A DNA stretch of 64,000 nt from Herbidospora daliensis (lineage in GTDB: Bacteria; Actinomycetota; Actinomycetes; Streptosporangiales; Streptosporangiaceae). The stretch lies in contig NZ_BBXF01000002.1 in NCBI RefSeq assembly GCF_001570585.1, forward strand, positions 496,001 to 560,000, in the 5' to 3' direction. This document shows positions 1 to 64,000 of the stretch, piece by piece. Made by a program: the position numbers and the translations under genes. The notes below the pieces were generated by a model. It saw nothing but the letters and a program-made list of their open reading frames with translations. It did not search any database and had not been told where the DNA came from. Within the stretch, counting starts at the first letter, position 1. Every line of letters starts with the position of its first letter.

Positions 1-24
1 GTGACGAGACGGGTAGGACGCTAA
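1..24 (+). CDS. possible 3' end of murJ (partial)
   Basis: Frame 1 is open from the window edge and ends VTRRVGR-stop at position 24. In actinobacterial genomes the gene just upstream of this pseudokinase is the lipid II flippase murJ, so this basic tail may be its last seven codons. This rests only on position; seven residues cannot identify a family. Confidence 0.25.
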   Translation: MTRRVGR

Positions 25-193
25 CGGTTTCCGTGCCAACGGGGCTTAAGGTCCGGTTGATGCGACTCCGAAGGGGAAGGCGGGCAAGACCGGCGCGGCA
101 CTAGCATGGTGCGCCACAGTGGAAGGTCGAGCGGAAGCGAGCAGGTGTGGGCGGATCCACCCGGAGTCGACTGCCGTTCTTGGGAGCGGCGGC

Positions 194-1687
194 GTGAGCA
201 TGTCCACTGTCGAACCCGGAACCCGCCTCGCTGATCGATTCCGCCTGGAAGACCGGGTGAACGAGTCGGCCGGCGCCACCTTCTGGAAGGCCATCGACGA
301 GGTGCTCGCCCGCCCCGTGGCCGTGCACACCTTCTCCCCCGACTTCGAACGCCAGCACGACGTGGTCATCGCCGCGCGCGCCGCCTCGCGCCTCACCGAC
401 CCCCGCCTCACCCAGGTCTTCGACGCCGCCGACGAAGACGGCGTCGCCTACGTCGTCAGCGAGTGGGTCTCCGGCGAGTCGCTGCTCGACCTGCTGGCCG
501 CCGGCCCGCTCGAAGCCGAGCGCGGCGCCGCCCTGGTCGCCGAGGCCGCCGAGGCCATCGCCCACGCCCACGAGCACGGCCTGGCCCACCTCAACCTGAC
601 GCCCAACCGGCTGATGTGGACCTCCGGCAACACCGTGAAGGTCCTCGGGGTCGGCGTCGACGCCGCGATCCTCGACATCGCCGAGAACCTGACCGAGGAA
701 GAGCGTGCCCAGGCCGACGCCGAGGGTCTCGGCCGTCTCCTGTACGCCGCCCTCACCGGCCACTGGCCCTCCTCCGACGACGACTGCGGCCTGCCCGAGG
801 CGCCCGTCGACGACGACCACTACTGCACCCCGCGCCAGGTCACCGCAGGAGTGCCCAACTACCTCGACACGATCACCTCGCGCATCCTCGGGCTGCGCAA
901 GTCGGTCGAGCCGATGGACTCCCCGATGGAGGTCGCCGAGGCCCTGGCCGAGGTGCCCCGCCCGGCCCCCGCCTCCGTCTCGACCCTGCCCCCGTCCGTC
1001 GAGCTGCGCTCCGAGCCGGTCGACACGATGGGCGGGCGGCCCCCGATGCCGCCGATGATCCACCGCCCGGCGCCGCGCCGGTCCCCCGCGTTGTCGCGGT
1101 TCGTGCTGACCGTGGTGGTGCTGCTGGCCATGGTCGTGGTCGGCGTCGGCGCCTGGACGCTGGGCAAGAGCCTGGGCACCGAGCCCGCCGTCCCCAGCGC
1201 CGCCCCGAGCGCCACGGCCGAAGAGGGGGAGGCGGCCGGCAAGCCCGCCGAGGTGAAGATCTCCGGAGCGACCGGCTTCGACCCACTCGGCGACGGCGAG
1301 GAGCGCAACGAGCTGGCCGCCCTGGCCATCGACGGCTCGGCCACCACCGACTGGCACTCCGAGACCTACGGCGGCCCCGACTTCGGCCGCCTCAAAGACG
1401 GCGTCGGCCTGCTGCTCGACCTGGGCAAAGAGACCAAGCTGACCCAGGCGGTGATCGACTTCGGCGCCTCCGGCGGGACCGTCGAGCTGCGTACCGGCGC
1501 CTCTCCCGCGCCCGAGAGCCTGAAGACCTTCCTCACCCGCGAAGACGTCAGCGGCAAGGTGACCTTCGACCTCAACGGCTCGTCGGCCACCCGCTACCTG
1601 CTCGTGTGGTTCACCGAACTGCCCCCGCACAACAACGGCTACCGGACCATGATCCGCGACGTGAAGCTCCTTGGAATCAAGGAATGA
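194..1687 (+). CDS. MurJ-associated pseudokinase with extracytoplasmic sugar-binding-like domain
   Basis: Kinase-like membrane protein of about 497 residues. The cytoplasmic half has a protein-kinase fold, but the catalytic residues are missing: VAVH where VAVK is expected, HLNLTPNRL where HRDLKPxN is expected, and GVG where DFG is expected. One membrane helix follows a Pro-rich linker (about residues 305-325, FVLTVVVLLAMVVVGVGAW). The outer domain resembles discoidin/carbohydrate-binding modules. I chose the GTG at 194 because GGGAG lies 7 bases upstream; the ATG at 200 is also possible. In mycobacteria the equivalent domains are fused to MurJ and act as a phospho-regulated scaffold for peptidoglycan precursor export. 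Here they are a separate gene, so a scaffolding role in envelope synthesis is inferred. It sits directly upstream of sigM. Confidence 0.8.
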   Translation: MSMSTVEPGTRLADRFRLEDRVNESAGATFWKAIDEVLARPVAVHTFSPDFERQHDVVIAARAASRLTDPRLTQVFDAADEDGVAYVVSEWVSGESLLDLLAAGPLEAERGAALVAEAAEAIAHAHEHGLAHLNLTPNRLMWTSGNTVKVLGVGVDAAILDIAENLTEEERAQADAEGLGRLLYAALTGHWPSSDDDCGLPEAPVDDDHYCTPRQVTAGVPNYLDTITSRILGLRKSVEPMDSPMEVAEALAEVPRPAPASVSTLPPSVELRSEPVDTMGGRPPMPPMIHRPAPRRSPALSRFVLTVVVLLAMVVVGVGAWTLGKSLGTEPAVPSAAPSATAEEGEAAGKPAEVKISGATGFDPLGDGEERNELAALAIDGSATTDWHSETYGGPDFGRLKDGVGLLLDLGKETKLTQAVIDFGASGGTVELRTGASPAPESLKTFLTREDVSGKVTFDLNGSSATRYLLVWFTELPPHNNGYRTMIRDVKLLGIKE

Positions 1688-1783
1688 CCAGGCCGGTTTG
1701 ATCTGGTTTACGCGCTTTGCCGTTCGCAGAGGGAAGTATGGTGGCACCATCGTGCACGTGAACCCCTCGGGATCGGCAGACCA

Positions 1784-2428
1784 GTGACCTCGCCGCCAGA
1801 CATTCCCCCACCGGCCGACCTCTCCGGTCGACCGGCGCTGAGTGACGCCGATTTGCTGACCCGTCACATCGAGGGCGACACCACGGCGTTCAGTGAGATC
1901 GTCAAGCGCCATCGCGACCGCATGTGGGCCGTCGCACTGCGTACGCTCGGCGACCCCGACGAAGCCGCCGACGCGGTCCAGGACGCCTTCGTGTCCGCCT
2001 ACCGCAAGGCCGAGAGCTTCCGGGGCGACGCCGCCGTCACCACGTGGCTGCACCGCATCGTGGTGAACGCCTGTCTTGACCGTATGCGCCGGAAATCGGT
2101 CCGGCCCGTCGCCGACGACGAGCTCATCGAGGCCGCCGAGCGCGACATGCCGCTGCCCGACCAGACCGCCGAGCGCGAGGTGTCTCTCGAGGTCACGGCC
2201 GCGCTCAAGCTGCTGCCGGCCGATCAGCGGGCCGCGCTGGTCCTCGTCGACATGATGGGCTACTCGGTTGAGGACGCCGCCGCCGTACTGGACGTTCCGG
2301 CCGGAACGGTGAAGAGTCGATGTGCGCGGGGGCGCGCGAAACTTGCCCCGATTCTTTCCCATCTGCGGAACCGAACCGACCTCACTCGCGTCTCATCCCC
2401 GAAGGGAGCACAACTTCGTGACGGGTGA
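1784..2428 (+). CDS. sigM: RNA polymerase ECF sigma factor SigM
   Basis: ECF sigma factor of 214 residues. Region 2 spans about residues 25-95 (AFSEIVKRHRDRMWAVALRT, then DEAADAVQDAFVSAYRKAESF). Region 4 with a helix-turn-helix spans about 145-195 (SVEDAAAVLDVPAGTVKSR). Start is GTG at 1784. Its end overlaps the start of the anti-sigma gene by 11 bases, so the two are translationally coupled. Gene order (sigma, anti-sigma, trxB, trxA) matches the SigM locus next to the origin in Streptomyces and mycobacteria, where SigM responds to envelope or osmotic stress. The family call is firm; the regulon is by analogy. Confidence 0.92.
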   Translation: MTSPPDIPPPADLSGRPALSDADLLTRHIEGDTTAFSEIVKRHRDRMWAVALRTLGDPDEAADAVQDAFVSAYRKAESFRGDAAVTTWLHRIVVNACLDRMRRKSVRPVADDELIEAAERDMPLPDQTAEREVSLEVTAALKLLPADQRAALVLVDMMGYSVEDAAAVLDVPAGTVKSRCARGRAKLAPILSHLRNRTDLTRVSSPKGAQLRDG

Positions 2429-3251
2429 CACGCACTACGACCTGGAGATCCTGGCCGAGCTCGCCGAGGGACTCCTCGACGACGCCACGGCCCTGGAAGT
2501 CCGGTCGCATCTCGCGATCTGCGACGCCTGCGGGGAAAGCCTCGCCGGTCTGGCCGCGGTTCGCGAACTCCTCTCGGCAGTGCCGGTGACCGCCATGCCG
2601 CTGGGCGTCGCGATGCGGATCGACAGGGCCCTTGAGTCCGAGGCGGAGCGGGGTGGCCTCCGCCTCGTCGAGGCGCCCGACTGGGACGAGATCATGAAGG
2701 ACTCGCCCTGGGAGCAGCCCGCCCCTGAGCCTCAGCCCGCGCCGGTGGTGCCGCTGACCGCTCGGCGGAAGAAGCCGCGCCGCACCTGGGGCATGCCGGT
2801 CGCGGCCGCCGCCGCGGCCGCCGTGGTCTTCGGCGGAGTCGGCCTGGCCACGCAGTTCGTGGCGTCCGGATCGGGTGACGGAGGCGTCACCGTGGCCGGA
2901 CCCGCCGTCTCGCCCGAGAAGTCGCCGCTGAAGACGGCCGAGTCCGCGTGGGCCGTCCGGGCCAGCGGGCACAACTACACCTCGCGCGAGCTGAACGGCC
3001 CCCTGCTCGGCTACTTCGGTCCCGAGCCCGGCACCGGCAGCAACAGCGACGAGCAGACCGACAAGTGCGTGGCCCGCAAGGCCAACGAGCTCGACCGCCA
3101 GCCGATAGCGGTCGACCGGGCCTTCTACAACGGCCAGGACGCCACGATCATGGCCTTCTGGGAAGACAAGACGATCAACGCGGTCCGCGTGGTCGTGGTC
3201 GGCTCCAACTGCCACAGTCTGCGTCCCGAGGGTCTCGCGACCTGGAACTGA
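2418..3251 (+). CDS. membrane-anchored zinc anti-sigma factor for SigM
   Basis: Protein of 277 residues. The GTG at 2418 is preceded by GAAGGGAG with 9 bases of spacing and overlaps the sigM stop. The N-terminal zinc-binding anti-sigma (ZAS) motif is visible (HLAICDAC, near residues 29-36). A Pro-rich linker follows, then one membrane helix (about 120-148, Ala/Val rich), then an extracytoplasmic domain of about 120 residues with no recognised family. The topology fits a sigma-sequestering protein that senses a signal outside the membrane. The overlap with sigM makes it the cognate partner. A strong terminator follows, separating it from trxBA. Confidence 0.88.
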   Translation: MTGDTHYDLEILAELAEGLLDDATALEVRSHLAICDACGESLAGLAAVRELLSAVPVTAMPLGVAMRIDRALESEAERGGLRLVEAPDWDEIMKDSPWEQPAPEPQPAPVVPLTARRKKPRRTWGMPVAAAAAAAVVFGGVGLATQFVASGSGDGGVTVAGPAVSPEKSPLKTAESAWAVRASGHNYTSRELNGPLLGYFGPEPGTGSNSDEQTDKCVARKANELDRQPIAVDRAFYNGQDATIMAFWEDKTINAVRVVVVGSNCHSLRPEGLATWN

Positions 3252-3263
3252 GTTTTCGCTGAT

Positions 3264-3295
3264 CGAAGGCCCCGCGGAATGCCGCGGGGCCTTCG
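3264..3295 (+). terminator. intrinsic terminator after the sigM operon
   Basis: Perfect 14-bp stem (CGAAGGCCCCGCGG / CCGCGGGGCCTTCG) with an AATG loop, starting 13 bases after the anti-sigma stop. There is no long U tract, as is usual in high-GC actinobacteria. Confidence 0.8.
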
Positions 3296-3306
3296 TCATG
3301 TGTGGC

Positions 3307-3333
3307 GGGAATCGCCGACGCCTAGGATCTGTT
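3307..3333 (+). promoter_or_regulatory. sigma-R-type promoter for trxBA
   Basis: GGGAAT at 3307-3312, then exactly 18 bases, then GTT at 3331-3333. This matches the GGAAT-N18-GTT consensus of the actinobacterial thiol-stress sigma factor SigR/SigH, whose classic target is trxBA. It lies between the terminator and the trxB start, with room for a short leader. Confidence 0.7.
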
Positions 3334-3368
3334 GACGCCCGTGCAGAGCTTGAAGGAGAGGCAGAGCG

Positions 3369-4298
3369 TTGAGCGACGTCCGTAACGTGATCATCATCGG
3401 GTCGGGCCCGGCCGGCTACACGGCGGCCGTCTATTCCGCCCGAGCCGATCTACGTCCACTGGTCTTCGAGGGTTCGGTGACCGCCGGCGGCGCCCTCATG
3501 AACACCACCGACGTGGAGAACTTCCCCGGGTTCCCCGACGGCATCATGGGCCCCGACCTCATGGACAACCTGCGCAAGCAGGCCGAGCGGTTCGGCGCCG
3601 AACTCGTCGCCGACGACGTCGTCGAGGTCGACCTGAACGCCAACCCCAAGGTCGTCAAGACCTACACCGACACCTACTACGCCAAGTCGGTCATCCTGGC
3701 CACCGGCTCCGGTTACCGCGAGCTCGGCCTGACCAACGAGAAGCGGCTGTCCGGCAAGGGCGTGTCCTGGTGTGCGACCTGTGACGGCTTCTTCTTCCGC
3801 GACCAGGACATCGTGGTCGTCGGCGGCGGCGACACCGCCATGGAGGAGGCCACCTTCCTGACCCGGTTCGCCCGGTCGGTCACCGTCGTGCACCGCCGCG
3901 ACGAACTGCGCGCCAGCAAGATCATGCAGGAGCGGGCGTTCAACAACGAGAAGATCCGCTTCCTCTGGGACAGCGAGGTCGTCGACGTGCTCGGCGAGGC
4001 CAAGGTCTCCGGCGTGCGGGTCCGCAACCTCAAGACGGGCGAGGAGTCGACCGTCGAGGCGACCGGCCTGTTCCTGGCGATCGGCCACGACCCGCGCAGC
4101 ACGATCGTGGCGGGCCAGATCGACCTCGACGACGAGGGCTACATCAAGGTCGAGGCGCCCACCACCAAGACCAACATCCCCGGCGTGTTCGCCTGTGGCG
4201 ACGTCGTCGACCACACCTACCGCCAGGCCATCACCGCAGCGGGCACCGGCTGCGCCGCGTCTCTCGACGCGGAGCGCTGGCTCACCGACCAGGAATAG
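3369..4298 (+). CDS. trxB: thioredoxin-disulfide reductase
   Basis: FAD-dependent reductase of 309 residues that passes electrons from NADPH to thioredoxin in the cytoplasm. Visible motifs: the FAD dinucleotide fold GSGPAG near residue 10, the redox-active CATC at residues 135-138, the NADPH fold GGGDTAME near 155, and the second FAD motif FACGDV near 280. Length is normal for the family. Start is TTG at 3369 with AAGGAGAG 8 bases upstream. It is followed by trxA after 26 bases and preceded by a sigma-R-type promoter, so a disulfide-stress-induced operon is expected. Confidence 0.97.
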
Positions 4299-4324
4299 TT
4301 CCCACCAACACAAGGAGAGCCATC

Positions 4325-4648
4325 GTGGGCACCGTCAAGAACGTCACCACCAAGGACTTCGCGTCCGAGGTCCTGCAGAGCGACAAGCCCGTCATCGTCG
4401 ACTTCTGGGCCGAGTGGTGCGGGCCGTGCCGCCAGGTCGCGCCGATCCTGCAGGAGATCGCCAACGAGAACGCCGACAAGCTGACCGTCGTGAAGATCAA
4501 CATCGACGAGAACCCCGACATCGCCCGCGACTACGGGATCCTGCAGATCCCGACGATGAACGTCTACAAGGGCGGCGAGGTCGTCAAGCAGATCATCGGC
4601 GCCAAGCCGAAGGCGATGCTGCTCCGCGAACTCGACGGCGTCATCTAG
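4325..4648 (+). CDS. trxA: thioredoxin
   Basis: Small cytoplasmic dithiol oxidoreductase of 107 residues with the canonical WCGPC active site (Cys32 and Cys35) after a DFWAE strand, and the conserved cis-proline segment QIPTM. Start is GTG at 4325 with AAGGAG upstream. It is co-transcribed with trxB and closed by a terminator, so it is the direct reductase partner of the enzyme encoded just upstream. Confidence 0.97.
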   Translation: MGTVKNVTTKDFASEVLQSDKPVIVDFWAEWCGPCRQVAPILQEIANENADKLTVVKINIDENPDIARDYGILQIPTMNVYKGGEVVKQIIGAKPKAMLLRELDGVI

Positions 4649-4653
4649 TTTCG

Positions 4654-4685
4654 GAAGCCCTCCCTCCGGGGAGGGCTTCTTCTTT
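4654..4685 (+). terminator. intrinsic terminator after trxBA
   Basis: An 11-bp stem (GAAGCCCTCCC / GGGAGGGCTTC) with a TCCG loop, then a T-rich run (TCTTCTTT). It sits 6 bases after the trxA stop. Confidence 0.85.
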
Positions 4686-4709
4686 GGTCTGTACGGCTCT
4701 CAGATCGTT

Positions 4710-5330
4710 TCAGACGGGTCGCAGCGCCCGTTCGGGGCTCATGGAGCCGAGAAGCCGTTCGAGAGCCACCTCGACGTCCTCACGCCACGAGACGGCGGTC
4801 TTGAGTTCCAGCCGCAGGCGGGGGAAGCGCAGATGCGGCCGGACCGTCTTGAACCCCACCGACAGCAGATAGTCGGCCGGCATCACGCACGCCCCCGGCT
4901 GCTCCCATTTCAGGTCGCCGAACGCCTCGATGGCGCGTACACCCCTGCGGGTGAGATCTTTCGCCACGCCCTGCACGAGCATGCGCCCCAGCCCGCCGCC
5001 GGAGAACTCCGGAATGATGTGGGCCGTCATCAGCAGCACCGCGTCGGAACTCACCGGCGAGGTCGGGAAAGCGACCGATCGCGGTACGTAGAGCGGCGGC
5101 GCGTACAGGACGAAGCCCGCGGCCACCCCGTCGACATAAGCGATCTTGCCGCAGGAACCCCATTCGAGCAGCGTGGCGGAGACCCACGCCTCCTTCTCGA
5201 GGCTCGGCTCCCCGGCCTGCGCGGCCCGCTCGCCCCCCATGGGGTCGAGCTCCCAGAACACGCAATTACGACACCTGCGCGGCAGGTCATCAAGATTGTC
5301 GAGCGTGATGCTGGCCAGCCGACGCGACAC
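4710..5330 (-). CDS. GNAT-family N-acetyltransferase
   Basis: Protein of 206 residues. The acetyl-CoA-binding motif A of GNAT enzymes is visible (HIIPEFSGGGLGRMLV, about residues 104-119). An N-terminal Cys-containing motif CRNCVFWE (about 20-27) is typical of a subgroup often found beside trxA in actinobacteria. The substrate cannot be read from sequence. It is transcribed towards trxA and away from the aminotransferase gene. Start is GTG at 5330 with only a weak ribosome site, so the first few residues are uncertain. Confidence 0.8.
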   Translation of the reverse strand: MSRRLASITLDNLDDLPRRCRNCVFWELDPMGGERAAQAGEPSLEKEAWVSATLLEWGSCGKIAYVDGVAAGFVLYAPPLYVPRSVAFPTSPVSSDAVLLMTAHIIPEFSGGGLGRMLVQGVAKDLTRRGVRAIEAFGDLKWEQPGACVMPADYLLSVGFKTVRPHLRFPRLRLELKTAVSWREDVEVALERLLGSMSPERALRPV

Positions 5331-5511
5331 GTGACGCCCCTATTCCCGGCATTGGTCCCGGCAGTTTTGCTGGAATAGTAGCCGGTGCTCCCGGTCCGAA
5401 CAGGAATTCGGCGCGCAGCACACGGCCCTTCTCTCATGCTGATACCGATTGCGGACCGTTCACCCGGCTGCCTTACCCTCTGAATTAACGCCTATGAAAC
5501 GGAGGTGGACC

Positions 5512-6837
5512 GTGACGAATGAGACGGATCACGGTCGGACACCCGCGACCCACGGGTCACGCATCGATGCCTACGTCGATCGGTACGCCGCACGAGCTAC
5601 CGGGATGGTCGCCTCCGAGATCCGAGCTCTGTTCGCCGTCGCATCGAGGCCGGAAGTGGTCTCCCTCGCCGGCGGCATGCCCTACGTCACGGCGCTCCCC
5701 CTCGACGTGGTCGGCGAACTGGTCGCCGACCTCGTCAACCGCCGAGGTCCCGAAGCCCTGCAATACGGCTCGGGCCAGGGTGACCCCGCACTGCGCGAGC
5801 AGATCTGCGAGGTCATGCGCATGGAGGGCATCGACGCGGGCGCCGACGACGTCGTCGTCACGGTGGGCTCGCAGCAGGCGCTCGATCTGATCACCCGCAT
5901 CTTCGTCGACCCCGGCGACATCGTCCTCGCCGAAGGTCCGTCCTACGTCGGCGCCCTGGGCACCTTCTCGGCCTACCAGGCCAAGGTTGTCCACATCGCC
6001 ATGGACGACCAGGGCCTCGTGCCCGAGTCCCTGGCCCAGACGATCTACGCGCTCCAGGCCTCCGGCCAGCGCATCAAGTTCCTCTACACGATCCCGACCT
6101 TCCAGAACCCGGCCGGCGTGACCCTGAACCTGGTCCGCCGCCGCCAGGTCCTGGAGATCTGCCAGAAGGCCGGCATCCTGGTCGTCGAGGACAACCCCTA
6201 CGGCCTGCTCGGCTTCGACGGCGAGCCGCTGCGCGCCCTGCGCGCCGACGACCCCGACGGGGTGGTCTACCTGGGGTCGTTCTCCAAGACCCTGGCCCCC
6301 GGCTTCCGGGTCGGCTGGGCCCTGGCCCCCCACGCCATCCGCCAGAAACTGGTGCTGGCGATGGAGTCGGCCGTGCTGTCCCACTCGACCTTCACCCAAC
6401 TGGCCGTCGGCCAATACCTGGCCACCCAGCCGTGGCGGGAGCAGATCAAGACCTTCCGCGAGCTCTACCGCGAACGCCGCGACGCCCTGCTGGGCGCCTT
6501 GGAAACCCTGATGCCCGAAGGCTGCACCTGGACCAAACCGGCGGGCGGCTTCTTCGTGTGGATGACCCTCCCCGAGGGCCTCAACTCGAAGGCCATGCTT
6601 CCCCAGGCTGTGGACAAGCGCGTCGCCTTCGTCCCCGGCACCGGCTTCTACGCCGACGGCTCGGGCTCCCGGCACATGCGGTTGTCCTACTGCTACCCGC
6701 AGCCCGACCGCATCCGCGAGGGCGTCCGCCGCCTGGCCGGCGTCATCGAAGAAGAACTCCGGACCGTGGAGATGTTCGGCACCAGAGCCCGGGGTGGCCA
6801 CTCCGGGGTGGACACACCCGGTCCAGACCTCGCCTGA
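5512..6837 (+). CDS. PLP-dependent aminotransferase (class I, LysN/MocR-like)
   Basis: Aminotransferase of 441 residues without an N-terminal GntR domain. The PLP lysine lies in SFSKTLAPGFRVGW (about residues 257-270). Other family signatures are QNPAGVT, DNPYG and the arginine in MRLSYCYP. The closest described functions in this subfamily are 2-aminoadipate and related aminotransferases; substrate is not certain. The GTG at 5512 was chosen because GGAGGT ends 5 bases upstream; an upstream in-frame start at 5449 lacks a ribosome site. It precedes a D-Ala-D-Ala ligase-like gene, an order that recurs near actinobacterial parB loci. Confidence 0.87.
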   Translation: MTNETDHGRTPATHGSRIDAYVDRYAARATGMVASEIRALFAVASRPEVVSLAGGMPYVTALPLDVVGELVADLVNRRGPEALQYGSGQGDPALREQICEVMRMEGIDAGADDVVVTVGSQQALDLITRIFVDPGDIVLAEGPSYVGALGTFSAYQAKVVHIAMDDQGLVPESLAQTIYALQASGQRIKFLYTIPTFQNPAGVTLNLVRRRQVLEICQKAGILVVEDNPYGLLGFDGEPLRALRADDPDGVVYLGSFSKTLAPGFRVGWALAPHAIRQKLVLAMESAVLSHSTFTQLAVGQYLATQPWREQIKTFRELYRERRDALLGALETLMPEGCTWTKPAGGFFVWMTLPEGLNSKAMLPQAVDKRVAFVPGTGFYADGSGSRHMRLSYCYPQPDRIREGVRRLAGVIEEELRTVEMFGTRARGGHSGVDTPGPDLA

Positions 6838-6841
6838 TCCT

Positions 6842-6875
6842 CTGTACGGCTAGCCTGTTCGGGCTAGCCGTACAG
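6842..6875. promoter_or_regulatory. perfect 14-bp inverted repeat between the aminotransferase and ATP-grasp genes
   Basis: CTGTACGGCTAGCC, a 6-base loop, then GGCTAGCCGTACAG. It lies 5 bases after the aminotransferase stop and about 20 bases before the next start. It could be a terminator without a U tract or an operator for the downstream gene. The loop and stem fit a terminator best. Confidence 0.6.
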
Positions 6876-6895
6876 ATTCGGAGAAAGGCCGGGCT

Positions 6896-7846
6896 ATGAG
6901 CGATCTCGGGAACGTGCTCGTGCTGGCAGGAGGACTGTCCTACGAGCGGGAGGTCTCCATCCGGTCAGGCCGACGGGTGGCCGAAGTCCTGCGCGCCCAG
7001 GGCGTCGACGTGGAGACGCGCGACACCGACTCCTCCCTGGTGCCTTCCGTGCTCGCCGACCGTCCTACCGCGGTCTTCGTGACCCTGCACGGGGGCGCCG
7101 GTGAAGACGGCGCGATCCGGACCGTTCTGGAGCTCCTAGGGGTGCCTTACGTGGGGGCGGCGCCGGACGCGTGCCGGGTGGCCTTCGACAAGCCGACGGC
7201 GAAGGCCGTGGTGCGGTCGTGGGGGCTGAACACGCCTGACTCCGTTTCCCTGCCTAAGGAGACTTTTCACGACTTGGGCGCTTCGGCGGTGTTGTCGCGG
7301 ATTGTCGAATCCCTTGGGTTGCCGCTCTTTGTGAAGCCTTCGCGTGGGGGGTCTGCGCTGGGGGCTTCCATCGTGCGGTCGGCCGAGGAACTGCCGGCGG
7401 CGATGGTGGGGTGTTTCGCCTACGGGGACACGGCGCTGGTCGAGACGTACATCGAAGGCGTGGAAGTGGCCGTGTCGGTGGTGGACCTGGGGGAGGGGCC
7501 GGTGGCCCTGCCTCCTGTGGAGATCGTGCCTGACGGTGGGGCTTACGACTATGCCGCTCGGTATACGGCGGGGCGGACGGAGTTCTTTGCACCGGCGCGG
7601 TTGGGGGATGAGGCTAGGGCCGCCTGTGAGGCCATGGCTGTGGCGGCGCATTCGGCGTTGGGGTTGCGGGATGTGTCGCGGACTGACCTCATTGTTGATG
7701 GGGATGGGAAGCCGTGGTTTCTTGAGGTGAATGTGGCTCCTGGGATGACGGAGACTTCCCTTCTGCCTATGGCGGCTGAGGCGGCTGGGCGGGATTTGGG
7801 GGCGCTTTGCCGGGGGTTGTTGGAGATAGCGGCTCGGCGGGGGTGA
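6896..7846 (+). CDS. D-alanine--D-alanine ligase family ATP-grasp enzyme
   Basis: ATP-grasp ligase of 316 residues. Family signatures in order: GGLSYEREVSIRSG (N-terminal substrate domain), LHGGAGEDGAI, VKPSRGGSALGAS (ATP-grasp phosphate loop), and the metal-binding EVNVAPGMTETSLLP. These match D-Ala-D-Ala ligases, which make the peptidoglycan dipeptide. It is somewhat short, and the genome probably has another ddl elsewhere, so a second or specialised ligase is possible. Codon choice shifts along the gene: the 3' half is less C-ending than its neighbours. ATG at 6896 is preceded by GAGAAAGG. Confidence 0.83.
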   Translation: MSDLGNVLVLAGGLSYEREVSIRSGRRVAEVLRAQGVDVETRDTDSSLVPSVLADRPTAVFVTLHGGAGEDGAIRTVLELLGVPYVGAAPDACRVAFDKPTAKAVVRSWGLNTPDSVSLPKETFHDLGASAVLSRIVESLGLPLFVKPSRGGSALGASIVRSAEELPAAMVGCFAYGDTALVETYIEGVEVAVSVVDLGEGPVALPPVEIVPDGGAYDYAARYTAGRTEFFAPARLGDEARAACEAMAVAAHSALGLRDVSRTDLIVDGDGKPWFLEVNVAPGMTETSLLPMAAEAAGRDLGALCRGLLEIAARRG

Positions 7847-7889
7847 TGGTGCTGGTGAGCGGGCCTGGCGGGTTCGTGTTCGAAGCGAA

Positions 7890-8400
7890 CCAGCCTCTGC
7901 GACTGTACTGACCTCCATCCGGGTCCTGGCCGGCATCCCAGCGGACCGGGACACATACGCATCCACCCAGATCACGTGGTGACCGGCGAAGGCTCCAGGG
8001 CAATCCATCATCAGCACCTGCGACCGCACGGCATCAGCCACGGCATCTCCGCAGCCGCGGACCAGTTCGCCGACCGCAAGACACGCCGGCAACGGTGGGC
8101 CGCTAGCGGCTTTCGCATTGGGCTTCTTAGCCGGCTGTCCCCTGATCTGCACGCCAGAGCTAGCGGCGAGTACTAAGCACGATTGCGCCGGAGCACCCGG
8201 GAGAGTTGTTCCGGCCCTTTCGCGAGCGGACGACGTGCCGTCCGCTCGCGCTTGCCGATGCGCCGTATCAGGGCGGCGGCAGCATCGTCGAACGCTGCTT
8301 CAACTGGCTCAAGCAGTTTCATGGGCCAACGATCGTTCGATTCGCTTGGCATCTGATCGGCTGGAGCGTGCGCTCACGTCTACTTCGGAATGGCTCTGCT
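7890..8400 (+). pseudogene. decayed IS5-family transposase
   Basis: Three shifted reading frames together recall the C-terminal half of an IS5-type transposase. Around 7958-8130 the + strand reads HPDHVVTGEGSRAI, then a GI-SHGI stretch, then AAADQFADRKTRRQRW, comparable to the family's DKGYSSRAI and ADQxxNRxxxG segments. Around 8270-8330 another frame reads SIVERCFNWLKQF, comparable to the family's VERCFNRLKQW. Stops and frameshifts interrupt it, and no intact ends or inverted repeats were seen. It marks an old insertion between the ligase and aldolase genes. The family assignment is by eye. Confidence 0.6.
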
Positions 8401-8569
8401 CCCCCTACTTGGAAAATGGATTCGCCGTCCCGCCCATCGGCTTCGGATGCATCGGCCAGTTGATAGGTGTTGCCCCGTTGGCGTTCTCTCAGCGAGGGCG
8501 TGGGCTTGCGCTCGCGGTCAAGCCTGACCTGGGGGTCCGGGTGAGAAAGGGCTGACCTAGGCTTGGCGG

Positions 8570-9601
8570 GTGGTTCATGCGAAAAGCTTCGGTAGTGACA
8601 ATCATGCGGGTGTTCATCCCGAGGTGATGGCAGCGGTCGTGGCGGCCAACGACGGTGACACGCTCCCCTATGGCAGCGATCCCTGGACGGCCGACATGGA
8701 GAGCGCCGTCCGGGAGGTCTTCGGGGAACAGGCGCAGGGTTACGCCATGTTCAACGGGACCGGCGCCAACGTGGTGGGCCTGGGGTTGATGCTTCGGCCG
8801 TACGACGGGGTGATCTGCCCAGCCAGTGCGCACATCAACGGCAACGAGGCCGGCGCCGCCGAGCGGGTTCTCGGGACGAAGCTGCTCACCGTTGCAACGG
8901 ACGACGGGAAGCTCCGGCCCGCCGACGTGCTCGCGCAGCTTGGTGCTGTCGGCAATGAACACCTGTCGCAACCTCGGGTGGTTTCCATCTCCCAGGTGAC
9001 CGAGTGCGGGACGGTTTATACGCCCGAGGAGATCGCGGCGCTGGCGGAGGTCGTCCATGAGAACGGCCTCTTCTTGCACATGGACGGGGCCAGGCTGGCC
9101 AACGCGGCCGCCGAACTCGGGTGCGGCCTGGCGGACATCACGACCGCTGTCGGCGTAGACGTCCTCAGCTACGGCGCGACGAAGAATGGCGCGTTGGGGG
9201 CCGAGGCGTTGATCGTCCTGCGGCCGGAGCTTGCGCCTGGCTCGCTCTTCCTTCGTAAGCAGGGTATGCAGCTGGCTTCGAAGATGCGGTATGTCTCCCC
9301 TCAGATCACGGCCCTGCTGCGTGGTGACCTGTGGCTGCGGAATGCCTCTCACGCCAACGCGATGGCGCATCGGTTGGCCGACGGGGTGGCTTCGGTGGTG
9401 AAGTTCCGGTACGAGGTTCAGTCGAACGCGGTGTTTCCGGTGCTGCCGGAGAATGCGATCGCATACCTGATGGAGAGGTTCACCTTCGGGCATTGGGATC
9501 GGGCTGGGGGAGTCGTGCGGTGGGTTACCGCTTTCGACACGACGGAGGATGACGTCGACGCGCTGATCGCAGCTACGCATGAGGCGCTTAGTTTCACGTG
9601 A
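8570..9601 (+). CDS. low-specificity L-threonine aldolase family
   Basis: PLP enzyme of 343 residues that cleaves threonine or related beta-hydroxy amino acids to glycine and an aldehyde. Visible features: the N-terminal SDNHAGVHPEV motif, HMDGARLANAAAELG, and the PLP lysine in SYGATKNGALGAE (about residue 206). Length is typical. Start is GTG at 8570; a clear ribosome site is lacking, so translation could begin slightly differently. Its last codons and stop lie inside a perfect parS site (9591-9604), so the gene marks one end of the centromere region. Confidence 0.88.
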   Translation: MVHAKSFGSDNHAGVHPEVMAAVVAANDGDTLPYGSDPWTADMESAVREVFGEQAQGYAMFNGTGANVVGLGLMLRPYDGVICPASAHINGNEAGAAERVLGTKLLTVATDDGKLRPADVLAQLGAVGNEHLSQPRVVSISQVTECGTVYTPEEIAALAEVVHENGLFLHMDGARLANAAAELGCGLADITTAVGVDVLSYGATKNGALGAEALIVLRPELAPGSLFLRKQGMQLASKMRYVSPQITALLRGDLWLRNASHANAMAHRLADGVASVVKFRYEVQSNAVFPVLPENAIAYLMERFTFGHWDRAGGVVRWVTAFDTTEDDVDALIAATHEALSFT

Positions 9602-9604
9602 AAC
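9591..9604. other. parS site 1 (overlaps the aldolase stop codon)
   Basis: Perfect palindrome GTTTCACGTGAAAC, the ParB-binding centromere consensus. The aldolase stop TGA is inside it, so the centromere sequence encodes the enzyme's C-terminus. Confidence 0.95.
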
Positions 9605-9606
9605 AT

Positions 9607-9642
9607 CAGTCGGGGCCCGTTGAAGTTGGCTGGCCCCGACTG
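9607..9642 (+). terminator. hairpin terminator after the aldolase gene
   Basis: An 11-bp perfect stem (CAGTCGGGGCC / GGCCCCGACTG) with a 14-base loop, immediately after parS site 1. Confidence 0.7.
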
Positions 9643-9795
9643 AATGTCTTGGGTTAATCGGTGCGTCGCTGCCCTTACGAGGCGGGCTTGGTGCGCAGAT
9701 CTTGGACACAGCTGTTGATGGCACCTTGATCCGCGGGACTTCTCTCACGCTGGATCGCTGAGCTGTCTCTTACCCGCACCGTTTCCAGCGCGGCC

Positions 9796-9930
9796 GCCGA
9801 CGTGCCGACGTGCCGACGTGCCGACGTGCCGACGTGCCGACGTGCCGACGTGCCGACGTGCCGACGTGCCGACGTGCCGACGTGCCGACGTGCCGACGTG
9901 CCGACGTGCCGACGTGCCGACGTGCCGACG
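9796..9930. repeat. 8-bp tandem repeat, about 17 copies
   Basis: The unit GCCGACGT repeats without interruption for 135 bases. It produces long but meaningless open frames on the minus strand (RRHVGTSA with an 8-residue period). It lies between parS sites 1 and 2. The spacing is far too short for CRISPR. Such simple repeats often vary in copy number between strains. Confidence 0.95.
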
Positions 9931-11574
9931 GCAGGCTAGGACTTCGGCCGGCTCCATGCAAGAGGGGACCTGACGGGGCGACGAGCTGACCGCAATTGAA
10001 GTGAGAGTCCGCGATCGCGACGACTCATCTCTCGGGGGAGAGCCGGTTGTCGGCTAGGTGTGGCCATATTGCCGGGAGGTCGTTGGAGCGCAGATCTCGC
10101 TGTGTGGCCCTTTGGCGGTAGGTAACTGAGGCGCGCACGGCACGACCATCACTTAGCTGATTTCTGCCCCGAGTCGCGAGAACGTCGACGACGTCTATCG
10201 GGTGGGGAGGCTTCAGCGCAATGTTTCACGTGAAACGCTGTGCTGGCTGGCGACGGGTCAATGACTTCGCCTGGCCGGGAGGAGACGAGCTCGAGCACAC
10301 GCGGATGTGACGGCTACAGAAACATCCTGGTTTGCTAGTGCCAGCAGGAGGACCAATCCCTCACGGGAGATTCGGCTTCGCTCGCTCGAGAAATATGTAG
10401 TCACCTGGAAGACCACCGGCGGGAACGTCTGCACACATCTGACGCGCCCTTCCCTCTCGGAAGCCCTCGCTGGGCCGCAATCCATCATCGTCTCTCGCCA
10501 GCCGGAATGAACTCGGCTGTGATGGGCAGACGCGCGTTGGCTGATCAATGGGGTTCAAAGTACGGGAGCTTCGGTCAGTTGGAGATGAGCGAGGCGGGGC
10601 ACTGCGAGGGGAAGAGTGCATGAGGCGAGTAGCAATGTCAGGCGAGAGATCTAACGGGGATCCCGAGTTGCTGTCATGCCCTCGCAGCCTCGTGAACGGC
10701 TCTTCCGGCAGGAGCAGGTGGCTGATCATCTGGTCAGGATGAGTGGCCTCCTGGCGGTCAGGCGCTGACTTGGTGCCGAGGGCGTCGTTCTTGATGGATT
10801 TGCTGTCTCAAGCCAGCGGCTTAGGCAAGCGAGAGATCGACCGAGATCCTCGACTCGGCATCCCAACCTCATGGCCGGAGGCGGTGATTCACGTGGTGGC
10901 AGATGGGCCGTCATCTGAAGGGAACATTGCTGCCTCTGTTCATGTGTGTATGCGACGCGGCTCAGTCGCGCCGTCTACAAGCGCCATCCTGCCTGGGCTC
11001 ACGCATGAGCCAACCCGCATTAGGCGATCGAGTCGTGCTCCCCCACAGGCGGGAACTGGCTTCGCCATTGAGTGAGCCAGGTCGAGTCGATGTGTAATCA
11101 AGTGCCGAACCCCAGAGCGTCGCTGAGCCTGACATGGCCTTCGCTAGCAAGCGATGTAGTTGCTACGCGAGCTTCACGTGCGTGAGTAGTCTCGGACCCC
11201 TCGCGATGACGCGGTTGAGGCTAGCAGGGAGTGATGGCACTCAGGCTTGCTCTCCGAAAGTGCTCCTCGGTTCCACTCCTTCTTCCGCTCCGACCTCCTT
11301 CTTGCCGAGCCATTCAAAGCGAGCCTCCACGGGCTAGCTGTCTCGCACGCCTACGTTTGCTGGCTTGACCCGTCGATGCGGGCCTCCGCACGCTCGCATG
11401 GTGCAGTAAAAAGTCGTTGTCTCGTGCAAGGAGAGGCCAATCGTCTTGTCGCCTCGTGCCTTCTTCCCGGCCGCGCCCTCGCTGGCAAAGGCATCGGGGT
11501 AGCCGTTTATGCTCACCGTGGCACCCCCGCCGGGAGCTGAGAGCCTCCCCGCCCGTTCCCAAGATCTAAGCCTG
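9931..11574. other. gene-poor centromere region
   Basis: About 1.6 kb with no convincing coding sequence. Open frames here are short, have poor ribosome sites and do not show the strong third-position GC bias of the flanking genes. It contains parS site 2. Some stretches look like old decayed coding sequence, but I could not assign a family to any of them. The main role is probably to space the ParB-loading sites. Confidence 0.6.
10223..10236. other. parS site 2
   Basis: Perfect GTTTCACGTGAAAC palindrome in the non-coding centromere stretch, about 630 bases from site 1. Confidence 0.95.
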
Positions 11575-11588
11575 GTTTCACGTGAAAC
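11575..11588. other. parS site 3
   Basis: Perfect GTTTCACGTGAAAC palindrome, 94 bases from the parS at the end of parB. Confidence 0.95.
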
Positions 11589-11643
11589 CGAGCTCGTTCC
11601 TGGCCATTAGGCTCCGCAGCCTTCAAAGCCCCGAGGTCTCCGC

Positions 11644-11680
11644 AAAACAAAAGCTCCCCCGGACTCACGTCCAAGGGAGC
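11644..11680 (-). terminator. terminator of the parAB operon
   Basis: Read on the minus strand, a nested hairpin (GGCTCCC ... GGAC/GTCC ... GGGAGC) is followed by TTTTGTTTT. This is a classic intrinsic terminator just downstream of parB, sandwiched between parS sites 3 and 4. Confidence 0.85.
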
Positions 11681-11682
11681 CT

Positions 11683-11696
11683 GTTTCACGTGAAAC
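11683..11696. other. parS site 4 (abuts parB stop)
   Basis: Perfect GTTTCACGTGAAAC palindrome immediately adjacent to the parB stop codon at 11697-11699. Confidence 0.95.
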
Positions 11697-12671
11697 CTAG
11701 TCGCCCTCCTGCTCCCGCATCTGGTTAGCCGCGTCCGGTGCCATCGTCCCGATGATGCGCTCAAGGTCGTCGATCGTGGAGAACTCCACCACGATCCGCC
11801 CTTTCCGACGCCCTAAATCGACCTTCACCTTGGTCTCGAAGTGATCCGACAGCCGGTCCGCCAATGTCCGTAGCGCCGGTGCCACCGGCTGCTTCGTTCT
11901 CGGCTTCCGGGGAGCAGGGCCGGCGGTCGCCTCCCCCAGGGACACGATCTCCTCGACCGTCCGCACCGTCATGCCTTCTGCGACGATCCGGTTCGCCAGG
12001 CGTTCCTGTGCTTCCGGGTCTTCCAGGGACAGCAGGGCCCGTGCGTGGCCGGGGGTGATGGAACCGCCTGCCAGGCGGCGCTGGACGTTCGGGGGGAGGT
12101 TCAGCAGGCGCAGGGTGTTGGTGATGTGGGAGCGGGAGCGGCCGATTTTTCTGGCCAGTTGCTCGTGGGTGGCGCCGAAGTCGTCGAGGAGCTGGCGGTA
12201 GGCGGCGCCTTCTTCCAGGGAGTTGAGTTGCTCGCGCTGGAGGTTCTCGATCAGGGCCTCACGCAGCATTTCGTCGTCGCCGGTGCTGCGGACGATCGCG
12301 GGGATGCGGTCGAGGGCGGCCAGGCGGCTGGCGCGGAGGCGGCGTTCGCCCATGATGAGTTCGAACTGGTCTCTGCCGTCTTCGTCGACGCCGGCGGCGC
12401 GGACGACGATCGGCTGGAGGAGGCCGACTTCCGCGATGGAGTCGGCCAGTTCGCGGATGCGCTCTTCGTCGAAGACCGTTCGGGGCTGGCGGCGGTTCGG
12501 GATGATCTGGGTGACGGCGATCTCGTGGAAGTAGGCCCCGGCCACCGGGATCAGTTCTCTGTCACCCGGTGGGGTGGGGGCCGGCACGCCGACGACCGAT
12601 GGGTCGACGATGGGGCCGGTGGGGATGAGGGCTCCCAGACCCTTGCCGAGCCCCCGACGCTGCTGACTCAC
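11697..12671 (-). CDS. parB: chromosome-partitioning protein ParB
   Basis: CTP-dependent DNA clamp of 324 residues that loads at parS. The N-terminus RRGLGKGLGALIP is the ParA-interacting signature of chromosomal ParB. The CTP-binding motif GERRLRAS lies near residue 130. A central helix-turn-helix for parS follows (REQLNSLEEGAAYRQLL, then LARKIGRSRSHI), and the C-terminal part is a dimerisation domain. Start is GTG at 12671 with GAGGAG upstream. It is second in an operon with parA, and parS sites lie immediately downstream. Confidence 0.97.
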   Translation of the reverse strand: MSQQRRGLGKGLGALIPTGPIVDPSVVGVPAPTPPGDRELIPVAGAYFHEIAVTQIIPNRRQPRTVFDEERIRELADSIAEVGLLQPIVVRAAGVDEDGRDQFELIMGERRLRASRLAALDRIPAIVRSTGDDEMLREALIENLQREQLNSLEEGAAYRQLLDDFGATHEQLARKIGRSRSHITNTLRLLNLPPNVQRRLAGGSITPGHARALLSLEDPEAQERLANRIVAEGMTVRTVEEIVSLGEATAGPAPRKPRTKQPVAPALRTLADRLSDHFETKVKVDLGRRKGRIVVEFSTIDDLERIIGTMAPDAANQMREQEGD

Positions 12672-12690
12672 CCTTGCTCCTCACCCGCAC

Positions 12691-12759
12691 CGAAACGCCG
12701 CATGGCTGATCTCCGTCAGCCCGTCGTACCGAAACGCCGCGTCGTTTCTCAAACGCCGC
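12691..12759. repeat. three AAACGCCGC direct repeats between parA and parB
   Basis: CGAAACGCCGC at 12691-12701 and 12730-12740, and CAAACGCCGC at 12750-12759. These lie in the 112-base gap between the two par genes. They may be binding sites or a slippage-derived repeat; no known regulator is recognised. Confidence 0.6.
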
Positions 12760-12783
12760 GCACGATTGTAAGAGGCTACAGGT

Positions 12784-13725
12784 TCACGCTTCCGCGACAG
12801 CGGCACCGCGGTACGCGATCTCTCGTGCCGCGTCCATGTAGGCCATCGCACCGCTTGAACCCGGGTCGTAGGTCATGACCGACTGGCCATAACTGGGCGC
12901 CTCGGACACCCGGACGCTCCGGGGGATGACCGCGTCGACCACGGTGGCGCCGAAGTGGGAGCGGACCTCCTCCGCCACCTGGGAGGCAAGGCGGGTGCGG
13001 CCGTCGTACATCGTCAGCAGGATGGTCGACACGTTCAGGGTCTGGTTCAGGTGGACGCGGACCAGTTCGACGTTCTGGAGGAGCTGGGTCAGGCCTTCCA
13101 GGGCGTAGTACTCGCACTGGATCGGGATCAGGACTTCCTGCGCCGCCGCCAGGGCGTTGACCGTCAGCAGGCCCAGGGACGGCGGGCAGTCGATCAGGAT
13201 GTAGTCCATCTGCGCCGACTCGTACGCCGCGAACGCGCGCCTCAACCGGGTCTCACGGCCCACCATCGGCACCAGTTCGATCTCCGCGCCGGCCAGGTCG
13301 AGAGTCGCGGGAGCGCAGTACAGGCCCGGCATGTCGGGGACCTGGGTCACGATCGAGTCCATCGGGAGGTCTTCCACGAGGACCTGATAAATGGAAGGTG
13401 TCCCGGCTCGGTGTTCGGTGGCCAATGCCGTCGAGGCGTTTCCCTGTGGGTCGAGGTCGACCACGAGGACTCGCAGGCCGTGCATCGAGAGGGCTGCGGC
13501 CAGGTTCACGGCACTGGTCGTCTTGCCCACCCCGCCCTTCTGGTTGCAAATGCAGATCACTCGGGTCTTGGGCGGGCGTGGCCAGTCGCCGTCGCGGCGG
13601 GCGGAATATCCGACGGGGCCGTCGGCGGCCGGCTTGCCGGGCGCGGCTGTTTCACGTGAAACCACAGAACTCAGTGCCTCTCGAACCAGCGGGGAATCAC
13701 CGGGGCTTAGCGGGGGCTGGGACAC
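12784..13725 (-). CDS. parA: chromosome-partitioning ATPase ParA
   Basis: Walker-type ATPase of 313 residues that moves ParB-bound origins. The deviant Walker A KGGVGKTT is at about residues 63-70 with the signature lysine, Walker B is LIDCPPSLG, and DLDPQGN is present. An N-terminal extension of about 55 residues precedes the ATPase core, as in filamentous actinobacteria. Start is GTG at 13725 with GAAAGGAC upstream. The extension contains a perfect parS site within its codons (VVSRET). It is first gene of parAB. Confidence 0.97.
   Translation of the reverse strand: MSQPPLSPGDSPLVREALSSVVSRETAAPGKPAADGPVGYSARRDGDWPRPPKTRVICICNQKGGVGKTTSAVNLAAALSMHGLRVLVVDLDPQGNASTALATEHRAGTPSIYQVLVEDLPMDSIVTQVPDMPGLYCAPATLDLAGAEIELVPMVGRETRLRRAFAAYESAQMDYILIDCPPSLGLLTVNALAAAQEVLIPIQCEYYALEGLTQLLQNVELVRVHLNQTLNVSTILLTMYDGRTRLASQVAEEVRSHFGATVVDAVIPRSVRVSEAPSYGQSVMTYDPGSSGAMAYMDAAREIAYRGAAVAEA
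13649..13662. other. parS site 5 (inside parA)
   Basis: Perfect GTTTCACGTGAAAC palindrome within the 5' coding part of parA, translated as VSRET on the minus strand. Confidence 0.95.
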
Positions 13726-13878
13726 CTTGGTCGTCCTTTCGACCGGCCGTGGCCGGTGGTTCGGAGCGGGAGTGCGGCCCCACCCCCATCAGGCCGCGCT
13801 CGTCGCGTCGCCGCGAGTCTTTCGGGTTGTCCCGGGTTGATTCAACAGGTCGTTCGATCGTTCCCGGTCCGACCGCGA

Positions 13879-14556
13879 CTACCTCTTACGTCGGCGCTGT
13901 GCAGCTCGTGAACCGGCGCCGGCGATGACGCGGACAAGAGTTGCAGGCGGATCGACTTTACCGCGCCCGACCGTGACAAGCTCGGCCGTCTTTGCCCCGT
14001 GAGCGGACAATTGGGTGTCGGCGCCCGCCAATTCTTCGGCAGCGCGTTCCCCCTTCATCGCAAGCAGCTCTCCACCCTCGCGGAGGAGGGGGAGCGACCA
14101 GGAGAGCAGGCGATCAAGAGGGGCGACGGCGCGGGCGGTGGCGACGTCGAAGGTGCGTTTCCCCTTGAGTTCCTCGGCGCGGCCGCGGAGCACCTCGACG
14201 TTCTGCAACTTGAGGGTCTCGACGCACTCTTCGAGGAAGACGGTGCGCCTGAGCAACGGTTCAAGAAGGGTGACGGTCACGTCGGGGCGGACGATCGCCA
14301 GGACGATGCCCGGCAAGCCCGCGCCCGAGCCGATGTCGACGAGTTTCACGTCGGGCGGCACCGCTTCGGCGATCACGGCACAGTTCAACAGGTGGCGATC
14401 CCAGATCCGGGGGACTTCCCGAGGGCCGAGCAGCCCACGCACCACCCCCGGCCCGGCCAGCAGGGAGGCATACGTTTGCGCCTGGGCCAAGGCCTCGCCC
14501 GTGAACACCGTGTTGGCGGCTTCGGGGGGCTGCTGGTTGCTCATTTCTTCGGTCAT
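13879..14556 (-). CDS. rsmG: 16S rRNA (guanine-527-N7) methyltransferase
   Basis: Class I methyltransferase of about 225 residues. The SAM-binding motif I is VDIGSGAGLPGIVLA, and RAEEL and ATARAVAPLDRLL are conserved RsmG segments. It methylates G527 of 16S rRNA; loss gives low-level streptomycin resistance in related bacteria. The ATG at 14556 has GAGG very close upstream; the ATG at 14544 is also possible. A longer open frame extends to 14724 but runs through DnaA boxes and a terminator, so it is not used. Standard gene between jag and parA. Confidence 0.93.
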   Translation of the reverse strand: MTEEMSNQQPPEAANTVFTGEALAQAQTYASLLAGPGVVRGLLGPREVPRIWDRHLLNCAVIAEAVPPDVKLVDIGSGAGLPGIVLAIVRPDVTVTLLEPLLRRTVFLEECVETLKLQNVEVLRGRAEELKGKRTFDVATARAVAPLDRLLSWSLPLLREGGELLAMKGERAAEELAGADTQLSAHGAKTAELVTVGRGKVDPPATLVRVIAGAGSRAAQRRRKR

Positions 14557-14598
14557 CCCTCGTAGGGTATCGGGCGGCGGACGGCCACCACGAAGCCT

Positions 14599-14641
14599 GT
14601 GGATAAACCTGTGGATACTGCGGTGTGTGTCCTGTGGACAA
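14599..14641. promoter_or_regulatory. three DnaA-box-like sites ahead of rsmG
   Basis: TGTGGATAA at 14599-14607, TGTGGATAC at 14610-14618 and TGTGGACAA at 14633-14641. They match the complement of TT(A/G)TCCACA exactly or with one change. They lie in the rsmG upstream region, 2.5 kb from dnaA. Confidence 0.7.
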
Positions 14642-14689
14642 CAGTGCGCGGCTGGCCAAAAGCCCAGGCGTAAGCCGTACAGACAAAGA

Positions 14690-14720
14690 AAACCGCCGAC
14701 CCGGGACGGGGCGGCGGTTT
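14690..14720 (-). terminator. terminator between jag and rsmG
   Basis: AAACCGCCG / CGGCGGTTT stem with a 13-base loop. On the minus strand a T-rich stretch (TTCTTTGTC) follows. It separates the rpmH-jag block from rsmG, implying rsmG has its own promoter. Confidence 0.7.
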
Positions 14721-14735
14721 CCACAGGCGGGAGTG

Positions 14736-15230
14736 TCAGGCGGGCAGGACCACGACGAAACGCCGGGGCTCCTCCCCCTCTGACTCGCTGCGCAGGCCGG
14801 CGGCGGCGACGGCGTCGTGGATGACCTTGCGCTCGAACGGCGTCATCGGCTTGAGGGCCTTCGGCTCGCCCGACGCCTTGACGTCGTCGACGGCGGCCAT
14901 GCCGATCTTGGTGAGTTCCGCGCGGCGGCGCTCGCGGTAACCCGCGACGTCGAGCATCAGCCGCGAGCGCTCGCCGGTCTGCCGGTGGACGGCCAGGCGG
15001 GTCAGCTCCTGGAGCGCCTCCAGGACCTCGCCGCCGGGGCCGACCAGGTCGCCGCCCTTGAGGCCGATCACGGAGACGAGGGCGCGGTCGCCCTCGACGT
15101 CCATGTCGATGTCGCCGTCGAGGTCGGCTATGTCGAGCAGCCCCTCGACGTAGTCGGCGGCGATCTCGCCCTCCTGCTCCAGGGCGGCGACGCTCGGAGC
15201 CGCCTTGACGGTCTCCTCGGCTTCGGTCAC
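14736..15230 (-). CDS. jag: Jag/KhpB-like RNA-binding protein (KH and R3H domains)
   Basis: Protein of 164 residues. An acidic N-terminal part leads into a KH-type domain (IGLKGGDLVGPGGEVLEAL, about residues 60-80) and an R3H domain (RSRLMLDVAGYRERRRAEL). Such proteins bind RNA and affect cell division and envelope synthesis. The GTG at 15230 has GGGAG 7 bases upstream; the ATG at 15248 would overlap yidC. It follows yidC at 14 bases, the usual order in this operon. Confidence 0.9.
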   Translation of the reverse strand: MTEAEETVKAAPSVAALEQEGEIAADYVEGLLDIADLDGDIDMDVEGDRALVSVIGLKGGDLVGPGGEVLEALQELTRLAVHRQTGERSRLMLDVAGYRERRRAELTKIGMAAVDDVKASGEPKALKPMTPFERKVIHDAVAAAGLRSESEGEEPRRFVVVLPA

Positions 15231-15244
15231 GTGGGAACTCCCTC

Positions 15245-16192
15245 TCACGACTTCTTGCTGCCGGTCCGCTTGCTCCGTGATTGGCGCGTCGGCTGCTGAC
15301 GAACGATCTTAGGCTCTGCCTCCGCCGGCTGCTCGGGAACGGGCGGGGTCTTGCGGAAGCGCGCGAAGAAGCCCGGCTTGACCTCGACGGGGATCAGGTT
15401 GCCCTTGGCGTCGAACTGCGGCATCGGGTTGCGGCTGTAGAACCAGTGCTGCTGGCCGAGGGTCCACACGTTGGTGGTGACCCAGTAGAGGATCAGGCCC
15501 AGCGGGAAGTTCAGGGAGAACACGGCGAACAGCGGCGAGATGTACATCAGGATCTTCTGCTGCTGCGCCATGGGGTTGTCCGGCATCTGCGCCATCGAGC
15601 GGGTCACGCTCTGCCGGACGGTCAGGAACGTCGTCAAGGACGAGATCGCGACGAAGATGACCAGGACGATCTTGGCGACGATCGGGTCGGCGCCGTAACC
15701 CTCGATGTCGGCGCTGCTGGTGAAGAACGTCGCCGGAAGCGGGGCGCCGAAGATGTGGGCGGCCCGGGCGCTGTCGACCAGCTGCTGCGTCATGCCGAAC
15801 TTCGGATCGCCGTGGGCCATCGCGTTCAGCACCGTGAACATCGAGATGAAGATCGGGAACTGCGCGATGACCGGCAGACAGCCGCCCAGGGGGTTGGCGC
15901 CCGCCTCCTGGTAGACGCGCATGACCTCCTGGTTCATGCGCTGTTTGTCGTTCTTGTACTTCTTCCGCAGGTCCTGGACCTTGGGCGCGAGCTCCTGCAT
16001 CTTCTTCGAGGAGCGCATCTGCTTCAGGAAGAGCGGGAAGATCAGGACGCGCATCAGCACGGTCAGTGTGATGATCGTCAGTGCCCAGTTCAGCCCGTTG
16101 TCGGGGCTGAGGACGAGACTGTAGAAGTTGTGAATATGGGTGATCACCCAGGCGATGGCCGTATAAAGCCAGTTCAGCCAGGACAGCTCCAC
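15245..16192 (-). CDS. yidC: membrane protein insertase YidC
   Basis: Oxa1/YidC/Alb3 insertase of 315 residues. The N-terminal helix, the positively charged cytoplasmic hairpin (KQMRSSKKMQELAPKVQDLR), the conserved GGCLPVIAQFPIFISMF segment and further helices near the C-terminus are all visible. The C-terminal tail is basic and Pro-rich. Start is GTG at 16192. It lies in the rpmH-rnpA-yidD-yidC-jag order that is near-universal beside dnaA. Confidence 0.96.
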   Translation of the reverse strand: MELSWLNWLYTAIAWVITHIHNFYSLVLSPDNGLNWALTIITLTVLMRVLIFPLFLKQMRSSKKMQELAPKVQDLRKKYKNDKQRMNQEVMRVYQEAGANPLGGCLPVIAQFPIFISMFTVLNAMAHGDPKFGMTQQLVDSARAAHIFGAPLPATFFTSSADIEGYGADPIVAKIVLVIFVAISSLTTFLTVRQSVTRSMAQMPDNPMAQQQKILMYISPLFAVFSLNFPLGLILYWVTTNVWTLGQQHWFYSRNPMPQFDAKGNLIPVEVKPGFFARFRKTPPVPEQPAEAEPKIVRQQPTRQSRSKRTGSKKS

Positions 16193-16196
16193 CGAG

Positions 16197-16475
16197 CTAG
16201 CTCCCTTGCTTGTCGTGGGGTCGAGGGGGCACGGGATCGAACCCGCCGGGGTGGAAGGGATGGCATCGGCCGATGCGACGGATGGTCAACCACACCCCGC
16301 GCAGCGCCCCGTGCACGGCGATCGCCTCGACACCGTACGCGCTGCAAGAGGGGAAGAAGCGGCATCGAGGCCCCAGGAGGGGACTGATGAACGCCCGGTA
16401 GAACCTGATCGGGACGATCAATACGCGGGCAGCCGTCGAGACCGGCGTGACCGGCTGGGGCTGCTCGGTTGTCAT
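16197..16475 (-). CDS. yidD: membrane protein insertion efficiency factor YidD
   Basis: Protein of 92 residues with the three-cysteine-type core [21 protein letters not shown] and [13 protein letters not shown], diagnostic for YidD. It is a small amphipathic membrane-associated protein that assists YidC. It overlaps the rnpA end by 4 bases and ends just before yidC. Confidence 0.95.
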
Positions 16476-16828
16476 GACCGTCCATCCCGCGGCCGCCGGA
16501 TCAGTCGCTGGAGCGCGACATCGAGATCGGCGGCCAGGTGCTCGCTGCGCGCGGACGCAGCCGGTGGATTGGCGCGTACCACCAGCAGGCTACCTCGCGG
16601 AAGGAGGTGCAGACGTGCCCGCATCAGGTGTCTGAGTCTGCGTTTGACCCTGTTCCTGGTGACCGCGTCACCGACGGCCTTACTGACGACGAACCCCACG
16701 ATCGGGGTCTCGTCGGCCTCCACAGCGGTGAAGTGGACGACCAGGGAGGGTCTACCGGCGCGGCGCCCGCGCCGGATCGCCTCGGCGAACTCCTCGCCTT
16801 TGCGCATGCGGGAAGCGGGCGGGAGCAC
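16472..16828 (-). CDS. rnpA: ribonuclease P protein component
   Basis: Basic protein of 118 residues with the RNase P signature [21 protein letters not shown] and the start motif [10 protein letters not shown]. It helps the RNA subunit mature tRNA 5' ends. The GTG at 16828 was chosen because AAGGAAG lies 6 bases upstream; a TTG at 16846 is in frame but has no ribosome site. It overlaps yidD by 4 bases. Confidence 0.93.
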
Positions 16829-16849
16829 CGGATACTTCCTTAACAAGTA

Positions 16850-16875
16850 GCCCGCCGTCAGAGATGACGGCGGGC
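16850..16875 (-). terminator. hairpin between rpmH and rnpA
   Basis: Perfect 11-bp stem (GCCCGCCGTCA / TGACGGCGGGC) with a 4-base loop, no U tract. It probably attenuates read-through from the abundant rpmH message into rnpA, or is a processing site. Confidence 0.65.
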
Positions 16876-16896
16876 GGGGCTGCTACGAAGTGCCGG

Positions 16897-17034
16897 TCAG
16901 ACGGTGAGGTCGTGACGGCCCTTGCGGCGGCGGGCGGCCAGGATGGCGCGGCCGGCGCGGGTGCGCATGCGCAGCCGGAAGCCGTGGGTCTTCGCGCGAC
17001 GGCGGTTGTTCGGCTGGAAAGTACGCTTGCTCAC
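16897..17034 (-). CDS. rpmH: 50S ribosomal protein L34
   Basis: A 45-residue, highly basic protein starting with GTG at 17034. It reads [20 protein letters not shown] and continues with [19 protein letters not shown], ending DLTV. This is the canonical L34 sequence. The initiator is preceded by GGAG on the minus strand. It is divergent from dnaA, as in almost all bacteria. Confidence 0.97.
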
Positions 17035-17189
17035 GATGGGCTCCAGGCTAGATGTGCCCTGTCGTTAGGGCGATTAGACCAAAGTTTACGGCCCACCGGG
17101 CACAGGGCATGCGAAAGAGCCGTCCCGAGAAAGCCGACCGGGTCACGTTACGGGGTAGACGCCCGAATGGTCAAACCGGCGCCCCTAGT

Positions 17190-17376
17190 TTTCCACAGGC
17201 TGTGGAGTTATCCACACGCTCCTTGGTCATCCACATCCTGTGGGCAACGGGTGCCAGTAGGCTGTGGACAACGTCTTGAACGCAGGTCGCGGACACCGCT
17301 ACTGTCAGGCGTCCAGTCCCTCCCTCCACACCCAGAGCACCTGTGGATCTCCTGTGGATCTTCTGTGGATAGTCAC
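17190..17376. promoter_or_regulatory. DnaA-box cluster in the rpmH-dnaA intergenic region
   Basis: Boxes on both strands include TTTTCCACA (17191), TTATCCACA (17208), CATCCACAT (17228), TGTGGACAA (17263) and three spaced TGTGGAT motifs between 17341 and 17370. They suggest DnaA autoregulation and possibly a second half of the origin. Confidence 0.75.
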
Positions 17377-17479
17377 AGCGGGGGCCGGCGCCACCGGGAC
17401 CAGACCGGTAGAGGCGGGTGTGGATAACGACACGCGGGCGAGCGATCATGGGGACCGCGTCAGGGAGGAGTGCCGAACG

Positions 17480-19183
17480 GTGGACGGCGTCGACCTCAAT
17501 CAGTTGTGGGCGAGAGCGCTCACCACGCTCCTCGATCAGGGAGTCTCAGGTCAGCAGCGCGCGTTCCTGCAGATGACGCAGCCGTCTGGGCTGATCAACG
17601 ACACGATTCTGCTGGCCGCCCCCAACGACTTCGCCAAAGAGGTCATCGAGGTGCGGCTGCGGCCGCTCATCATGCAGGCGCTGTCGCAGGAGTTCGGCCG
17701 GCCGGTCCGCATCGCGGTGATGGTCGACCCGACCGCGACGCAGGCGGAGCCGAAACAGCAGAACTACGGCCGTCCGGGTGGTTTTCCCCAGAGTGGCGGC
17801 CCGGCTTTTCCCCAGACCAATACGCCCGGGTATCCCCAGAGCACCCCGACGGGTGGTTTTCCCCAGGCCGCTCCCACCGGCGGTTATCCCCAGAACCCCG
17901 CATCCGGTGGTTTTCCCCAGGCTGGGGATCACGGCTTTCAACAGCCTGTGCAATCTCCGCAGGGCTTCGGCCAGGGCTTTCATCAGGAGCCCACAGAGCA
18001 GCCGGCTGATTTTCCACAGGGTCGCCCACAGGGAGTCCCAGGTGCGCCGCCGCCCGCCGAGCAGCCGTACACGCAGTATCCACAGGCTGAGGAGAAGAAC
18101 GACAAGGCGCCGCCCCGGCCCTCCGGCGGCAAGCCGGGTGAGCCCGCGCGGCTGAACGCCAAGTACACCTTTGAGACGTTCGTCATCGGCGCGAGCAACC
18201 GGTTCGCCCACGCGGCGGCGGTCGCGGTGGCCGAGGCGCCGGCGAAGGCGTACAACCCACTCTTCATCTATGGGGACTCGGGGCTGGGGAAGACGCACCT
18301 TCTCCATGCCATCGGTCACTACGCGCAGAGCCTGTATGAAGGTGCGCGGGTGCGGTACGTGAGCTCCGAGGAGTTCACCAACGACTTCATCAACAGCATC
18401 CGCGACCACAAGGCCGACGGGTTCCGGGCGCGGTTCCGGGCTGTGGACATCCTCCTCGTGGACGACATCCAGTTCCTTGAGGGCAAGGAGCAGACGCAGG
18501 AGGAGTTCTTCCACACCTTCAACACCCTCCACAACAGCAGCAAGCAGATCGTGATCTCCAGCGACCGGGCGCCGAAGCAGCTGGTCACCCTGGAGGACCG
18601 GCTCCGCAACCGCTTCGAGTGGGGGCTGATCACCGACGTGCAGCCGCCCGAGCTCGAGACGCGCATCGCGATCCTGCGCAAGAAGGCGATCCAGGAGGGC
18701 CTGGCCGCGCCGCCCGACGTGCTGGAGTACATCGCCAGCCGGATCGCCACCAACATCCGCGAGCTCGAAGGCGCACTAATAAGGGTGACGGCCTTCGCGT
18801 CGCTCAACCGGCAGTCGGTCGACATCGGCCTGACCGAGATCGTGCTGAAGGACCTCATCACCGAGGACAGCTCCAGCACCGAGATCACCATTGCGCTCAT
18901 CATGTCGACGACGGCGGAGTACTTCGGCGTCTCGCTCGACGACCTGTGCGGCGGATCGCGGTCGCGCGCCCTCGTGGTGGCCCGTCAGATCGCCATGTAC
19001 CTGGCCCGGGAGCTCACCGACCTCTCGCTGCCGAAGATCGGCGCCCAGTTCGGCGGCCGTGACCACACCACCGTCATGCACAGCGAGCGGAAGATCCGCT
19101 CCCTGATGGCCGAGCGGCGCTCGATGTACAACCAGGTCAACGAGCTGACGACCCGGATCAAGCAGCGCGCGCGCACCTCTTGA
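17480..19183 (+). CDS. dnaA: chromosomal replication initiator DnaA
   Basis: Initiator ATPase of 567 residues. Domain I spans about residues 1-85. Domain II (about 90-225) is an unusual Pro/Gln/Gly-rich linker built of GFPQ/GYPQ-type repeats. Domain III has Walker [10 protein letters not shown] near residue 265 and Walker [12 protein letters not shown] near 325. Domain IV has the DnaA signature [12 protein letters not shown] near 527. The GTG at 17480 follows GGGAGGAG by 9 bases; longer in-frame starts run through DnaA boxes and were rejected. The linker is encoded largely by DnaA-box-like DNA (see findings). oriC follows directly. Confidence 0.97.
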
Positions 19184-19186
19184 TTC

Positions 19187-19781
19187 ACAGCCTGTGGATA
19201 ACTCTGTGGATCACGGAACACAGGTGTAATTCGTCGCGCGCTGGAAACTCATAGATCAACAGGCCACACCGGGCTGTGGACGAGTCTGTGGACAACCTGT
19301 GGACAAGGCCCCCTCCAGCGGTGGATAACCTGTGGACGCGCTGTGGATGACCTGTGGGTAGTGGAAAAAACACACTCCGTGTCGGGCGTGTCTCATGTGG
19401 AGAACCTGTGGAAAAGCTGTGGGTAACCGGTGGATAACTGGGTGCAAACCTGTGGACGGCCTGTGGGTAACTAAAAGTTATCCCCAGCACGCGCTGAGTA
19501 ATCCCCAGGTCGTCCACAGGTGCTGTGGACAAAAATCCGGCCGCTGACCTGCGGTTATAGGGGTTCTTCCACATTTCCACAGCGCCTATTAAGACGACCG
19601 ATATCTCTACCTAGAGGAAAGTCAAGAGCAACCTTCGAGCTCGGGCCGGAGCAAAAAATCCCGGAGTTGACACCTCCCGGCAAGCGACGAAGATGGGCAG
19701 TCACACCTCAGCGCCACCGCGTCGCCGCCCCCAGCCATCACAGCCCGACGCCGTCCCACCCACCACAGGAGGCTGATCCAC
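19187..19781. other. oriC: replication origin oriC
   Basis: The 595-base dnaA-dnaN gap is packed with about twenty DnaA-box-like 9-mers on both strands, mostly TGTGGATAA/TGTGGACAA variants between 19190 and 19450. There are also TTATCCCCA near 19479, GTCCACAGG near 19512 and TTTCCACAG near 19574. A relatively AT-rich stretch follows (about 19585-19620, CTATTAAGACGACCGATATC), the likely unwinding element. Position and content are those of actinobacterial origins. Confidence 0.95.
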
Positions 19782-20918
19782 GTGATGTTCCGGGTCGACC
19801 GAGACGTGCTCGCCGAAGCCGTCGCGTGGACGGCACGCAGCCTCCCCGCCCGGCCCTCGGTGCCGGTCCTCGCCGGCATGCGCCTCGAGGTCACCGACGA
19901 CCAGCAGCTCAAGCTCTCGGGGTTCGACTACGAGGTCTCCGCCGAGGTGACCCTCGAACTGCAGACCGGCGAGGCCGGTGTGGTGCTGGTCTCGGGCCGT
20001 CTGCTCGCCGAGATCACCCGGGCGCTTCCTGCACAGCCTGTGGATTTCGTGGTGGAAGGCGCCAAGGCGGTCGTGACCTGTGGCACCGCCCGGTTCACCC
20101 TGCTGACGATGCCGGTGGAGGACTATCCCTCGCTCCCGGCCATGCCGCCGGCCGCGGGCCGCGTCGGCAGCGACATCTTCGCCTCGGCCGTCGCCCAGGT
20201 GGCCACCGCCGCGGGCAAGGACGACACCCTGCCGATGCTGACCGGCGTCCGGATGGAGATCGACGGCGACACGGTCACGCTCGCCGCGACCGACCGCTAC
20301 CGGCTGGCCGTCCGTGAGCTCAAGTGGCAGCCCGACCAGCCTGACTTCCAGGCCATCGCGATGATCCCGGGCCGCACCCTCGCCGACACCGCCAAGTCGC
20401 TGGTCACCGGCGCCGAGGTCGAGATCGCCCTGAGCTCCGTGGGCGGCACCGGCGAGGGCATGATCGGCTTCAGCAGCTCCGGCCGGCGCACCACCACCCG
20501 GCTGCTCGACCCCGAGTTCCCCAAGTACCGCTCGCTGCTGCCGACCGAGTTCTCGGCCCGCGCCGAGCTGGTCACCAGCTCCTTCGTCGAAGCCGTCAAG
20601 CGCGTGGCCCTGGTCGCCGAGCGCAACACCCCGGTCCGGCTGGCCTTCCGGGGCGACGAGGTCGTGCTCGAGGCGGGCAGCGGCGACGAGGCACAGGCTG
20701 TGGAAGTCCTGCCGGTCGACTTCGACGGCGGCGAGATCAACATCGCCTTCAACCACCAGTTCCTGCTCGAAGGCCTCGGCGCGATCGATTCGGACGTTGC
20801 TCGCCTGCAGTTCACCACCTCGACGAAGCCCGCCATCCTCACCGGTGGAAAGCCTGTGGAAGATGGGGGCATACCTGACTACCGCTACCTGATCATGCCC
20901 ATTCGCCTCTCAAGCTGA
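19782..20918 (+). CDS. dnaN: DNA polymerase III sliding clamp (beta subunit)
   Basis: Protein of 378 residues with three beta-clamp repeats, starting MMFRVDRDVLAEAVAW and ending with the conserved YRYLIMPIRLS tail. It encircles DNA and tethers the polymerase. The GTG at 19782 has AGGAGG 9 bases upstream. Three places in its coding sequence carry CCTGTGGA or CACAG motifs like the origin boxes (20033-20046, 20692-20705, 20852-20860). Confidence 0.97.
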   Translation: MMFRVDRDVLAEAVAWTARSLPARPSVPVLAGMRLEVTDDQQLKLSGFDYEVSAEVTLELQTGEAGVVLVSGRLLAEITRALPAQPVDFVVEGAKAVVTCGTARFTLLTMPVEDYPSLPAMPPAAGRVGSDIFASAVAQVATAAGKDDTLPMLTGVRMEIDGDTVTLAATDRYRLAVRELKWQPDQPDFQAIAMIPGRTLADTAKSLVTGAEVEIALSSVGGTGEGMIGFSSSGRRTTTRLLDPEFPKYRSLLPTEFSARAELVTSSFVEAVKRVALVAERNTPVRLAFRGDEVVLEAGSGDEAQAVEVLPVDFDGGEINIAFNHQFLLEGLGAIDSDVARLQFTTSTKPAILTGGKPVEDGGIPDYRYLIMPIRLSS

Positions 20919-20995
20919 CCGGATCCGTATGATCAACCCTCGGGTCGGGTAGGCGAATCGCGTGACCGTAGATGGAACCCTGAGGGGGTGCTCTC

Positions 20996-21943
20996 ATGCA
21001 GATCGGCATGATCGGCCTGGGCAAGATGGGCGGCAACATGGCCGAGCGGCTGCGCCGCGGTGGCCATGAGGTCGTCGGTTACGACCGCGACCCCGGCGTC
21101 AGCGACGTCGGCAGCCTGAAGGAGCTCGTCGACCGCCTGGAGGCGCCGCGCGCCGTCTGGGTGATGGTCCCGGCCGGTGAGCCCACCCGGGCGACCATCG
21201 CGTCCCTGAGCGACGCGCTCTCCGCCGGTGACGTGATCATCGACGGCGGCAACTCCCATTACGTCGACGACCAGAAGCACGGCAAGGAACTCGCCGAGAA
21301 GGGCATCAAGTTCGTCGACGTCGGCGTCTCCGGCGGCGTGTGGGGCCTGAAGAACGGCTACGCGCTGATGGCGGGGGGCGAGCCCGAAGACATCGCCCAT
21401 CTCCGGCCGATCTTCGACACGCTCAAGCCCGAGGGCGACGACGGCTTCGTCCACGCCGGGTCGATCGGCGCCGGCCACTTCGCGAAGATGGTCCACAACG
21501 GCATCGAATACGGCATGATGCAGGCCTTCGCCGAGGGCTGGGAACTGCTCGAGGCCACCGACATCGTCACCGACGTCCCCGGAGCGTTCAAGAGCTGGCG
21601 CCACGGCACGGTCATCCGCTCGTGGCTGCTCGACCTGCTCACCCGCGCGCTCGACGAGGACCCTGGTCTCGAAGACCTCAAGGGCTACGCACAGGACTCC
21701 GGAGAGGGCCGCTGGACGGTCCAGGCGGCCGTCGACCACGCCGTGCCGCTGCCGGTCATCACGGCGGCGCTGTACGCCCGGTTCGCCTCGCGCCAGGAGG
21801 ACTCTCCGGCGATGAAGATGGTCGCGGCGCTGCGCAACCAGTTCGGCGGCCACGCCGTCACGGCGGCCGAGGGCTCTTACGAGAAGGGCGCCGACGCCCC
21901 CGGCGCGGCCGACAGCACCATGCGCGAGGCCAACGGCTCCTGA
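20996..21943 (+). CDS. gnd: 6-phosphogluconate dehydrogenase, decarboxylating (short form)
   Basis: Protein of 315 residues, the short bacterial 6PGDH type. Cofactor motif [15 protein letters not shown], substrate motif [18 protein letters not shown] and catalytic [18 protein letters not shown] are visible. It makes ribulose 5-phosphate and NAD(P)H in the pentose phosphate pathway. ATG at 20996 with GAGGGGGT upstream. Placement between dnaN and recF is a recognised feature of Streptomyces-related genomes. Confidence 0.95.
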
Positions 21944-21949
21944 TCTCGG

Positions 21950-21977
21950 CCGGGCTCCCGCATCACGGCGGGAGCCC
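21950..21977 (+). terminator. terminator after gnd
   Basis: CGGGCTCCCGC / GCGGGAGCCCG perfect 11-bp stem with a 6-base loop, lying 7 bases after the gnd stop and 16 bases before recF. Confidence 0.7.
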
Positions 21978-21992
21978 GTTACCGTTACCGGC

Positions 21993-23165
21993 ATGTTCAC
22001 CGCCCACCTGTCGCTGACGGACTTCCGGTCCTACCCCACCGCCGAGCTGGCGCTCGAACCCGGGGTGACCGCCTTCGTCGGGCCCAACGGGCAGGGCAAG
22101 ACCAATCTGGTCGAGGCGATCGGTTACGTCGCCTCGCACGCCTCGCACCGGGTGGCGACCGACGCTCCTCTGGTACGCCACGGCGCCCCCCGGGCCGTGA
22201 TCCGGGCCGTGATCGAGCGCGACCAGAGACGGGCGCTGGTCGAACTGGAGATCAACCCGGGCAAGGCCAACCGCGCCCGCGTCAACCGCGCCCCGGTGTC
22301 GCGGGCCAGAGACGCCCTCGGCGTGCTGCGGACCGTGCTGTTCGCCCCCGAGGATTTGGCCCTGTCGAAGGGCGACCCGTCCGAACGCCGCAAGTTCATG
22401 GACGACCTCCTCGTGGCCCGCCACCCCCGGTTCGCCGGCGTCCGGGCCGACTACGACCGCGCCCTCAAGCAGCGCAACGCCCTGCTCCGGACGGCCTCCC
22501 AGGCCCGCCGCCGGAGCCCGAGGCGGCAGATGGACGACGCGGCGTTCGCCTCGGCCGGGGCCGGCGACGTGTTGTCCACATTGGAGGTCTGGGACGCGCA
22601 CCTGGTGCGGCACGGGGCCGAGTTGCTCGCGGCCCGGCTGGACCTTGTGGAGAACCTGCGTCCTCTGGTGGCCAAGGCTTATGCGGAACTGGCGCCCGGG
22701 TCCGTCCCGGCGCAGATCGACTACCGGTGGTTTTCCACAGACGAGGACGACCTGGGGACGGATCGTGCGGAACTGGCCGTACGGTTGGGACAGGCGCTGG
22801 CCGAGGCGCGGGCGCAGGAGATCGAGCGGGGGGTCACCCTCGTGGGGCCGCACCGCGACGATCTGCTGCTGCGGCTGGGCGAGTTGCCGGCGCGTGGTTA
22901 CGCCAGCCACGGGGAGTCGTGGTCGTTCGCGCTGGCGCTGCGGCTGGCTGCATATGACCTGCTGCGTTCGGAAGGGGGCGATCCGGTGCTGATCCTCGAC
23001 GACGTGTTCGCCGAACTCGACGCCCAGCGACGCCGGCGGCTGGCCGAGATCGTCGCCCCGGCGGAGCAGGTGCTGATCACGGCGGCGGTGGCGGAGGACG
23101 TACCGAGGGAACTGAGCGGCGCCCGCTTCGACGTGACGGAGGGGAGCGTGACCCGTGTCGGGTGA
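21993..23165 (+). CDS. recF: DNA replication/repair protein RecF
   Basis: SMC-like ATPase of 390 residues that promotes RecA loading at gaps. Walker [10 protein letters not shown] lies near residue 30, the family signature [16 protein letters not shown] near 127, and Walker [12 protein letters not shown] near 332. It overlaps the DUF721 gene by 11 bases. GTTTTCCACAG and TTGTCCACA-type motifs appear in its coding DNA near 22570 and 22731. Confidence 0.96.
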
Positions 23166-23886
23166 CAATCCACAGGAACCGGCGAATTCACAGCGGCCGG
23201 GCAACCTGCGGAAGCCCGGCTATCCACAGAGTTCCGGGAATCCACAGGACTCAGGTGATCCCCAAGGGCTAGGCAATCCACAAGTGCCTGGATATCCACA
23301 GGGGCAGCGTGGAGATCGGCCAGCGCCCGGCAACCTCGGTGACGCACCGTCGGCTGGTTATCCACAGGCTGTTGACGGGCCGACCGAAGGGCAGCGGGCG
23401 TCCAACGCCAAAGGCGCCGCGCTCGCTCGCGAAAAACTCGCCCAGGCCAAAGCCGACGCCCAGCGCCGTGGCCAGCTTCCACGTACCGAACCACGGAAGA
23501 AGAAGGGCGGCCCCAAGCGGGATTCCGGTGATCCGATGCTCTTCGGGGCCGCGATCCAGGACCTGCTGGCCGCTCGCGGGTGGGAGGAACCGGTCGCGAT
23601 CGGCGGGGTTTTCGGGCGGTGGCGGGAGATCGTCGGCGCGGAACTCGGTCTGCACACCCGTCCAGAAGCCTTCGAGGACGGCGAGGTCATCGTCTCCGCC
23701 GACTCGACGGCTTGGGCCACTCAGGTGCGTTTGCTCGCTCCGACCCTGGTCAGAAGGCTGAACGAGGAGCTCGGGGACGGTACGGTCACCGCCGTGAAGG
23801 TCCGCGGGCCCAACCTCGCACCGCCGCGACAGGCGGGCCACATCCGGGTGAAGGGGAGTCGAGGACCGGGTGACACTTTCGGCTGA
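23155..23886 (+). CDS. DUF721 protein with Pro-Gln repeat N-terminus
   Basis: Protein of 243 residues. The C-terminal half (from about residue 125) is a DUF721 domain, a DciA-like/KH-type module common between recF and gyrB ([20 protein letters not shown], then [17 protein letters not shown]). DciA relatives load the replicative helicase in bacteria lacking DnaC, so a helicase-loading role is inferred. The first 75 residues are low complexity with repeated NPQ, DPQ and YPQ units, encoded by DnaA-box-like TCCACAG sequences, including a perfect TTATCCACA at 23358-23366. GTG start at 23155 inside recF indicates translational coupling. Confidence 0.9.
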
Positions 23887-23890
23887 CGCG

Positions 23891-23928
23891 GACTTCCACA
23901 AGATCGGCATGACTCTTGTGGAAAAGTC
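23891..23928. terminator. inverted repeat after the DUF721 gene
   Basis: GACTTCCACAAGA at 23891-23903 pairs with TCTTGTGGAAAAGTC at 23914-23928, with a 2-base bulge. It lies 5 bases after the DUF721 stop. The stem contains TTCCACA, a DnaA-box-like core, so it could be a terminator, an initiator-binding site, or both. Confidence 0.55.
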
Positions 23929-24157
23929 TTGCACCGGCCCGAAATCGCGCCTGGCGCGCTGAACCCCAGGGTCCGGGGTGTCACACCAAAACCAAGATCA
24001 TCGTATTAGAGGGCATCACAGCCCCCGTCAATGCCACCTGAGGCTCCGAGAGCCGGTAGAATGAAAGTGGACTTAAGGACACGTCCGTTTGCGTGTCACC
24101 CCGGCCGTGGCGAGCCGATTCCCCAGGGTGAGCGCATCGGGGCACTCACGACGGTGA

Positions 24158-26167
<2,010 letters not shown>

Positions 26168-26204
26168 AACGCGGCAGCCGAACCCCACCCTGTGAAGGAT
26201 TGAC

Positions 26205-28720
<2,516 letters not shown>

Positions 28721-28724
<4 letters not shown>

Positions 28725-29602
28725 CCAACTCGGGCAAGACGAAGAACACCGGGGCGGCCAAGAAACCCGCGTCTACCTCGGCTGCCTCGTCGTCGATGCG
28801 CGACGGGGTATCCGCCCGGATCGACGACGAGAAGAACGACGACACGGCCGAGACCCCCAAGACCGCGGGGCCGACGCCGGCCCCGGGGCCTGCCCAGGCC
28901 CCGAAGCGGGAGACGCCCAAAGCGCCTCAGACCGGCCGTGACCTTCCCAAGGACGAGCCTTCCAAGACCGACGACTCCACCGTCCGCATCCGTCCCGTGG
29001 GCAACGACAACAAGCCGTGGTCGCGGCCCCAGTCGTCCAACGGAGACCAGAAGCACCCGGCCGGCGACGAGCCGACGGCCGCCTACAAGGCGCCTCGTCT
29101 GCCCACGCCGGTCTCGGCCCCCGAGCCGATCGTGACCGCGTCCCGCCCGGCACCGGTCGAGCCGGTCACGTCCGAACGGCCCGTCATCGGCACCTCCTCC
29201 GCTCCGAAGGACTCCTCCGGGCGGGCCCCGCGCAAGGCCCACCTGGTGCTCCGCCGGGTCGAACCGTGGTCGGCCATGAAGTTCAGCTTCGTGGTCTCCC
29301 TGGTCTGCTTCGTCGTCCTGTTCGTGGCCGTGGCGGTGCTCTACGGGGTGCTGTCGGCCATGGGCGTCTTCGACGCGTTCGTCCAGGCGGTCAACCAGCT
29401 GACCCAGGGCGAGGGCGGGGCCGCGGCCTCGTTCAACATCGCCACGTGGTTCGAACCGGTGCGGATCCTGGGGTACACCGCTCTTCTTGGCGCGGTGAAC
29501 GTCGTGCTGATCACGGCGCTTTCCACGCTGGGCGCGGTGATCTACAACCTGAGCGCCGACCTCGTGGGCGGCGTCGAAGTGACCTTCTCCGAAGCCGAGT
29601 AG
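28721..29602 (+). CDS. DUF3566 transmembrane protein
   Basis: Protein of 293 residues. The first 170 residues are disordered, rich in Pro, Lys, Asp and Ser. The C-terminal DUF3566 domain starts at [17 protein letters not shown] and has two membrane helices (about 188-210 and 250-275). This family sits downstream of gyrA throughout actinobacteria; function unknown. The 4-base overlap with gyrA indicates co-translation. Confidence 0.9.
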
Positions 29603-29613
29603 TCCAGTCGTGA

Positions 29614-29639
29614 TTCCGCGGTGCGACCACACCGCGGAA
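29614..29639 (+). terminator. terminator after the gyrBA operon
   Basis: TTCCGCGGTG / CACCGCGGAA, a 10-bp stem with a 6-base loop, 11 bases after the DUF3566 stop and before the tRNA. Confidence 0.75.
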
Positions 29640-29683
29640 CACGGTAAGCTTTACCTCGTCGCCACGCACTAGCTGGCTGACGA

Positions 29684-29757
29684 GGGGCTATAGCTCAGAC
29701 GGTTAGAGCGCTTCCCTGATAAGGAAGAGGTCCCAGGTTCAAGTCCTGGTAGCCCCA
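29684..29757 (+). tRNA. tRNA-Ile (GAT anticodon)
   Basis: A 74-nt cloverleaf. The acceptor stem GGGGCTA pairs with TAGCCCC, the anticodon loop CTGATAA gives anticodon GAT, and the T arm CCAGG-TTCAAGT-CCTGG is canonical. The discriminator base is A and CCA is not encoded. This tRNA-Ile downstream of gyrA is conserved in actinobacteria. The tRNA-Ala that often follows is not in the next kilobase. Confidence 0.97.
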
Positions 29758-29759
29758 CT

Positions 29760-30163
29760 CGGAGAGTAGGAGACCTGTGGTTGTTGGCCTTCGGCCAACT
29801 GCCCCACGGTCTCCTTCGTCGTTTCTACCGGGGGGCGACCCCCGGACCCCCGATACGAGAGGGCTTCGCCCCCTCGCGCTCCCCCTGGCCGCTTCGCGTC
29901 CTGGCATCGCTGTCGCTCTGGGTCGCTTCGCTCCTTGCGAAGGGCTTCGCCCCTCGCGCTCCCTGAAACGGCCTCGCTTCGCTCGGGGTGAATCAAGTTC
30001 TTTTTTCGTTACGGCTTCGCCTTGTCGGCCACCCGACCTTCTTTGGCCACCCGATTTCTCCTGAACGGGCGTTTGGATTGCCGGTTAGGGCACGCCATTG
30101 CCGGCTTGGCCCGCATGCCTTGAGGTGGACGGACGGTCGAGGCTCCAACAGACCTGGAGTGGC
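29760..30163. repeat. low-complexity GC-rich intergenic region with short repeated hairpins
   Basis: About 400 bases without a gene. It is full of short palindromic words such as GGGGGCGACCCCC, GAGGGCTTCGCCCCCTC, CGAAGGGCTTCGCCCCTCG and CGCTTCGC. The pattern resembles dispersed intergenic repeats of some Streptosporangiales genomes. Its open frames are artefacts of the repetition. Confidence 0.6.
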
Positions 30164-30775
30164 TCACTCGGTGTTGATCTCGGCGCCTAGGAGTCTCATT
30201 TCGAGCTTGTCCTGGGAGAAGGACAAGCTGGTGATCTTCCTTGCCAGGGCGAAGGCGCGGGGGAATGAGGCCCGCACGCCTGGGCCTTTCCAGTCCAGGT
30301 TTGGGTCCAGTCCGACCTCGCGCATCATGTGAGCCAGCCGGTCTGGATCGCTACCCGCACGTGCATAGGGAGCCAGCAGGTCGAACTGTGTGATCAGGTT
30401 GCCGTCAGCCACGTAGACGAAGTAGTCCGTGGCGTGGACGTTTCGATGGATCGACACGACCTCGGTCGCTTGAGAAAGTGAGCTCAGCAAGGGACGGCTC
30501 AGCGCGATCGATACCGTCCAGAGCTGGATGAGTACGGTCCAGCCGCCCGTCTCCAATGCGCCTACGTAACTGGTGCGCATGTTGTCCGAGTCGACGCACT
30601 TCATCGTTCGTTCCTGCAGTGCTTCGAAGGTCACTTCTTCGGTTCTGCTGGACTCCGCTCCGAGACGACTCAACGCGTCCACAGGGGAGAGAGATCGAAC
30701 GAAGGACACGCAGGAGACGTCGTGGAACGGCCCGAACTTCGAAAGCCACTCGAACTCTTCGTGTAGGTCTGGCAC
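30164..30775 (-). CDS. DUF6461-like protein
   Basis: Protein of 203 residues. The N-terminal segment CVSFVRSLSPVDALSRLGA and the GGWTVLIQ segment are the hallmarks of the actinobacterial DUF6461 family, usually tied to signalling or immunity-like paralogue sets; function unknown. No membrane segments. GTG at 30775 is preceded by AGGGAG. Codon GC is lower than in nearby genes, hinting at recent arrival. Confidence 0.7.
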   Translation of the reverse strand: MPDLHEEFEWLSKFGPFHDVSCVSFVRSLSPVDALSRLGAESSRTEEVTFEALQERTMKCVDSDNMRTSYVGALETGGWTVLIQLWTVSIALSRPLLSSLSQATEVVSIHRNVHATDYFVYVADGNLITQFDLLAPYARAGSDPDRLAHMMREVGLDPNLDWKGPGVRASFPRAFALARKITSLSFSQDKLEMRLLGAEINTE

Positions 30776-30947
30776 CGTGGCTCCCTTGATGGTTGCGCGT
30801 CATGATGCCAGGCGTCACCGACAGGGACGGCGCCTCAGGAGGTGCGAGCCCGGGTGACCAACTGGGTGACTACGGCTGCGGGCATGCCCGGACCGTGGTG
30901 AATCGTCTGAGGCGGGCGTTCAGTCTCTTCTGGTGCTTTGCGGCTTC

Positions 30948-30970
30948 GACTATTCATTGAATGTATAGTC
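30948..30970. promoter_or_regulatory. PadR operator candidate
   Basis: A 23-base near-palindrome: GACTAT-n-CATT-n-AATG-n-ATAGTC. It ends 6 bases before the PadR ATG, so the bound regulator would block its own start. AT-rich against the local background. Confidence 0.7.
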
Positions 30971-30976
30971 GCGGCT

Positions 30977-31483
30977 ATGACGACTGGTCATGTGCTGCTT
31001 GGGTTCCTTGTTGAGCGGGCTAAGCACGGCTATGAGCTCAAGAAGGAGCACGATCATCGCCTCGCGGGGGCCAAGCCTCTTGCCTATGGGCAGGTCTATG
31101 CCACGTTGCAGCGCCTCGAGCGCGATGGGCTGGCCGAGGTCGCGGAGACGCAGCAGGAGGGTGGGCCTGAGCGCACCCTCTATGCGATCACTGCGGACGG
31201 GAAGGCCGAGCTGGAGCGGTGGTTGAACGCCGTTGAGCCTTCGGCGCCTTTTGTCGCCAGTCCTCTGTTCGCTCGGGTTGCCGTCGCGGGGAAGGACGCC
31301 GACGGCTTTCTGGTGCTGCAACGGGAGGCGCATCTGGCCCGGATGCGGGAGTTGACCGCCGAGAAGGCGTCCGGGTCGCCGGCTCAGGTGCTGGCGGCCG
31401 ACTACGCCCTGCACCATCTTGACGCTGACCTGCGCTGGATCGAGACCGCGCTCGCGCGGATGAAGGAGCACGACGATGCTTGA
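30977..31483 (+). CDS. PadR-family transcriptional regulator
   Basis: Regulator of 168 residues. The winged helix is clear (LLGFLVERAKHGYELKKEHD, then GQVYATLQRLERDGLAEV), followed by a C-terminal dimerisation region typical of the PadR/Vir type. The ATG at 30977 was chosen; it lies next to a palindrome and lacks a strong ribosome site, so it may be leaderless. It overlaps the ABC ATPase gene by 8 bases, so it probably represses that exporter. Confidence 0.9.
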   Translation: MTTGHVLLGFLVERAKHGYELKKEHDHRLAGAKPLAYGQVYATLQRLERDGLAEVAETQQEGGPERTLYAITADGKAELERWLNAVEPSAPFVASPLFARVAVAGKDADGFLVLQREAHLARMRELTAEKASGSPAQVLAADYALHHLDADLRWIETALARMKEHDDA

Positions 31484-32141
31484 GGGCAGGGGCTTGGGCA
31501 AGTCGTTCGGGCGGACCAGGGCGCTCGACGACGTCTCCTTGACGATCTCCGAGGGGGAGGTCGTCGCCGTCACCGGGCCTAGCGGGGCGGGTAAGTCGAC
31601 GTTGCTGCACTGTCTCGCCGGGGTGGTTCGACCGGAGGCCGGTGAGGTGCTGCTCGACGGCAGGCGGATCGACTCGCTGCCTGAGCCGGAGTCGACGAAG
31701 GTGCGGCGGGAGAGTTTCGGGGTCGTCTTCCAGTTCGGTGAGCTGGTGCCTGAGCTGACTGCCGTTGAGAACGTCGCGTTGCCGTTGTTGTTCAGCCGGC
31801 GGGGCAGGCAGGAGGCGATGACCGCTGCCGCGGAGTGGCTGGCTCGGTTGGAGGTGTCCGACTGTGCCGATCAGCGGATCGGTGAGCTGTCCGGGGGGCA
31901 GCGGCAGCGGGTGGCGGTCGCGCGGGCGCTGGTGACCGGGCCGCGGGTGGTCTTCGCCGATGAGCCCACGGGGGCCCTCGACACGATCGGCGGGGAGCAG
32001 GTGATGAGTGCGCTGATCAGTGCGGCTCGTGCCGGGCGGGCTGCCGTCGTGCTGGTCACGCATGACAATCGGGTGGCCGCTTATGCCGATCGGGAGGTCG
32101 CGCTGCGCGATGGGTCGGTGCTGGCGGGGGTGCAGCGGTGA
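31476..32141 (+). CDS. ABC transporter ATP-binding protein (MacB/LolD type)
   Basis: ATPase of 221 residues. Walker A GPSGAGKST, Q-loop VFQFGELVPELT, signature LSGGQRQRVAVARAL, Walker B VVFADEPTGALD and H-loop THD are all intact. The type pairs with FtsX-like permeases that move lipoproteins, peptides or drugs. It is flanked by PadR (8-base overlap) and the permease (4-base overlap), giving a tight three-gene operon. Confidence 0.94.
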   Translation: MLEGRGLGKSFGRTRALDDVSLTISEGEVVAVTGPSGAGKSTLLHCLAGVVRPEAGEVLLDGRRIDSLPEPESTKVRRESFGVVFQFGELVPELTAVENVALPLLFSRRGRQEAMTAAAEWLARLEVSDCADQRIGELSGGQRQRVAVARALVTGPRVVFADEPTGALDTIGGEQVMSALISAARAGRAAVVLVTHDNRVAAYADREVALRDGSVLAGVQR

Positions 32142-33364
32142 TCACCGTGTCGCGGATGTTGAACCGGGGGCGCTCGCGGGCCGAGCGGGTGCGTGCCTGG
32201 CTGGTGGCTGCGGGGGCGGCGGTGGCGACGTTCCTGGTCTGTACCGCCGTTCGCCTGGCGGACTTCGAGGATGAGGGCGGGTCGCTGACGGGGCTCGCGC
32301 TGGCTCTGCTGGCCGTGCCGGTCGCCGGGCTGGTTCATCAGGCCAATCGGCTGGCCTCGGCCACCCGGGAGCGGCGGCTGGCCGCGCTGCGGCTGGCGGG
32401 GGCGGCGCCGGGTGACGTGCGGTGGCTGGGTGCGTTGGAAGGGGGTGTGCTGGCGCTGGTCGGGTCGTCGGGCGGCGGCGTGATCTATGTGCTGACCCAT
32501 CTCTCCGGGCCGCTGCTGCCCGTGCCGGTGGTCGTGGCGCTGGTGACGCTCGGCGGGGGTGTGTCGGGGGCGCGGGCCGGTCGGCATGTCGTCGCCTCTC
32601 CGCTGGGGGTGGTCCGCCGGGCAAGAGTGCGGGGGCCGCGGGTGCGGGACCTGATCCTCTTCGGGGCGGGGGTGGGGTTGTTCGTCCTCGGGGCCGTGGT
32701 GAAGGGCGGGTTTCCGTTCGTCGGCAAGTACGGGTCCGGGGTGGTCATGGCGGCTGGGCTGGTGCTGCTGCTGTTCGGAGTGACGTTGGCCGCGACCTGG
32801 GTGGTTCGGGCGTGTGCCCGCCGGGTCGGTCGGCGGGCGCGGTTGGCGGAGGCGCTGCTGGCGGCGCGGCTGGTCGAGGCCGATCCGCGGGCGTGGGCGA
32901 GGGCCTTGTCCGTGGTGAGCTTGACGGTGTTCTTCGGGGCGATGGCGGGGGCGCAGCAGGCGATGGTCGGCTACTGGCAGGCGCATGCACTGGTCGACGT
33001 CGCGCTCCTGGTGGCCCTGGTGACCTCGGCGGTCGCTCTGGTGGTGCATCAGGCGGAGGAACTGATCGACCTTCGGCGCTCGTTCTCGGCGCTGGCGGCT
33101 TCCGGGGTGCCGGAGAGCTCGTTGAGCGGGGTGCTGGTGCGGCAGGCGGTCATCGCGGCGTCGCCGGTCTGTGTGGTGGCGGCCGTCTCCGGGGTCGCGG
33201 TGGTGGTCGTCACCACTCTGGACGTCTACCAGGTTCAGTGGCTCGGCTGGGCGGCCGGCCGGGCCGTGGTCATGGCGGGGGTCGGGGTTCTCGCCGCGGT
33301 GCTCGTCGCCCTGGCGGCGCGGCCGCTGCTGCGCGGCGCCCTCTCGACGGACGTCCGGGCATGA
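32138..33364 (+). CDS. ABC transporter permease (FtsX-like)
   Basis: Membrane protein of 408 residues with about eight to ten hydrophobic helices and no large extracytoplasmic domain. The segment RERRLAALRLAGAAPGDVRW resembles the cytoplasmic coupling region of FtsX-type permeases. GTG at 32138 overlaps the ATPase stop. Substrate unknown. Confidence 0.85.
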   Translation: MITVSRMLNRGRSRAERVRAWLVAAGAAVATFLVCTAVRLADFEDEGGSLTGLALALLAVPVAGLVHQANRLASATRERRLAALRLAGAAPGDVRWLGALEGGVLALVGSSGGGVIYVLTHLSGPLLPVPVVVALVTLGGGVSGARAGRHVVASPLGVVRRARVRGPRVRDLILFGAGVGLFVLGAVVKGGFPFVGKYGSGVVMAAGLVLLLFGVTLAATWVVRACARRVGRRARLAEALLAARLVEADPRAWARALSVVSLTVFFGAMAGAQQAMVGYWQAHALVDVALLVALVTSAVALVVHQAEELIDLRRSFSALAASGVPESSLSGVLVRQAVIAASPVCVVAAVSGVAVVVVTTLDVYQVQWLGWAAGRAVVMAGVGVLAAVLVALAARPLLRGALSTDVRA

Positions 33365-33398
33365 CGAAGGCCCGGACCATGATGGTCCGGGCCCTTCG
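33365..33398. terminator. bidirectional terminator between permease and secreted-protein gene
   Basis: CGAAGGCCCGGACCAT pairs with ATGGTCCGGGCCCTTCG across a 1-base centre, with one bulged C. It lies right after the permease stop and ahead of a convergent gene. Confidence 0.8.
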
Positions 33399-33411
33399 AT
33401 CAGCATCCCCC

Positions 33412-33960
33412 GTCAGCGGTTAGTTGTGGTGCCAGCCGCCCCAGCCGAAATCGCCGTTGTGGCCGTAGCCGCCGCGGACGCGGAAGTCGTCGACGTGCTT
33501 GCCGAAGACGATGTGCTTGCTGAGGAAGCTCTTGCTGCTGTACCGCTTGTAGAAGAACCACTTGCCGTCGTTCTTGTAGTAGACGTCGAAGAAGCTGTAG
33601 TCACGGTCGCGGCGGTCGCGGTCCCAGATCTTGAAGTCGAGCCAGTAGCGGCCGCCGCTCTTGCCCCACCGGTAGTCGAAGCGGCCGTCGCCCCGCTCGA
33701 ACCGGTCCCAGCTGGAGCCGTACTGCGAGGCCGACGCGGAGGCCGACGCGGTGGTGGCGGACGCCGAGGCGGCCGGTGCGATAGCAACCCCCGTGGCCAC
33801 GACGCCGGCGAGAACGGTTCCGGCGAGCAGCTTGCCAAGCTTGTGCACTGTTTCCTCCGTTGTGTGGGTCCGGCGTTTCTCCGGACACCGCAGACGTTAG
33901 GAGCCGCCCCGGGGGGCGTTCTGCGCACAAAGCCACACAAGCCGCTGAGCGTGTACTACT
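33412..33960 (-). repeat. 549-bp inverted repeat, left arm
   Basis: Nearly identical to the reverse complement of 34593-35141, including a whole gene and about 110 bases of its upstream region. In the coding part I see only one base difference (a silent GAT/GAC). A few differences lie at the promoter end. The arms enclose 632 bases with a phosphatase gene. Confidence 0.93.
33420..33848 (-). CDS. small secreted protein, copy A
   Basis: Protein of 142 residues. An N-terminal signal peptide (KLLAGTVLAGVVATGVAI, cleaved near AASASA) leads to a Ser/Ala linker and a mature domain of about 105 residues unusually rich in Trp, Tyr, Phe, Asp, Arg and Lys (WDRDRRDRDYSFFDVYYKND, then HVDDFRVRGGYGHN). 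No family recognised. The protein is identical to copy B at 34705-35133 in opposite orientation. Start is GTG at 33848 with GGAGG upstream. Terminal GGWHHN could bind metal, but that is speculation. Confidence 0.85.
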   Translation of the reverse strand: MHKLGKLLAGTVLAGVVATGVAIAPAASASATTASASASASQYGSSWDRFERGDGRFDYRWGKSGGRYWLDFKIWDRDRRDRDYSFFDVYYKNDGKWFFYKRYSSKSFLSKHIVFGKHVDDFRVRGGYGHNGDFGWGGWHHN

Positions 33961-33980
33961 CCACATAAGCCACCCCGAGA

Positions 33981-34550
33981 TCAGTCGGTGCCGCTCGGGC
34001 GCAGGGCAGGAGGAAAGCCGGTCCAGCGCAACTCGGGTGGCAGGTGGCCCAGGTCGTTGAAGAACAGCGGCGCGGGTGGCCGGTCGGGGCTGTAGCGGAT
34101 GCAGGTCAGCCCCGTGTTCCCCGAGTTCAGACCGATCCAGCGGGCCTCCGGGGCCTCCAGCGCCGCCCGGACCAGCCAGGCGATCAGGAAGCCGTGGGTG
34201 ATCACCAGTTCGGTGCGCGGTTCGTCGGTGACGCCGGTGAAGGCCGCCTCGGCCTCCCGGGCCAGGGCCGGGCCGACCTCGCGGTCCTCCTCGGGAAACG
34301 CGTCGGGGCCGGGGAACCAGGGCACGTAGTCGCCGGCCGCCTCCGAGACGTGCACCGGCACGCCGGGCAGGTGCGCGGACACGATCGACGCGGTCTGCGC
34401 CGCCCTCGGCAGCGGGCCGTGGTGGATCACCTGGATCGGCAGATCGCGGAGCCGCTCGCCGAGAAGCTCGGCCTGGCGCCGGCCGGTGTCGGTGAGGCCG
34501 GTCTCGTCGGGGGTCGCCTCGCCATGTCTGGCCAGGTAGAGGAAACGCAT
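33981..34550 (-). CDS. histidine phosphatase family protein
   Basis: Protein of about 189 residues starting MRFLYLARHGEATPDETGL. It has the phosphohistidine motif RHGE at residues 8-11, the second-half catalytic histidine in ITHGFLIAW, and the middle GPLPRAAQTA motif. Cofactor-independent phosphatase or mutase; substrate unknown. ATG at 34550 was chosen because the family starts here. A GTG at 34604 is in frame but begins inside the neighbouring repeat arm. The gene is the only content of the spacer between two inverted repeats. Confidence 0.85.
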   Translation of the reverse strand: MRFLYLARHGEATPDETGLTDTGRRQAELLGERLRDLPIQVIHHGPLPRAAQTASIVSAHLPGVPVHVSEAAGDYVPWFPGPDAFPEEDREVGPALAREAEAAFTGVTDEPRTELVITHGFLIAWLVRAALEAPEARWIGLNSGNTGLTCIRYSPDRPPAPLFFNDLGHLPPELRWTGFPPALRPSGTD

Positions 34551-34592
34551 CTCCGGATACTGCCAGAGGGCTCTTGGGCCGCTCTCGTGTGC

Positions 34593-35141
34593 AGTAGTAC
34601 GCACTCGGGGGTTTGTGTGGCTTTGTGCGCAGAAGGCCCCCCGGGGCGGCTCCTAACGTCTGCGGTGTCCGGAGAAACGCCGGACCCACACAACGGAGGA
34701 AACAGTGCACAAGCTTGGCAAGCTGCTCGCCGGAACCGTTCTCGCCGGCGTCGTGGCCACGGGGGTTGCTATCGCACCGGCCGCCTCGGCGTCCGCCACC
34801 ACCGCGTCGGCCTCCGCGTCGGCCTCGCAGTACGGCTCCAGCTGGGACCGGTTCGAGCGGGGCGACGGCCGCTTCGACTACCGGTGGGGCAAGAGCGGCG
34901 GCCGCTACTGGCTCGACTTCAAGATCTGGGACCGCGACCGCCGCGACCGTGACTACAGCTTCTTCGACGTCTACTACAAGAACGACGGCAAGTGGTTCTT
35001 CTACAAGCGGTACAGCAGCAAGAGCTTCCTCAGCAAGCACATCGTCTTCGGCAAGCACGTCGACGACTTCCGCGTCCGCGGCGGCTACGGCCACAACGGC
35101 GACTTCGGCTGGGGCGGCTGGCACCACAACTAACCGCTGAC
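34593..35141 (+). repeat. 549-bp inverted repeat, right arm
   Basis: Partner of 33412-33960, in opposite orientation. Homology runs from AGTAGTAC at its left edge, where identity is lower, to ACCGCTGAC just past the gene's stop. Confidence 0.93.
34705..35133 (+). CDS. small secreted protein, copy B
   Basis: Same 142-residue protein as copy A, with the same signal peptide, ribosome site (GGAGG before GTG at 34705) and about 110 bases of promoter-side DNA. Both copies look intact and expressible. The near-complete DNA identity means either a very recent duplication or continuing gene conversion between the arms. Confidence 0.85.
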   Translation: MHKLGKLLAGTVLAGVVATGVAIAPAASASATTASASASASQYGSSWDRFERGDGRFDYRWGKSGGRYWLDFKIWDRDRRDRDYSFFDVYYKNDGKWFFYKRYSSKSFLSKHIVFGKHVDDFRVRGGYGHNGDFGWGGWHHN

Positions 35142-35179
35142 CAAACGGCCCGGACCTCTTCAGGTCTGGGCCGTTTTGG
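35141..35179 (+). terminator. terminator after secreted protein copy B
   Basis: CCAAACGGCCCGGACCT / AGGTCTGGGCCGTTTTGG stem (one G-T pair and one bulge) with a CTTC loop. Unrelated to the terminator of copy A, which marks the end of the duplicated unit. Confidence 0.8.
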
Positions 35180-35273
35180 CGTGCTAAAGGGACTTTTGCC
35201 GCATAGAGGGGTACTCGTCCATGCCCGGCGGGCACCTGCCGCATGAATCATCGACGAATCCGGAGGTGTGATC

Positions 35274-36413
35274 ATGCAGGCACTGGTGTACGAGGGCCCC
35301 CGGGAGGTCGTCGTCCAGGAGGTTCCAGACGCTCGCATCGAACGCCCGACCGACGTCCTGGTACGGGTCACCACCGCCAACATCTGCGGCTCCGACCTGC
35401 ACATGTACGAAGGCCGCACCAGCATGGAGACCGGCCGCGTGCTGGGCCACGAGAACCTCGGCGAGGTCATCGAGGTCGGGTCGGCGGTCGACCGGATCAC
35501 GGTGGGCGACGTGGTGTGCCTGCCGTTCAACATCGCCTGCGGGCACTGCAAGAACTGCGAGACCGGGTTCACCGGCTTCTGCCTGACCGTCAACCCGGGC
35601 GTGGCCGGGGCCGCCTACGGCTATGCCGGCATGGGGCCCTTCGAGGGCGGGCAGGCCGAGCTGCTGCGGGTGCCGTACGGCGACTTCAACTGCCTGCGGC
35701 TGCCCGACGACGCGCGGGAGAAGGAGAACGACTACGTGATGTTGTCGGACATCTTCCCCACCGGGTGGCACGCCACCGAGCTGGCGGGGCTGCGTCCGGG
35801 CGAGTCCGTGGTCGTGTACGGCGCGGGGCCCGTCGGCCAGATGGCGGCCTACTCGGCGCTGCTCAAGGGCGCGAGCAAGGTCATGATCGTCGACAGGCAG
35901 GCCGACCGGCTGAAGGTGGCCGAGAAGATCGGCTGCATCCCGATCGACGACTCCCAGGGGTCGGCGGTGGAGCAGGTGCTCGACCTCACCGCGGGCGAGG
36001 GGGCCGACCGGGGGTGCGAGTGCGTCGGCTACCAGGCGCACGACCCGCAGGGCGACGAACACTCCGACGCGGCGCTGAACAGCGTCGTCATGTCGGTACG
36101 GCCGACCGGCGGCATCGGCGTCGTCGGGCTGTTCCTGCCGGACGACCCGGGCAACGCCGACGAGGCCGCGCGGGCCGGGAAGATCCCGTTCGACATGGGC
36201 CACTTCTGGTTCAAGGGCCAGACGATGGGGACCGGCCAGGCGAACGTGAAGGCGTACAACCGGCGGTTGCGCAACCTCATCCACACCGGCAGGGCCAAGC
36301 CGTCGTTCATCGTCTCGCACGAGCTGCCGCTCAGCGAGGGGCCCGACGGCTACCGCCACTTCGACGCGCGCGACGAGGGCTGGACCAAGGTCGTCCTGCA
36401 TCCCGGCCGTTAG
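35274..36413 (+). CDS. glutathione-independent formaldehyde dehydrogenase-type zinc dehydrogenase
   Basis: Medium-chain dehydrogenase of 379 residues. Catalytic zinc ligands lie in NICGSDLHMYEGR and GHENLGE. The structural zinc loop has four cysteines in CGHCKNCETGFTGFC. The NAD-binding motif is GAGPVGQMAAY. The long C-terminal insert (HDPQGDEHSDAALN) is typical of the FdhA/glutathione-independent formaldehyde dehydrogenase subgroup. The ATG at 35274 has GGAGG 7 bases upstream. Probably detoxifies formaldehyde or related aldehydes. Confidence 0.9.
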   Translation: MQALVYEGPREVVVQEVPDARIERPTDVLVRVTTANICGSDLHMYEGRTSMETGRVLGHENLGEVIEVGSAVDRITVGDVVCLPFNIACGHCKNCETGFTGFCLTVNPGVAGAAYGYAGMGPFEGGQAELLRVPYGDFNCLRLPDDAREKENDYVMLSDIFPTGWHATELAGLRPGESVVVYGAGPVGQMAAYSALLKGASKVMIVDRQADRLKVAEKIGCIPIDDSQGSAVEQVLDLTAGEGADRGCECVGYQAHDPQGDEHSDAALNSVVMSVRPTGGIGVVGLFLPDDPGNADEAARAGKIPFDMGHFWFKGQTMGTGQANVKAYNRRLRNLIHTGRAKPSFIVSHELPLSEGPDGYRHFDARDEGWTKVVLHPGR

Positions 36414-36634
36414 GGCCGCAGAGAGAGGGTGTAGCGGTCGAAGGCCGGGTCCGTGCCCGCCGGGGTAAAACCGGCTCGCCGGGTCGACCTTGATCACCGC
36501 CAGCCGGGCGCCTTCCGCGGCGGCGTACCGGCAGGCGAGCAGCACCGCCTTCTCAGGTGGGCGTCGAGGTCGGCCGGGGTGAGCGGGCTCAGGTTCACGT
36601 GGTTCCATCGGTCCGTCAGGGCATCGCCTTCTCA
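36414..36634 (-). pseudogene. possible gene remnant on the minus strand
   Basis: Between the dehydrogenase and the hydrolase the minus strand reads coding-like in shifting frames: PLTPADLDAHLRR, then an AAAEGARLAVIKVDPASR stretch, then FTPAGTDPAFDRYTLSL and RP-stop at the dehydrogenase end. The last part looks like a natural C-terminus. No intact frame remains and I cannot name the family. Confidence 0.4.
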
Positions 36635-36646
36635 AGGAGTATCGCT

Positions 36647-37480
36647 GTGAGCCACGACCTTGAACTCGTCGAACAGGCCAACGCGACCGGCAGGATCCCG
36701 GCCGTCTTCGTCCACGGGCTGTGGTTGCTGCCCAACAGCTGGGATCGGTGGGCGGCCGTGTTCGCCGAAGCCGGGTTCGCGCCGGTGCAGGCGGGGTGGC
36801 CCGACGACCCGCACACCGTCGAGGAGGCGCGCGAGCACCCGGAGGTGTTCGCCGACAAGACCGTGGGCCAGATCGCCGACCACTTCGCCGACCTGATCGG
36901 ACGGCTCGACCGGCGGCCGGTGATCGTCGGGCACTCGTTCGGCGGGCTGCTCACGCAGATCCTCGCCGGGCGCGGGCTGGCCTGCGCGTCGGTGGCCGTC
37001 GACCCGGCGCCGTTCCAGGGGGTGCTGCCGCTGCCGTTCTCGACGCTGCGGGCCTCCGCGCCGGTGCTCGGCAACCCCGCCAACCGGCACCGGGCCGTGC
37101 CGCTGACCTTCGAGCAGTTCCGGTACGCCTTCGCGAACGCCGTCACCGAAGAGGAGGCGCGTGAGCTGTTCGACGAGTTCGCCGTCGCGGCCCCGGGCGC
37201 GCCGTTGTTCCAGGCCGCGGTCGCCAACTTCAACCCGTGGTCGGAGGTCAAGGTCGACAGCCAGGCCGAGGACCGGGGGCCGCTGCTGATCGTGTCGGGG
37301 GAGAAGGACCACACGGTTCCGTGGGCGATCGCCAACGCGTCGTACAAGATCCAGCACCGGAACGAGCACCACGTCACCGAGATCGTGGAGATCCCGAACC
37401 GGGGGCACTCCCTCACCATCGACTCGGGCTGGCGTGAGGTTTGTGACACCGCGTTGAACTTCGTGCAGCGTTTCGTTTAA
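36647..37480 (+). CDS. alpha/beta hydrolase
   Basis: Hydrolase of 277 residues with oxyanion segment VFVHGLWLLP, nucleophile elbow GHSFGG (about residue 92), acid in VSGEKDHTVP and histidine in NRGHSL. Substrate unknown. The GTG at 36647 has AAGGAG 6 bases upstream; an in-frame start at 36557 has none. It lies upstream of the TetR operator and is transcribed towards it. Confidence 0.9.
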   Translation: MSHDLELVEQANATGRIPAVFVHGLWLLPNSWDRWAAVFAEAGFAPVQAGWPDDPHTVEEAREHPEVFADKTVGQIADHFADLIGRLDRRPVIVGHSFGGLLTQILAGRGLACASVAVDPAPFQGVLPLPFSTLRASAPVLGNPANRHRAVPLTFEQFRYAFANAVTEEEARELFDEFAVAAPGAPLFQAAVANFNPWSEVKVDSQAEDRGPLLIVSGEKDHTVPWAIANASYKIQHRNEHHVTEIVEIPNRGHSLTIDSGWREVCDTALNFVQRFV

Positions 37481-37484
37481 CCGG

Positions 37485-37518
37485 CTGACCGATCGGACAG
37501 AACTGTCCGATCGGTCAG
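37485..37518. promoter_or_regulatory. TetR operator, perfect inverted repeat
   Basis: CTGACCGATCGGACAG, AA, CTGTCCGATCGGTCAG: two perfect 16-base arms around 2 bases. It lies 13 bases before the TetR start, so it should govern the tetR-MMPL pair. Confidence 0.88.
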
Positions 37519-37531
37519 TTATTGTGATGCC

Positions 37532-38077
37532 ATGACCCGATCCGCGACCTCGATGCGGGCCGACATCCTCGACTCGGCCGCGCGGCTTTTCGCCGCGCAC
37601 GGCTTCCGGGGCACGTCGCTGCAGGACATCGCGTCGGATGTGGGCTGCTCGAAGGCGTCCTTGCTTTATCACTTCACGAACAAGGACGCGATCCTCAGCG
37701 AACTCTTCGCCCCCGTCGGGCGGGAGTTCGACGTGCTGCTCGGCCGGCTGGCCCTCCTGACCGGCGAGGAGGCCGCAAAGGCCGCCGTCGCCGGCGTGGT
37801 CGACCTGGCGCTGCACTTCCGCCGGCAGGTCAAGATCCTGCTGCTCGGCGTCGACGTGCTGCTCGACCACCCCGACCTCCCCGACGTCGACGACGTCACC
37901 GAGCAGCTGGTCGACGCCCTGGTCGGGCGGGCGCCCGGCCAGACGCCCCGGGTGGCGGGCTGGATGGCGCTGCTGGGGATCTTCCTGACGAGTGCCCGGG
38001 GGGTCGACATCCCCGACGAGACCATGCGTGCGGAGCTGACCAGTGGAGCGTTCCGCACGCTCGGCCTGTCCTCTTGA
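37532..38077 (+). CDS. TetR/AcrR-family repressor
   Basis: Repressor of 181 residues. The N-terminal helix-turn-helix is clear (ILDSAARLFAAHGFRGTSLQ and DVGCSKASLLYHFTNKDAIL). The C-terminal ligand domain is divergent, as usual. It overlies a perfect palindromic operator and sits 12 bases before an MMPL exporter gene, so it is very likely a ligand-released repressor of that exporter and of itself. Confidence 0.93.
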   Translation: MTRSATSMRADILDSAARLFAAHGFRGTSLQDIASDVGCSKASLLYHFTNKDAILSELFAPVGREFDVLLGRLALLTGEEAAKAAVAGVVDLALHFRRQVKILLLGVDVLLDHPDLPDVDDVTEQLVDALVGRAPGQTPRVAGWMALLGIFLTSARGVDIPDETMRAELTSGAFRTLGLSS

Positions 38078-38089
38078 GAGAGAGCTTTC

Positions 38090-40237
38090 ATGGCGACCTT
38101 GCTCTACCGGCTCGGCCGGTTCTCCTTCCGCAACCGGGGGCGGGTGGTGGCCGTCTGGGTGCTGCTGCTCGCGCTGATGGGGGCGGGTGCGGTCCTGTTC
38201 ATGGGGCCGTCGAGCGAAAAGTTCAGCATGCCGGGCACCGAGTCCCAGCGTGCCCTCGACGCCCTGGCCCGTGACTTCCCGCAGGCCAGCGGGGCCACCG
38301 GCACGATCGTGGTGGCGGCCCCCGAAGGGGCCAAGCTCGACCCGGCCGCGGTCGCGCCCGTGGTGAAGGAGGCCGCGTCGGTGCCCGGCGTGGTCGCCGC
38401 GGTCGACCCGTTCCAGGCCCGGTCGGTCTCCCCCGACGGCCGCTACGCGCTGATCACGGTGCAGTTCTCCGGCACCGCCGAGGACCTGACCGACGAGACC
38501 CGCGACGCCTACCTGAAGGTCGGCGACGGCGTCACCGGGATGCGCGTCGAGCACGGCGGCGACGTGCTGCGCGCCGCCCCCGAGGTCGGCGGGTCGGAGG
38601 CGATCGGCGTGCTGATCGCCGCCGTCGTGCTGATCATCACGCTGGGTTCGCTGGTCGCGGCCGGGATGACGCTGCTCAACGCGCTCGTCGGGGTGGGCGT
38701 CGGCATGGGCGGCCTGTACGCCCTCAGCGGCGTCGTCGAACTGACCTCGGTCACCCCCGTTCTGGCCCTGATGCTGGGGCTGGCGGTCGGCATCGACTAC
38801 TCGCTCTTCATCACCTCCCGCTACCGCCAGTTCCTCACCGAGGGCCTCGACCGCGAGGAGGCCGCGGGCCGGGCCACCGGCACCGCCGGTTCGGCCGTCG
38901 TGTTCGCCGGGGCCACCGTCGTCATCGCGCTCGCGGGCCTGTTCGTGGCCGGCATCCCGTTCCTGACCGTCATGGGTCTGGCCGCCGCCGGGACCGTCGC
39001 CGTGGCCGTGCTCGTCGCGATCACCCTGCTGCCCGCGATCCTCGCGTTCGCCGGGGAGAAGGTGCTGCCGCGCAGGCAACGGTCCGGCGAGACCGTCGCC
39101 AAGGAGGGCTTCGGCTACACCTGGGGCCGTCTGGTCACCCGGTTCGGCATCCCGATCCTGCTGGTCGGCATCGCCGGGCTCGGCGCGCTCGCGCTGCCCG
39201 CCCAGGACCTGCGGCTGGCCCTGCCCGACACCGGCTCGGCCGCCCCCGGCAGCCCGGCCCGCGACGCCTACGACCTGACCAGCGAGGGCTTCGGCGAGGG
39301 CTTCAACTCACGGTTGATCGCCGTGGTCACCACCAAGGACGCCGCGACCACCACCGCCCTGGCCGGGCAGGCCGCTCAGATGATCATGCAGGTGCCCGGC
39401 GTGCTGGCGGCCACCCCGCCGCAGCCGAACGCCGACGGCACCACCGCCCTGGTCGCGATCATCCCCAAGAACGGCCCGACCTCGGCCGAGACCGAGCAGG
39501 CCGTGCAAGACATCCGGGCCAAGCTCGCCACCATCTCGGGCGCGGAGATCGCGGTGACCGGCGCGACCGCCCTGGGCATCGACGTCTCCGACAAGCTCGG
39601 CGAGGCCATGCCGATCTACCTGCTGCTCGTCGTCGGCCTGTCGGTGCTGCTGCTGATGCTGGTCTTCCGCTCGATCCTGGTGCCGATCAAGGCCGCGCTC
39701 GGCTTCCTGCTGACGGTCGGGTCGACGTTCGGCATCACCGTGGCGATCTTCCAGGAGGGCCACCTGGCCGGTCTGCTCGGCGTCGAGCAGCCCGGTCCGC
39801 TGGTCAGCTTCCTGCCGATCCTGCTGATCGGCATCCTGTTCGGGCTCGCCATGGACTACGAGGTCTTCCTCGTCTCCCGCATGCGCGAGGACTTCGTGCA
39901 CGGCGACACCCCGCGCCAGGCGACCATCAACGGCATGGGGCACAACGCCCGCGTCGTCACCGCCGCCGCGCTGATCATGACCTCGGTGTTCGGCGGGTTC
40001 GTGTTCATGGACGACCCGATCATCAAGTCGATGGGCTTCGCCCTCGCGATCGGCGTGCTGATCGACGCCTTCGTGGTGCGCATGACGCTGGTGCCGGCCG
40101 TCATGTCGATGCTGGGCCGGGCCGCGTGGTGGCTCCCCCGCTGGCTCGACAGGATCCTGCCCGACCTCGACGTCGAGGGCGAGAAGCTGCGCCACCACCT
40201 GGCCAAGCCGGTCGAGCGCGAGGTCACCCCGGTGTGA
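38090..40237 (+). CDS. MMPL-family RND transporter
   Basis: Protein of 715 residues with the MMPL layout: one N-terminal helix, an extracytoplasmic domain, five helices, a second extracytoplasmic domain, then five to six helices. Signature segments GLAVGIDYSLFITSRYRQ and FGLAMDYEVFLVSRMRED contain the proton-relay Asp-Tyr pairs. Members export lipids, siderophores or drugs. Regulated by the adjacent TetR. Its end overlaps the response regulator gene (convergent) by 14 bases. Confidence 0.92.
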   Translation: MATLLYRLGRFSFRNRGRVVAVWVLLLALMGAGAVLFMGPSSEKFSMPGTESQRALDALARDFPQASGATGTIVVAAPEGAKLDPAAVAPVVKEAASVPGVVAAVDPFQARSVSPDGRYALITVQFSGTAEDLTDETRDAYLKVGDGVTGMRVEHGGDVLRAAPEVGGSEAIGVLIAAVVLIITLGSLVAAGMTLLNALVGVGVGMGGLYALSGVVELTSVTPVLALMLGLAVGIDYSLFITSRYRQFLTEGLDREEAAGRATGTAGSAVVFAGATVVIALAGLFVAGIPFLTVMGLAAAGTVAVAVLVAITLLPAILAFAGEKVLPRRQRSGETVAKEGFGYTWGRLVTRFGIPILLVGIAGLGALALPAQDLRLALPDTGSAAPGSPARDAYDLTSEGFGEGFNSRLIAVVTTKDAATTTALAGQAAQMIMQVPGVLAATPPQPNADGTTALVAIIPKNGPTSAETEQAVQDIRAKLATISGAEIAVTGATALGIDVSDKLGEAMPIYLLLVVGLSVLLLMLVFRSILVPIKAALGFLLTVGSTFGITVAIFQEGHLAGLLGVEQPGPLVSFLPILLIGILFGLAMDYEVFLVSRMREDFVHGDTPRQATINGMGHNARVVTAAALIMTSVFGGFVFMDDPIIKSMGFALAIGVLIDAFVVRMTLVPAVMSMLGRAAWWLPRWLDRILPDLDVEGEKLRHHLAKPVEREVTPV

Positions 40238-40880
40238 CCAGGCCGCTCTCATAGGCCTGGACGACCAGCTGCGCGCGGTCCCTGGCAGGCAGCTTGGCCA
40301 TGATCCGGCTCACGTGGGTCTTCACGGTGGCGTGGGAGATGACGAGGTCGCCCGCGATCTCCTCGTTGGACCTGCCGGTCGCCACCAGCCGCAACACCTC
40401 CCGCTCCCGGTCGGTCAGCCTGGCCAGGCCGGGGGCGGGGGTCGGGCGGGGCGGGGTGGCGACGTACTCCTCGATGAGGCGCCGGGTCACGGCGGGGGAG
40501 AGCAGGGCGTCTCCCCTGGCGGCGACCCTGACCGACTGGAGCAGGTCGGCCGGTTCGATGTCCTTCACCAGGAAGCCGCTGGCCCCGGCGCGGAGGGCGG
40601 CGAAGACATACTCGTCGAGGGCGTAGTTGGTCAGGATCACGACCTTGAGGCCCGTGAGTTCGGGGTCGGCGCCGATCTTGCGGGTCGCCTGGATGCCGTC
40701 CATCAGCGGCATGCGCACGTCGAGCAGCGCCACGTCGGGCTTGAGCGACCGGCACAACTGCACGGCCTCGCCGCCGTTGCCCGCCTCCCCCACGACCGTG
40801 ATGTCGTCGGCCAGTTCCAGCAGCGCCCGGAACCCGGCCCTGATCAGCGGCTGGTCGTCGGCCAGCAGGACCCGGATCAT
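40224..40880 (-). CDS. NarL/LuxR-type response regulator
   Basis: Regulator of 218 residues. Receiver domain with acidic pocket LLADDQ, phosphoacceptor Asp in VALLDVRMPLMDG (about residue 54) and Lys in LVKDI. The C-terminal LuxR helix-turn-helix reads LTDREREVLRLVATGRSNEE, then HATVKTHVSRIM. It overlaps its sensor kinase gene by 4 bases, so the two form one two-component system. Confidence 0.95.
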   Translation of the reverse strand: MIRVLLADDQPLIRAGFRALLELADDITVVGEAGNGGEAVQLCRSLKPDVALLDVRMPLMDGIQATRKIGADPELTGLKVVILTNYALDEYVFAALRAGASGFLVKDIEPADLLQSVRVAARGDALLSPAVTRRLIEEYVATPPRPTPAPGLARLTDREREVLRLVATGRSNEEIAGDLVISHATVKTHVSRIMAKLPARDRAQLVVQAYESGLVTPG

Positions 40881-41992
40881 CGGGGGAGCTCCGCCCGGAC
40901 GAGAAAGCCGCCGGACGCCTGCGGCCCGGCCTCCAGCGAGCCGCCGACGGCGACCGCGCGTTCACGCATGCCGATCAGGCCCATGCCCGGTTCGGCGTCG
41001 CCCGGGGTGCCGTCGTCGGCGATCGTCAGCACCACCCGGCTGGTTTCATGTGAAACCGTGAGGGTGATCGTGGCGGGTCCCGCGTGCCGCAGCACGTTGG
41101 TGAAGGCTTCCTGCGCGATCCGGTACGCCGCCCGATCGGCCTCCGGCCGCAACTCCACCGGCTCCCCCGTCACCGTCGACTTCACCGACAGGCCGACCGC
41201 CTCGGCCCGCTCGACCAGCCCCGGCAGCTGGGCGAGACCCGACGACGGGCTGCCGGGTTGCCGCAGCACCCCCAGGGTCGAGCGCAGTTCCCGCATCGCG
41301 TTGTGCCCCGACTCCTTGATCGCCAGCAGGGACGCGCGGGTGCGCGCGGGGTCGCGGTCGAGCATCTCCAGCGCCACCGACGTCTGCACGTTGATCACCG
41401 AGATCGTGTGGGTCAGCGCGTCGTGCAGTTCCTGGGCGATCCACAGGCGTTCCTCACCGGCCCGGCGCAACGCCGCCTCCTCCTTGGTGCGTTCGGCCTC
41501 GGCCGCGCGCTGCTCGACCTGCTCCAGATAGGCGCGGCGGCTCCGGGTGACCTCGCCGAGCACGAACACCGCCACCAGCCAGCCGCTCAGCAGGCTCAGC
41601 CCGCCCGGCTCGGGATCGGTGGCCGACAGCGCGGCGACGATCCCGACCCCCACGGCCAGCGCGACCATGAGCGCGACGGCCAGCCGGCGGCGGCCGAGGC
41701 TCGCGGCGGTGTAGACGACGATCAGGACGGGCGCGGCGGCGAACACCCCCGGGTACTGGAAGCCGTAGTAGACGACCGCGCACGCCACGGTCGCCCATCC
41801 GGCCGCCAGGGGAGCGGTCCGCCGCCAGACCAGCACCGCCGACGAGACCGTGATCAGGACCACGCCGAGCGTGTCGATCGGCCGCTCGACCAGGCCCGAG
41901 CTGGACAGCCGGCCGTAGGTTCCGCCGACGCCCAGGGTCAGCACGATCAGGGCGAGCACGGTGTCGTTCTTCCAGGGCACCACGCCTGTCAC
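40877..41992 (-). CDS. sensor histidine kinase (HisKA_3 type)
   Basis: Kinase of 371 residues. Five or six N-terminal membrane helices (about 10-160), then a phosphoacceptor helix with the histidine in AQELHDALTHTISVI (about residue 190), then a GHKL ATPase domain (GMGLIGMRERAVAVGG). No large outer sensor domain, so it probably senses within the membrane. Upstream of, and coupled to, the LuxR-type regulator. A near-perfect parS sequence lies inside it. Confidence 0.93.
   Translation of the reverse strand: MTGVVPWKNDTVLALIVLTLGVGGTYGRLSSSGLVERPIDTLGVVLITVSSAVLVWRRTAPLAAGWATVACAVVYYGFQYPGVFAAAPVLIVVYTAASLGRRRLAVALMVALAVGVGIVAALSATDPEPGGLSLLSGWLVAVFVLGEVTRSRRAYLEQVEQRAAEAERTKEEAALRRAGEERLWIAQELHDALTHTISVINVQTSVALEMLDRDPARTRASLLAIKESGHNAMRELRSTLGVLRQPGSPSSGLAQLPGLVERAEAVGLSVKSTVTGEPVELRPEADRAAYRIAQEAFTNVLRHAGPATITLTVSHETSRVVLTIADDGTPGDAEPGMGLIGMRERAVAVGGSLEAGPQASGGFLVRAELPR
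41043..41056. other. one-mismatch parS-like site
   Basis: GTTTCATGTGAAAC differs from parS at one base (T for C at position 7). It lies inside the sensor kinase gene, about 27 kb from the parS cluster. It may be a weak ParB site or chance. Confidence 0.4.
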
Positions 41993-42095
41993 GGTAGGTC
42001 AGAACCGGGAGGAGGGCGTACATCCCCGGATGTACTTCGTATGCCCGTCCACGGTCTGACGAGACGCCGCCGGGAAAGAGCCAGCATCGGCGTCC

Positions 42096-42446
42096 ATGAG
42101 ATGGACCCTGAGGATCACCTCGGCGCTGCACCTGGCCGGGGTGCTCGGCCAGGCGCTGCTGGCCGGGCTGTTCGTGACCGGCGACGCCGACCTGCTGAGC
42201 GTGCACGAGAGCAACGCCGGGATCACCCATTCGCTGCTCTACGTCCAGCTCGTCGTGGCCCTCCTCTTCTGGCGGCGGCACCGCGTGGCGTGGCCGTCGT
42301 GGGCCACGGGCGGGCTGGTGGCGGCCGAGACGCTGCAGATCTGGGCGGGGAACGAGCGGGCGCTGGGCGTGCACTTCCCGCTCGGGATGGCGATCTTCGG
42401 CGCGTCGGCGGTCATGACCCTGGTCCTGTGGAAGGCGACGCGATGA
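42096..42446 (+). CDS. small membrane protein ahead of the multicopper oxidase
   Basis: Protein of 116 residues with four hydrophobic helices. No family recognised with confidence. It overlaps the multicopper oxidase gene by 4 bases (ATGA), so it may help that enzyme mature or sit in the same complex. Its ATG at 42096 follows a weak ribosome site. Confidence 0.75.
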   Translation: MRWTLRITSALHLAGVLGQALLAGLFVTGDADLLSVHESNAGITHSLLYVQLVVALLFWRRHRVAWPSWATGGLVAAETLQIWAGNERALGVHFPLGMAIFGASAVMTLVLWKATR

Positions 42447-43861
42447 TCTCCCGGCGCGGTTTCCTCGGCCTGCTGCTGGCGGCCGGCTGCGGCGCGGAGG
42501 TCTCCGGCGAACGGCTGGCCGGCACGCTCCCGCCGCCCCCGAAGTTCACCCGGCCCCTGGTCCTGCCGCGGACGGCCCGGCCCACCGGCCCCGGCCGGTA
42601 CGTCGTCACCCAGCGCCCCGCCCGCATGGAGATCATCCCCGGGACAACCACGGAGATCTGGGGCTACGACGGCACCTTCCCCGGCCCGACCTTCGACCTG
42701 CGCCGCGGCGAACCGGCCGTGGTGACGATCCGCAACGACCTGACCGTGCCGACCTCCACGCACCTGCACGGCGGCGTCACCCCGGCCGACTCCGACGGCT
42801 ATCCCACGGACCTGGTCGTGGGCACCACCCGGCCCCACCACGGCGGATCGACCCTGCACAACCGGACCAAGGACTACGTCTACCCGCTCGACCAGCAGGC
42901 CGCCACGCTCTGGTACCACGATCACCGGATGGACTTCACCGGCCCGCAGGTGTACCGGGGGCTGGCCGGGTTCTTCCTGATCAGGGACGACGAGGAGGAC
43001 GCCCTGCCGCTGCCCCGAGGCGACCGGGAGCTGCCGCTGATGATCTGCGACCGGTCGTTCGAGGCCGACGGGTCGTTCCGGTATCCCTCGCTCGATCCCA
43101 CGCTGCTGCTGCGCCACGGGGTGCGGCGGGAGTTCATGGAGGGCGTCGTGGGCGACGTCGTGCTGGTCAACGGGGTGCCGTGGCCGTACCGGGAAGTGGA
43201 CGCGGTCAGATATCGGCTGCGGCTGCTGAACGCCTCCAACGCCCGGCGCTACCGGCTGGCCCTGCGGCCCGGCGGCTCCTTCACCCAGATCGGCAGCGAC
43301 CAGGGGCTGCTGGAACGGCCGCTGACCCGGGAGACGATCACCATCGCCCCGGGTGAGCGCTATGACGTGATCGTCGACTTCGCCCGCTATCCGGTCGGTT
43401 CTCACGTCACGCTGACCGACCTGCTCGGCGGCGACGTGCTGCGGTTCGTGGTGACCCGCCGGGCCCGCGACGACAGCCGGGTGCCGTCGCGGCTGGCCCG
43501 TCCACAGCCTGTGGACAACCCCGTCGCCCGCCGGACCTTCGACTTCCGGGTCGCCGAGAACCTGTGGACGATCAACGGCCGCCCCTACCGGCCCGGACGG
43601 CCCATCGCCGCGCCCCGGCTGGGCACGACCGAGATCTGGCGGTTCGCGAGCGACTTCCACCATCCCGTCCACGTCCACCTCGGCCGGTTCAGGATCCTCG
43701 GCCGCGAGCACGAGGGCTGGAAGGACACGGTCGACGTGCGGCCCTACGAGACCGTCGAGGCGGCCGTCCGGTTCGACGGCCACCGAGGGCGATACATGCT
43801 GCACTGTCACAACCTGGAACACGAGGACATGGCCATGATGGCGGACTTTGACGTTGTCTAG
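42443..43861 (+). CDS. Tat-exported multicopper oxidase lipoprotein
   Basis: Oxidase of 472 residues with an N-terminal SRRGFLGLLLAAGCG: a twin-arginine motif followed by a lipobox with Cys at about residue 16. Copper ligands are in HLHGG, YHDHRMD, HPVHVHLG and HCHNLEHEDM; the last, HCHxxxHxxxM, holds the type 1 site with an axial methionine. The profile resembles bilirubin oxidase/CotA-like enzymes. It probably oxidises metals or phenols at the outer face of the membrane. A CCACAGCCTGTGG palindrome lies in its coding DNA near 43502. Confidence 0.92.
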   Translation: MISRRGFLGLLLAAGCGAEVSGERLAGTLPPPPKFTRPLVLPRTARPTGPGRYVVTQRPARMEIIPGTTTEIWGYDGTFPGPTFDLRRGEPAVVTIRNDLTVPTSTHLHGGVTPADSDGYPTDLVVGTTRPHHGGSTLHNRTKDYVYPLDQQAATLWYHDHRMDFTGPQVYRGLAGFFLIRDDEEDALPLPRGDRELPLMICDRSFEADGSFRYPSLDPTLLLRHGVRREFMEGVVGDVVLVNGVPWPYREVDAVRYRLRLLNASNARRYRLALRPGGSFTQIGSDQGLLERPLTRETITIAPGERYDVIVDFARYPVGSHVTLTDLLGGDVLRFVVTRRARDDSRVPSRLARPQPVDNPVARRTFDFRVAENLWTINGRPYRPGRPIAAPRLGTTEIWRFASDFHHPVHVHLGRFRILGREHEGWKDTVDVRPYETVEAAVRFDGHRGRYMLHCHNLEHEDMAMMADFDVV

Positions 43862-43862
43862 G

Positions 43863-43905
43863 TTGATCACGGATAGTCACAACGATCACATTGAGTCGTG
43901 ATCAA
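43863..43905. promoter_or_regulatory. inverted repeat around the first CAP gene start
   Basis: TTGATCACG at 43863-43871 and CGTGATCAA at 43897-43905. The right arm includes the GTG start at 43898. A related TTGATC/GATCAA pair (44422-44437) covers the start of the second CAP gene. Possible shared operator, or a structure controlling translation. Confidence 0.5.
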
Positions 43906-44389
43906 ATATCTCGTCATCGCGGCCGTCGCCGCCCTCGCCCCGGCGGTCCCGGCGCTCCCCGCCTCGGCCGACCCCGTTCCCGGCCACGCGCTCGGTTTCC
44001 ACAACGAGGCCCGCGCCTTCTACGGCACCGGCCCGGTCGAATGGGACGCCACCCTCCGCGAGGACGCCAAGTGGCACGCCCGGACCTGTTCGTTCGCGCC
44101 CTCCGACCACGACGACCGGTACGGCGAGAACCTCTACGTCACCACCAGCCAGGCCGACGACGCGACCGTGCTGCGCGACGCCGTCGTCTCGTGGGCGAAC
44201 GAGGCGGCCAAGTTCGACGTGAAGAACCACCGCTACGCCAAGGACATCGGCTACTACGTCCAGGCGATCGGGGCGAAGACGGGACGGCTGGGCATCGCCA
44301 TCGCCGACTGCCCGGCGGGCACCATCTTCGACGCGCCGACCAAGTTCGTGGTGGCCCGCTACCAGGGTGCGGTCAAGGCCGCCTCCTGA
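43898..44389 (+). CDS. secreted CAP-superfamily protein, degenerate copy
   Basis: Protein of 163 residues with a signal peptide (MIKYLVIAAVAALAPAVPAL, cut near ASA). A CAP/SCP domain follows, with HNEARAFYG and RYGENLYVTT conserved. The third CAP motif, usually H-F-T-Q-V-V-W, reads YYVQAIGAK here, so the cavity is altered. It is a tandem paralogue of the next gene. Begins at GTG within an inverted repeat. Confidence 0.8.
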   Translation: MIKYLVIAAVAALAPAVPALPASADPVPGHALGFHNEARAFYGTGPVEWDATLREDAKWHARTCSFAPSDHDDRYGENLYVTTSQADDATVLRDAVVSWANEAAKFDVKNHRYAKDIGYYVQAIGAKTGRLGIAIADCPAGTIFDAPTKFVVARYQGAVKAAS

Positions 44390-44429
44390 TGATTGAACGC
44401 CGGATGCGCCGCGGCTACGACTTGATCCC

Positions 44430-44939
44430 ATGATCAAATACCTCGTGGTCGCGGCGGCCCTGGCCGCCATCCCGGCCCCGGCCTTCGCGGAGACCATCAA
44501 GGACGCCGCCCTGGCCGGCCACAACACGGCCCGCGCGCAGTATGGCGCCCGCCCGCTGCTCTGGAACGCGGCCATCCTGCCCGCCACCCAGGCGTGGGCC
44601 AACACCTGCCGGTTCCAGCACTCCAACCCGGCCGGCCAGTACGGCGAGAACCTCTACGCCTCCACCAAGGTCGCCGACGACGCGACGATCGTCCGGGACG
44701 CGGTGAAGGCCTGGATGGACGAGGCCAAGTACTACGACTACAACAAGCCCGGCTTCTCGGCCGCGACCGGTCACTTCACGCAGGTGGTCTGGAAGTCGTC
44801 GACGGGCCTGGCCCTGGCGGTCGGGCAGTGCCCGGCCAACACGATCTTCCCGAGGGCGTCGAAGTACGTCGTCGCCCGCTACACCCCGCCGGGCAACTGG
44901 GGCGGCCAGTACGCGCAGAACGTCGGCCGCCCGGTCTAG
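44430..44939 (+). CDS. secreted CAP-superfamily protein, canonical copy
   Basis: Protein of 169 residues with signal peptide and CAP/SCP domain. Signatures: GHNTARAQYG, QYGENLYAST, GHFTQVVWKSS and an intact C-terminal YTPPGNWGGQY motif. This keeps the motifs that its neighbour has lost. CAP proteins are secreted and often bind lipids or metals; function in actinobacteria is unknown. Its 3' end overlaps the convergent FUSC gene by 4 bases. Confidence 0.88.
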   Translation: MIKYLVVAAALAAIPAPAFAETIKDAALAGHNTARAQYGARPLLWNAAILPATQAWANTCRFQHSNPAGQYGENLYASTKVADDATIVRDAVKAWMDEAKYYDYNKPGFSAATGHFTQVVWKSSTGLALAVGQCPANTIFPRASKYVVARYTPPGNWGGQYAQNVGRPV

Positions 44940-47170
44940 CGGATCTGCTCCACCACCTCGGCGACCCCGTCCGCCAGCCGGCGGGCGGCGTCGACGTGGT
45001 GGGCGGTCCAGACGATCCTGACCCCGGTCGCCGTGGCCCTGCCGTCGTCGTCGCTGAGGTCGCGGCTCACCGCGGCGATCAGGCGGGCCTCGGCGGCCTG
45101 GTCGTAGGGCAGCCGCCCGGGGACGGGCGCCTCGCGGCCGAGCGCCTGGCCGGCCCGTTCGAACCAGGTCGCCACCGGGTCGGCGGCCGTGACGATCTCC
45201 ATCTGGGCCGCGCTGCGGTCGCGGTCGACGACGCCGTCGTCGCGGCTCCACAGGTCGACGATGGCCTCCGCGCTGTACTGGAGCACGGTCACGCTCGCGA
45301 CCAGCGACGACGCGTCCGACAACGGCATCCGTTTGGTGCCGCGTTCGGCCAGGTAACCGCGGAAGGCGTCGTCGAGCCGCTGCACGGCCGCCAGCGCCTG
45401 CGTCCGGGCATTGGTCGGTGAGGGCGAGACGGCCGCGACGTCGCAGCGGGTGACGCAGAAGTCGACGGCGTCGCGGAAGTAGCGCGCGTTGTCGGCGAAC
45501 GCCTCGTCGAGCGACCGGCCGAGGGCCGCCCGCGCCCCGCGCGGCCAGAACAGGGCCCCGGCGAGCAGGCTGACGGTGCAGCCGACGGCGATGTCCTCCA
45601 GGCGGATCAGGCCGGTCCGCCAGCCGGTGGGCGCGGCGATCTCGAACAGGATCAGCAGCAGCACGGTGAAGCCCGCCTGACCCGACAGGAACGAGATCAC
45701 GGTCGGCGCGAGCGCGGCGACCAGGATCGTGATCGGCAGCAGGATCCACAGGAAGACCATGTGCCCCTGGACGGCCCACAACAGGAACGCCCCGATGGCG
45801 AACCCGATGGCGGTCCCGGCCAGCGCGCGCAGGGCGCTCTGCCCGGTCGTGACCGCGTTCGAACGCAGCACGACCAGCGTGCCGAGCACCACCCAGAACG
45901 AGTGCTCCACCCCGATGACCGTCGCGACCAGCACCGAGATGCTGAGCGCGACCGCGCCCCTGATGCTGTTGCGCAACCAGACGGAGTGGCGTTCGGCGTG
46001 CGCGGAGACCCGGGCGCGGGCCGACGACAGGCGGGTCGAGAACCCGGCGGGCTGTTTGCCGAGGAACCGGTCGCGCCACGACCGGGCCTCGGCGGCCACC
46101 GCGATCTCGACGTTCGCCGCGATGGCGGAGATCGCGAAGCTGATCTCCTGGGCCCGGAACGACGGTTCGAGCGAGGCCACGAACGCGGTCGCGTCGCCGG
46201 TGACCCGAGCGCCGGTGACCTCGTCCTCCATCGCCTTGCGGGCCTCCATGAGGCGCCGGGTCTCGTGGTCGAGCCGCTCGCCGGGGCCCGCCGACTCCAG
46301 CAGCGCGGCGGCGCGTTCGAGCACCTCGGCGGCGGCCGCCTCGACCGCGCAGACGGCCGGGTCGATCGGGCCGGGCCCGCTCTCGAACGGCTCGCGCTCC
46401 AGCACGGAGTGCAGCCAGACCACCTGACCGGCCAGCCGCACCTCGGCCCGGCCGGTCGTGGTCAGCCCGGCCGGGCGGTAGGGCGTGTCCCAGAAGGTGG
46501 ACTTCATCGCCCGCACGGCCTCGTCGCCCTCCTCGGCGAGGGCACGCAGCGGCGGGTTGCGGTTCAGCGGCAGCCCGCCCGACACGCACGCCACCTCGAC
46601 CTTGACGCGTTCGGCCAGCAGCCTGAGCGCACAGGCGATCTTGGGCCGCAGCGGGTCGCGGGTGGGCGCGGGCCACAGGAACACGATCGCCGCCATGGAC
46701 GCCGCGCCGACCAGCCACCAGCCGTAGAGGCGGTCGTCCAGAGCCGACAGCGGGGCCGGGATCGTCACCGGCAGCACGTAGGAGACCAGCAGCGCCGTCG
46801 ACGCCCCGGCTAGCACCGAGCTGACCACCCCCGAGAACAGGATCAGGAACGTCACCGCCACCGTCGCCAGCACGGCCGTCACCACCGCGTGGGAGGCCAG
46901 CGTGCCGACGGTGATCAGCACGGTGCCGGCCAGGACCAGCCAGAACTGCGCGGTCAGCCGGTCGCGGGTGGAGCCGCTGAAGTCGACCATGAGCAGCAGG
47001 GCGAACGAGCCGAACGAGGCGTACATCGACATCACCGGGTTGCCGACGACGAGGTCGGAGAACGCGAACGCGGCCGGCATGATCACCGCCGCGCGGGCGC
47101 CCTTGCGGACCGTGTTCAGCTCCGGGTCCCGCTCTCTGATCCACCGCAGGATGCTGCTCATATGGCGCAT
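44936..47170 (-). CDS. FUSC-family membrane protein
   Basis: Protein of 744 residues with two blocks of membrane helices (about 25-170 and 400-520) separated by a cytoplasmic region, and a C-terminal cytoplasmic helical domain. This is the FUSC/fusaric acid resistance (aromatic acid exporter) layout. No membrane fusion partner is nearby, as usual in Gram-positives. ATG at 47170 or 47161; neither has a strong ribosome site. Its 5' end is 83 bases from the divergent AfsR-like regulator gene. Confidence 0.85.
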   Translation of the reverse strand: MRHMSSILRWIRERDPELNTVRKGARAAVIMPAAFAFSDLVVGNPVMSMYASFGSFALLLMVDFSGSTRDRLTAQFWLVLAGTVLITVGTLASHAVVTAVLATVAVTFLILFSGVVSSVLAGASTALLVSYVLPVTIPAPLSALDDRLYGWWLVGAASMAAIVFLWPAPTRDPLRPKIACALRLLAERVKVEVACVSGGLPLNRNPPLRALAEEGDEAVRAMKSTFWDTPYRPAGLTTTGRAEVRLAGQVVWLHSVLEREPFESGPGPIDPAVCAVEAAAAEVLERAAALLESAGPGERLDHETRRLMEARKAMEDEVTGARVTGDATAFVASLEPSFRAQEISFAISAIAANVEIAVAAEARSWRDRFLGKQPAGFSTRLSSARARVSAHAERHSVWLRNSIRGAVALSISVLVATVIGVEHSFWVVLGTLVVLRSNAVTTGQSALRALAGTAIGFAIGAFLLWAVQGHMVFLWILLPITILVAALAPTVISFLSGQAGFTVLLLILFEIAAPTGWRTGLIRLEDIAVGCTVSLLAGALFWPRGARAALGRSLDEAFADNARYFRDAVDFCVTRCDVAAVSPSPTNARTQALAAVQRLDDAFRGYLAERGTKRMPLSDASSLVASVTVLQYSAEAIVDLWSRDDGVVDRDRSAAQMEIVTAADPVATWFERAGQALGREAPVPGRLPYDQAAEARLIAAVSRDLSDDDGRATATGVRIVWTAHHVDAARRLADGVAEVVEQIR

Positions 47171-47253
47171 TCTGCGACGTCAGAGGTGGTTCGCCGGGGA
47201 TCTTTACGTCGCGATTGACAGATCATCATCAGCCGGACAAGGATGCATGTCGC

Positions 47254-50200
47254 GTGGAATTCAGGGTGCTGGGGCCGCTTTCGGTGACCCGTGACGGAAC
47301 TACCGCTCCCGTCACCGGTGCGCCGAAATACCTGCTGCTGCTGGCCGCGCTGCTGTCGAAGGCGGGCCGGCCGGTCACGATCGACTGGCTCATCACGGCC
47401 GTCTGGGGCGACCGTCCCCCGGCCTCGGCCCGGCGCAACGTCCAGCTCTACGTCCATCAGCTGCGCCGCGCGTTCGGCGCCGACCTGGTGGCCGGACGGC
47501 CCGGCGGCGGCTACGCGATCCACCCGCCCGGCCTCGACGCGACCCGGTTCGACGAACTGGCCGGGCAGGGCGCCGAGGCGCTGCGGGCGGGCGAACTGGA
47601 AGCCGCCCGCGACCTGCTCAAGGAGGCGCTCGGCCTCTGGCGGGGACCGGCGTTCGCCGAGTTCCTCGACGCGCCGCCGCTCGCCGAGGAGGCCCGGCGG
47701 CTGGAGGAGGCCCGGCTGGCGGCGGCCGAGCAGCTGGCCGAGGCGGAGCTCGGGCTCGGCCGGCCCGCCGAGGTCGTCGCCGAGCTGACCGCGCTGACCA
47801 GGGAACACCCGTTCCGAGAGAGCCTGCGCCGGCAGCTCATGCTGGCCCTCTACCGGTCGGGGCGGCAGGCCGAGGCGCTGGAGGTGTTCCGGGAGACCCG
47901 CGAGCAGCTCGACCACCAGCTCGGCATCGAGCCCGGCCCGGAGTTGCGGCGGCTCCACGAGGCCATGCTCCGGGGCGACGACGATCTGCTGCCGCAGGTG
48001 CGCCGCGCGGTGTCCGACGTGTGCCCGTACCGGGGACTGACGGCCTTTCAACCCGAAGACCACGAGTGGTTCTTCGGACGGTCGGAGCCGGCCGCCCGGC
48101 TGCGCGAGCTCGTCGAGACCCGGCCGGTCGTGGGCGTCTACGGCGCGTCGGGCAGCGGCAAGTCGTCGTTGTTGCGGGCCGGGCTGCTCGGGAGCTGGCC
48201 GGGGGAGGCGCTGATCATGACGCCGGGGGCCTTCCCGCTGGAGAGCCTCGCGAAGATCGGCGACGAGCCGCTGGTCGTGGTCGACCAGTTCGAGGAGGTC
48301 TTCACCCTCTGCGCCGACGAGGAGGAACGCCGTGCGTTCGTGGCGGCCCTGCTCGACCTCGACGCGCGCCTGGTGCTGGGCGTGCGGGCCGACTTCCTGG
48401 CCCATCTGACCCGGTTCCCCGGCCTGGCCGACGCGATCGGCGCCGCCCAGCTCCTCGTCGGCCCGCTGCCCCCGGCCGGGCTGCGCGAGATCGTCACCGG
48501 CCCGGCCGAGCTCGCCGGGCTGGCGGTCGACCCCGACCTGCCCGCCACGCTGGTCGCCGACGCGGCCGGGGAGCCCGGCAGCCTGCCCCTGGTCTCGCAC
48601 GCCCTGATGGAGACCTGGCGCAACCGCGAGGGCGCCCGGCTCACGCTGGCCGGATATCAGGCGGCGGGCGGGGTGCGAGGGGCCATCGCGCAGAGCGCGG
48701 AACGCGTATTCGGCGAGCTCTCCCCCGCCGAACAGGACGCCGCCCGGCGCGTCTTCCTGCGGCTGACCGCCCTCGGCGACGGCACCGAGGACACCCGGCG
48801 GCCGATCCTGCGCGAAGAGCTGACCGGGGTGGCCGGGCCGGAGGTGCTCGCCCGGGTGCTCGACCGGCTGGCCGCCGCCCGGCTGGTCGTCCTGGCCGAG
48901 GGGAGCGTCGACGTCGCCCACGAGGCGCTGATCCGCGCCTGGCCCCGATTACACGGCTGGCTCACCGACGACCGCGAGAGCCTGTTCGTGCACCGCCGCC
49001 TCACCGAAGCCGCCCACACCTGGGCCGACCTCGGCCGCGATCCGGGCGCCCTCTACCGAGGTGTACGTCTCCTCGCGGCCCGCACCTGGGCCGGCGATCA
49101 CCCTCACGACCTCAACGACGTCGAGTCGGCGTTCCTGGCCGCCAGCCACGACCAGGAGAGGCGGGGCGCCCGCCGGCTGCACCGCCTGCTCGCCACGCTG
49201 GTGGTGCTCTTCCTGCTCGCGGTGACCGGCGGCGTGGTGGCGCTCGAAGAGGCCGCAGAGGCCGGGTTCCAGCAGCTCACCGCGACCGCCCGCCAGGTCT
49301 CGCTGCTGGCTCGGTCGTTGCTCGCCACCGATCCCGACCTCGCGGGGCTGCTCGCGGTGGCGGCGTACCGGCTCGATCCCGAGGCGGAGACCAGGGGCGG
49401 CCTGGAGAGCGTGGCGGCGGCGGCCCGGCGGCCGATCGAGCTCAACGCCGAGGGCCCGGCGGTCTTCGGGGTCGCCTTCAGCCCCGACGGTTCCCGGCTG
49501 GCGGCGGCGGGGGAGGACGGCTCGATCACCCTGTGGGACCCGCGCAGGAAGGCGCTGATCGCCCGGTTCGCCGAACCCGGCGGCGGCCACGGCCGGGCGG
49601 TCGCGTTCAGCCGCGACGGGCGCTACCTCGCCTCCATCGTGCGCACCCCCGCCCTCCTGGCCTCGCCGGGGGTGGTCGTGGTGCGCGACCTGACGACCGG
49701 CGCGGAGGTCCGCCGCCTCGAACGCCCCCGGCTCACCGACGCGCTCGCCTTCGACGGCGACCGGCTCGCCTTCGCCGACGGCGTGAACGTGGAGCTGGCC
49801 GGAGACGTCCCGCGCATCCTCAAGGGCCATGAGGCCGAGCTCGCCGCCCTGGCCTTCAGCCCCGACGGGAAGGTGCTGGTCAGCGGGGCCGACCACCCGA
49901 TCGTCTGGGACGTCGCGTCGGGGGAGCGGGTCGGCCGGCTCGACGTCGAGAACGTCCACCGCCTGGGCTTCGACGCCGAGACCGGCACCCTGGCGACCGG
50001 CTCCGCCCACGAGGGGGTACGCCTCTGGCGGGTCACCCCCACCGAGATCACTCCCCTGGCGAGCCTGCCGGAACGCTCGCCCTACACCTGGGACATGTCG
50101 GCCCCCGCGAAGGGCCGGATCGCCGTCGCCGACGAAGACGGCCTGATCACCGTGTGGGACCTGACCCGGCTCGCGGCCGTCGCCGCCTACCAGGACCGCA

Positions 50201-51258
50201 GCCGCACCGAGGCCCTCTCGATGGCCATGAGCGCCGACGGCACGATGCTCGCCTCGGCCGGCCTGGGCCGGACCATCGTCGTCAGGCAGGACCCGGTCCC
50301 CCCGTTCACCGGCCACAGCGCGGCGGTCAACGACATCGAGGCGAGCCCCGACGGCCGCCTGATCGCCTCGGCGAGCAGCGACGAAACGGTCCGGTTGTGG
50401 GACGCGTCGGGAAAGCCCGTCGCGGTGCTGCCCGGCCATCCCGACCACGTGCGGGCCGTCGCCTTCAGCCCCGACGGCCGGTCGCTGGCCTCGGTCACCC
50501 GCGGCCACACCCTGACCCTCTGGGACCTGGAGAGCCGGCAGAAGATCGCCTCCACCGCCTACCCGGGCCTCGGGGCCTCCACCGACGTCGCCTTCCAGCC
50601 CGGCGGCGACTACGTGGCCGCCGCCGCCCTGGGCCGCTTCCGCTGGCGGACCGCCGGCCTGAAGGAGGCGCCGCTCCCCGGCCAGCTCGCCTCGGCCCTG
50701 GCCTTCAGCCCGGCCGCTCCCCTGCTGGCCTCCACGGGCCCGGCCGGCGACCTGCTCGTCTGGGACCTCGCCGCAGGCAAGGAGGCGCGCAGCCTCCGCA
50801 CCCACCAGGGTTCGATCTTGGACGTGGCCTTCGCCCCCGACGGCACGACCGTCGCCACGGCGGGCGCCGACCACACGATCCGGTTCTGGGACGTCGCGAC
50901 CGGCCGGGAGAAGGGCGCCGCCCTATCGGGCCACACCGCCCCCGTCCAGGTGCTGGCCTTCGGCCGCGACGGAAGGACCCTCGCCTCGGCCGGCGACGAC
51001 CACACGGTGATCGTGTGGGACCTGGCGTCGAAGACCGTGATCACCCGGCTGACCGGCCACACCGCGCCGATCCGCGGCCTGGCCTTCACCGCTGCGGGCG
51101 AGCTGGTCTCCGGGGGAGAGGACGGCCGTGTCATCCGCTGGTCGCTGCGCCCCGAGGCGCTGGCCGAGGCGTTGTGCCGGGAGATCGGCCGCGACCTCAC
51201 CCGGGAGGAGTGGGCCCGGCACATCCCGTCGCTGGACTACCGCCCGACCTGCGGCTGA
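47254..51258 (+). CDS. giant AfsR/SARP-like regulator with NTPase, membrane helix and WD40 domains
   Basis: Protein of about 1334 residues. Winged-helix DNA-binding domain at 1-90 (FRVLGPLSVTRDGTTAPVTG). BTAD domain at about 95-240 (DHQLGIEPGPELRRLHEAML). P-loop NTPase of the nSTAND type at about 255-620 (Walker A GASGSGKSS near 297, Walker B VVVDQFEEVF near 345). One hydrophobic helix near 645-665 (LLATLVVLFLLAVTGGVVAL). Then about 11-14 WD40 repeats from 730 to the end (VWDL, FWDV, LWDP). GTG at 47254 gives the standard SARP start; the TTG at 47215 is possible. A DNA-binding, membrane-associated, signal-sensing STAND protein. Confidence 0.88.
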   Translation: MEFRVLGPLSVTRDGTTAPVTGAPKYLLLLAALLSKAGRPVTIDWLITAVWGDRPPASARRNVQLYVHQLRRAFGADLVAGRPGGGYAIHPPGLDATRFDELAGQGAEALRAGELEAARDLLKEALGLWRGPAFAEFLDAPPLAEEARRLEEARLAAAEQLAEAELGLGRPAEVVAELTALTREHPFRESLRRQLMLALYRSGRQAEALEVFRETREQLDHQLGIEPGPELRRLHEAMLRGDDDLLPQVRRAVSDVCPYRGLTAFQPEDHEWFFGRSEPAARLRELVETRPVVGVYGASGSGKSSLLRAGLLGSWPGEALIMTPGAFPLESLAKIGDEPLVVVDQFEEVFTLCADEEERRAFVAALLDLDARLVLGVRADFLAHLTRFPGLADAIGAAQLLVGPLPPAGLREIVTGPAELAGLAVDPDLPATLVADAAGEPGSLPLVSHALMETWRNREGARLTLAGYQAAGGVRGAIAQSAERVFGELSPAEQDAARRVFLRLTALGDGTEDTRRPILREELTGVAGPEVLARVLDRLAAARLVVLAEGSVDVAHEALIRAWPRLHGWLTDDRESLFVHRRLTEAAHTWADLGRDPGALYRGVRLLAARTWAGDHPHDLNDVESAFLAASHDQERRGARRLHRLLATLVVLFLLAVTGGVVALEEAAEAGFQQLTATARQVSLLARSLLATDPDLAGLLAVAAYRLDPEAETRGGLESVAAAARRPIELNAEGPAVFGVAFSPDGSRLAAAGEDGSITLWDPRRKALIARFAEPGGGHGRAVAFSRDGRYLASIVRTPALLASPGVVVVRDLTTGAEVRRLERPRLTDALAFDGDRLAFADGVNVELAGDVPRILKGHEAELAALAFSPDGKVLVSGADHPIVWDVASGERVGRLDVENVHRLGFDAETGTLATGSAHEGVRLWRVTPTEITPLASLPERSPYTWDMSAPAKGRIAVADEDGLITVWDLTRLAAVAAYQDRSRTEALSMAMSADGTMLASAGLGRTIVVRQDPVPPFTGHSAAVNDIEASPDGRLIASASSDETVRLWDASGKPVAVLPGHPDHVRAVAFSPDGRSLASVTRGHTLTLWDLESRQKIASTAYPGLGASTDVAFQPGGDYVAAAALGRFRWRTAGLKEAPLPGQLASALAFSPAAPLLASTGPAGDLLVWDLAAGKEARSLRTHQGSILDVAFAPDGTTVATAGADHTIRFWDVATGREKGAALSGHTAPVQVLAFGRDGRTLASAGDDHTVIVWDLASKTVITRLTGHTAPIRGLAFTAAGELVSGGEDGRVIRWSLRPEALAEALCREIGRDLTREEWARHIPSLDYRPTCG

Positions 51259-51261
51259 GCG

Positions 51262-51447
51262 TCAGGCCGGTTCTTCGGCCCAGGCCAGGACGACGAACGG
51301 CTCACGGCACGAGGGATGATGGAGGCGTCTGGTCGTCACGCGGTAGCGCGACTCCTCGACGTCGAGGATCCCGATCTCCTGCGTGATCGTCAGCAGCAGC
51401 CCGTGACACGGGCCACCGATGCAAATCGCGTTGGGCTGGGGTTTCAT
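51262..51447 (-). CDS. small conserved-looking protein of 61 residues
   Basis: ATG at 51447, reading MKPQPNAICIGGPCHGLLLT, then a stretch with EIGILDVEESRYRVTTRRLHH. It ends LAWAEEPA-stop, 3 bases past the end of the AfsR-like gene on the opposite strand. The CIGGPCHG segment looks like a genuine small fold and codon usage fits the genome. The start codon overlaps a TAGTC-N7-GACTA operator shared with the divergent PadR gene. No family named. Confidence 0.6.
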   Translation of the reverse strand: MKPQPNAICIGGPCHGLLLTITQEIGILDVEESRYRVTTRRLHHPSCREPFVVLAWAEEPA

Positions 51448-51463
51448 AGTCACATTGAGACTA
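51447..51463. promoter_or_regulatory. PadR operator, site 1
   Basis: TAGTC, 7 bases, GACTA. It lies 11 bases upstream of the PadR GTG. The identical arrangement recurs at 51973-51989 before the aldehyde dehydrogenase gene. Confidence 0.65.
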
Positions 51464-51474
51464 CGCTGTCGCCT

Positions 51475-51975
51475 GTGAACAACTCCGAGTGGGTGGTCCT
51501 CTGCCTCCTCGCGCACGAACCCGCCCACGGTTTCGCCCTCGCCCGCCTCACCGCGCCCGAGGGACCCGTCGGCCGGGTGCTGCCGATCCCGCGGCCCCTC
51601 GTCTACCGCGCCCTCGACGGGCTGGTGGCCCGCGGCCTGGCCGAGCAGGCCGGCGTCGAACCCGGCCGGGGACCGGCCCGCCGACCGTTCCGCGTCACCC
51701 CCGCCGGGGCGGCCCGCGCCGCCGAGTGGCTGGCCACGCCGGTGGTCAGGGTCAGGGAGATCCGGACCGAGTTCCTGGTGAAACTCGCGTTGCTCCAGTG
51801 GGCCGGAACGGACCCCCGGAACCTGCTCGCGGCCCAGGCCGAAACATTGCGGCCCATCGTGGCACACCGCCTCGACCTGCGGGAATCCGCCCAGGGTCTG
51901 GAACAGGCCGTCGCGGCGTGGCGATATGAGACGGCCGTAGCAGCGCTGAAACTTGCGGAGTCCACTACCGAGTAG
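51475..51975 (+). CDS. PadR-family regulator (aldehyde dehydrogenase module)
   Basis: Protein of 166 residues. Winged helix WVVLCLLAHEPAHGFALARL, then PLVYRALDGLVARGLAEQ, then a C-terminal helical region. GTG at 51475 was chosen because the domain begins there. Its stop overlaps the first bases of a second copy of its likely operator. Presumed regulator of itself, the 61-residue neighbour and the aldehyde dehydrogenase. Confidence 0.85.
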   Translation: MNNSEWVVLCLLAHEPAHGFALARLTAPEGPVGRVLPIPRPLVYRALDGLVARGLAEQAGVEPGRGPARRPFRVTPAGAARAAEWLATPVVRVREIRTEFLVKLALLQWAGTDPRNLLAAQAETLRPIVAHRLDLRESAQGLEQAVAAWRYETAVAALKLAESTTE

Positions 51976-51989
51976 TCAGATGGTGACTA
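51973..51989. promoter_or_regulatory. PadR operator, site 2
   Basis: TAGTC, 7 bases, GACTA, 27 bases upstream of the aldehyde dehydrogenase ATG. Same half-sites and spacing as site 1. Confidence 0.65.
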
Positions 51990-52016
51990 CGTCTAGTAGG
52001 AAGGGAACCGACGCTG

Positions 52017-53513
52017 ATGACGGTCACCCTGGAAAAGAGCGTTCAGGACTTCATCTCGACCCCACGCCAGCTGTTCATCGGCGGCCAGTGGGTCGACGCC
52101 GCCTCCGGACGCACCTTCGCGACCCCCAACCCCGCCACCGGCGACACGCTCGCCCACATCGCCGAAGCCGACAGGGAAGACGTCGACCGGGCCGTACGCG
52201 CCGCCCGGACCGCCTTCGAGGAAGGCCCCTGGTCCCGCATGACCGCCTCCGAGCGGGGCCGGATCATCTGGCGCATCGGCGACCTGATCGAGCAGTACGG
52301 CGACGAGCTCGCCCAGCTGGAATCGCTCGACAACGGCAAGCCCTACGCCGTCGCCCGCGCCGCCGACATCCCCCTCGCGGCCGAGCTGTTCCGCTACATG
52401 GCCGGGTGGGCCACCAAGATCGAGGGCAACACGATCAGCCTCTCCGTGCCCTACATGCCGGGGTCGGAGTTCCACGCGTACACCCTCAGAGAGCCGATCG
52501 GCGTGGTGGCGCAGATCATCCCCTGGAACTTCCCGCTGCTGATGGCGGCCTGGAAGCTCGGGCCCGCGCTCACCACCGGCAACACGGTCATCCTCAAGCC
52601 CGCCGAGCAGACGCCGCTGTCCGCTCTCCGGCTGGCCGAGATCATGGCCGAGGCGGGCCTGCCCGAGGGCGTGGTCAACGTGCTGCCCGGCTACGGCGAG
52701 ACCGCCGGGGCCGCGCTGGCCGCCCACGACGGGGTCGACAAGGTCGCCTTCACCGGCTCGACCGAGGTCGGCAAGCTGATCGTGCAGGCCGCCGCGGGCA
52801 ACCTGAAGAAGGTCAGCCTCGAACTCGGCGGCAAGAGCCCCAACGTCGTCTTCGACGACGTCGACCCGGCCCTGGCCATCCCCGGCGCGGCCAACGCGAT
52901 CTTCTTCAACCACGGCCAGTGCTGTGTCGCCGGGTCGCGGCTGTTCGTCCACGAGAGCCGCTTCGACGAGGTGGTCGGCGGGGTCGCCGACATCGCCCGC
53001 GGCATCAAGCTCGGCTCGGGCCTCGACCCCGACACCCAGATGGGCCCGCTGGTCTCCGACGAGCAGTTCCGCCGGGTCACCGGCTTCCTGGAGTCGGGCC
53101 GCGCCGAGGGCGCCCGGACCGTCGCGGGTGGTCAGCGCCACGGCGACAAGGGCTACTTCGTGCAGCCGACCGTGATCACCGACACCACGCCCGACATGTC
53201 GATCGTGCGTGAGGAGATCTTCGGGCCGGTCGTGGTCGCCTCGCCGTTCTCCTCGCTCGACCAGCTCGCCGCCCAGGCCAACGACACCGCCTACGGCCTC
53301 GGCGCCGGCATCTGGACCCGCGACGTCAACAAGGCCCACGCGCTGGCCAAGCGCCTGCGCGCCGGCACGGTCTGGATCAACTGCTACAACGTCTTCGACG
53401 CCGCCCTGCCGTTCGGCGGCTACAAGCAGAGCGGCTGGGGCCGCGAGATGGGCCACGAGGTCCTGGAGGCCTACACCGAGGTCAAGTCGGTCTGCACCCA
53501 GCTCCATCCCTGA
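52017..53513 (+). CDS. NAD(P)-dependent aldehyde dehydrogenase
   Basis: Enzyme of 498 residues. N-terminal signature PWNFPLLMAAWKLGPAL, NAD site FTGSTEVGK, catalytic Glu in LELGGKSPN (about residue 271) and nucleophilic Cys in NHGQCCVAG (about 301). The C-terminal oligomerisation strand is present. Oxidises an aldehyde to the acid. The specific substrate is unknown; a phenylacetaldehyde or betaine aldehyde-type activity is possible by family breadth. Start ATG at 52017 after GGAAGGG. Confidence 0.95.
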   Translation: MTVTLEKSVQDFISTPRQLFIGGQWVDAASGRTFATPNPATGDTLAHIAEADREDVDRAVRAARTAFEEGPWSRMTASERGRIIWRIGDLIEQYGDELAQLESLDNGKPYAVARAADIPLAAELFRYMAGWATKIEGNTISLSVPYMPGSEFHAYTLREPIGVVAQIIPWNFPLLMAAWKLGPALTTGNTVILKPAEQTPLSALRLAEIMAEAGLPEGVVNVLPGYGETAGAALAAHDGVDKVAFTGSTEVGKLIVQAAAGNLKKVSLELGGKSPNVVFDDVDPALAIPGAANAIFFNHGQCCVAGSRLFVHESRFDEVVGGVADIARGIKLGSGLDPDTQMGPLVSDEQFRRVTGFLESGRAEGARTVAGGQRHGDKGYFVQPTVITDTTPDMSIVREEIFGPVVVASPFSSLDQLAAQANDTAYGLGAGIWTRDVNKAHALAKRLRAGTVWINCYNVFDAALPFGGYKQSGWGREMGHEVLEAYTEVKSVCTQLHP

Positions 53514-53528
53514 GTTTCGCTGACGATC

Positions 53529-53558
53529 AGCCGCAGTGTGCCCCCGCGCACTGCGGCT
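53529..53558 (+). terminator. terminator after the aldehyde dehydrogenase gene
   Basis: AGCCGCAGTG / CACTGCGGCT perfect 10-bp stem, 10-base loop, 16 bases after the stop. Confidence 0.78.
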
Positions 53559-53656
53559 GTCGTTTGAAGATCTGATCACATGTGTAAACCGAGCGTCACG
53601 TGGCTATCTACTCTCCGTAATCATCGCAGGTCATTTGTGCTGCGGAGAGGTGTTGA

Positions 53657-54742
53657 ATGGTCATGTCCGTATGGCTCGAGGCGGTGTTGATCGCGGTGGC
53701 CACGCTCGCCGGGTCATGGCTGGCCCGGCGGAGTTCTGCCAAAGTGAGCGTCGGTCTGGCGATCGCGTCGGCGTTGATGCTGGTCACCGCGCTGGGCGAG
53801 ATCCTGCCCGAAGCGGTCGACGACGCGATCGAACAGAACGTGCCCCTGTGGGCGCTCGGTGTGTCGATCGTCCTCGGTTTCGCCGTGATCACCTATTTCA
53901 CCCGTGAGGGCTGCGCCCACGAACACACCAAGGAGGCCGCCCGGCACGCCGCCGGGGTGCATCGCAGAGTGAAGGCCGTCGCCACGGCGGCCCTGTTCGG
54001 CGGCACCGGCACCGCCGTCGCGCTGGCCATCCACCGGGCGATCGAGGGCGCCAGCCTCACGTTGTCGGGCGCCTCCCTGGTGGTGCTGCTGGCGTTGCTC
54101 GTCCACTCGGTCAGCGAGGGGCTGGCGCTCACCGCCATGCTCGACCTGGCCGGGCGGAAGATCGCCTTCTGGATGGTGCTGGCCTGCCTCAGCCCGGTCG
54201 CCGGCATCCTCATCGCCGAGATGAGCCCGATCCCCCCGCAGGCCACCCCGATCCTGCTGGGCACCATCGCCGGGGTGCTGCTGCGCACCGCCCTGGTCGG
54301 CTTCCGCCTGGCGGGCGGCGAGACCGGGCGGTTGCCCCGGCGGGCGGCGGTGGCCGCCGGAGGCGTCGCCGCGGCCCTGGCCACCACCCTGGCCGTCGCC
54401 CAGTGGATGCCCGTCTCCGCCGGCGAGACCACCACACCGGTGGCCGCCATGATCCGGCGGCCGGTGGCGATCCCGCTGCCGCTCCCCGAACCCGCCCCGG
54501 CGTTCACCCCGAAAGACCGCTCCCAGCTGCGCTGGGCGCTGACCACCGGACGCCTGAGCCTGGCCGAGATCCTCGCCCGCACCGACCGGCTGACCAGACA
54601 GACCTCGATCTGGTGGTTGCTCCGGGGCCGGCTGGCCGGGCGGGACATGGACGCCCACGGCATCCCCGAGTCGTCCACGGTGGGCGACCTGACCCTGCCC
54701 CAGCGTGACTATCTGGTAGACGCGGTAGCGAGAAAGGGCTGA
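53657..54742 (+). CDS. ZIP-type metal transporter with C-terminal IHF-like domain
   Basis: Protein of 361 residues. Eight-helix ZIP-like core at about 1-255 with metal-site helices HRAIEGASLT (near 132) and HSVSEGLALT (near 154). Residues about 285-361, after a Pro-rich linker, read RSQLRWALTTGRLSLAEIL and later GIPESSTVGDLTLPQR. This strongly recalls the actinobacterial IHF-like (mIHF) helix-hairpin-DNA-binding module, a very unusual attachment for a transporter. ATG at 53657, GGAGAGG upstream. The IHF-like call is by eye. Confidence 0.8.
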   Translation: MVMSVWLEAVLIAVATLAGSWLARRSSAKVSVGLAIASALMLVTALGEILPEAVDDAIEQNVPLWALGVSIVLGFAVITYFTREGCAHEHTKEAARHAAGVHRRVKAVATAALFGGTGTAVALAIHRAIEGASLTLSGASLVVLLALLVHSVSEGLALTAMLDLAGRKIAFWMVLACLSPVAGILIAEMSPIPPQATPILLGTIAGVLLRTALVGFRLAGGETGRLPRRAAVAAGGVAAALATTLAVAQWMPVSAGETTTPVAAMIRRPVAIPLPLPEPAPAFTPKDRSQLRWALTTGRLSLAEILARTDRLTRQTSIWWLLRGRLAGRDMDAHGIPESSTVGDLTLPQRDYLVDAVARKG

Positions 54743-54748
54743 CCCGAC

Positions 54749-55072
54749 ATGGTGCTGACACCGGAGGACGTACGGACCAAGGTGTTCACGACCGGACGAC
54801 TGCGTGAGGGATACGACCTGGCCGAGGTCGACGTGTTCCTCAACGAGGTGGAGAGCAGCCTGCGCTGGCTGCACCAGGAGAACGAGCGGCTGTCCGCGAT
54901 GGTGACGGTCGATCCCGCCAAGGTGATGGCGGCGGCGGAGAACCGGGAGCGGCGGGCCGAGGAGTTGTTGCGGGCCGCGGCGGAACTACTGGGAGAGGTC
55001 GGGTCGGGCCTGGAACATCAGGCCGTCCGCGTACACGAGCTGATCAGGGAGGTGGCGACTTTCACAGGGTGA
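54749..55072 (+). CDS. DivIVA-domain protein
   Basis: Protein of 107 residues starting LTPEDVRTKVFTTGRLREGY, then DLAEVDVFLNEVE, the N-terminal lipid-binding DivIVA domain. A coiled coil follows (LHQENERLSAMV). Short for DivIVA; probably a membrane-curvature-associated accessory. Its start is 6 bases past the transporter stop, and its 3' end overlaps the convergent dehydrogenase gene by 11 bases. Confidence 0.87.
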   Translation: MVLTPEDVRTKVFTTGRLREGYDLAEVDVFLNEVESSLRWLHQENERLSAMVTVDPAKVMAAAENRERRAEELLRAAAELLGEVGSGLEHQAVRVHELIREVATFTG

Positions 55073-55997
55073 TGACGCTCTTCCCCTTCGCTCGGCCGGC
55101 CATGACGTGGGCGATGGCCTCCTTCGTCTCGCTCAGCGGGAAGGTCCGGTCGAGCGCGGGGACCAGCGTGCCGTCGGCGAGCCGTTCGCCCAGTTCCTCG
55201 AACTCCCGCGTGGTCGGGAACACGAACAGCATCACGATCTGCTGGCGGATGAACGGGTTGAGCAGCATCGCGCGCAGGGTCCGGCCGATGCCGATCACCT
55301 TCCCCTTCGGCTTCCCGCCGAGGAGGATCAGCTTCCCGTTCGGGGTGAGCCGGCGGCGCAGCACGTTGATGTCGCGGCCCCCGTAGACGTCGTAGATCAC
55401 GTCGTAGCGGCCGGTGCCGAGGTCGTCCTTGGTGTAGTCGACGACGTGGGCGGCGCCGAGCTTGCGGACCAGGTCGGCTTTCGCGCCGCTGCACACGGCG
55501 GTGACCTCGCCCTCGTGGAGCTGCACCAGGAACGTTCCCACGCCGCCGCCGGCCCCCACGACCAGCGCCTTCTTGCCGGGGCCCGCAGTCTTGACGCCGC
55601 GCAGCGCGGTGGTCGCCGAGGTGGGCACGGCCGCGGCCTGTTCCCAGCTGACGTTGGGCGGCTTGTGGGCCAGCAGGCCCTCCTTGGCGACGACGAACTC
55701 GGCGAAGCTGCCCTCGGAGGCGCCGAAGACCTCGTCGCCGACCTTCAGGCGGGTGACCTTCGCGCCGACCTTCTCGACCACCCCGGCGACGTCGCCGCCG
55801 GCGACGGGCTGGTTGGGCCGGGAGAACCCGAAGCCCATGAACCTGACCAGATACGGGATCCCGACCATCCGGTAGTAGGCGCCGGGGTCGACCCCGGCGG
55901 CCTTGACGCGGATCAGCACCTCGTCGTCCTTGACGGCGGGGACGGGCAGTTCGGCCAGCTCTAAGTGGCCGTAGGTCCTGTGCACCATGGCTTTCAC
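55062..55997 (-). CDS. NAD(P)-dependent quinone-oxidoreductase-like MDR enzyme
   Basis: Zinc-independent medium-chain dehydrogenase of 311 residues. Cofactor motif VVGAGGGVGTFLVQL (near residue 145). No catalytic zinc cysteines. Typical substrates are quinones or enones. The GTG at 55997 overlaps the stop of the XRE gene by 4 bases, so it is the third gene of a membrane protein-XRE-dehydrogenase operon. Confidence 0.88.
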   Translation of the reverse strand: MKAMVHRTYGHLELAELPVPAVKDDEVLIRVKAAGVDPGAYYRMVGIPYLVRFMGFGFSRPNQPVAGGDVAGVVEKVGAKVTRLKVGDEVFGASEGSFAEFVVAKEGLLAHKPPNVSWEQAAAVPTSATTALRGVKTAGPGKKALVVGAGGGVGTFLVQLHEGEVTAVCSGAKADLVRKLGAAHVVDYTKDDLGTGRYDVIYDVYGGRDINVLRRRLTPNGKLILLGGKPKGKVIGIGRTLRAMLLNPFIRQQIVMLFVFPTTREFEELGERLADGTLVPALDRTFPLSETKEAIAHVMAGRAKGKSVITL

Positions 55998-56203
55998 GGG
56001 TACTGGAACACCTCTTCCAAGGAGACGTCGAAAACGCGGGCGATCTGGAAGGCCATCTCCAGCGAGGGCGAGTAGCGGCCGGCCTCGATGGCGATGACGG
56101 TCTGACGGGTGACGCCGAGCCGGTCGGCGAGCTCCGCCTGGGTCATCTCCCCGTTGGCGAAGCGCAGCGCCCGGATCGTGTTGGTGACCTTCGTGGGCTT
56201 CAC
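55994..56203 (-). CDS. small XRE-family helix-turn-helix regulator
   Basis: Protein of 69 residues. Almost entirely one HTH_3 domain (MTQAELADRLGVTRQTVIAI, then GRYSPSLEMAFQIARVFDVSLEEVF). The GTG at 56203 is chosen because the domain starts here and the preceding gene ends GTGA. A longer frame exists but reads across the neighbouring gene. Compact regulators like this often pair with a small membrane protein, as here. Confidence 0.88.
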   Translation of the reverse strand: MKPTKVTNTIRALRFANGEMTQAELADRLGVTRQTVIAIEAGRYSPSLEMAFQIARVFDVSLEEVFQYP

Positions 56204-56628
56204 CACTGCTGGAATCCGCCTCGGCGGTAGGCGACGACCTTGGCCAGCGAGCCGACGATCATCGACAGGGCGAACCCGAGGTAGATCGCGTTGGCGATCC
56301 AGAAGTAGGGGGCCTCGACGAGCGCGAGCACGAACGCGCCGAGCGCCCCGATGACCGCGAACGCCTGGCCGATCCGGTCGCCGAGCTGGTCGATCTCCTT
56401 GTCGCGGACGTCGGTCCGGGTGCTGCGGTCGCCGATCATCCCGGCGACGATGCCGACCACGATCGACGCGCCGATGGAGATCCCTAGTGACCAGAGCAGG
56501 ACGGGTACATAGTCGACTTCGGTGAGCGGTCCCGAGCCGCTCCGGCTGAGCACCACCACGACGTAGCCCCCGTAGATGACGACGGTGACCAGTAGGTAGA
56601 CCCATGCCCGTTTTTCCAGCATTGTCAT
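56200..56628 (-). CDS. four-helix membrane protein paired with the XRE regulator
   Basis: About 142 residues with four hydrophobic helices (about 7-25, 40-60, 85-105, 110-130) and a charged loop near residue 70. Family not named. ATG at 56628 (or 56622); the longer ATG at 56655 lies inside a likely operator. Stop overlaps the XRE start by 4 bases. Confidence 0.75.
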   Translation of the reverse strand: MTMLEKRAWVYLLVTVVIYGGYVVVVLSRSGSGPLTEVDYVPVLLWSLGISIGASIVVGIVAGMIGDRSTRTDVRDKEIDQLGDRIGQAFAVIGALGAFVLALVEAPYFWIANAIYLGFALSMIVGSLAKVVAYRRGGFQQW

Positions 56629-56637
56629 AGCCTGAAG

Positions 56638-56674
56638 GTAAAGCAAGTTGTACATCGTGTCTAGTTTGTTTTAC
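56638..56674. promoter_or_regulatory. operator candidate between the XRE operon and the methyltransferase
   Basis: GTAAAGCAAG on the left and GTTTGTTTTAC on the right form an imperfect inverted repeat around TTGTAC/TGTCTA. It is AT-rich and lies between the two divergent starts. Likely the XRE site and promoters. Confidence 0.5.
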
Positions 56675-56696
56675 ATCCCCTTCGAGAGGAAGCGCA

Positions 56697-57305
56697 TTGG
56701 CCCAGCTCTCCGACCTGCTCCACCGCACCCTCTTCCGGACGATCTCCCTGCTGACCCCCCACCGGCAGTCGCTCGTCCTCCGGCGCTACTTCGACTGGTG
56801 GCACCGCAGCCCCGACCCCTGGCTCCACGCGACGAGCCCCTACGAGCGGCGCAAGTACGAGGAGACCCTGAAAGCGCTGCCCGACCGGGACTACCGCCGG
56901 ATCATCGACGTGGGGTGCAGCGAGGGCGTCTTCACCGGGATGCTGGCCGCCGCGCGTCCTGACGCCGAGATCACCGGCGTGGACATCTCCGAGACCGCCC
57001 TGACCCGGGCTCGTCGTAACGCGCCGTCGGTCCGTTTCCTGCAGGCCGACCTGTTCTCGCTGACCGGGCACTACGACCTCGTCGTCTGCTCGGAGACCCT
57101 CTACTACCTCGGCGGCCGGCTGGAGGACGCCTCGGCGCGGCTCTGCGGGCTACTTGCTCCGGAGGCCGTGCTCCTCAGCGTGCATCCGTGGCCGGAGGCC
57201 CGGCGGTTGCACCGCTTCTTCGACGCCGGCCTCAAACTGTCCGCCGAACAGGTCGTCGAGGACGCCGACCGGCCGTTCGCCATCTCGGTGTACGTGGCTA
57301 CGTAG
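56697..57305 (+). CDS. NodS-like SAM-dependent methyltransferase
   Basis: Class I methyltransferase of 202 residues. PWLHATSPYERRKYEETL is typical of NodS-like proteins. SAM motif DVGCSEGVFTGML (near residue 72) and the acidic VDISETAL follow. Substrate unknown. TTG at 56697 after GAGAGGAAG. Divergent from the XRE operon; its end overlaps the MarR gene by 8 bases, convergent. Confidence 0.85.
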   Translation: MAQLSDLLHRTLFRTISLLTPHRQSLVLRRYFDWWHRSPDPWLHATSPYERRKYEETLKALPDRDYRRIIDVGCSEGVFTGMLAAARPDAEITGVDISETALTRARRNAPSVRFLQADLFSLTGHYDLVVCSETLYYLGGRLEDASARLCGLLAPEAVLLSVHPWPEARRLHRFFDAGLKLSAEQVVEDADRPFAISVYVAT

Positions 57306-57711
57306 GGCGGATCTTCGTGATGATCCTCATCAGGTCGTCACGGAACGCCCCCAGATCCCGGACCGTGATGATCGACTCCGCCGCGTCGGCGGCCGTGAGG
57401 GCGTCGTACACCTCGGCGCCCGACGCGGTTCTGGTCACCACGATCCGGCGGCGGTCGGCCCGGTCGCGTTCCCTCGTCACGTGCCCGGCGCGTTCGAGGC
57501 GTTCGAGCACCGGGCCGATGGTCTGCTCCTCCACGTAGGTGCGGACGGCGAGCTCGCGCTGGGCCAGCGGCCCTTCGGCCAGGGTGTGCAGCACCAGGAA
57601 ACCGGCGTGGGTGAGGCCGTGGCCGGCCAGGATGTGGTTCCACTCGCGTTCGACCAGCCGGGCGGCGACCAGCAGCAGGCGTCCGGTGGGCCAGGTGGGC
57701 AGGTCGTCCAT
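57298..57711 (-). CDS. MarR-family regulator
   Basis: Repressor of 137 residues with a winged helix (LTHAGFLVLHTLAEGPLAQR, then LERAGHVTRERDRADRRR). ATG at 57711 with GGAGA upstream; TTG at 57732 is in frame but lacks a ribosome site. Divergent from the second MMPL gene, with a GCTAAGG/CCTTAGC repeat between, so it should control that exporter. Confidence 0.9.
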   Translation of the reverse strand: MDDLPTWPTGRLLLVAARLVEREWNHILAGHGLTHAGFLVLHTLAEGPLAQRELAVRTYVEEQTIGPVLERLERAGHVTRERDRADRRRIVVTRTASGAEVYDALTAADAAESIITVRDLGAFRDDLMRIITKIRPT

Positions 57712-57760
57712 GACATCGATTCTCCGATGCAACCGAAGCGGTCCGTGCCGCGAAGTTGAT

Positions 57761-57776
57761 GCTAAGGTCCCTTAGC
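57761..57776. promoter_or_regulatory. MarR operator candidate
   Basis: GCTAAGG, TC, CCTTAGC. It lies between the divergent MarR and MMPL genes, 19 bases before the MMPL ATG. Confidence 0.7.
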
Positions 57777-57794
57777 TTTGACGAGGAGAGTGTG

Positions 57795-59741
57795 ATGAAA
57801 CGGGCATGGCTGACGTTGGCGGTCTGGCTGGTGTTGCTGGCCGGAGCCGGAATGCTGAGCGGGAAGCTCGAGGAGGTCAGGAACAACGACCCCTCGGCCT
57901 ACCTGCCCGCCAGCGCCGAGTCGACCCAGGTCGAGCAGGCCAGGCGGGCCTTCTCACAGGGCGGGCAGATCCCGGCGATCATCGTCTGGGAGGACAAGTC
58001 GGTCGAGGAGGTCAAGGAGAGTTTCCCCCGGGCCGAGGCGTCCGGGAACGTGGTGCGGGCGGTGGTGCCGCTCGAAGGCGGTGACCTCGAATCGCTGACC
58101 GCCGAGGTCGACCGGCTGCGGGAACTCGCCGGGCCGGGGGCCTACGTGACCGGTCCGGCCGGGCAGAGCGCCGACGCCATCGAGGTGTTCGGCTCCATCG
58201 ACCTGACGCTGCTCATCGCGACCTCGATCGTGGTCATCGTCGTGCTGCTGCTCACCTACCGGGGGCCGCTGCTCTGGCTCATCCCCTTCTTCTCGGCCGG
58301 GGCCGCGCTGGTCAGCGCCCAGGCGGGCGCCTACCTGCTGGCCCGTTACGCCGACTTCACCGTCAGCGGGCAGAGCGGCGGCATCCTGCTCGTGCTGGTC
58401 TTCGGCATCGCCACCGACTACGCCCTGCTGCTCGTGGCCCGCTACCGCGAGGAGCTCACCCGGCACGAGAACCGGGTGACGGCCATGACCGTGGCCTGGA
58501 AACGCGCCGCCCCCGCGATCGTGGCCAGCGCCGCGACCGTCGTCGCGGCCCTGCTCTGCCTGCTCGCCGCCGACCAGAGCGCCACCCGCGGCCTCGGCCC
58601 GGTCTGCGCCGCCGGTGTGGTCTGCGCCCTGATCGCCATGCTGACGCTGCTGCCCGCCCTGCTGGTGCTGGTCCCGCGCGGGGTCTTCTGGCCCCGGATC
58701 CCCCGGTACGGCACCGCCGAGACCTCGGCCGGGATCTGGAGCCGCATCGGCTCGGCCGTGGAGCGCCGCCCCCGCAAGACCTGGATCGCCACCACCGTCG
58801 TGCTGGCCGGGATGGCGGCCACGCTCAGCGTGATCACCATCGGCCCCCTGGCCGACGCCGACACCTACCGGGGCCGCCCCGACTCCGTCATCGGCGCCGA
58901 ACTGCTCGCCAAGAACTTCCCCGCCACCCAGGACGGCTCCCTGGTCGTCATCGCCCCCGCCGCGCAGGCCGCGCAGGTCAAGACCGCCCTGGACGCCGAC
59001 CCCGGCGTGACGTCGGTCGCCGAGCCGGTCGTGGCCGGCCCCAATGCGCTCATCAACGGCTCGGTCAAGGACCCGGAGACCGTCGAACGGCTCAGGGAGA
59101 TCCCCGGCGCGCAGGTCGGCGGCACCGTCGCCGAGGCCCTCGACGCCGAACTCGCCTCCGAGCACGACGCCCGGCTGATCATCCCGCTCATCCTGGTCGT
59201 GATCGTGGTCATCCTCGGCATCCTGCTCCGGGCCGTGGTCGCGCCGCTGCTGGTCATCGCCACGGTCGTGCTCTCGTTCGCGGCCACGCTGGGGGTGTCG
59301 GGCCTGATCTTCACGCACGTCTTCGGATTCGCCGCGACGGAAACAGGCGTGCCCCTGCTGGCGTTTGTCTTCCTGGTGGCAGTGGGGGTCGACTACAACA
59401 TCTTCCTGATCACCCGCGTCCGCGAGGAGACCGCCGAACACGGCACCAGGAAGGCCGCGCTCATCGCGTTGTCGGCCACCGGCGGGGTCATCACCTCGGC
59501 CGGGGTGGTGCTCGCCGCGACCTTCGCCGTCCTGGGGGTGCTGCCTCTGGTGGTGCTGGCCGAGATCGGATTCATCGTCGCGTTCGGCGTGCTGCTCGAC
59601 ACGTTCGTGGTCAGGTCGGTGCTGCTGACGGCCCTCACGATCGACGCCGGAGACCGGATCTGGTGGCCTTCGGGCCTCGGGTCAAAGATCGTCGACGATC
59701 GTCATCCTTTGCCCTCGAATTCCTCTGCTCCAGCCAGGTAA
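57795..59741 (+). CDS. MMPL-family transporter (second)
   Basis: Protein of 648 residues with the MMPL layout. Signature segments IATDYALLLVARYREE (near residue 205) and VAVGVDYNIFLITRVREE (near 535) carry the proton-relay residues. The ATG at 57795 has GAGGAGAG upstream. Separate regulation (MarR) from the TetR-controlled MMPL at 38 kb. Its last 107 bases overlap a convergent DUF2809 gene. Confidence 0.92.
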   Translation: MKRAWLTLAVWLVLLAGAGMLSGKLEEVRNNDPSAYLPASAESTQVEQARRAFSQGGQIPAIIVWEDKSVEEVKESFPRAEASGNVVRAVVPLEGGDLESLTAEVDRLRELAGPGAYVTGPAGQSADAIEVFGSIDLTLLIATSIVVIVVLLLTYRGPLLWLIPFFSAGAALVSAQAGAYLLARYADFTVSGQSGGILLVLVFGIATDYALLLVARYREELTRHENRVTAMTVAWKRAAPAIVASAATVVAALLCLLAADQSATRGLGPVCAAGVVCALIAMLTLLPALLVLVPRGVFWPRIPRYGTAETSAGIWSRIGSAVERRPRKTWIATTVVLAGMAATLSVITIGPLADADTYRGRPDSVIGAELLAKNFPATQDGSLVVIAPAAQAAQVKTALDADPGVTSVAEPVVAGPNALINGSVKDPETVERLREIPGAQVGGTVAEALDAELASEHDARLIIPLILVVIVVILGILLRAVVAPLLVIATVVLSFAATLGVSGLIFTHVFGFAATETGVPLLAFVFLVAVGVDYNIFLITRVREETAEHGTRKAALIALSATGGVITSAGVVLAATFAVLGVLPLVVLAEIGFIVAFGVLLDTFVVRSVLLTALTIDAGDRIWWPSGLGSKIVDDRHPLPSNSSAPAR

Positions 59742-60093
59742 AAAATCCGGCCGCCGCGAGGGCGCCGACGACGTACCAGAAAAGATCAGGCCAATTGAAG
59801 GTGGTTCCGAAAACCACTGCGGACACGGGGAATCGGGCCGCGAGTTCCGCCAGGAGGGGGGTGAGCTGCGTGAACTCGACGGCCCAGCAGAAGATCACAG
59901 AGGCCCCAGCGGCGAGAAAAGGTCGTGTCCGTGGGAACCATGCAAGGGCAAAAGTGGTTATAAAGGATGAGTACAACGAAGTGCCGCAGTATTTGGCGAA
60001 GGGGCCCTCGAAGACCGCCCGAACGGCAAGACCGGAAGCGACGATCACGAGGGAAGCGGTGAGAGCCGCGAGTCGCCTGGCTTTGATCGACAA
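59635..60093 (-). CDS. DUF2809 membrane protein
   Basis: Protein of 152 residues with four hydrophobic helices. The segments GTSLYSSFI, WAVEFTQLTPLLAEL and GTTFNWPDLFWYVVGAL match the DUF2809 style. Function unknown. A basic C-terminal tail (RRRSLTRGPKATRSGLRRRS) lies over the 3' end of the MMPL gene. The convergent overlap is the largest in this window. Confidence 0.75.
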   Translation of the reverse strand: MSIKARRLAALTASLVIVASGLAVRAVFEGPFAKYCGTSLYSSFITTFALAWFPRTRPFLAAGASVIFCWAVEFTQLTPLLAELAARFPVSAVVFGTTFNWPDLFWYVVGALAAAGFFTWLEQRNSRAKDDDRRRSLTRGPKATRSGLRRRS

Positions 60094-60278
60094 GAGAGTT
60101 GAACCTTTAAGACCTGAAGGTCATCCGTTAGCACGATTGAAGCGATAAGTCCATGGGCCACAAGTCAGCCCGGAGAAGCATCCCGAACCCGCAAAAAGAC
60201 GAGGAAACTGTCGGTCGCGGTTGAGATGATGAAGGGGTGCACGTCCGAGTCGGTCCGACCTACAGCTAAAGGATCGTG
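60094..60278. other. intergenic stretch
   Basis: The 185-base stretch between the DUF2809 start and the small ORF at 60279 has no gene I can support. It carries the DUF2809 promoter and the leader for the next small ORF. Confidence 0.5.
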
Positions 60279-60377
60279 ATGAGGATGAAGCAGATCCGCA
60301 TCCGGCCGAAGCCGCCGAAGGCGCCTCAGCCGAGTCTCGACCTCCGCACTCCATCAGGTCGCCTCCTGCCTTACTGA
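60279..60377 (+). CDS. 32-residue basic peptide (candidate small gene)
   Basis: ATG at 60279 with AAAGGA 5 bases upstream. It reads MRMKQIRIRPKPPKAPQPSL, then DLRTPSGRLLPY and a TGA. It is Pro-rich and basic with a less basic C-terminal part, a leader-core style. GTG at 60276 is also in frame. It ends 51 bases before a DUF5999 gene on the same strand. It could be a leader, a short regulatory or secreted peptide, or chance. Confidence 0.4.
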   Translation: MRMKQIRIRPKPPKAPQPSLDLRTPSGRLLPY

Positions 60378-60428
60378 GGCCGACAGAGAAGAACATCAAA
60401 CCGCACCACCTGGGGAGAGGTGCCCATC

Positions 60429-60626
60429 ATGTGTCAGCACCAGCCGCACTGTCCGTCCGCTTACGCTTCCGACCGCTCGTCCGCCCACGTCGTGGCGGCC
60501 CACCCCGAACAGGGCTGGAGCCTGCTGTGCAACGGCGTCGTGCTGTTCGACGACACCGGTCTGCTGATGCCCGACTGCACGGTCGCGATCCCGCACCGCG
60601 CGCCCGAGCACCTGGTCATGGCCTAG
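60429..60626 (+). CDS. DUF5999 protein
   Basis: Protein of 65 residues beginning MCQHQPHCP and with HPEQGWSLLCNGVVLFDDTG, the core of the DUF5999 family found widely in actinobacteria. Three cysteines suggest metal or redox binding; function unknown. ATG at 60429 follows GGGAGAGG. The stop overlaps a convergent methyltransferase by 4 bases. Confidence 0.85.
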   Translation: MCQHQPHCPSAYASDRSSAHVVAAHPEQGWSLLCNGVVLFDDTGLLMPDCTVAIPHRAPEHLVMA

Positions 60627-61435
60627 CGGACCCGCGCGACCACTCCGAGCACGCTGTGTTTGGTGAAGTCGACCGGAACGTCCCACGGAACGTCGGGGCG
60701 CCAGGCCTCGCTGGGCACGATTCCGGGCTCGACGACCTCCATACCCTCGAAGTAACTCGCGATCTGCGCGCGGGACCGGCCGGTCACACCGCCGGGAGCG
60801 GTCTTCGCATAGACCTCCCGCACCGACTCGAGCTTGTCGTCGCTCATCTCGCCGGGGAAGCCGTGGGCCAGCACCACGTAGCTGCCGGGGGCGAGCCTCG
60901 ACCGGATCTCCGCCATGATCGCACCGGCTTCGTCGTCGTCGTTGACGAAGTGCAGGATCGAAAGCAGCAGCACGGCCACCGGCCGGCTGAAGTCGACGAG
61001 CTCGGTCACCTCGGGATCGCTCAGCAGGGCGCCGGGTTTCCGCAGATCTCCGTTGACGACCCGGGTGTTCGTGTTCTCCTCGAGCAGAGCCCGGCCGTGC
61101 ACCAGCACGATGGGGTCGTTGTCGACGTACACGACCCGCGCGTCGGCATTCACGCGCTGCGCCACCTGGTGGGTGTTGTCCTGGGTGGGCAGGCCGCTGC
61201 CGATGTCGACGAACTGGTCGACGCCCTCACCGGCGATCAACGAGACCGTCCGGGTGAGGAAGGCCCGATTCTCCCGGCACATCTCCCGGGCGTCGGGCAC
61301 GAACTCCAATAACTTGTCGGCCGCCGCGCGGTCGGACGCGAAGTTGTCCTTGCCGCCGAGCCAGTAGTCGTAGATCCGGGCCACGCTCGGAACCGATGGG
61401 TCGATTCCCGCGGGGGCCTGCTCCTCGGACGTCAC
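60623..61435 (-). CDS. SAM-dependent methyltransferase, Methyltransf_19 (DUF574) family
   Basis: Protein of about 270 residues. RIYDYWLGGKDNFASDR is the family signature; FVDIGSGLPTQDNTHQ is the SAM site. Very common and highly paralogous in actinomycetes; substrates unknown. The GTG at 61435 has AAGGAG upstream; the ATG at 61507 has no ribosome site. Confidence 0.88.
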   Translation of the reverse strand: MTSEEQAPAGIDPSVPSVARIYDYWLGGKDNFASDRAAADKLLEFVPDAREMCRENRAFLTRTVSLIAGEGVDQFVDIGSGLPTQDNTHQVAQRVNADARVVYVDNDPIVLVHGRALLEENTNTRVVNGDLRKPGALLSDPEVTELVDFSRPVAVLLLSILHFVNDDDEAGAIMAEIRSRLAPGSYVVLAHGFPGEMSDDKLESVREVYAKTAPGGVTGRSRAQIASYFEGMEVVEPGIVPSEAWRPDVPWDVPVDFTKHSVLGVVARVR

Positions 61436-61537
61436 GTCCTTCTCCTTCGCGGCTGCAGCCTCGGTTGTAACGGATGTTATGGGACGAGGCTCATCCACGC
61501 GGATCATGACCCGACATTTCCGGATTTGTGGTTTAGA

Positions 61538-61852
61538 TCACATATCGCGTTCCACCCGCATCGCCGCTTCCTCGGCCGAATAACGCCCGTCGTCGTTTCC
61601 GGCGTCGTCTCCGACGAGTTCGTCGTCGACGTCCTCGCGTGAGCCCTGGTCGGGGTCGACCAGGCGTCCGGCGCCCTCGCGCTCCTCGCGGGCGTGGTGC
61701 AGATGGGCCTCGGGCTCCTCGGCGGACAGCCGCCGGTCGAGGGAGTCGTCGTCGGGGTCGTCGTCGAGGCCGATCGGATGGTCGGTGTCCTCCACGAGGT
61801 CTTCCGCGTCGAGATCGACGTCTTGAATGCCCTGGTCATCGGGTTCTGTCAT
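61538..61852 (-). CDS. acidic DUF5709-type protein
   Basis: Protein of 104 residues, extremely acidic and probably disordered (DLDAEDLVEDTDHPIGLDDD). The repeated Asp/Glu blocks and RYSAEEAAMRV ending resemble DUF5709 proteins of actinomycetes. Function unknown. Divergent from the PRC-barrel gene, with 129 bases between. Confidence 0.7.
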   Translation of the reverse strand: MTEPDDQGIQDVDLDAEDLVEDTDHPIGLDDDPDDDSLDRRLSAEEPEAHLHHAREEREGAGRLVDPDQGSREDVDDELVGDDAGNDDGRYSAEEAAMRVERDM

Positions 61853-61981
61853 GGTTGTTCGCCCCCTTCAGTCAGGGGTTGCCCGAGACGATCGCCGCGA
61901 AACGGCATGTTTAGCGCGGTTCGGCGGGGCAGTGGATGTGGTGCCACAACCGCAACCCCCACAAAGGAGAGCGAAGGCATC

Positions 61982-62332
61982 ATGCAGCCGAACGACAACC
62001 TCTGGACCTACCGTCAGGGCGTACAGGATCCCACCACGACCCTGGACGTGACCGGATTCGCGGTCGAGGCGACAGACGGAAAGATCGGCTCCGTGGACGA
62101 GTCGAACTACGAGGTGGGCGACAGCTACCTCGTCGTCGACACCGGTCCGTGGATCTTCGGTAAGAAGGTCGTCCTGCCTGCCGGCACGGTCACCGAGATC
62201 GATCCGCAGCAGCAGAAGGTGTTCGTCGCGCGTACGAAGGAAGAGATCAAGAACGCTCCCGAGTACGACGAGACGACCTTCAAGGACCCGCTCTACCGGG
62301 ATCAGCTGGGCGGTTACTACAACCGCTTCTGA
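61982..62332 (+). CDS. PRC-barrel domain protein
   Basis: Protein of 116 residues. A single PRC-barrel fold: LDVTGFAVEATDGKIGSVDE, then YLVVDTGPWIFGKKVVLPAG and VTEID. Similar proteins serve RNA processing or photosynthetic assembly elsewhere; in actinobacteria they are usually stress-associated proteins of unknown role. The ATG at 61982 follows AGGAG. Not essential to any operon here: it is followed by a terminator. Confidence 0.87.
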   Translation: MQPNDNLWTYRQGVQDPTTTLDVTGFAVEATDGKIGSVDESNYEVGDSYLVVDTGPWIFGKKVVLPAGTVTEIDPQQQKVFVARTKEEIKNAPEYDETTFKDPLYRDQLGGYYNRF

Positions 62333-62353
62333 CGGGTAGTCCACAACCAACCG

Positions 62354-62389
62354 CGGGCCGTCCCCTTCCGGGGGGCGGCCCGTTGTTTT
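62354..62389 (+). terminator. terminator after the PRC-barrel gene
   Basis: CGGGCCGTCCCC pairs with GGGGGGCGGCCCG through a TTCC loop, then GTTGTTTT. Confidence 0.8.
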
Positions 62390-62400
62390 AGCATCGACGT

Positions 62401-62790
62401 ATGAATAATCGTTCAAATGTCGTAGTGGCCATCGCCCCCGACGCGTGCGTCGACGCCGAGCGCGTGGCCCACGTCCGTTCCGTGATGCCCGACGACGACC
62501 TGGTCGGCGACCTTTCCGAGGTGTTCGGGCTGCTCGCCGACCCCGGGCGCCTCCGATTGCTGGCCGCCCTCCTCGAAGGCGGCGAGATGTGCGTGTGCGA
62601 CCTGGCGGCGGCCACCGGGCAGAGCATGTCGGCGGCCTCCCACGCGCTGCGGCTGCTGCGCGGCCACCGGGTGGTCAAGGTGCGGCGGGCCGGGCGGATG
62701 GCCTACTACCAGCTGGCCGACTCCCACGTGCGGCTGCTGTTCGACCTGGCCATCACCCACATGCGGCACGACGGGAAGACCGGTGAGTGA
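62401..62790 (+). CDS. ArsR/SmtB-family metal-sensing repressor
   Basis: Repressor of 129 residues. Winged helix VFGLLADPGRLRLLAALL, then TGQSMSAASHALRLLRGHRV. Two metal sites are visible: the alpha-3N-type CVCDL and the alpha-5 motif D-x-H-x10-H-x2-H at DSHVRLLFDLAITHMRH. The latter is the CzrA/SmtB zinc or cobalt site. The first ATG overlaps its operator; the mRNA may be leaderless or the true start may be a little downstream. Overlaps the CDF gene by 8 bases. Confidence 0.92.
   Translation: MNNRSNVVVAIAPDACVDAERVAHVRSVMPDDDLVGDLSEVFGLLADPGRLRLLAALLEGGEMCVCDLAAATGQSMSAASHALRLLRGHRVVKVRRAGRMAYYQLADSHVRLLFDLAITHMRHDGKTGE
62402..62415. promoter_or_regulatory. ArsR/CzrA-type operator overlapping the arsR start
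   Basis: TGAA, 6 bases, TTCA: the core of SmtB/CzrA operators (TGAA-N6-TTCA). It lies across the ATG at 62401. Confidence 0.6.
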
Positions 62791-63730
62791 CCACGGGCAC
62801 GGGCATGGCCACGCCGTCTCGCAGGACGCCGACCGGCGTTACCTCAGCGCGGCGCTGGCGCTCATCATCGCGTTCATGGCCGTCGAGGTGGTCATCGGCT
62901 TCATCGCCGGATCGCTGGCGCTGATCACCGACGCCGGTCACATGCTGACCGACGCGTTCGCCATCTTCTTCGCCCTCGTCGCCATGCGCATCGCGGCCCG
63001 GCCGCCGCGCGGCGGCTTCACCTACGGCCTCAAACGCGCCGAGATCATCTCAGCCCAGCTCAACGGCATCACCCTGCTGCTGCTGGCCGCCTTCTTCGTG
63101 TACGAAGGCGTGCGCCGGCTCATCTCCCCGCCCGAGGTCGAGGGCCTGTTCGTCGTCTTCACCGGCCTCGCGGGCATCGTGATCAACCTGATCGCGACCT
63201 GGCTGCTGCGCAAGGCCGACCGGTCGCGGCTCAACGTCGAAGGCGCCTACCAGCACATCCTCAACGACCTGTTCGCGTTCATCGCCACCACGGTCGCCGG
63301 ACTCGTCGTCTACTTCACCGGCTGGGCCCGCGCCGACGCCGTCGCCGCCCTGGTCGTCGCCCTGCTGATGGTCAAGGCCGGGTGGGGGCTGGTCCGCGAC
63401 GCCGGCCGGGTCTTCATGGAGGCCGCCCCCGTGGGCCTCAACCCCGCCGAGACCGGCCGGCGGCTGGCCGGCATCCCCGACGTCGTCGAGGTGCACGACC
63501 TGCACATCTGGGAGGTCACCTCCGGGTACGCCGCCCTCTCGGCGCACATCCTCGTCACCCCCGGCTCCGACTGCCACGCGGCCCGGCTGGCCGCCGAGAA
63601 GCTCGTCCACGACGCCTACGGCATCGAGCACACCACCCTCCAGGTCGACCACGCCCACCCCGACATGCTGACCATCGGCGACGGCCACTGCGCCGACCCC
63701 CACGGCCCCGTCCACCGGAGCGAGGAATGA
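62783..63730 (+). CDS. CDF-family metal cation exporter (CzcD/ZitB type)
   Basis: Protein of 315 residues with a His-rich start (DHGHGHGHAV) and six helices. The metal-binding pairs HMLTD and HILND in helices 2 and 5 are the zinc-type CDF signature. The C-terminal cytoplasmic domain ends in a His-rich tail. Proton-driven Zn2+/Co2+ efflux, controlled by the adjacent ArsR. Confidence 0.94.
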   Translation: MSDHGHGHGHAVSQDADRRYLSAALALIIAFMAVEVVIGFIAGSLALITDAGHMLTDAFAIFFALVAMRIAARPPRGGFTYGLKRAEIISAQLNGITLLLLAAFFVYEGVRRLISPPEVEGLFVVFTGLAGIVINLIATWLLRKADRSRLNVEGAYQHILNDLFAFIATTVAGLVVYFTGWARADAVAALVVALLMVKAGWGLVRDAGRVFMEAAPVGLNPAETGRRLAGIPDVVEVHDLHIWEVTSGYAALSAHILVTPGSDCHAARLAAEKLVHDAYGIEHTTLQVDHAHPDMLTIGDGHCADPHGPVHRSEE

Positions 63731-64000
63731 GCCTCCCCGCGTTACTCATCTACGGCCTGGGCCTCGCCCTGGCCTTCGGCTACCGGAGCTGGGCCCAATG
63801 GCGGGCCACCGGGAGCACCGGCTTCGTCGGCATCCGAGAGCCGGTCCTCAGCCTCGGCTGGTGGGGCGGAATGCTCTTCATCCTGAGCATCGCGCTCACG
63901 GTGGCCGCGCCGGTCCTGGAACTGGCCGGGATCACCCCGGCGTCGCGGGAGCCGATGGCCGTGGGGCTCCTGTTCGCGATCGCCGGGCTGATCCTGACCC
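63727..64000 (+). CDS. isoprenylcysteine carboxyl methyltransferase-like membrane protein (partial)
   Basis: N-terminal 91 residues only; runs off the window. Begins MSLPALLIYGLGLALAFGYR and has two or three helices with the LGWWGGMLF segment. It overlaps the CDF gene by 4 bases, so it belongs to the metal-efflux operon. The family call is tentative. Confidence 0.6.
   Translation, partial: MSLPALLIYGLGLALAFGYRSWAQWRATGSTGFVGIREPVLSLGWWGGMLFILSIALTVAAPVLELAGITPASREPMAVGLLFAIAGLILT

Follow-up and report, generated by a model that had tools for sequence, protein, structure and literature searches.

Coding sequence can be shaped by the protein-binding sites that it contains, and such stretches are known as duons. 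Neither DnaA boxes nor titration, bipartite origins or intragenic DnaA sites are new. In Escherichia coli, DnaA boxes are described as concentrated near oriC, a distribution read as titration (PMC12371093), and intragenic DnaA-bound regions have been reported, including a site within dnaN (PMC11317965). In vivo, DnaA of the same species is reported to prefer tandem box pairs with 2-3 bp between them (PMC11317965). Of the DnaA domains, domain II is described as the most diverse, and its N-terminal part as having the least understood role (PMC5448010). Here we report a locus at which predicted boxes lie in the coding DNA of this linker: statistically, the synonymous codons of the linker are shown to be chosen such that the DNA spells putative DnaA boxes, in many of the variants and spacings of the origin, in one sampled clade of Streptosporangiaceae.

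The window, by which we mean the whole stretch of 64,000 nt analysed here (G000:C2:496001-560000), is the origin region of a Herbidospora (Streptosporangiaceae), and its best named match is Herbidospora mongoliensis, at 90%. The product of its dnaA gene belongs to the DnaA family, with an AAA+ domain (PF00308, 7.8e-77) and a C-terminal DNA-binding domain (PF08299, 1.9e-29). The gene, its linker and the sites within the linker are as follows:

17480..19183, plus strand: dnaA, GTG start, 567 aa, from translation; Pfam Bac_DnaA and Bac_DnaA_C above cut-off
17738..18148, plus strand: coding DNA of domain II (linker), limits from alignment to domains I and III
17782..17790, plus strand: TTTTCCCCA, box-like, two mismatches, GFPQ unit
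17806..17814, plus strand: TTTTCCCCA, box-like, two mismatches, AFPQ unit
17830..17838, plus strand: GTATCCCCA, box-like, two mismatches, GYPQ unit
17857..17865, plus strand: TTTTCCCCA, box-like, two mismatches, GFPQ unit
17884..17892, plus strand: TTATCCCCA, box, one mismatch, GYPQ unit; 33 relatives have 23 copies of the identical 9-mer in the 700 bp following dnaA
17911..17919, plus strand: TTTTCCCCA, box-like, two mismatches, GFPQ unit, plus arm of an inverted pair
17923..17931, minus strand: TGATCCCCA, box-like, two mismatches, minus arm, +12 from 17911
18010..18018, plus strand: TTTTCCACA, box, one mismatch, DFPQ unit
18022..18030, plus strand: TCGCCCACA, weak partner with 6/9 matches, +12 from 18010, forming a tandem double box with a 3-bp gap
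18076..18084, plus strand: GTATCCACA, box, one mismatch, QYPQ unit, plus arm of an inverted pair
18088..18096, minus strand: TTCTCCTCA, box-like, two mismatches, minus arm, +12 from 18076

A preliminary description of this DNA had placed a run of about nine FPQ/YPQ units here, had given their codon strings and had called them close to the initiator box. Its coordinates are right, its codon strings are present in the linker and the units are real, but they number eight, five FPQ and three YPQ, all within 17782-18084, with near-units (FQQ, FHQ, SPQ, RPQ) present too. As for closeness, three lie at one mismatch from TTATCCACA and five at two (four TTTTCCCCA and one GTATCCCCA). Both minus-strand sites, at 17923 and 18088, are likewise two mismatches from TTATCCACA, and each follows a plus-strand site by 12 bp, giving the inverted pairs. 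Judged by eye, the box at 18010 (TTTTCCACA, DFPQ) seems to occupy the place of the DYPQ box of other genera. At ~17938, TTT CAA CAG CCT GTG resembles a rare-codon run kept in Nonomuraea-type linkers. The view that the DnaA linker is disordered comes mainly from the literature; a structure prediction looks as expected for disorder (residues 87-249 with pLDDT <50, no helix or strand from 83 to ~233), and supports it weakly because the whole DnaA model is poor (mean pLDDT 47.9, pTM 0.27, domains III-IV low as well).

For the window, we kept the protein fixed and redrew synonymous codons from local usage in 20,000 draws. Within one mismatch of TTATCCACA, the linker holds 3 sites against 0.07 expected, a number reached in 0 of 20,000 draws; within two mismatches it holds 10 against 0.92, the maximum over all draws being 5. 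A chance origin of the linker boxes is thus rejected by synonymous resampling, together with a scan of all 9-mers described below. A biased null as the cause of the excess is rejected as well, given that 263 distant CDS of the same genome (400-kb sample) contain 10 boxes against 10.3 expected. The codons themselves are unusual for this genome. Of the 8 phenylalanine codons in domain II, 7 are TTT, compared with 12 of 488 in the other ORFs of the window and 66 of 3026 in 400 kb sampled from elsewhere in the genome. Box-like codons are not a habit of the tripeptide either, as the preliminary description had proposed to check against genome-wide usage: the 11 FPQ/YPQ found in the 400-kb genome sample use TTT in 0/6, TAT in 2/5 and CCA in 0/11. 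Across the whole 8.5-Mb genome there are only 22 perfect copies of TTATCCACA and 8 of TTTTCCCCAG, four of the latter within this linker and one more in another box cluster.

To place the linker among its relatives, two sets of genes were assembled. In the first, 162 distinct dnaA genes, for which the expectation in short loci came from their own small codon counts, boxes within one mismatch number 156 against 5.27 expected in linker DNA and 18 against 14.35 in the rest of dnaA. The extended set comprised 234 loci, from which 7 without a recognisable domain I and 23 duplicates were removed, leaving 204 genes: 84 of the clade, 47 of them Nonomuraea-type, 33 of a Streptomyces group and 87 others. 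The limits of the clade follow a domain III-IV tree (support 0.856) and were set by three tips whose choice came after inspection of the box listing. Among genomes with a dnaA match, some were left out, for example G117, G103 and G131 (of 53) and G026, G035, G064, G071 and G084 (of 71), several having dnaA split over contigs. Thirty-four representatives, including five Nonomuraea-type and two Herbidospora, were picked by hand; pooled codon usage was applied to short loci in the 9-mer scan, the tests on these representatives, the window resampling and scrambles, and the spacing test.

All clade genes (84/84) carry one or more linker boxes within one mismatch, compared with 0/33 of the Streptomyces group and 16/87 of the others. 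In the clade, box density is 10.6 per kb in the linker, 6.8 in the 600 bp upstream and 8.5 in the 700 bp downstream, compared with 0.10 in domains III-IV, and domain I of the 84 genes contains no boxes within one mismatch; the idea that the origin's box field reaches into dnaA is well supported by these densities. The 34 representatives carry 106 boxes within one mismatch of TTATCCACA, against 2.15 expected from codon usage; permuting the linker's own synonymous codons raises the expectation to 18.1. When all 9-mers were ranked by enrichment in these genes, the top word was TATCCACAG (30/34 genes, 0.40 expected), with TTATCCACA fourth (14 genes, 0.05 expected) and TTATCCCCA fifth (21 genes, 0.40 expected), and TTTTCCCCA present in 9 copies in 5 genes (0.08 expected). 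The median excess of 953 scrambled boxes was -0.06, and the largest, ATTATCCAC (52 vs 1.0), is the box shifted by one. Variants in the 700 bp after dnaA and in domain II also agree in 33 representatives (TTATCCCCA 23 and 24 times, TTATCCACA 27 and 20, TTTTCCCCA 7 and 9), although the two sets differ in part: TTATCCACG (31) and TGATCCACA (25) are frequent downstream of dnaA, whereas domain II has TGATCCACA once and TTATCCACG not at all among the 45 words listed for it in these 33 genes. The preliminary description needs one correction, in that the window's TTTTCCCCAG units are a local elaboration, the forms common across the clade being TTATCCACA and TTATCCCCA.

Several individual linkers are worth recording. 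A second genus (G031; L022 / L178) has a TTTTCCCCAG array, with seven FPQ of which six are coded TTT CCC CAG, and this array apparently arose independently of that of Herbidospora. In L066 and L135 (Thermomonospora echinospora), a VDHG repeat codes three minus-strand TGATCCACA sites, and a +1-frame TTATCCACA (VIH) is found in both, as it is in L132 and L136. L078, titled Streptomyces sp. SID3343, has two linker boxes, TTTTCCACA in frame +0 and TTATCCACA on the minus strand; its place on the tree is not within the Streptomyces group, and it was counted among the 87 others.

Certain spacings between the boxes are also enriched. Besides the in-frame repeats, the commonest spacings in the linker are direct 11 and inverted 12, both of them common in the intergenic origin as well. 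Under a null in which the main box was fixed and the remainder redrawn, with a partner defined by at least 6/9 matches, tandem partners are in excess at -11 (20 vs 6.1 expected) and +12 (16 vs 2.7), while -12 (4 vs 2.8) and +11 (2 vs 0.5) hardly rise above the null; inverted +12 is weaker (13 vs 8.2). The spacing signal is not clean, since in-frame offsets are in excess too (+30, 14 vs 3.2; +21, 10 vs 1.3). The -11 spacing is not a multiple of 3. The recurrent -11 element, approximately TCGTCCACCGATTATCCACAG, codes SSTDYPQ and holds its two boxes in different frames. Counted per gene, as a raw number with no null model, a tandem pair is present in 73/84 clade genes, 0/33 of the Streptomyces group and 3/87 others; in the window it is the pair at 18010/18022.

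Boxes in the window extend to both sides of dnaA and into two further genes:

17189..17427, no strand assigned: upstream box cluster, six sites within one mismatch
19193..19532, no strand assigned: dnaA-dnaN intergenic box cluster (oriC), 13 sites within one mismatch
21993..23165, plus strand: recF, with boxes at 22572 (plus), 22646 (minus) and 22731 (plus), 3 observed vs 0.01 expected
23155..23886, plus strand: dciA (PF05258, 3.7e-22), overlapping the end of recF, with boxes at 23220, 23292 and 23358

In recF, identified in relatives by motif, 28 clade genes contain 46 boxes vs 0.47 expected (23 genes with at least one), compared with 5 vs 0.76 in 40 others and no boxes in 29 genes of the Streptomyces group. 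The commonest clade frame there gives xST (TTGTCCACA 21, TTATCCACA 9). Boxes are thus in excess around oriC beyond the origin itself, as one would look for in a titration region, the distant CDS of the genome giving 10 vs 10.3; in 28 long clade loci, box density at -7 to -4.5 kb is 0-0.16 per kb. In the window, the recF boxes span 22572-22739, one of them coding WFSTD with rare TTT and ACA.

Of the seven [NYD]PQ units in the N-terminal tail of the window's DciA, six are written xAT-CCA-CAG/CAA and the seventh GAT-CCC-CAA. A long tail of HPQ, NPQ, YPQ and DPQ units, nearly all xAT-CCA-CAG/CAA, is shared by the window and 2/6 other Herbidospora loci; of the remaining four loci, two show one DPQ unit each and the other two lack such units. 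Boxes within one mismatch in these tails number 3 vs 0.04 in the window, 2 vs 0.03 in L261 and 3 vs 0.03 in L263, and the tails of L260 and L262 contain none. Tail length varies between Herbidospora species from absent to ~85 residues (window 23155-23420, L260-L264, L031). The clade's dciA is generally not box-rich (3 vs 0.21 expected in 26 genes, a count for which the window's tail had been shortened to 34 residues); the loose pattern used to find the genes missed 2 in the clade, 16 in the Streptomyces group and 15 among the others, and several of its Streptomyces rows appear to be wrong ORFs. Among Pseudonocardiales, VDxVDN repeats in putative dciA 5' regions of L071, L073, L085 and L095 (Lentzea, Actinophytocola, Actinokineospora) correspond to minus-strand TTATCCACA-type boxes. 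The signal of these genes, part of 19 vs 0.79 in 39 'other' genes, concerns another order, strand and frame, and is only a lead because the start codons there are putative. An excess in other ORFs (e.g., 29 vs 1.1 directly downstream of dnaA in the Streptomyces group) was set aside as possibly due to spurious ORFs in intergenic DNA.

Further clusters were seen ahead of dnaA. About 68 kb before the gene, L254:5123-5417 (G000:C2 ~445,123-445,417) contains eleven minus-strand boxes within one mismatch. Seven of these belong to a tandem repeat of 15 bp (CTGTGGATAGACCGG) that falls in a 478-aa ORF with VDRPA repeats, weakly coding by composition; this cluster might work as a distant sink for DnaA, much as datA does. 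At L255:14361-14492 (G000:C2 ~474,361-474,492), 39 kb before dnaA, there are six more boxes within one mismatch, and three lie at 14598-14641 of the window, directly before the probable rsmG start and within an upstream-extended ORF.

The main alternative role for the linker boxes is autoregulation, in which DnaA bound 300-600 bp inside its own gene would act as a transcription roadblock or repressor and so build a feedback loop into coding sequence. The position of the sites in the 5' part of dnaA and their origin-like density would suit such a role, as would the described repression of dnaA by DnaA in E. coli (PMC12371093). On the other hand, the window already has six boxes upstream of dnaA, and coding boxes occur in recF as well (46 vs 0.47 in 28 clade genes), so that regulation of dnaA alone does not account for the box field. 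We consider this role possible but rather unlikely.

Another possibility is that the peptide is what selection sees: aromatic-Pro-Gln repeats would do a protein job such as spacing, condensation or partner binding, and the DNA would merely follow. The repeats are indeed in-frame, with 95/106 boxes of the 34 representatives in the YPQ frame, but the others exceed their expectations (frame +0, 4 vs 0.03; +1, 1 vs 0.01; minus strand (-2), 6 vs 0.29), and boxes turn up in unrelated proteins with other peptides (xST in RecF; NPQ, HPQ and YPQ in DciA). The rare codons, moreover, are found mainly in box context: Y/F codons of the representatives end in T in 122/151 cases within [YF]xQ vs 40/209 elsewhere in the linker, and A, S and T codons in [YF]xQ context end in A in 15/19 vs 52/906. 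Within [YF]xQ, T-ending Y/F codons make up 81/82 in boxes within one mismatch, 32/34 in those at two and 9/35 in sites that are not box-like, box status itself depending on that base. In the 84 clade genes, the proline of [YF]PQ is CCG in 5/234 cases vs 884/1873 for other linker prolines, whereas [YF]xQ of the Streptomyces group is T-ending in 5/106 cases and its [YF]PQ proline is CCG in 5/5. The preliminary description had reasoned that its reading would fall if relatives kept FPQ/YPQ and used codons freely; inside the clade such freedom is not seen, while the Streptomyces group writes its [YF]xQ peptides with ordinary codons.

Residues also vary where the box permits. At one site of the 47 Nonomuraea-type genes the residue is A28/P8/T6/S5 and its codon ends in A in 46/47, giving TTATNCACA with N free; the codons are GCA28, CCA7, CCC1, ACA6 and TCA5, so that all four bases are seen at box position 5, and NCA codons are 4-6% of usage. 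Two further sites have TAT and CCA each in 47/47 and TAT and CCC each in 46/47. Counting against a simple picture, the Y/F codon of the free-residue box is T-ending in just 38/47, and the window's four TTTTCCCCA units, two mismatches from consensus, also count against the box reading. Synonymous divergence is lower in box codons than in the rest of the linker (0.148 vs 0.232 in Nonomuraea-type genes, 0.088 vs 0.167 in Herbidospora); the synonymous-site conservation proposed as a check is therefore present relative to the linker, but box codons are about equal to domains III-IV (0.160 and 0.070, respectively). Overall, the evidence favours DNA first over peptide first, and we regard selection on the peptide as very unlikely.

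Comparably improbable, in our view, is some other constraint on the same letters, such as the binding of another protein to the DNA or RNA, a slowing of translation that helps folding, or local instability of the duplex. There are observations in its favour. Some fixed rare codons lie outside good boxes, with FEQ in Nonomuraea-type genes keeping TTT-GAA though TTTTGAACA is a poor box, and other linker Y/F codons are T-ending somewhat above background (40/209, compared with 2% for F and 7.5% for Y in the genome); neither is accounted for by the box alone. In the Nonomuraea-type alignment, columns 19-25 and 74-78 keep rare codons strongly (CAT CAA CAG CCT GTG; TTT GAA CAG) and are poor boxes by consensus. 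Against it, the top enriched words are those of the adjoining oriC, and F/Y outside boxes in Nonomuraea-type columns 55, 74 and 102 are nearly all TTC or TAC, which is evidence against general slow-codon or AT-rich selection. A generic rare-codon or AT-rich linker is thus disfavoured by these columns and by the box-context codon bias, some rare codons outside good boxes remaining. Hardly credible, finally, is a relic of tandem duplication, with a founder TTTTCCCCAG unit copied and codons alike by descent: a 27-bp period (3.3 copies, 72% match) is detectable and the Herbidospora array therefore probably expanded by duplication, but spacers differ between units while cores are nearly constant, cores are less diverged than spacers at synonymous sites (Herbidospora, 0.088 vs 0.167), clade boxes have different spacing and flanks, genus G031 (L022) has its own TTTTCCCCAG array, and tandem partners 11 bp away in another frame are left unexplained.

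We therefore return to the reading that we hold to be highly probable, namely that domain II of dnaA is a predicted in-gene DnaA-binding array, part of one origin-centred array, and that its peptides are largely a by-product. DnaA would bind the linker sites cooperatively, as tandem pairs, and these would belong with the upstream cluster, oriC, recF and, in some Herbidospora, dciA. The most likely role would be to keep DnaA near oriC, either as a sink that is replicated early and titrates DnaA, or as a scaffold extending the orisome, or both, the scaffold perhaps bridging the clusters that flank dnaA on both sides. As the linker is variable and tolerant, the boxes would be translated as peptides of the GYPQ/GFPQ type, largely by-products themselves. 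A wider proposal, which we think rather likely and hold with less assurance, is that initiator-binding selection near the origin wrote protein: the DnaA linker and, in some Herbidospora, the new N-terminal tail of DciA, the helicase operator, would be translated box arrays, DnaA would bind its own linker DNA as double boxes, and linker and origin layout would co-evolve. The sequence of the linker would then have a concrete non-protein cause, which is a caution against taking linker motifs for protein features, and models of actinomycete origins would gain a box cluster inside dnaA.

Our literature search, from which subscription journals were mostly out of reach, found no earlier report of boxes in the DnaA linker, nor did it find Streptomyces ChIP-seq papers on DnaA sites within coding DNA. 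Several described systems nevertheless resemble what we see. The accumulation of boxes near the E. coli origin, as described in PMC12371093, is alike in that boxes crowd around oriC and beyond oriC itself; here they lie within the coding DNA of the initiator gene, at origin-like density, with codon choice bent to them. The double DnaA box of E. coli (PMC11317965) likewise joins a strong box to a weaker partner with 2-3 bp between them, while the paired boxes predicted here from sequence may sit in different frames of one protein (SSTDYPQ) and recur in many genera. In the bipartite oriC of Bacillus subtilis and Helicobacter pylori, as presented in PMC5448010, dnaA lies between two clusters, just as clusters flank it here; the difference is a third cluster inside dnaA, in the variable linker part. 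The datA and DARS sites of E. coli (PMC12371093) are also box clusters away from oriC, and they act on DnaA; that source describes them as non-coding, in contrast to the coding DNA of the predicted clusters here. Lastly, the linker is like a duon in that its codon choice appears constrained by a DNA-binding protein, with the difference that the bound protein would here be the product of the very gene that carries the sites.
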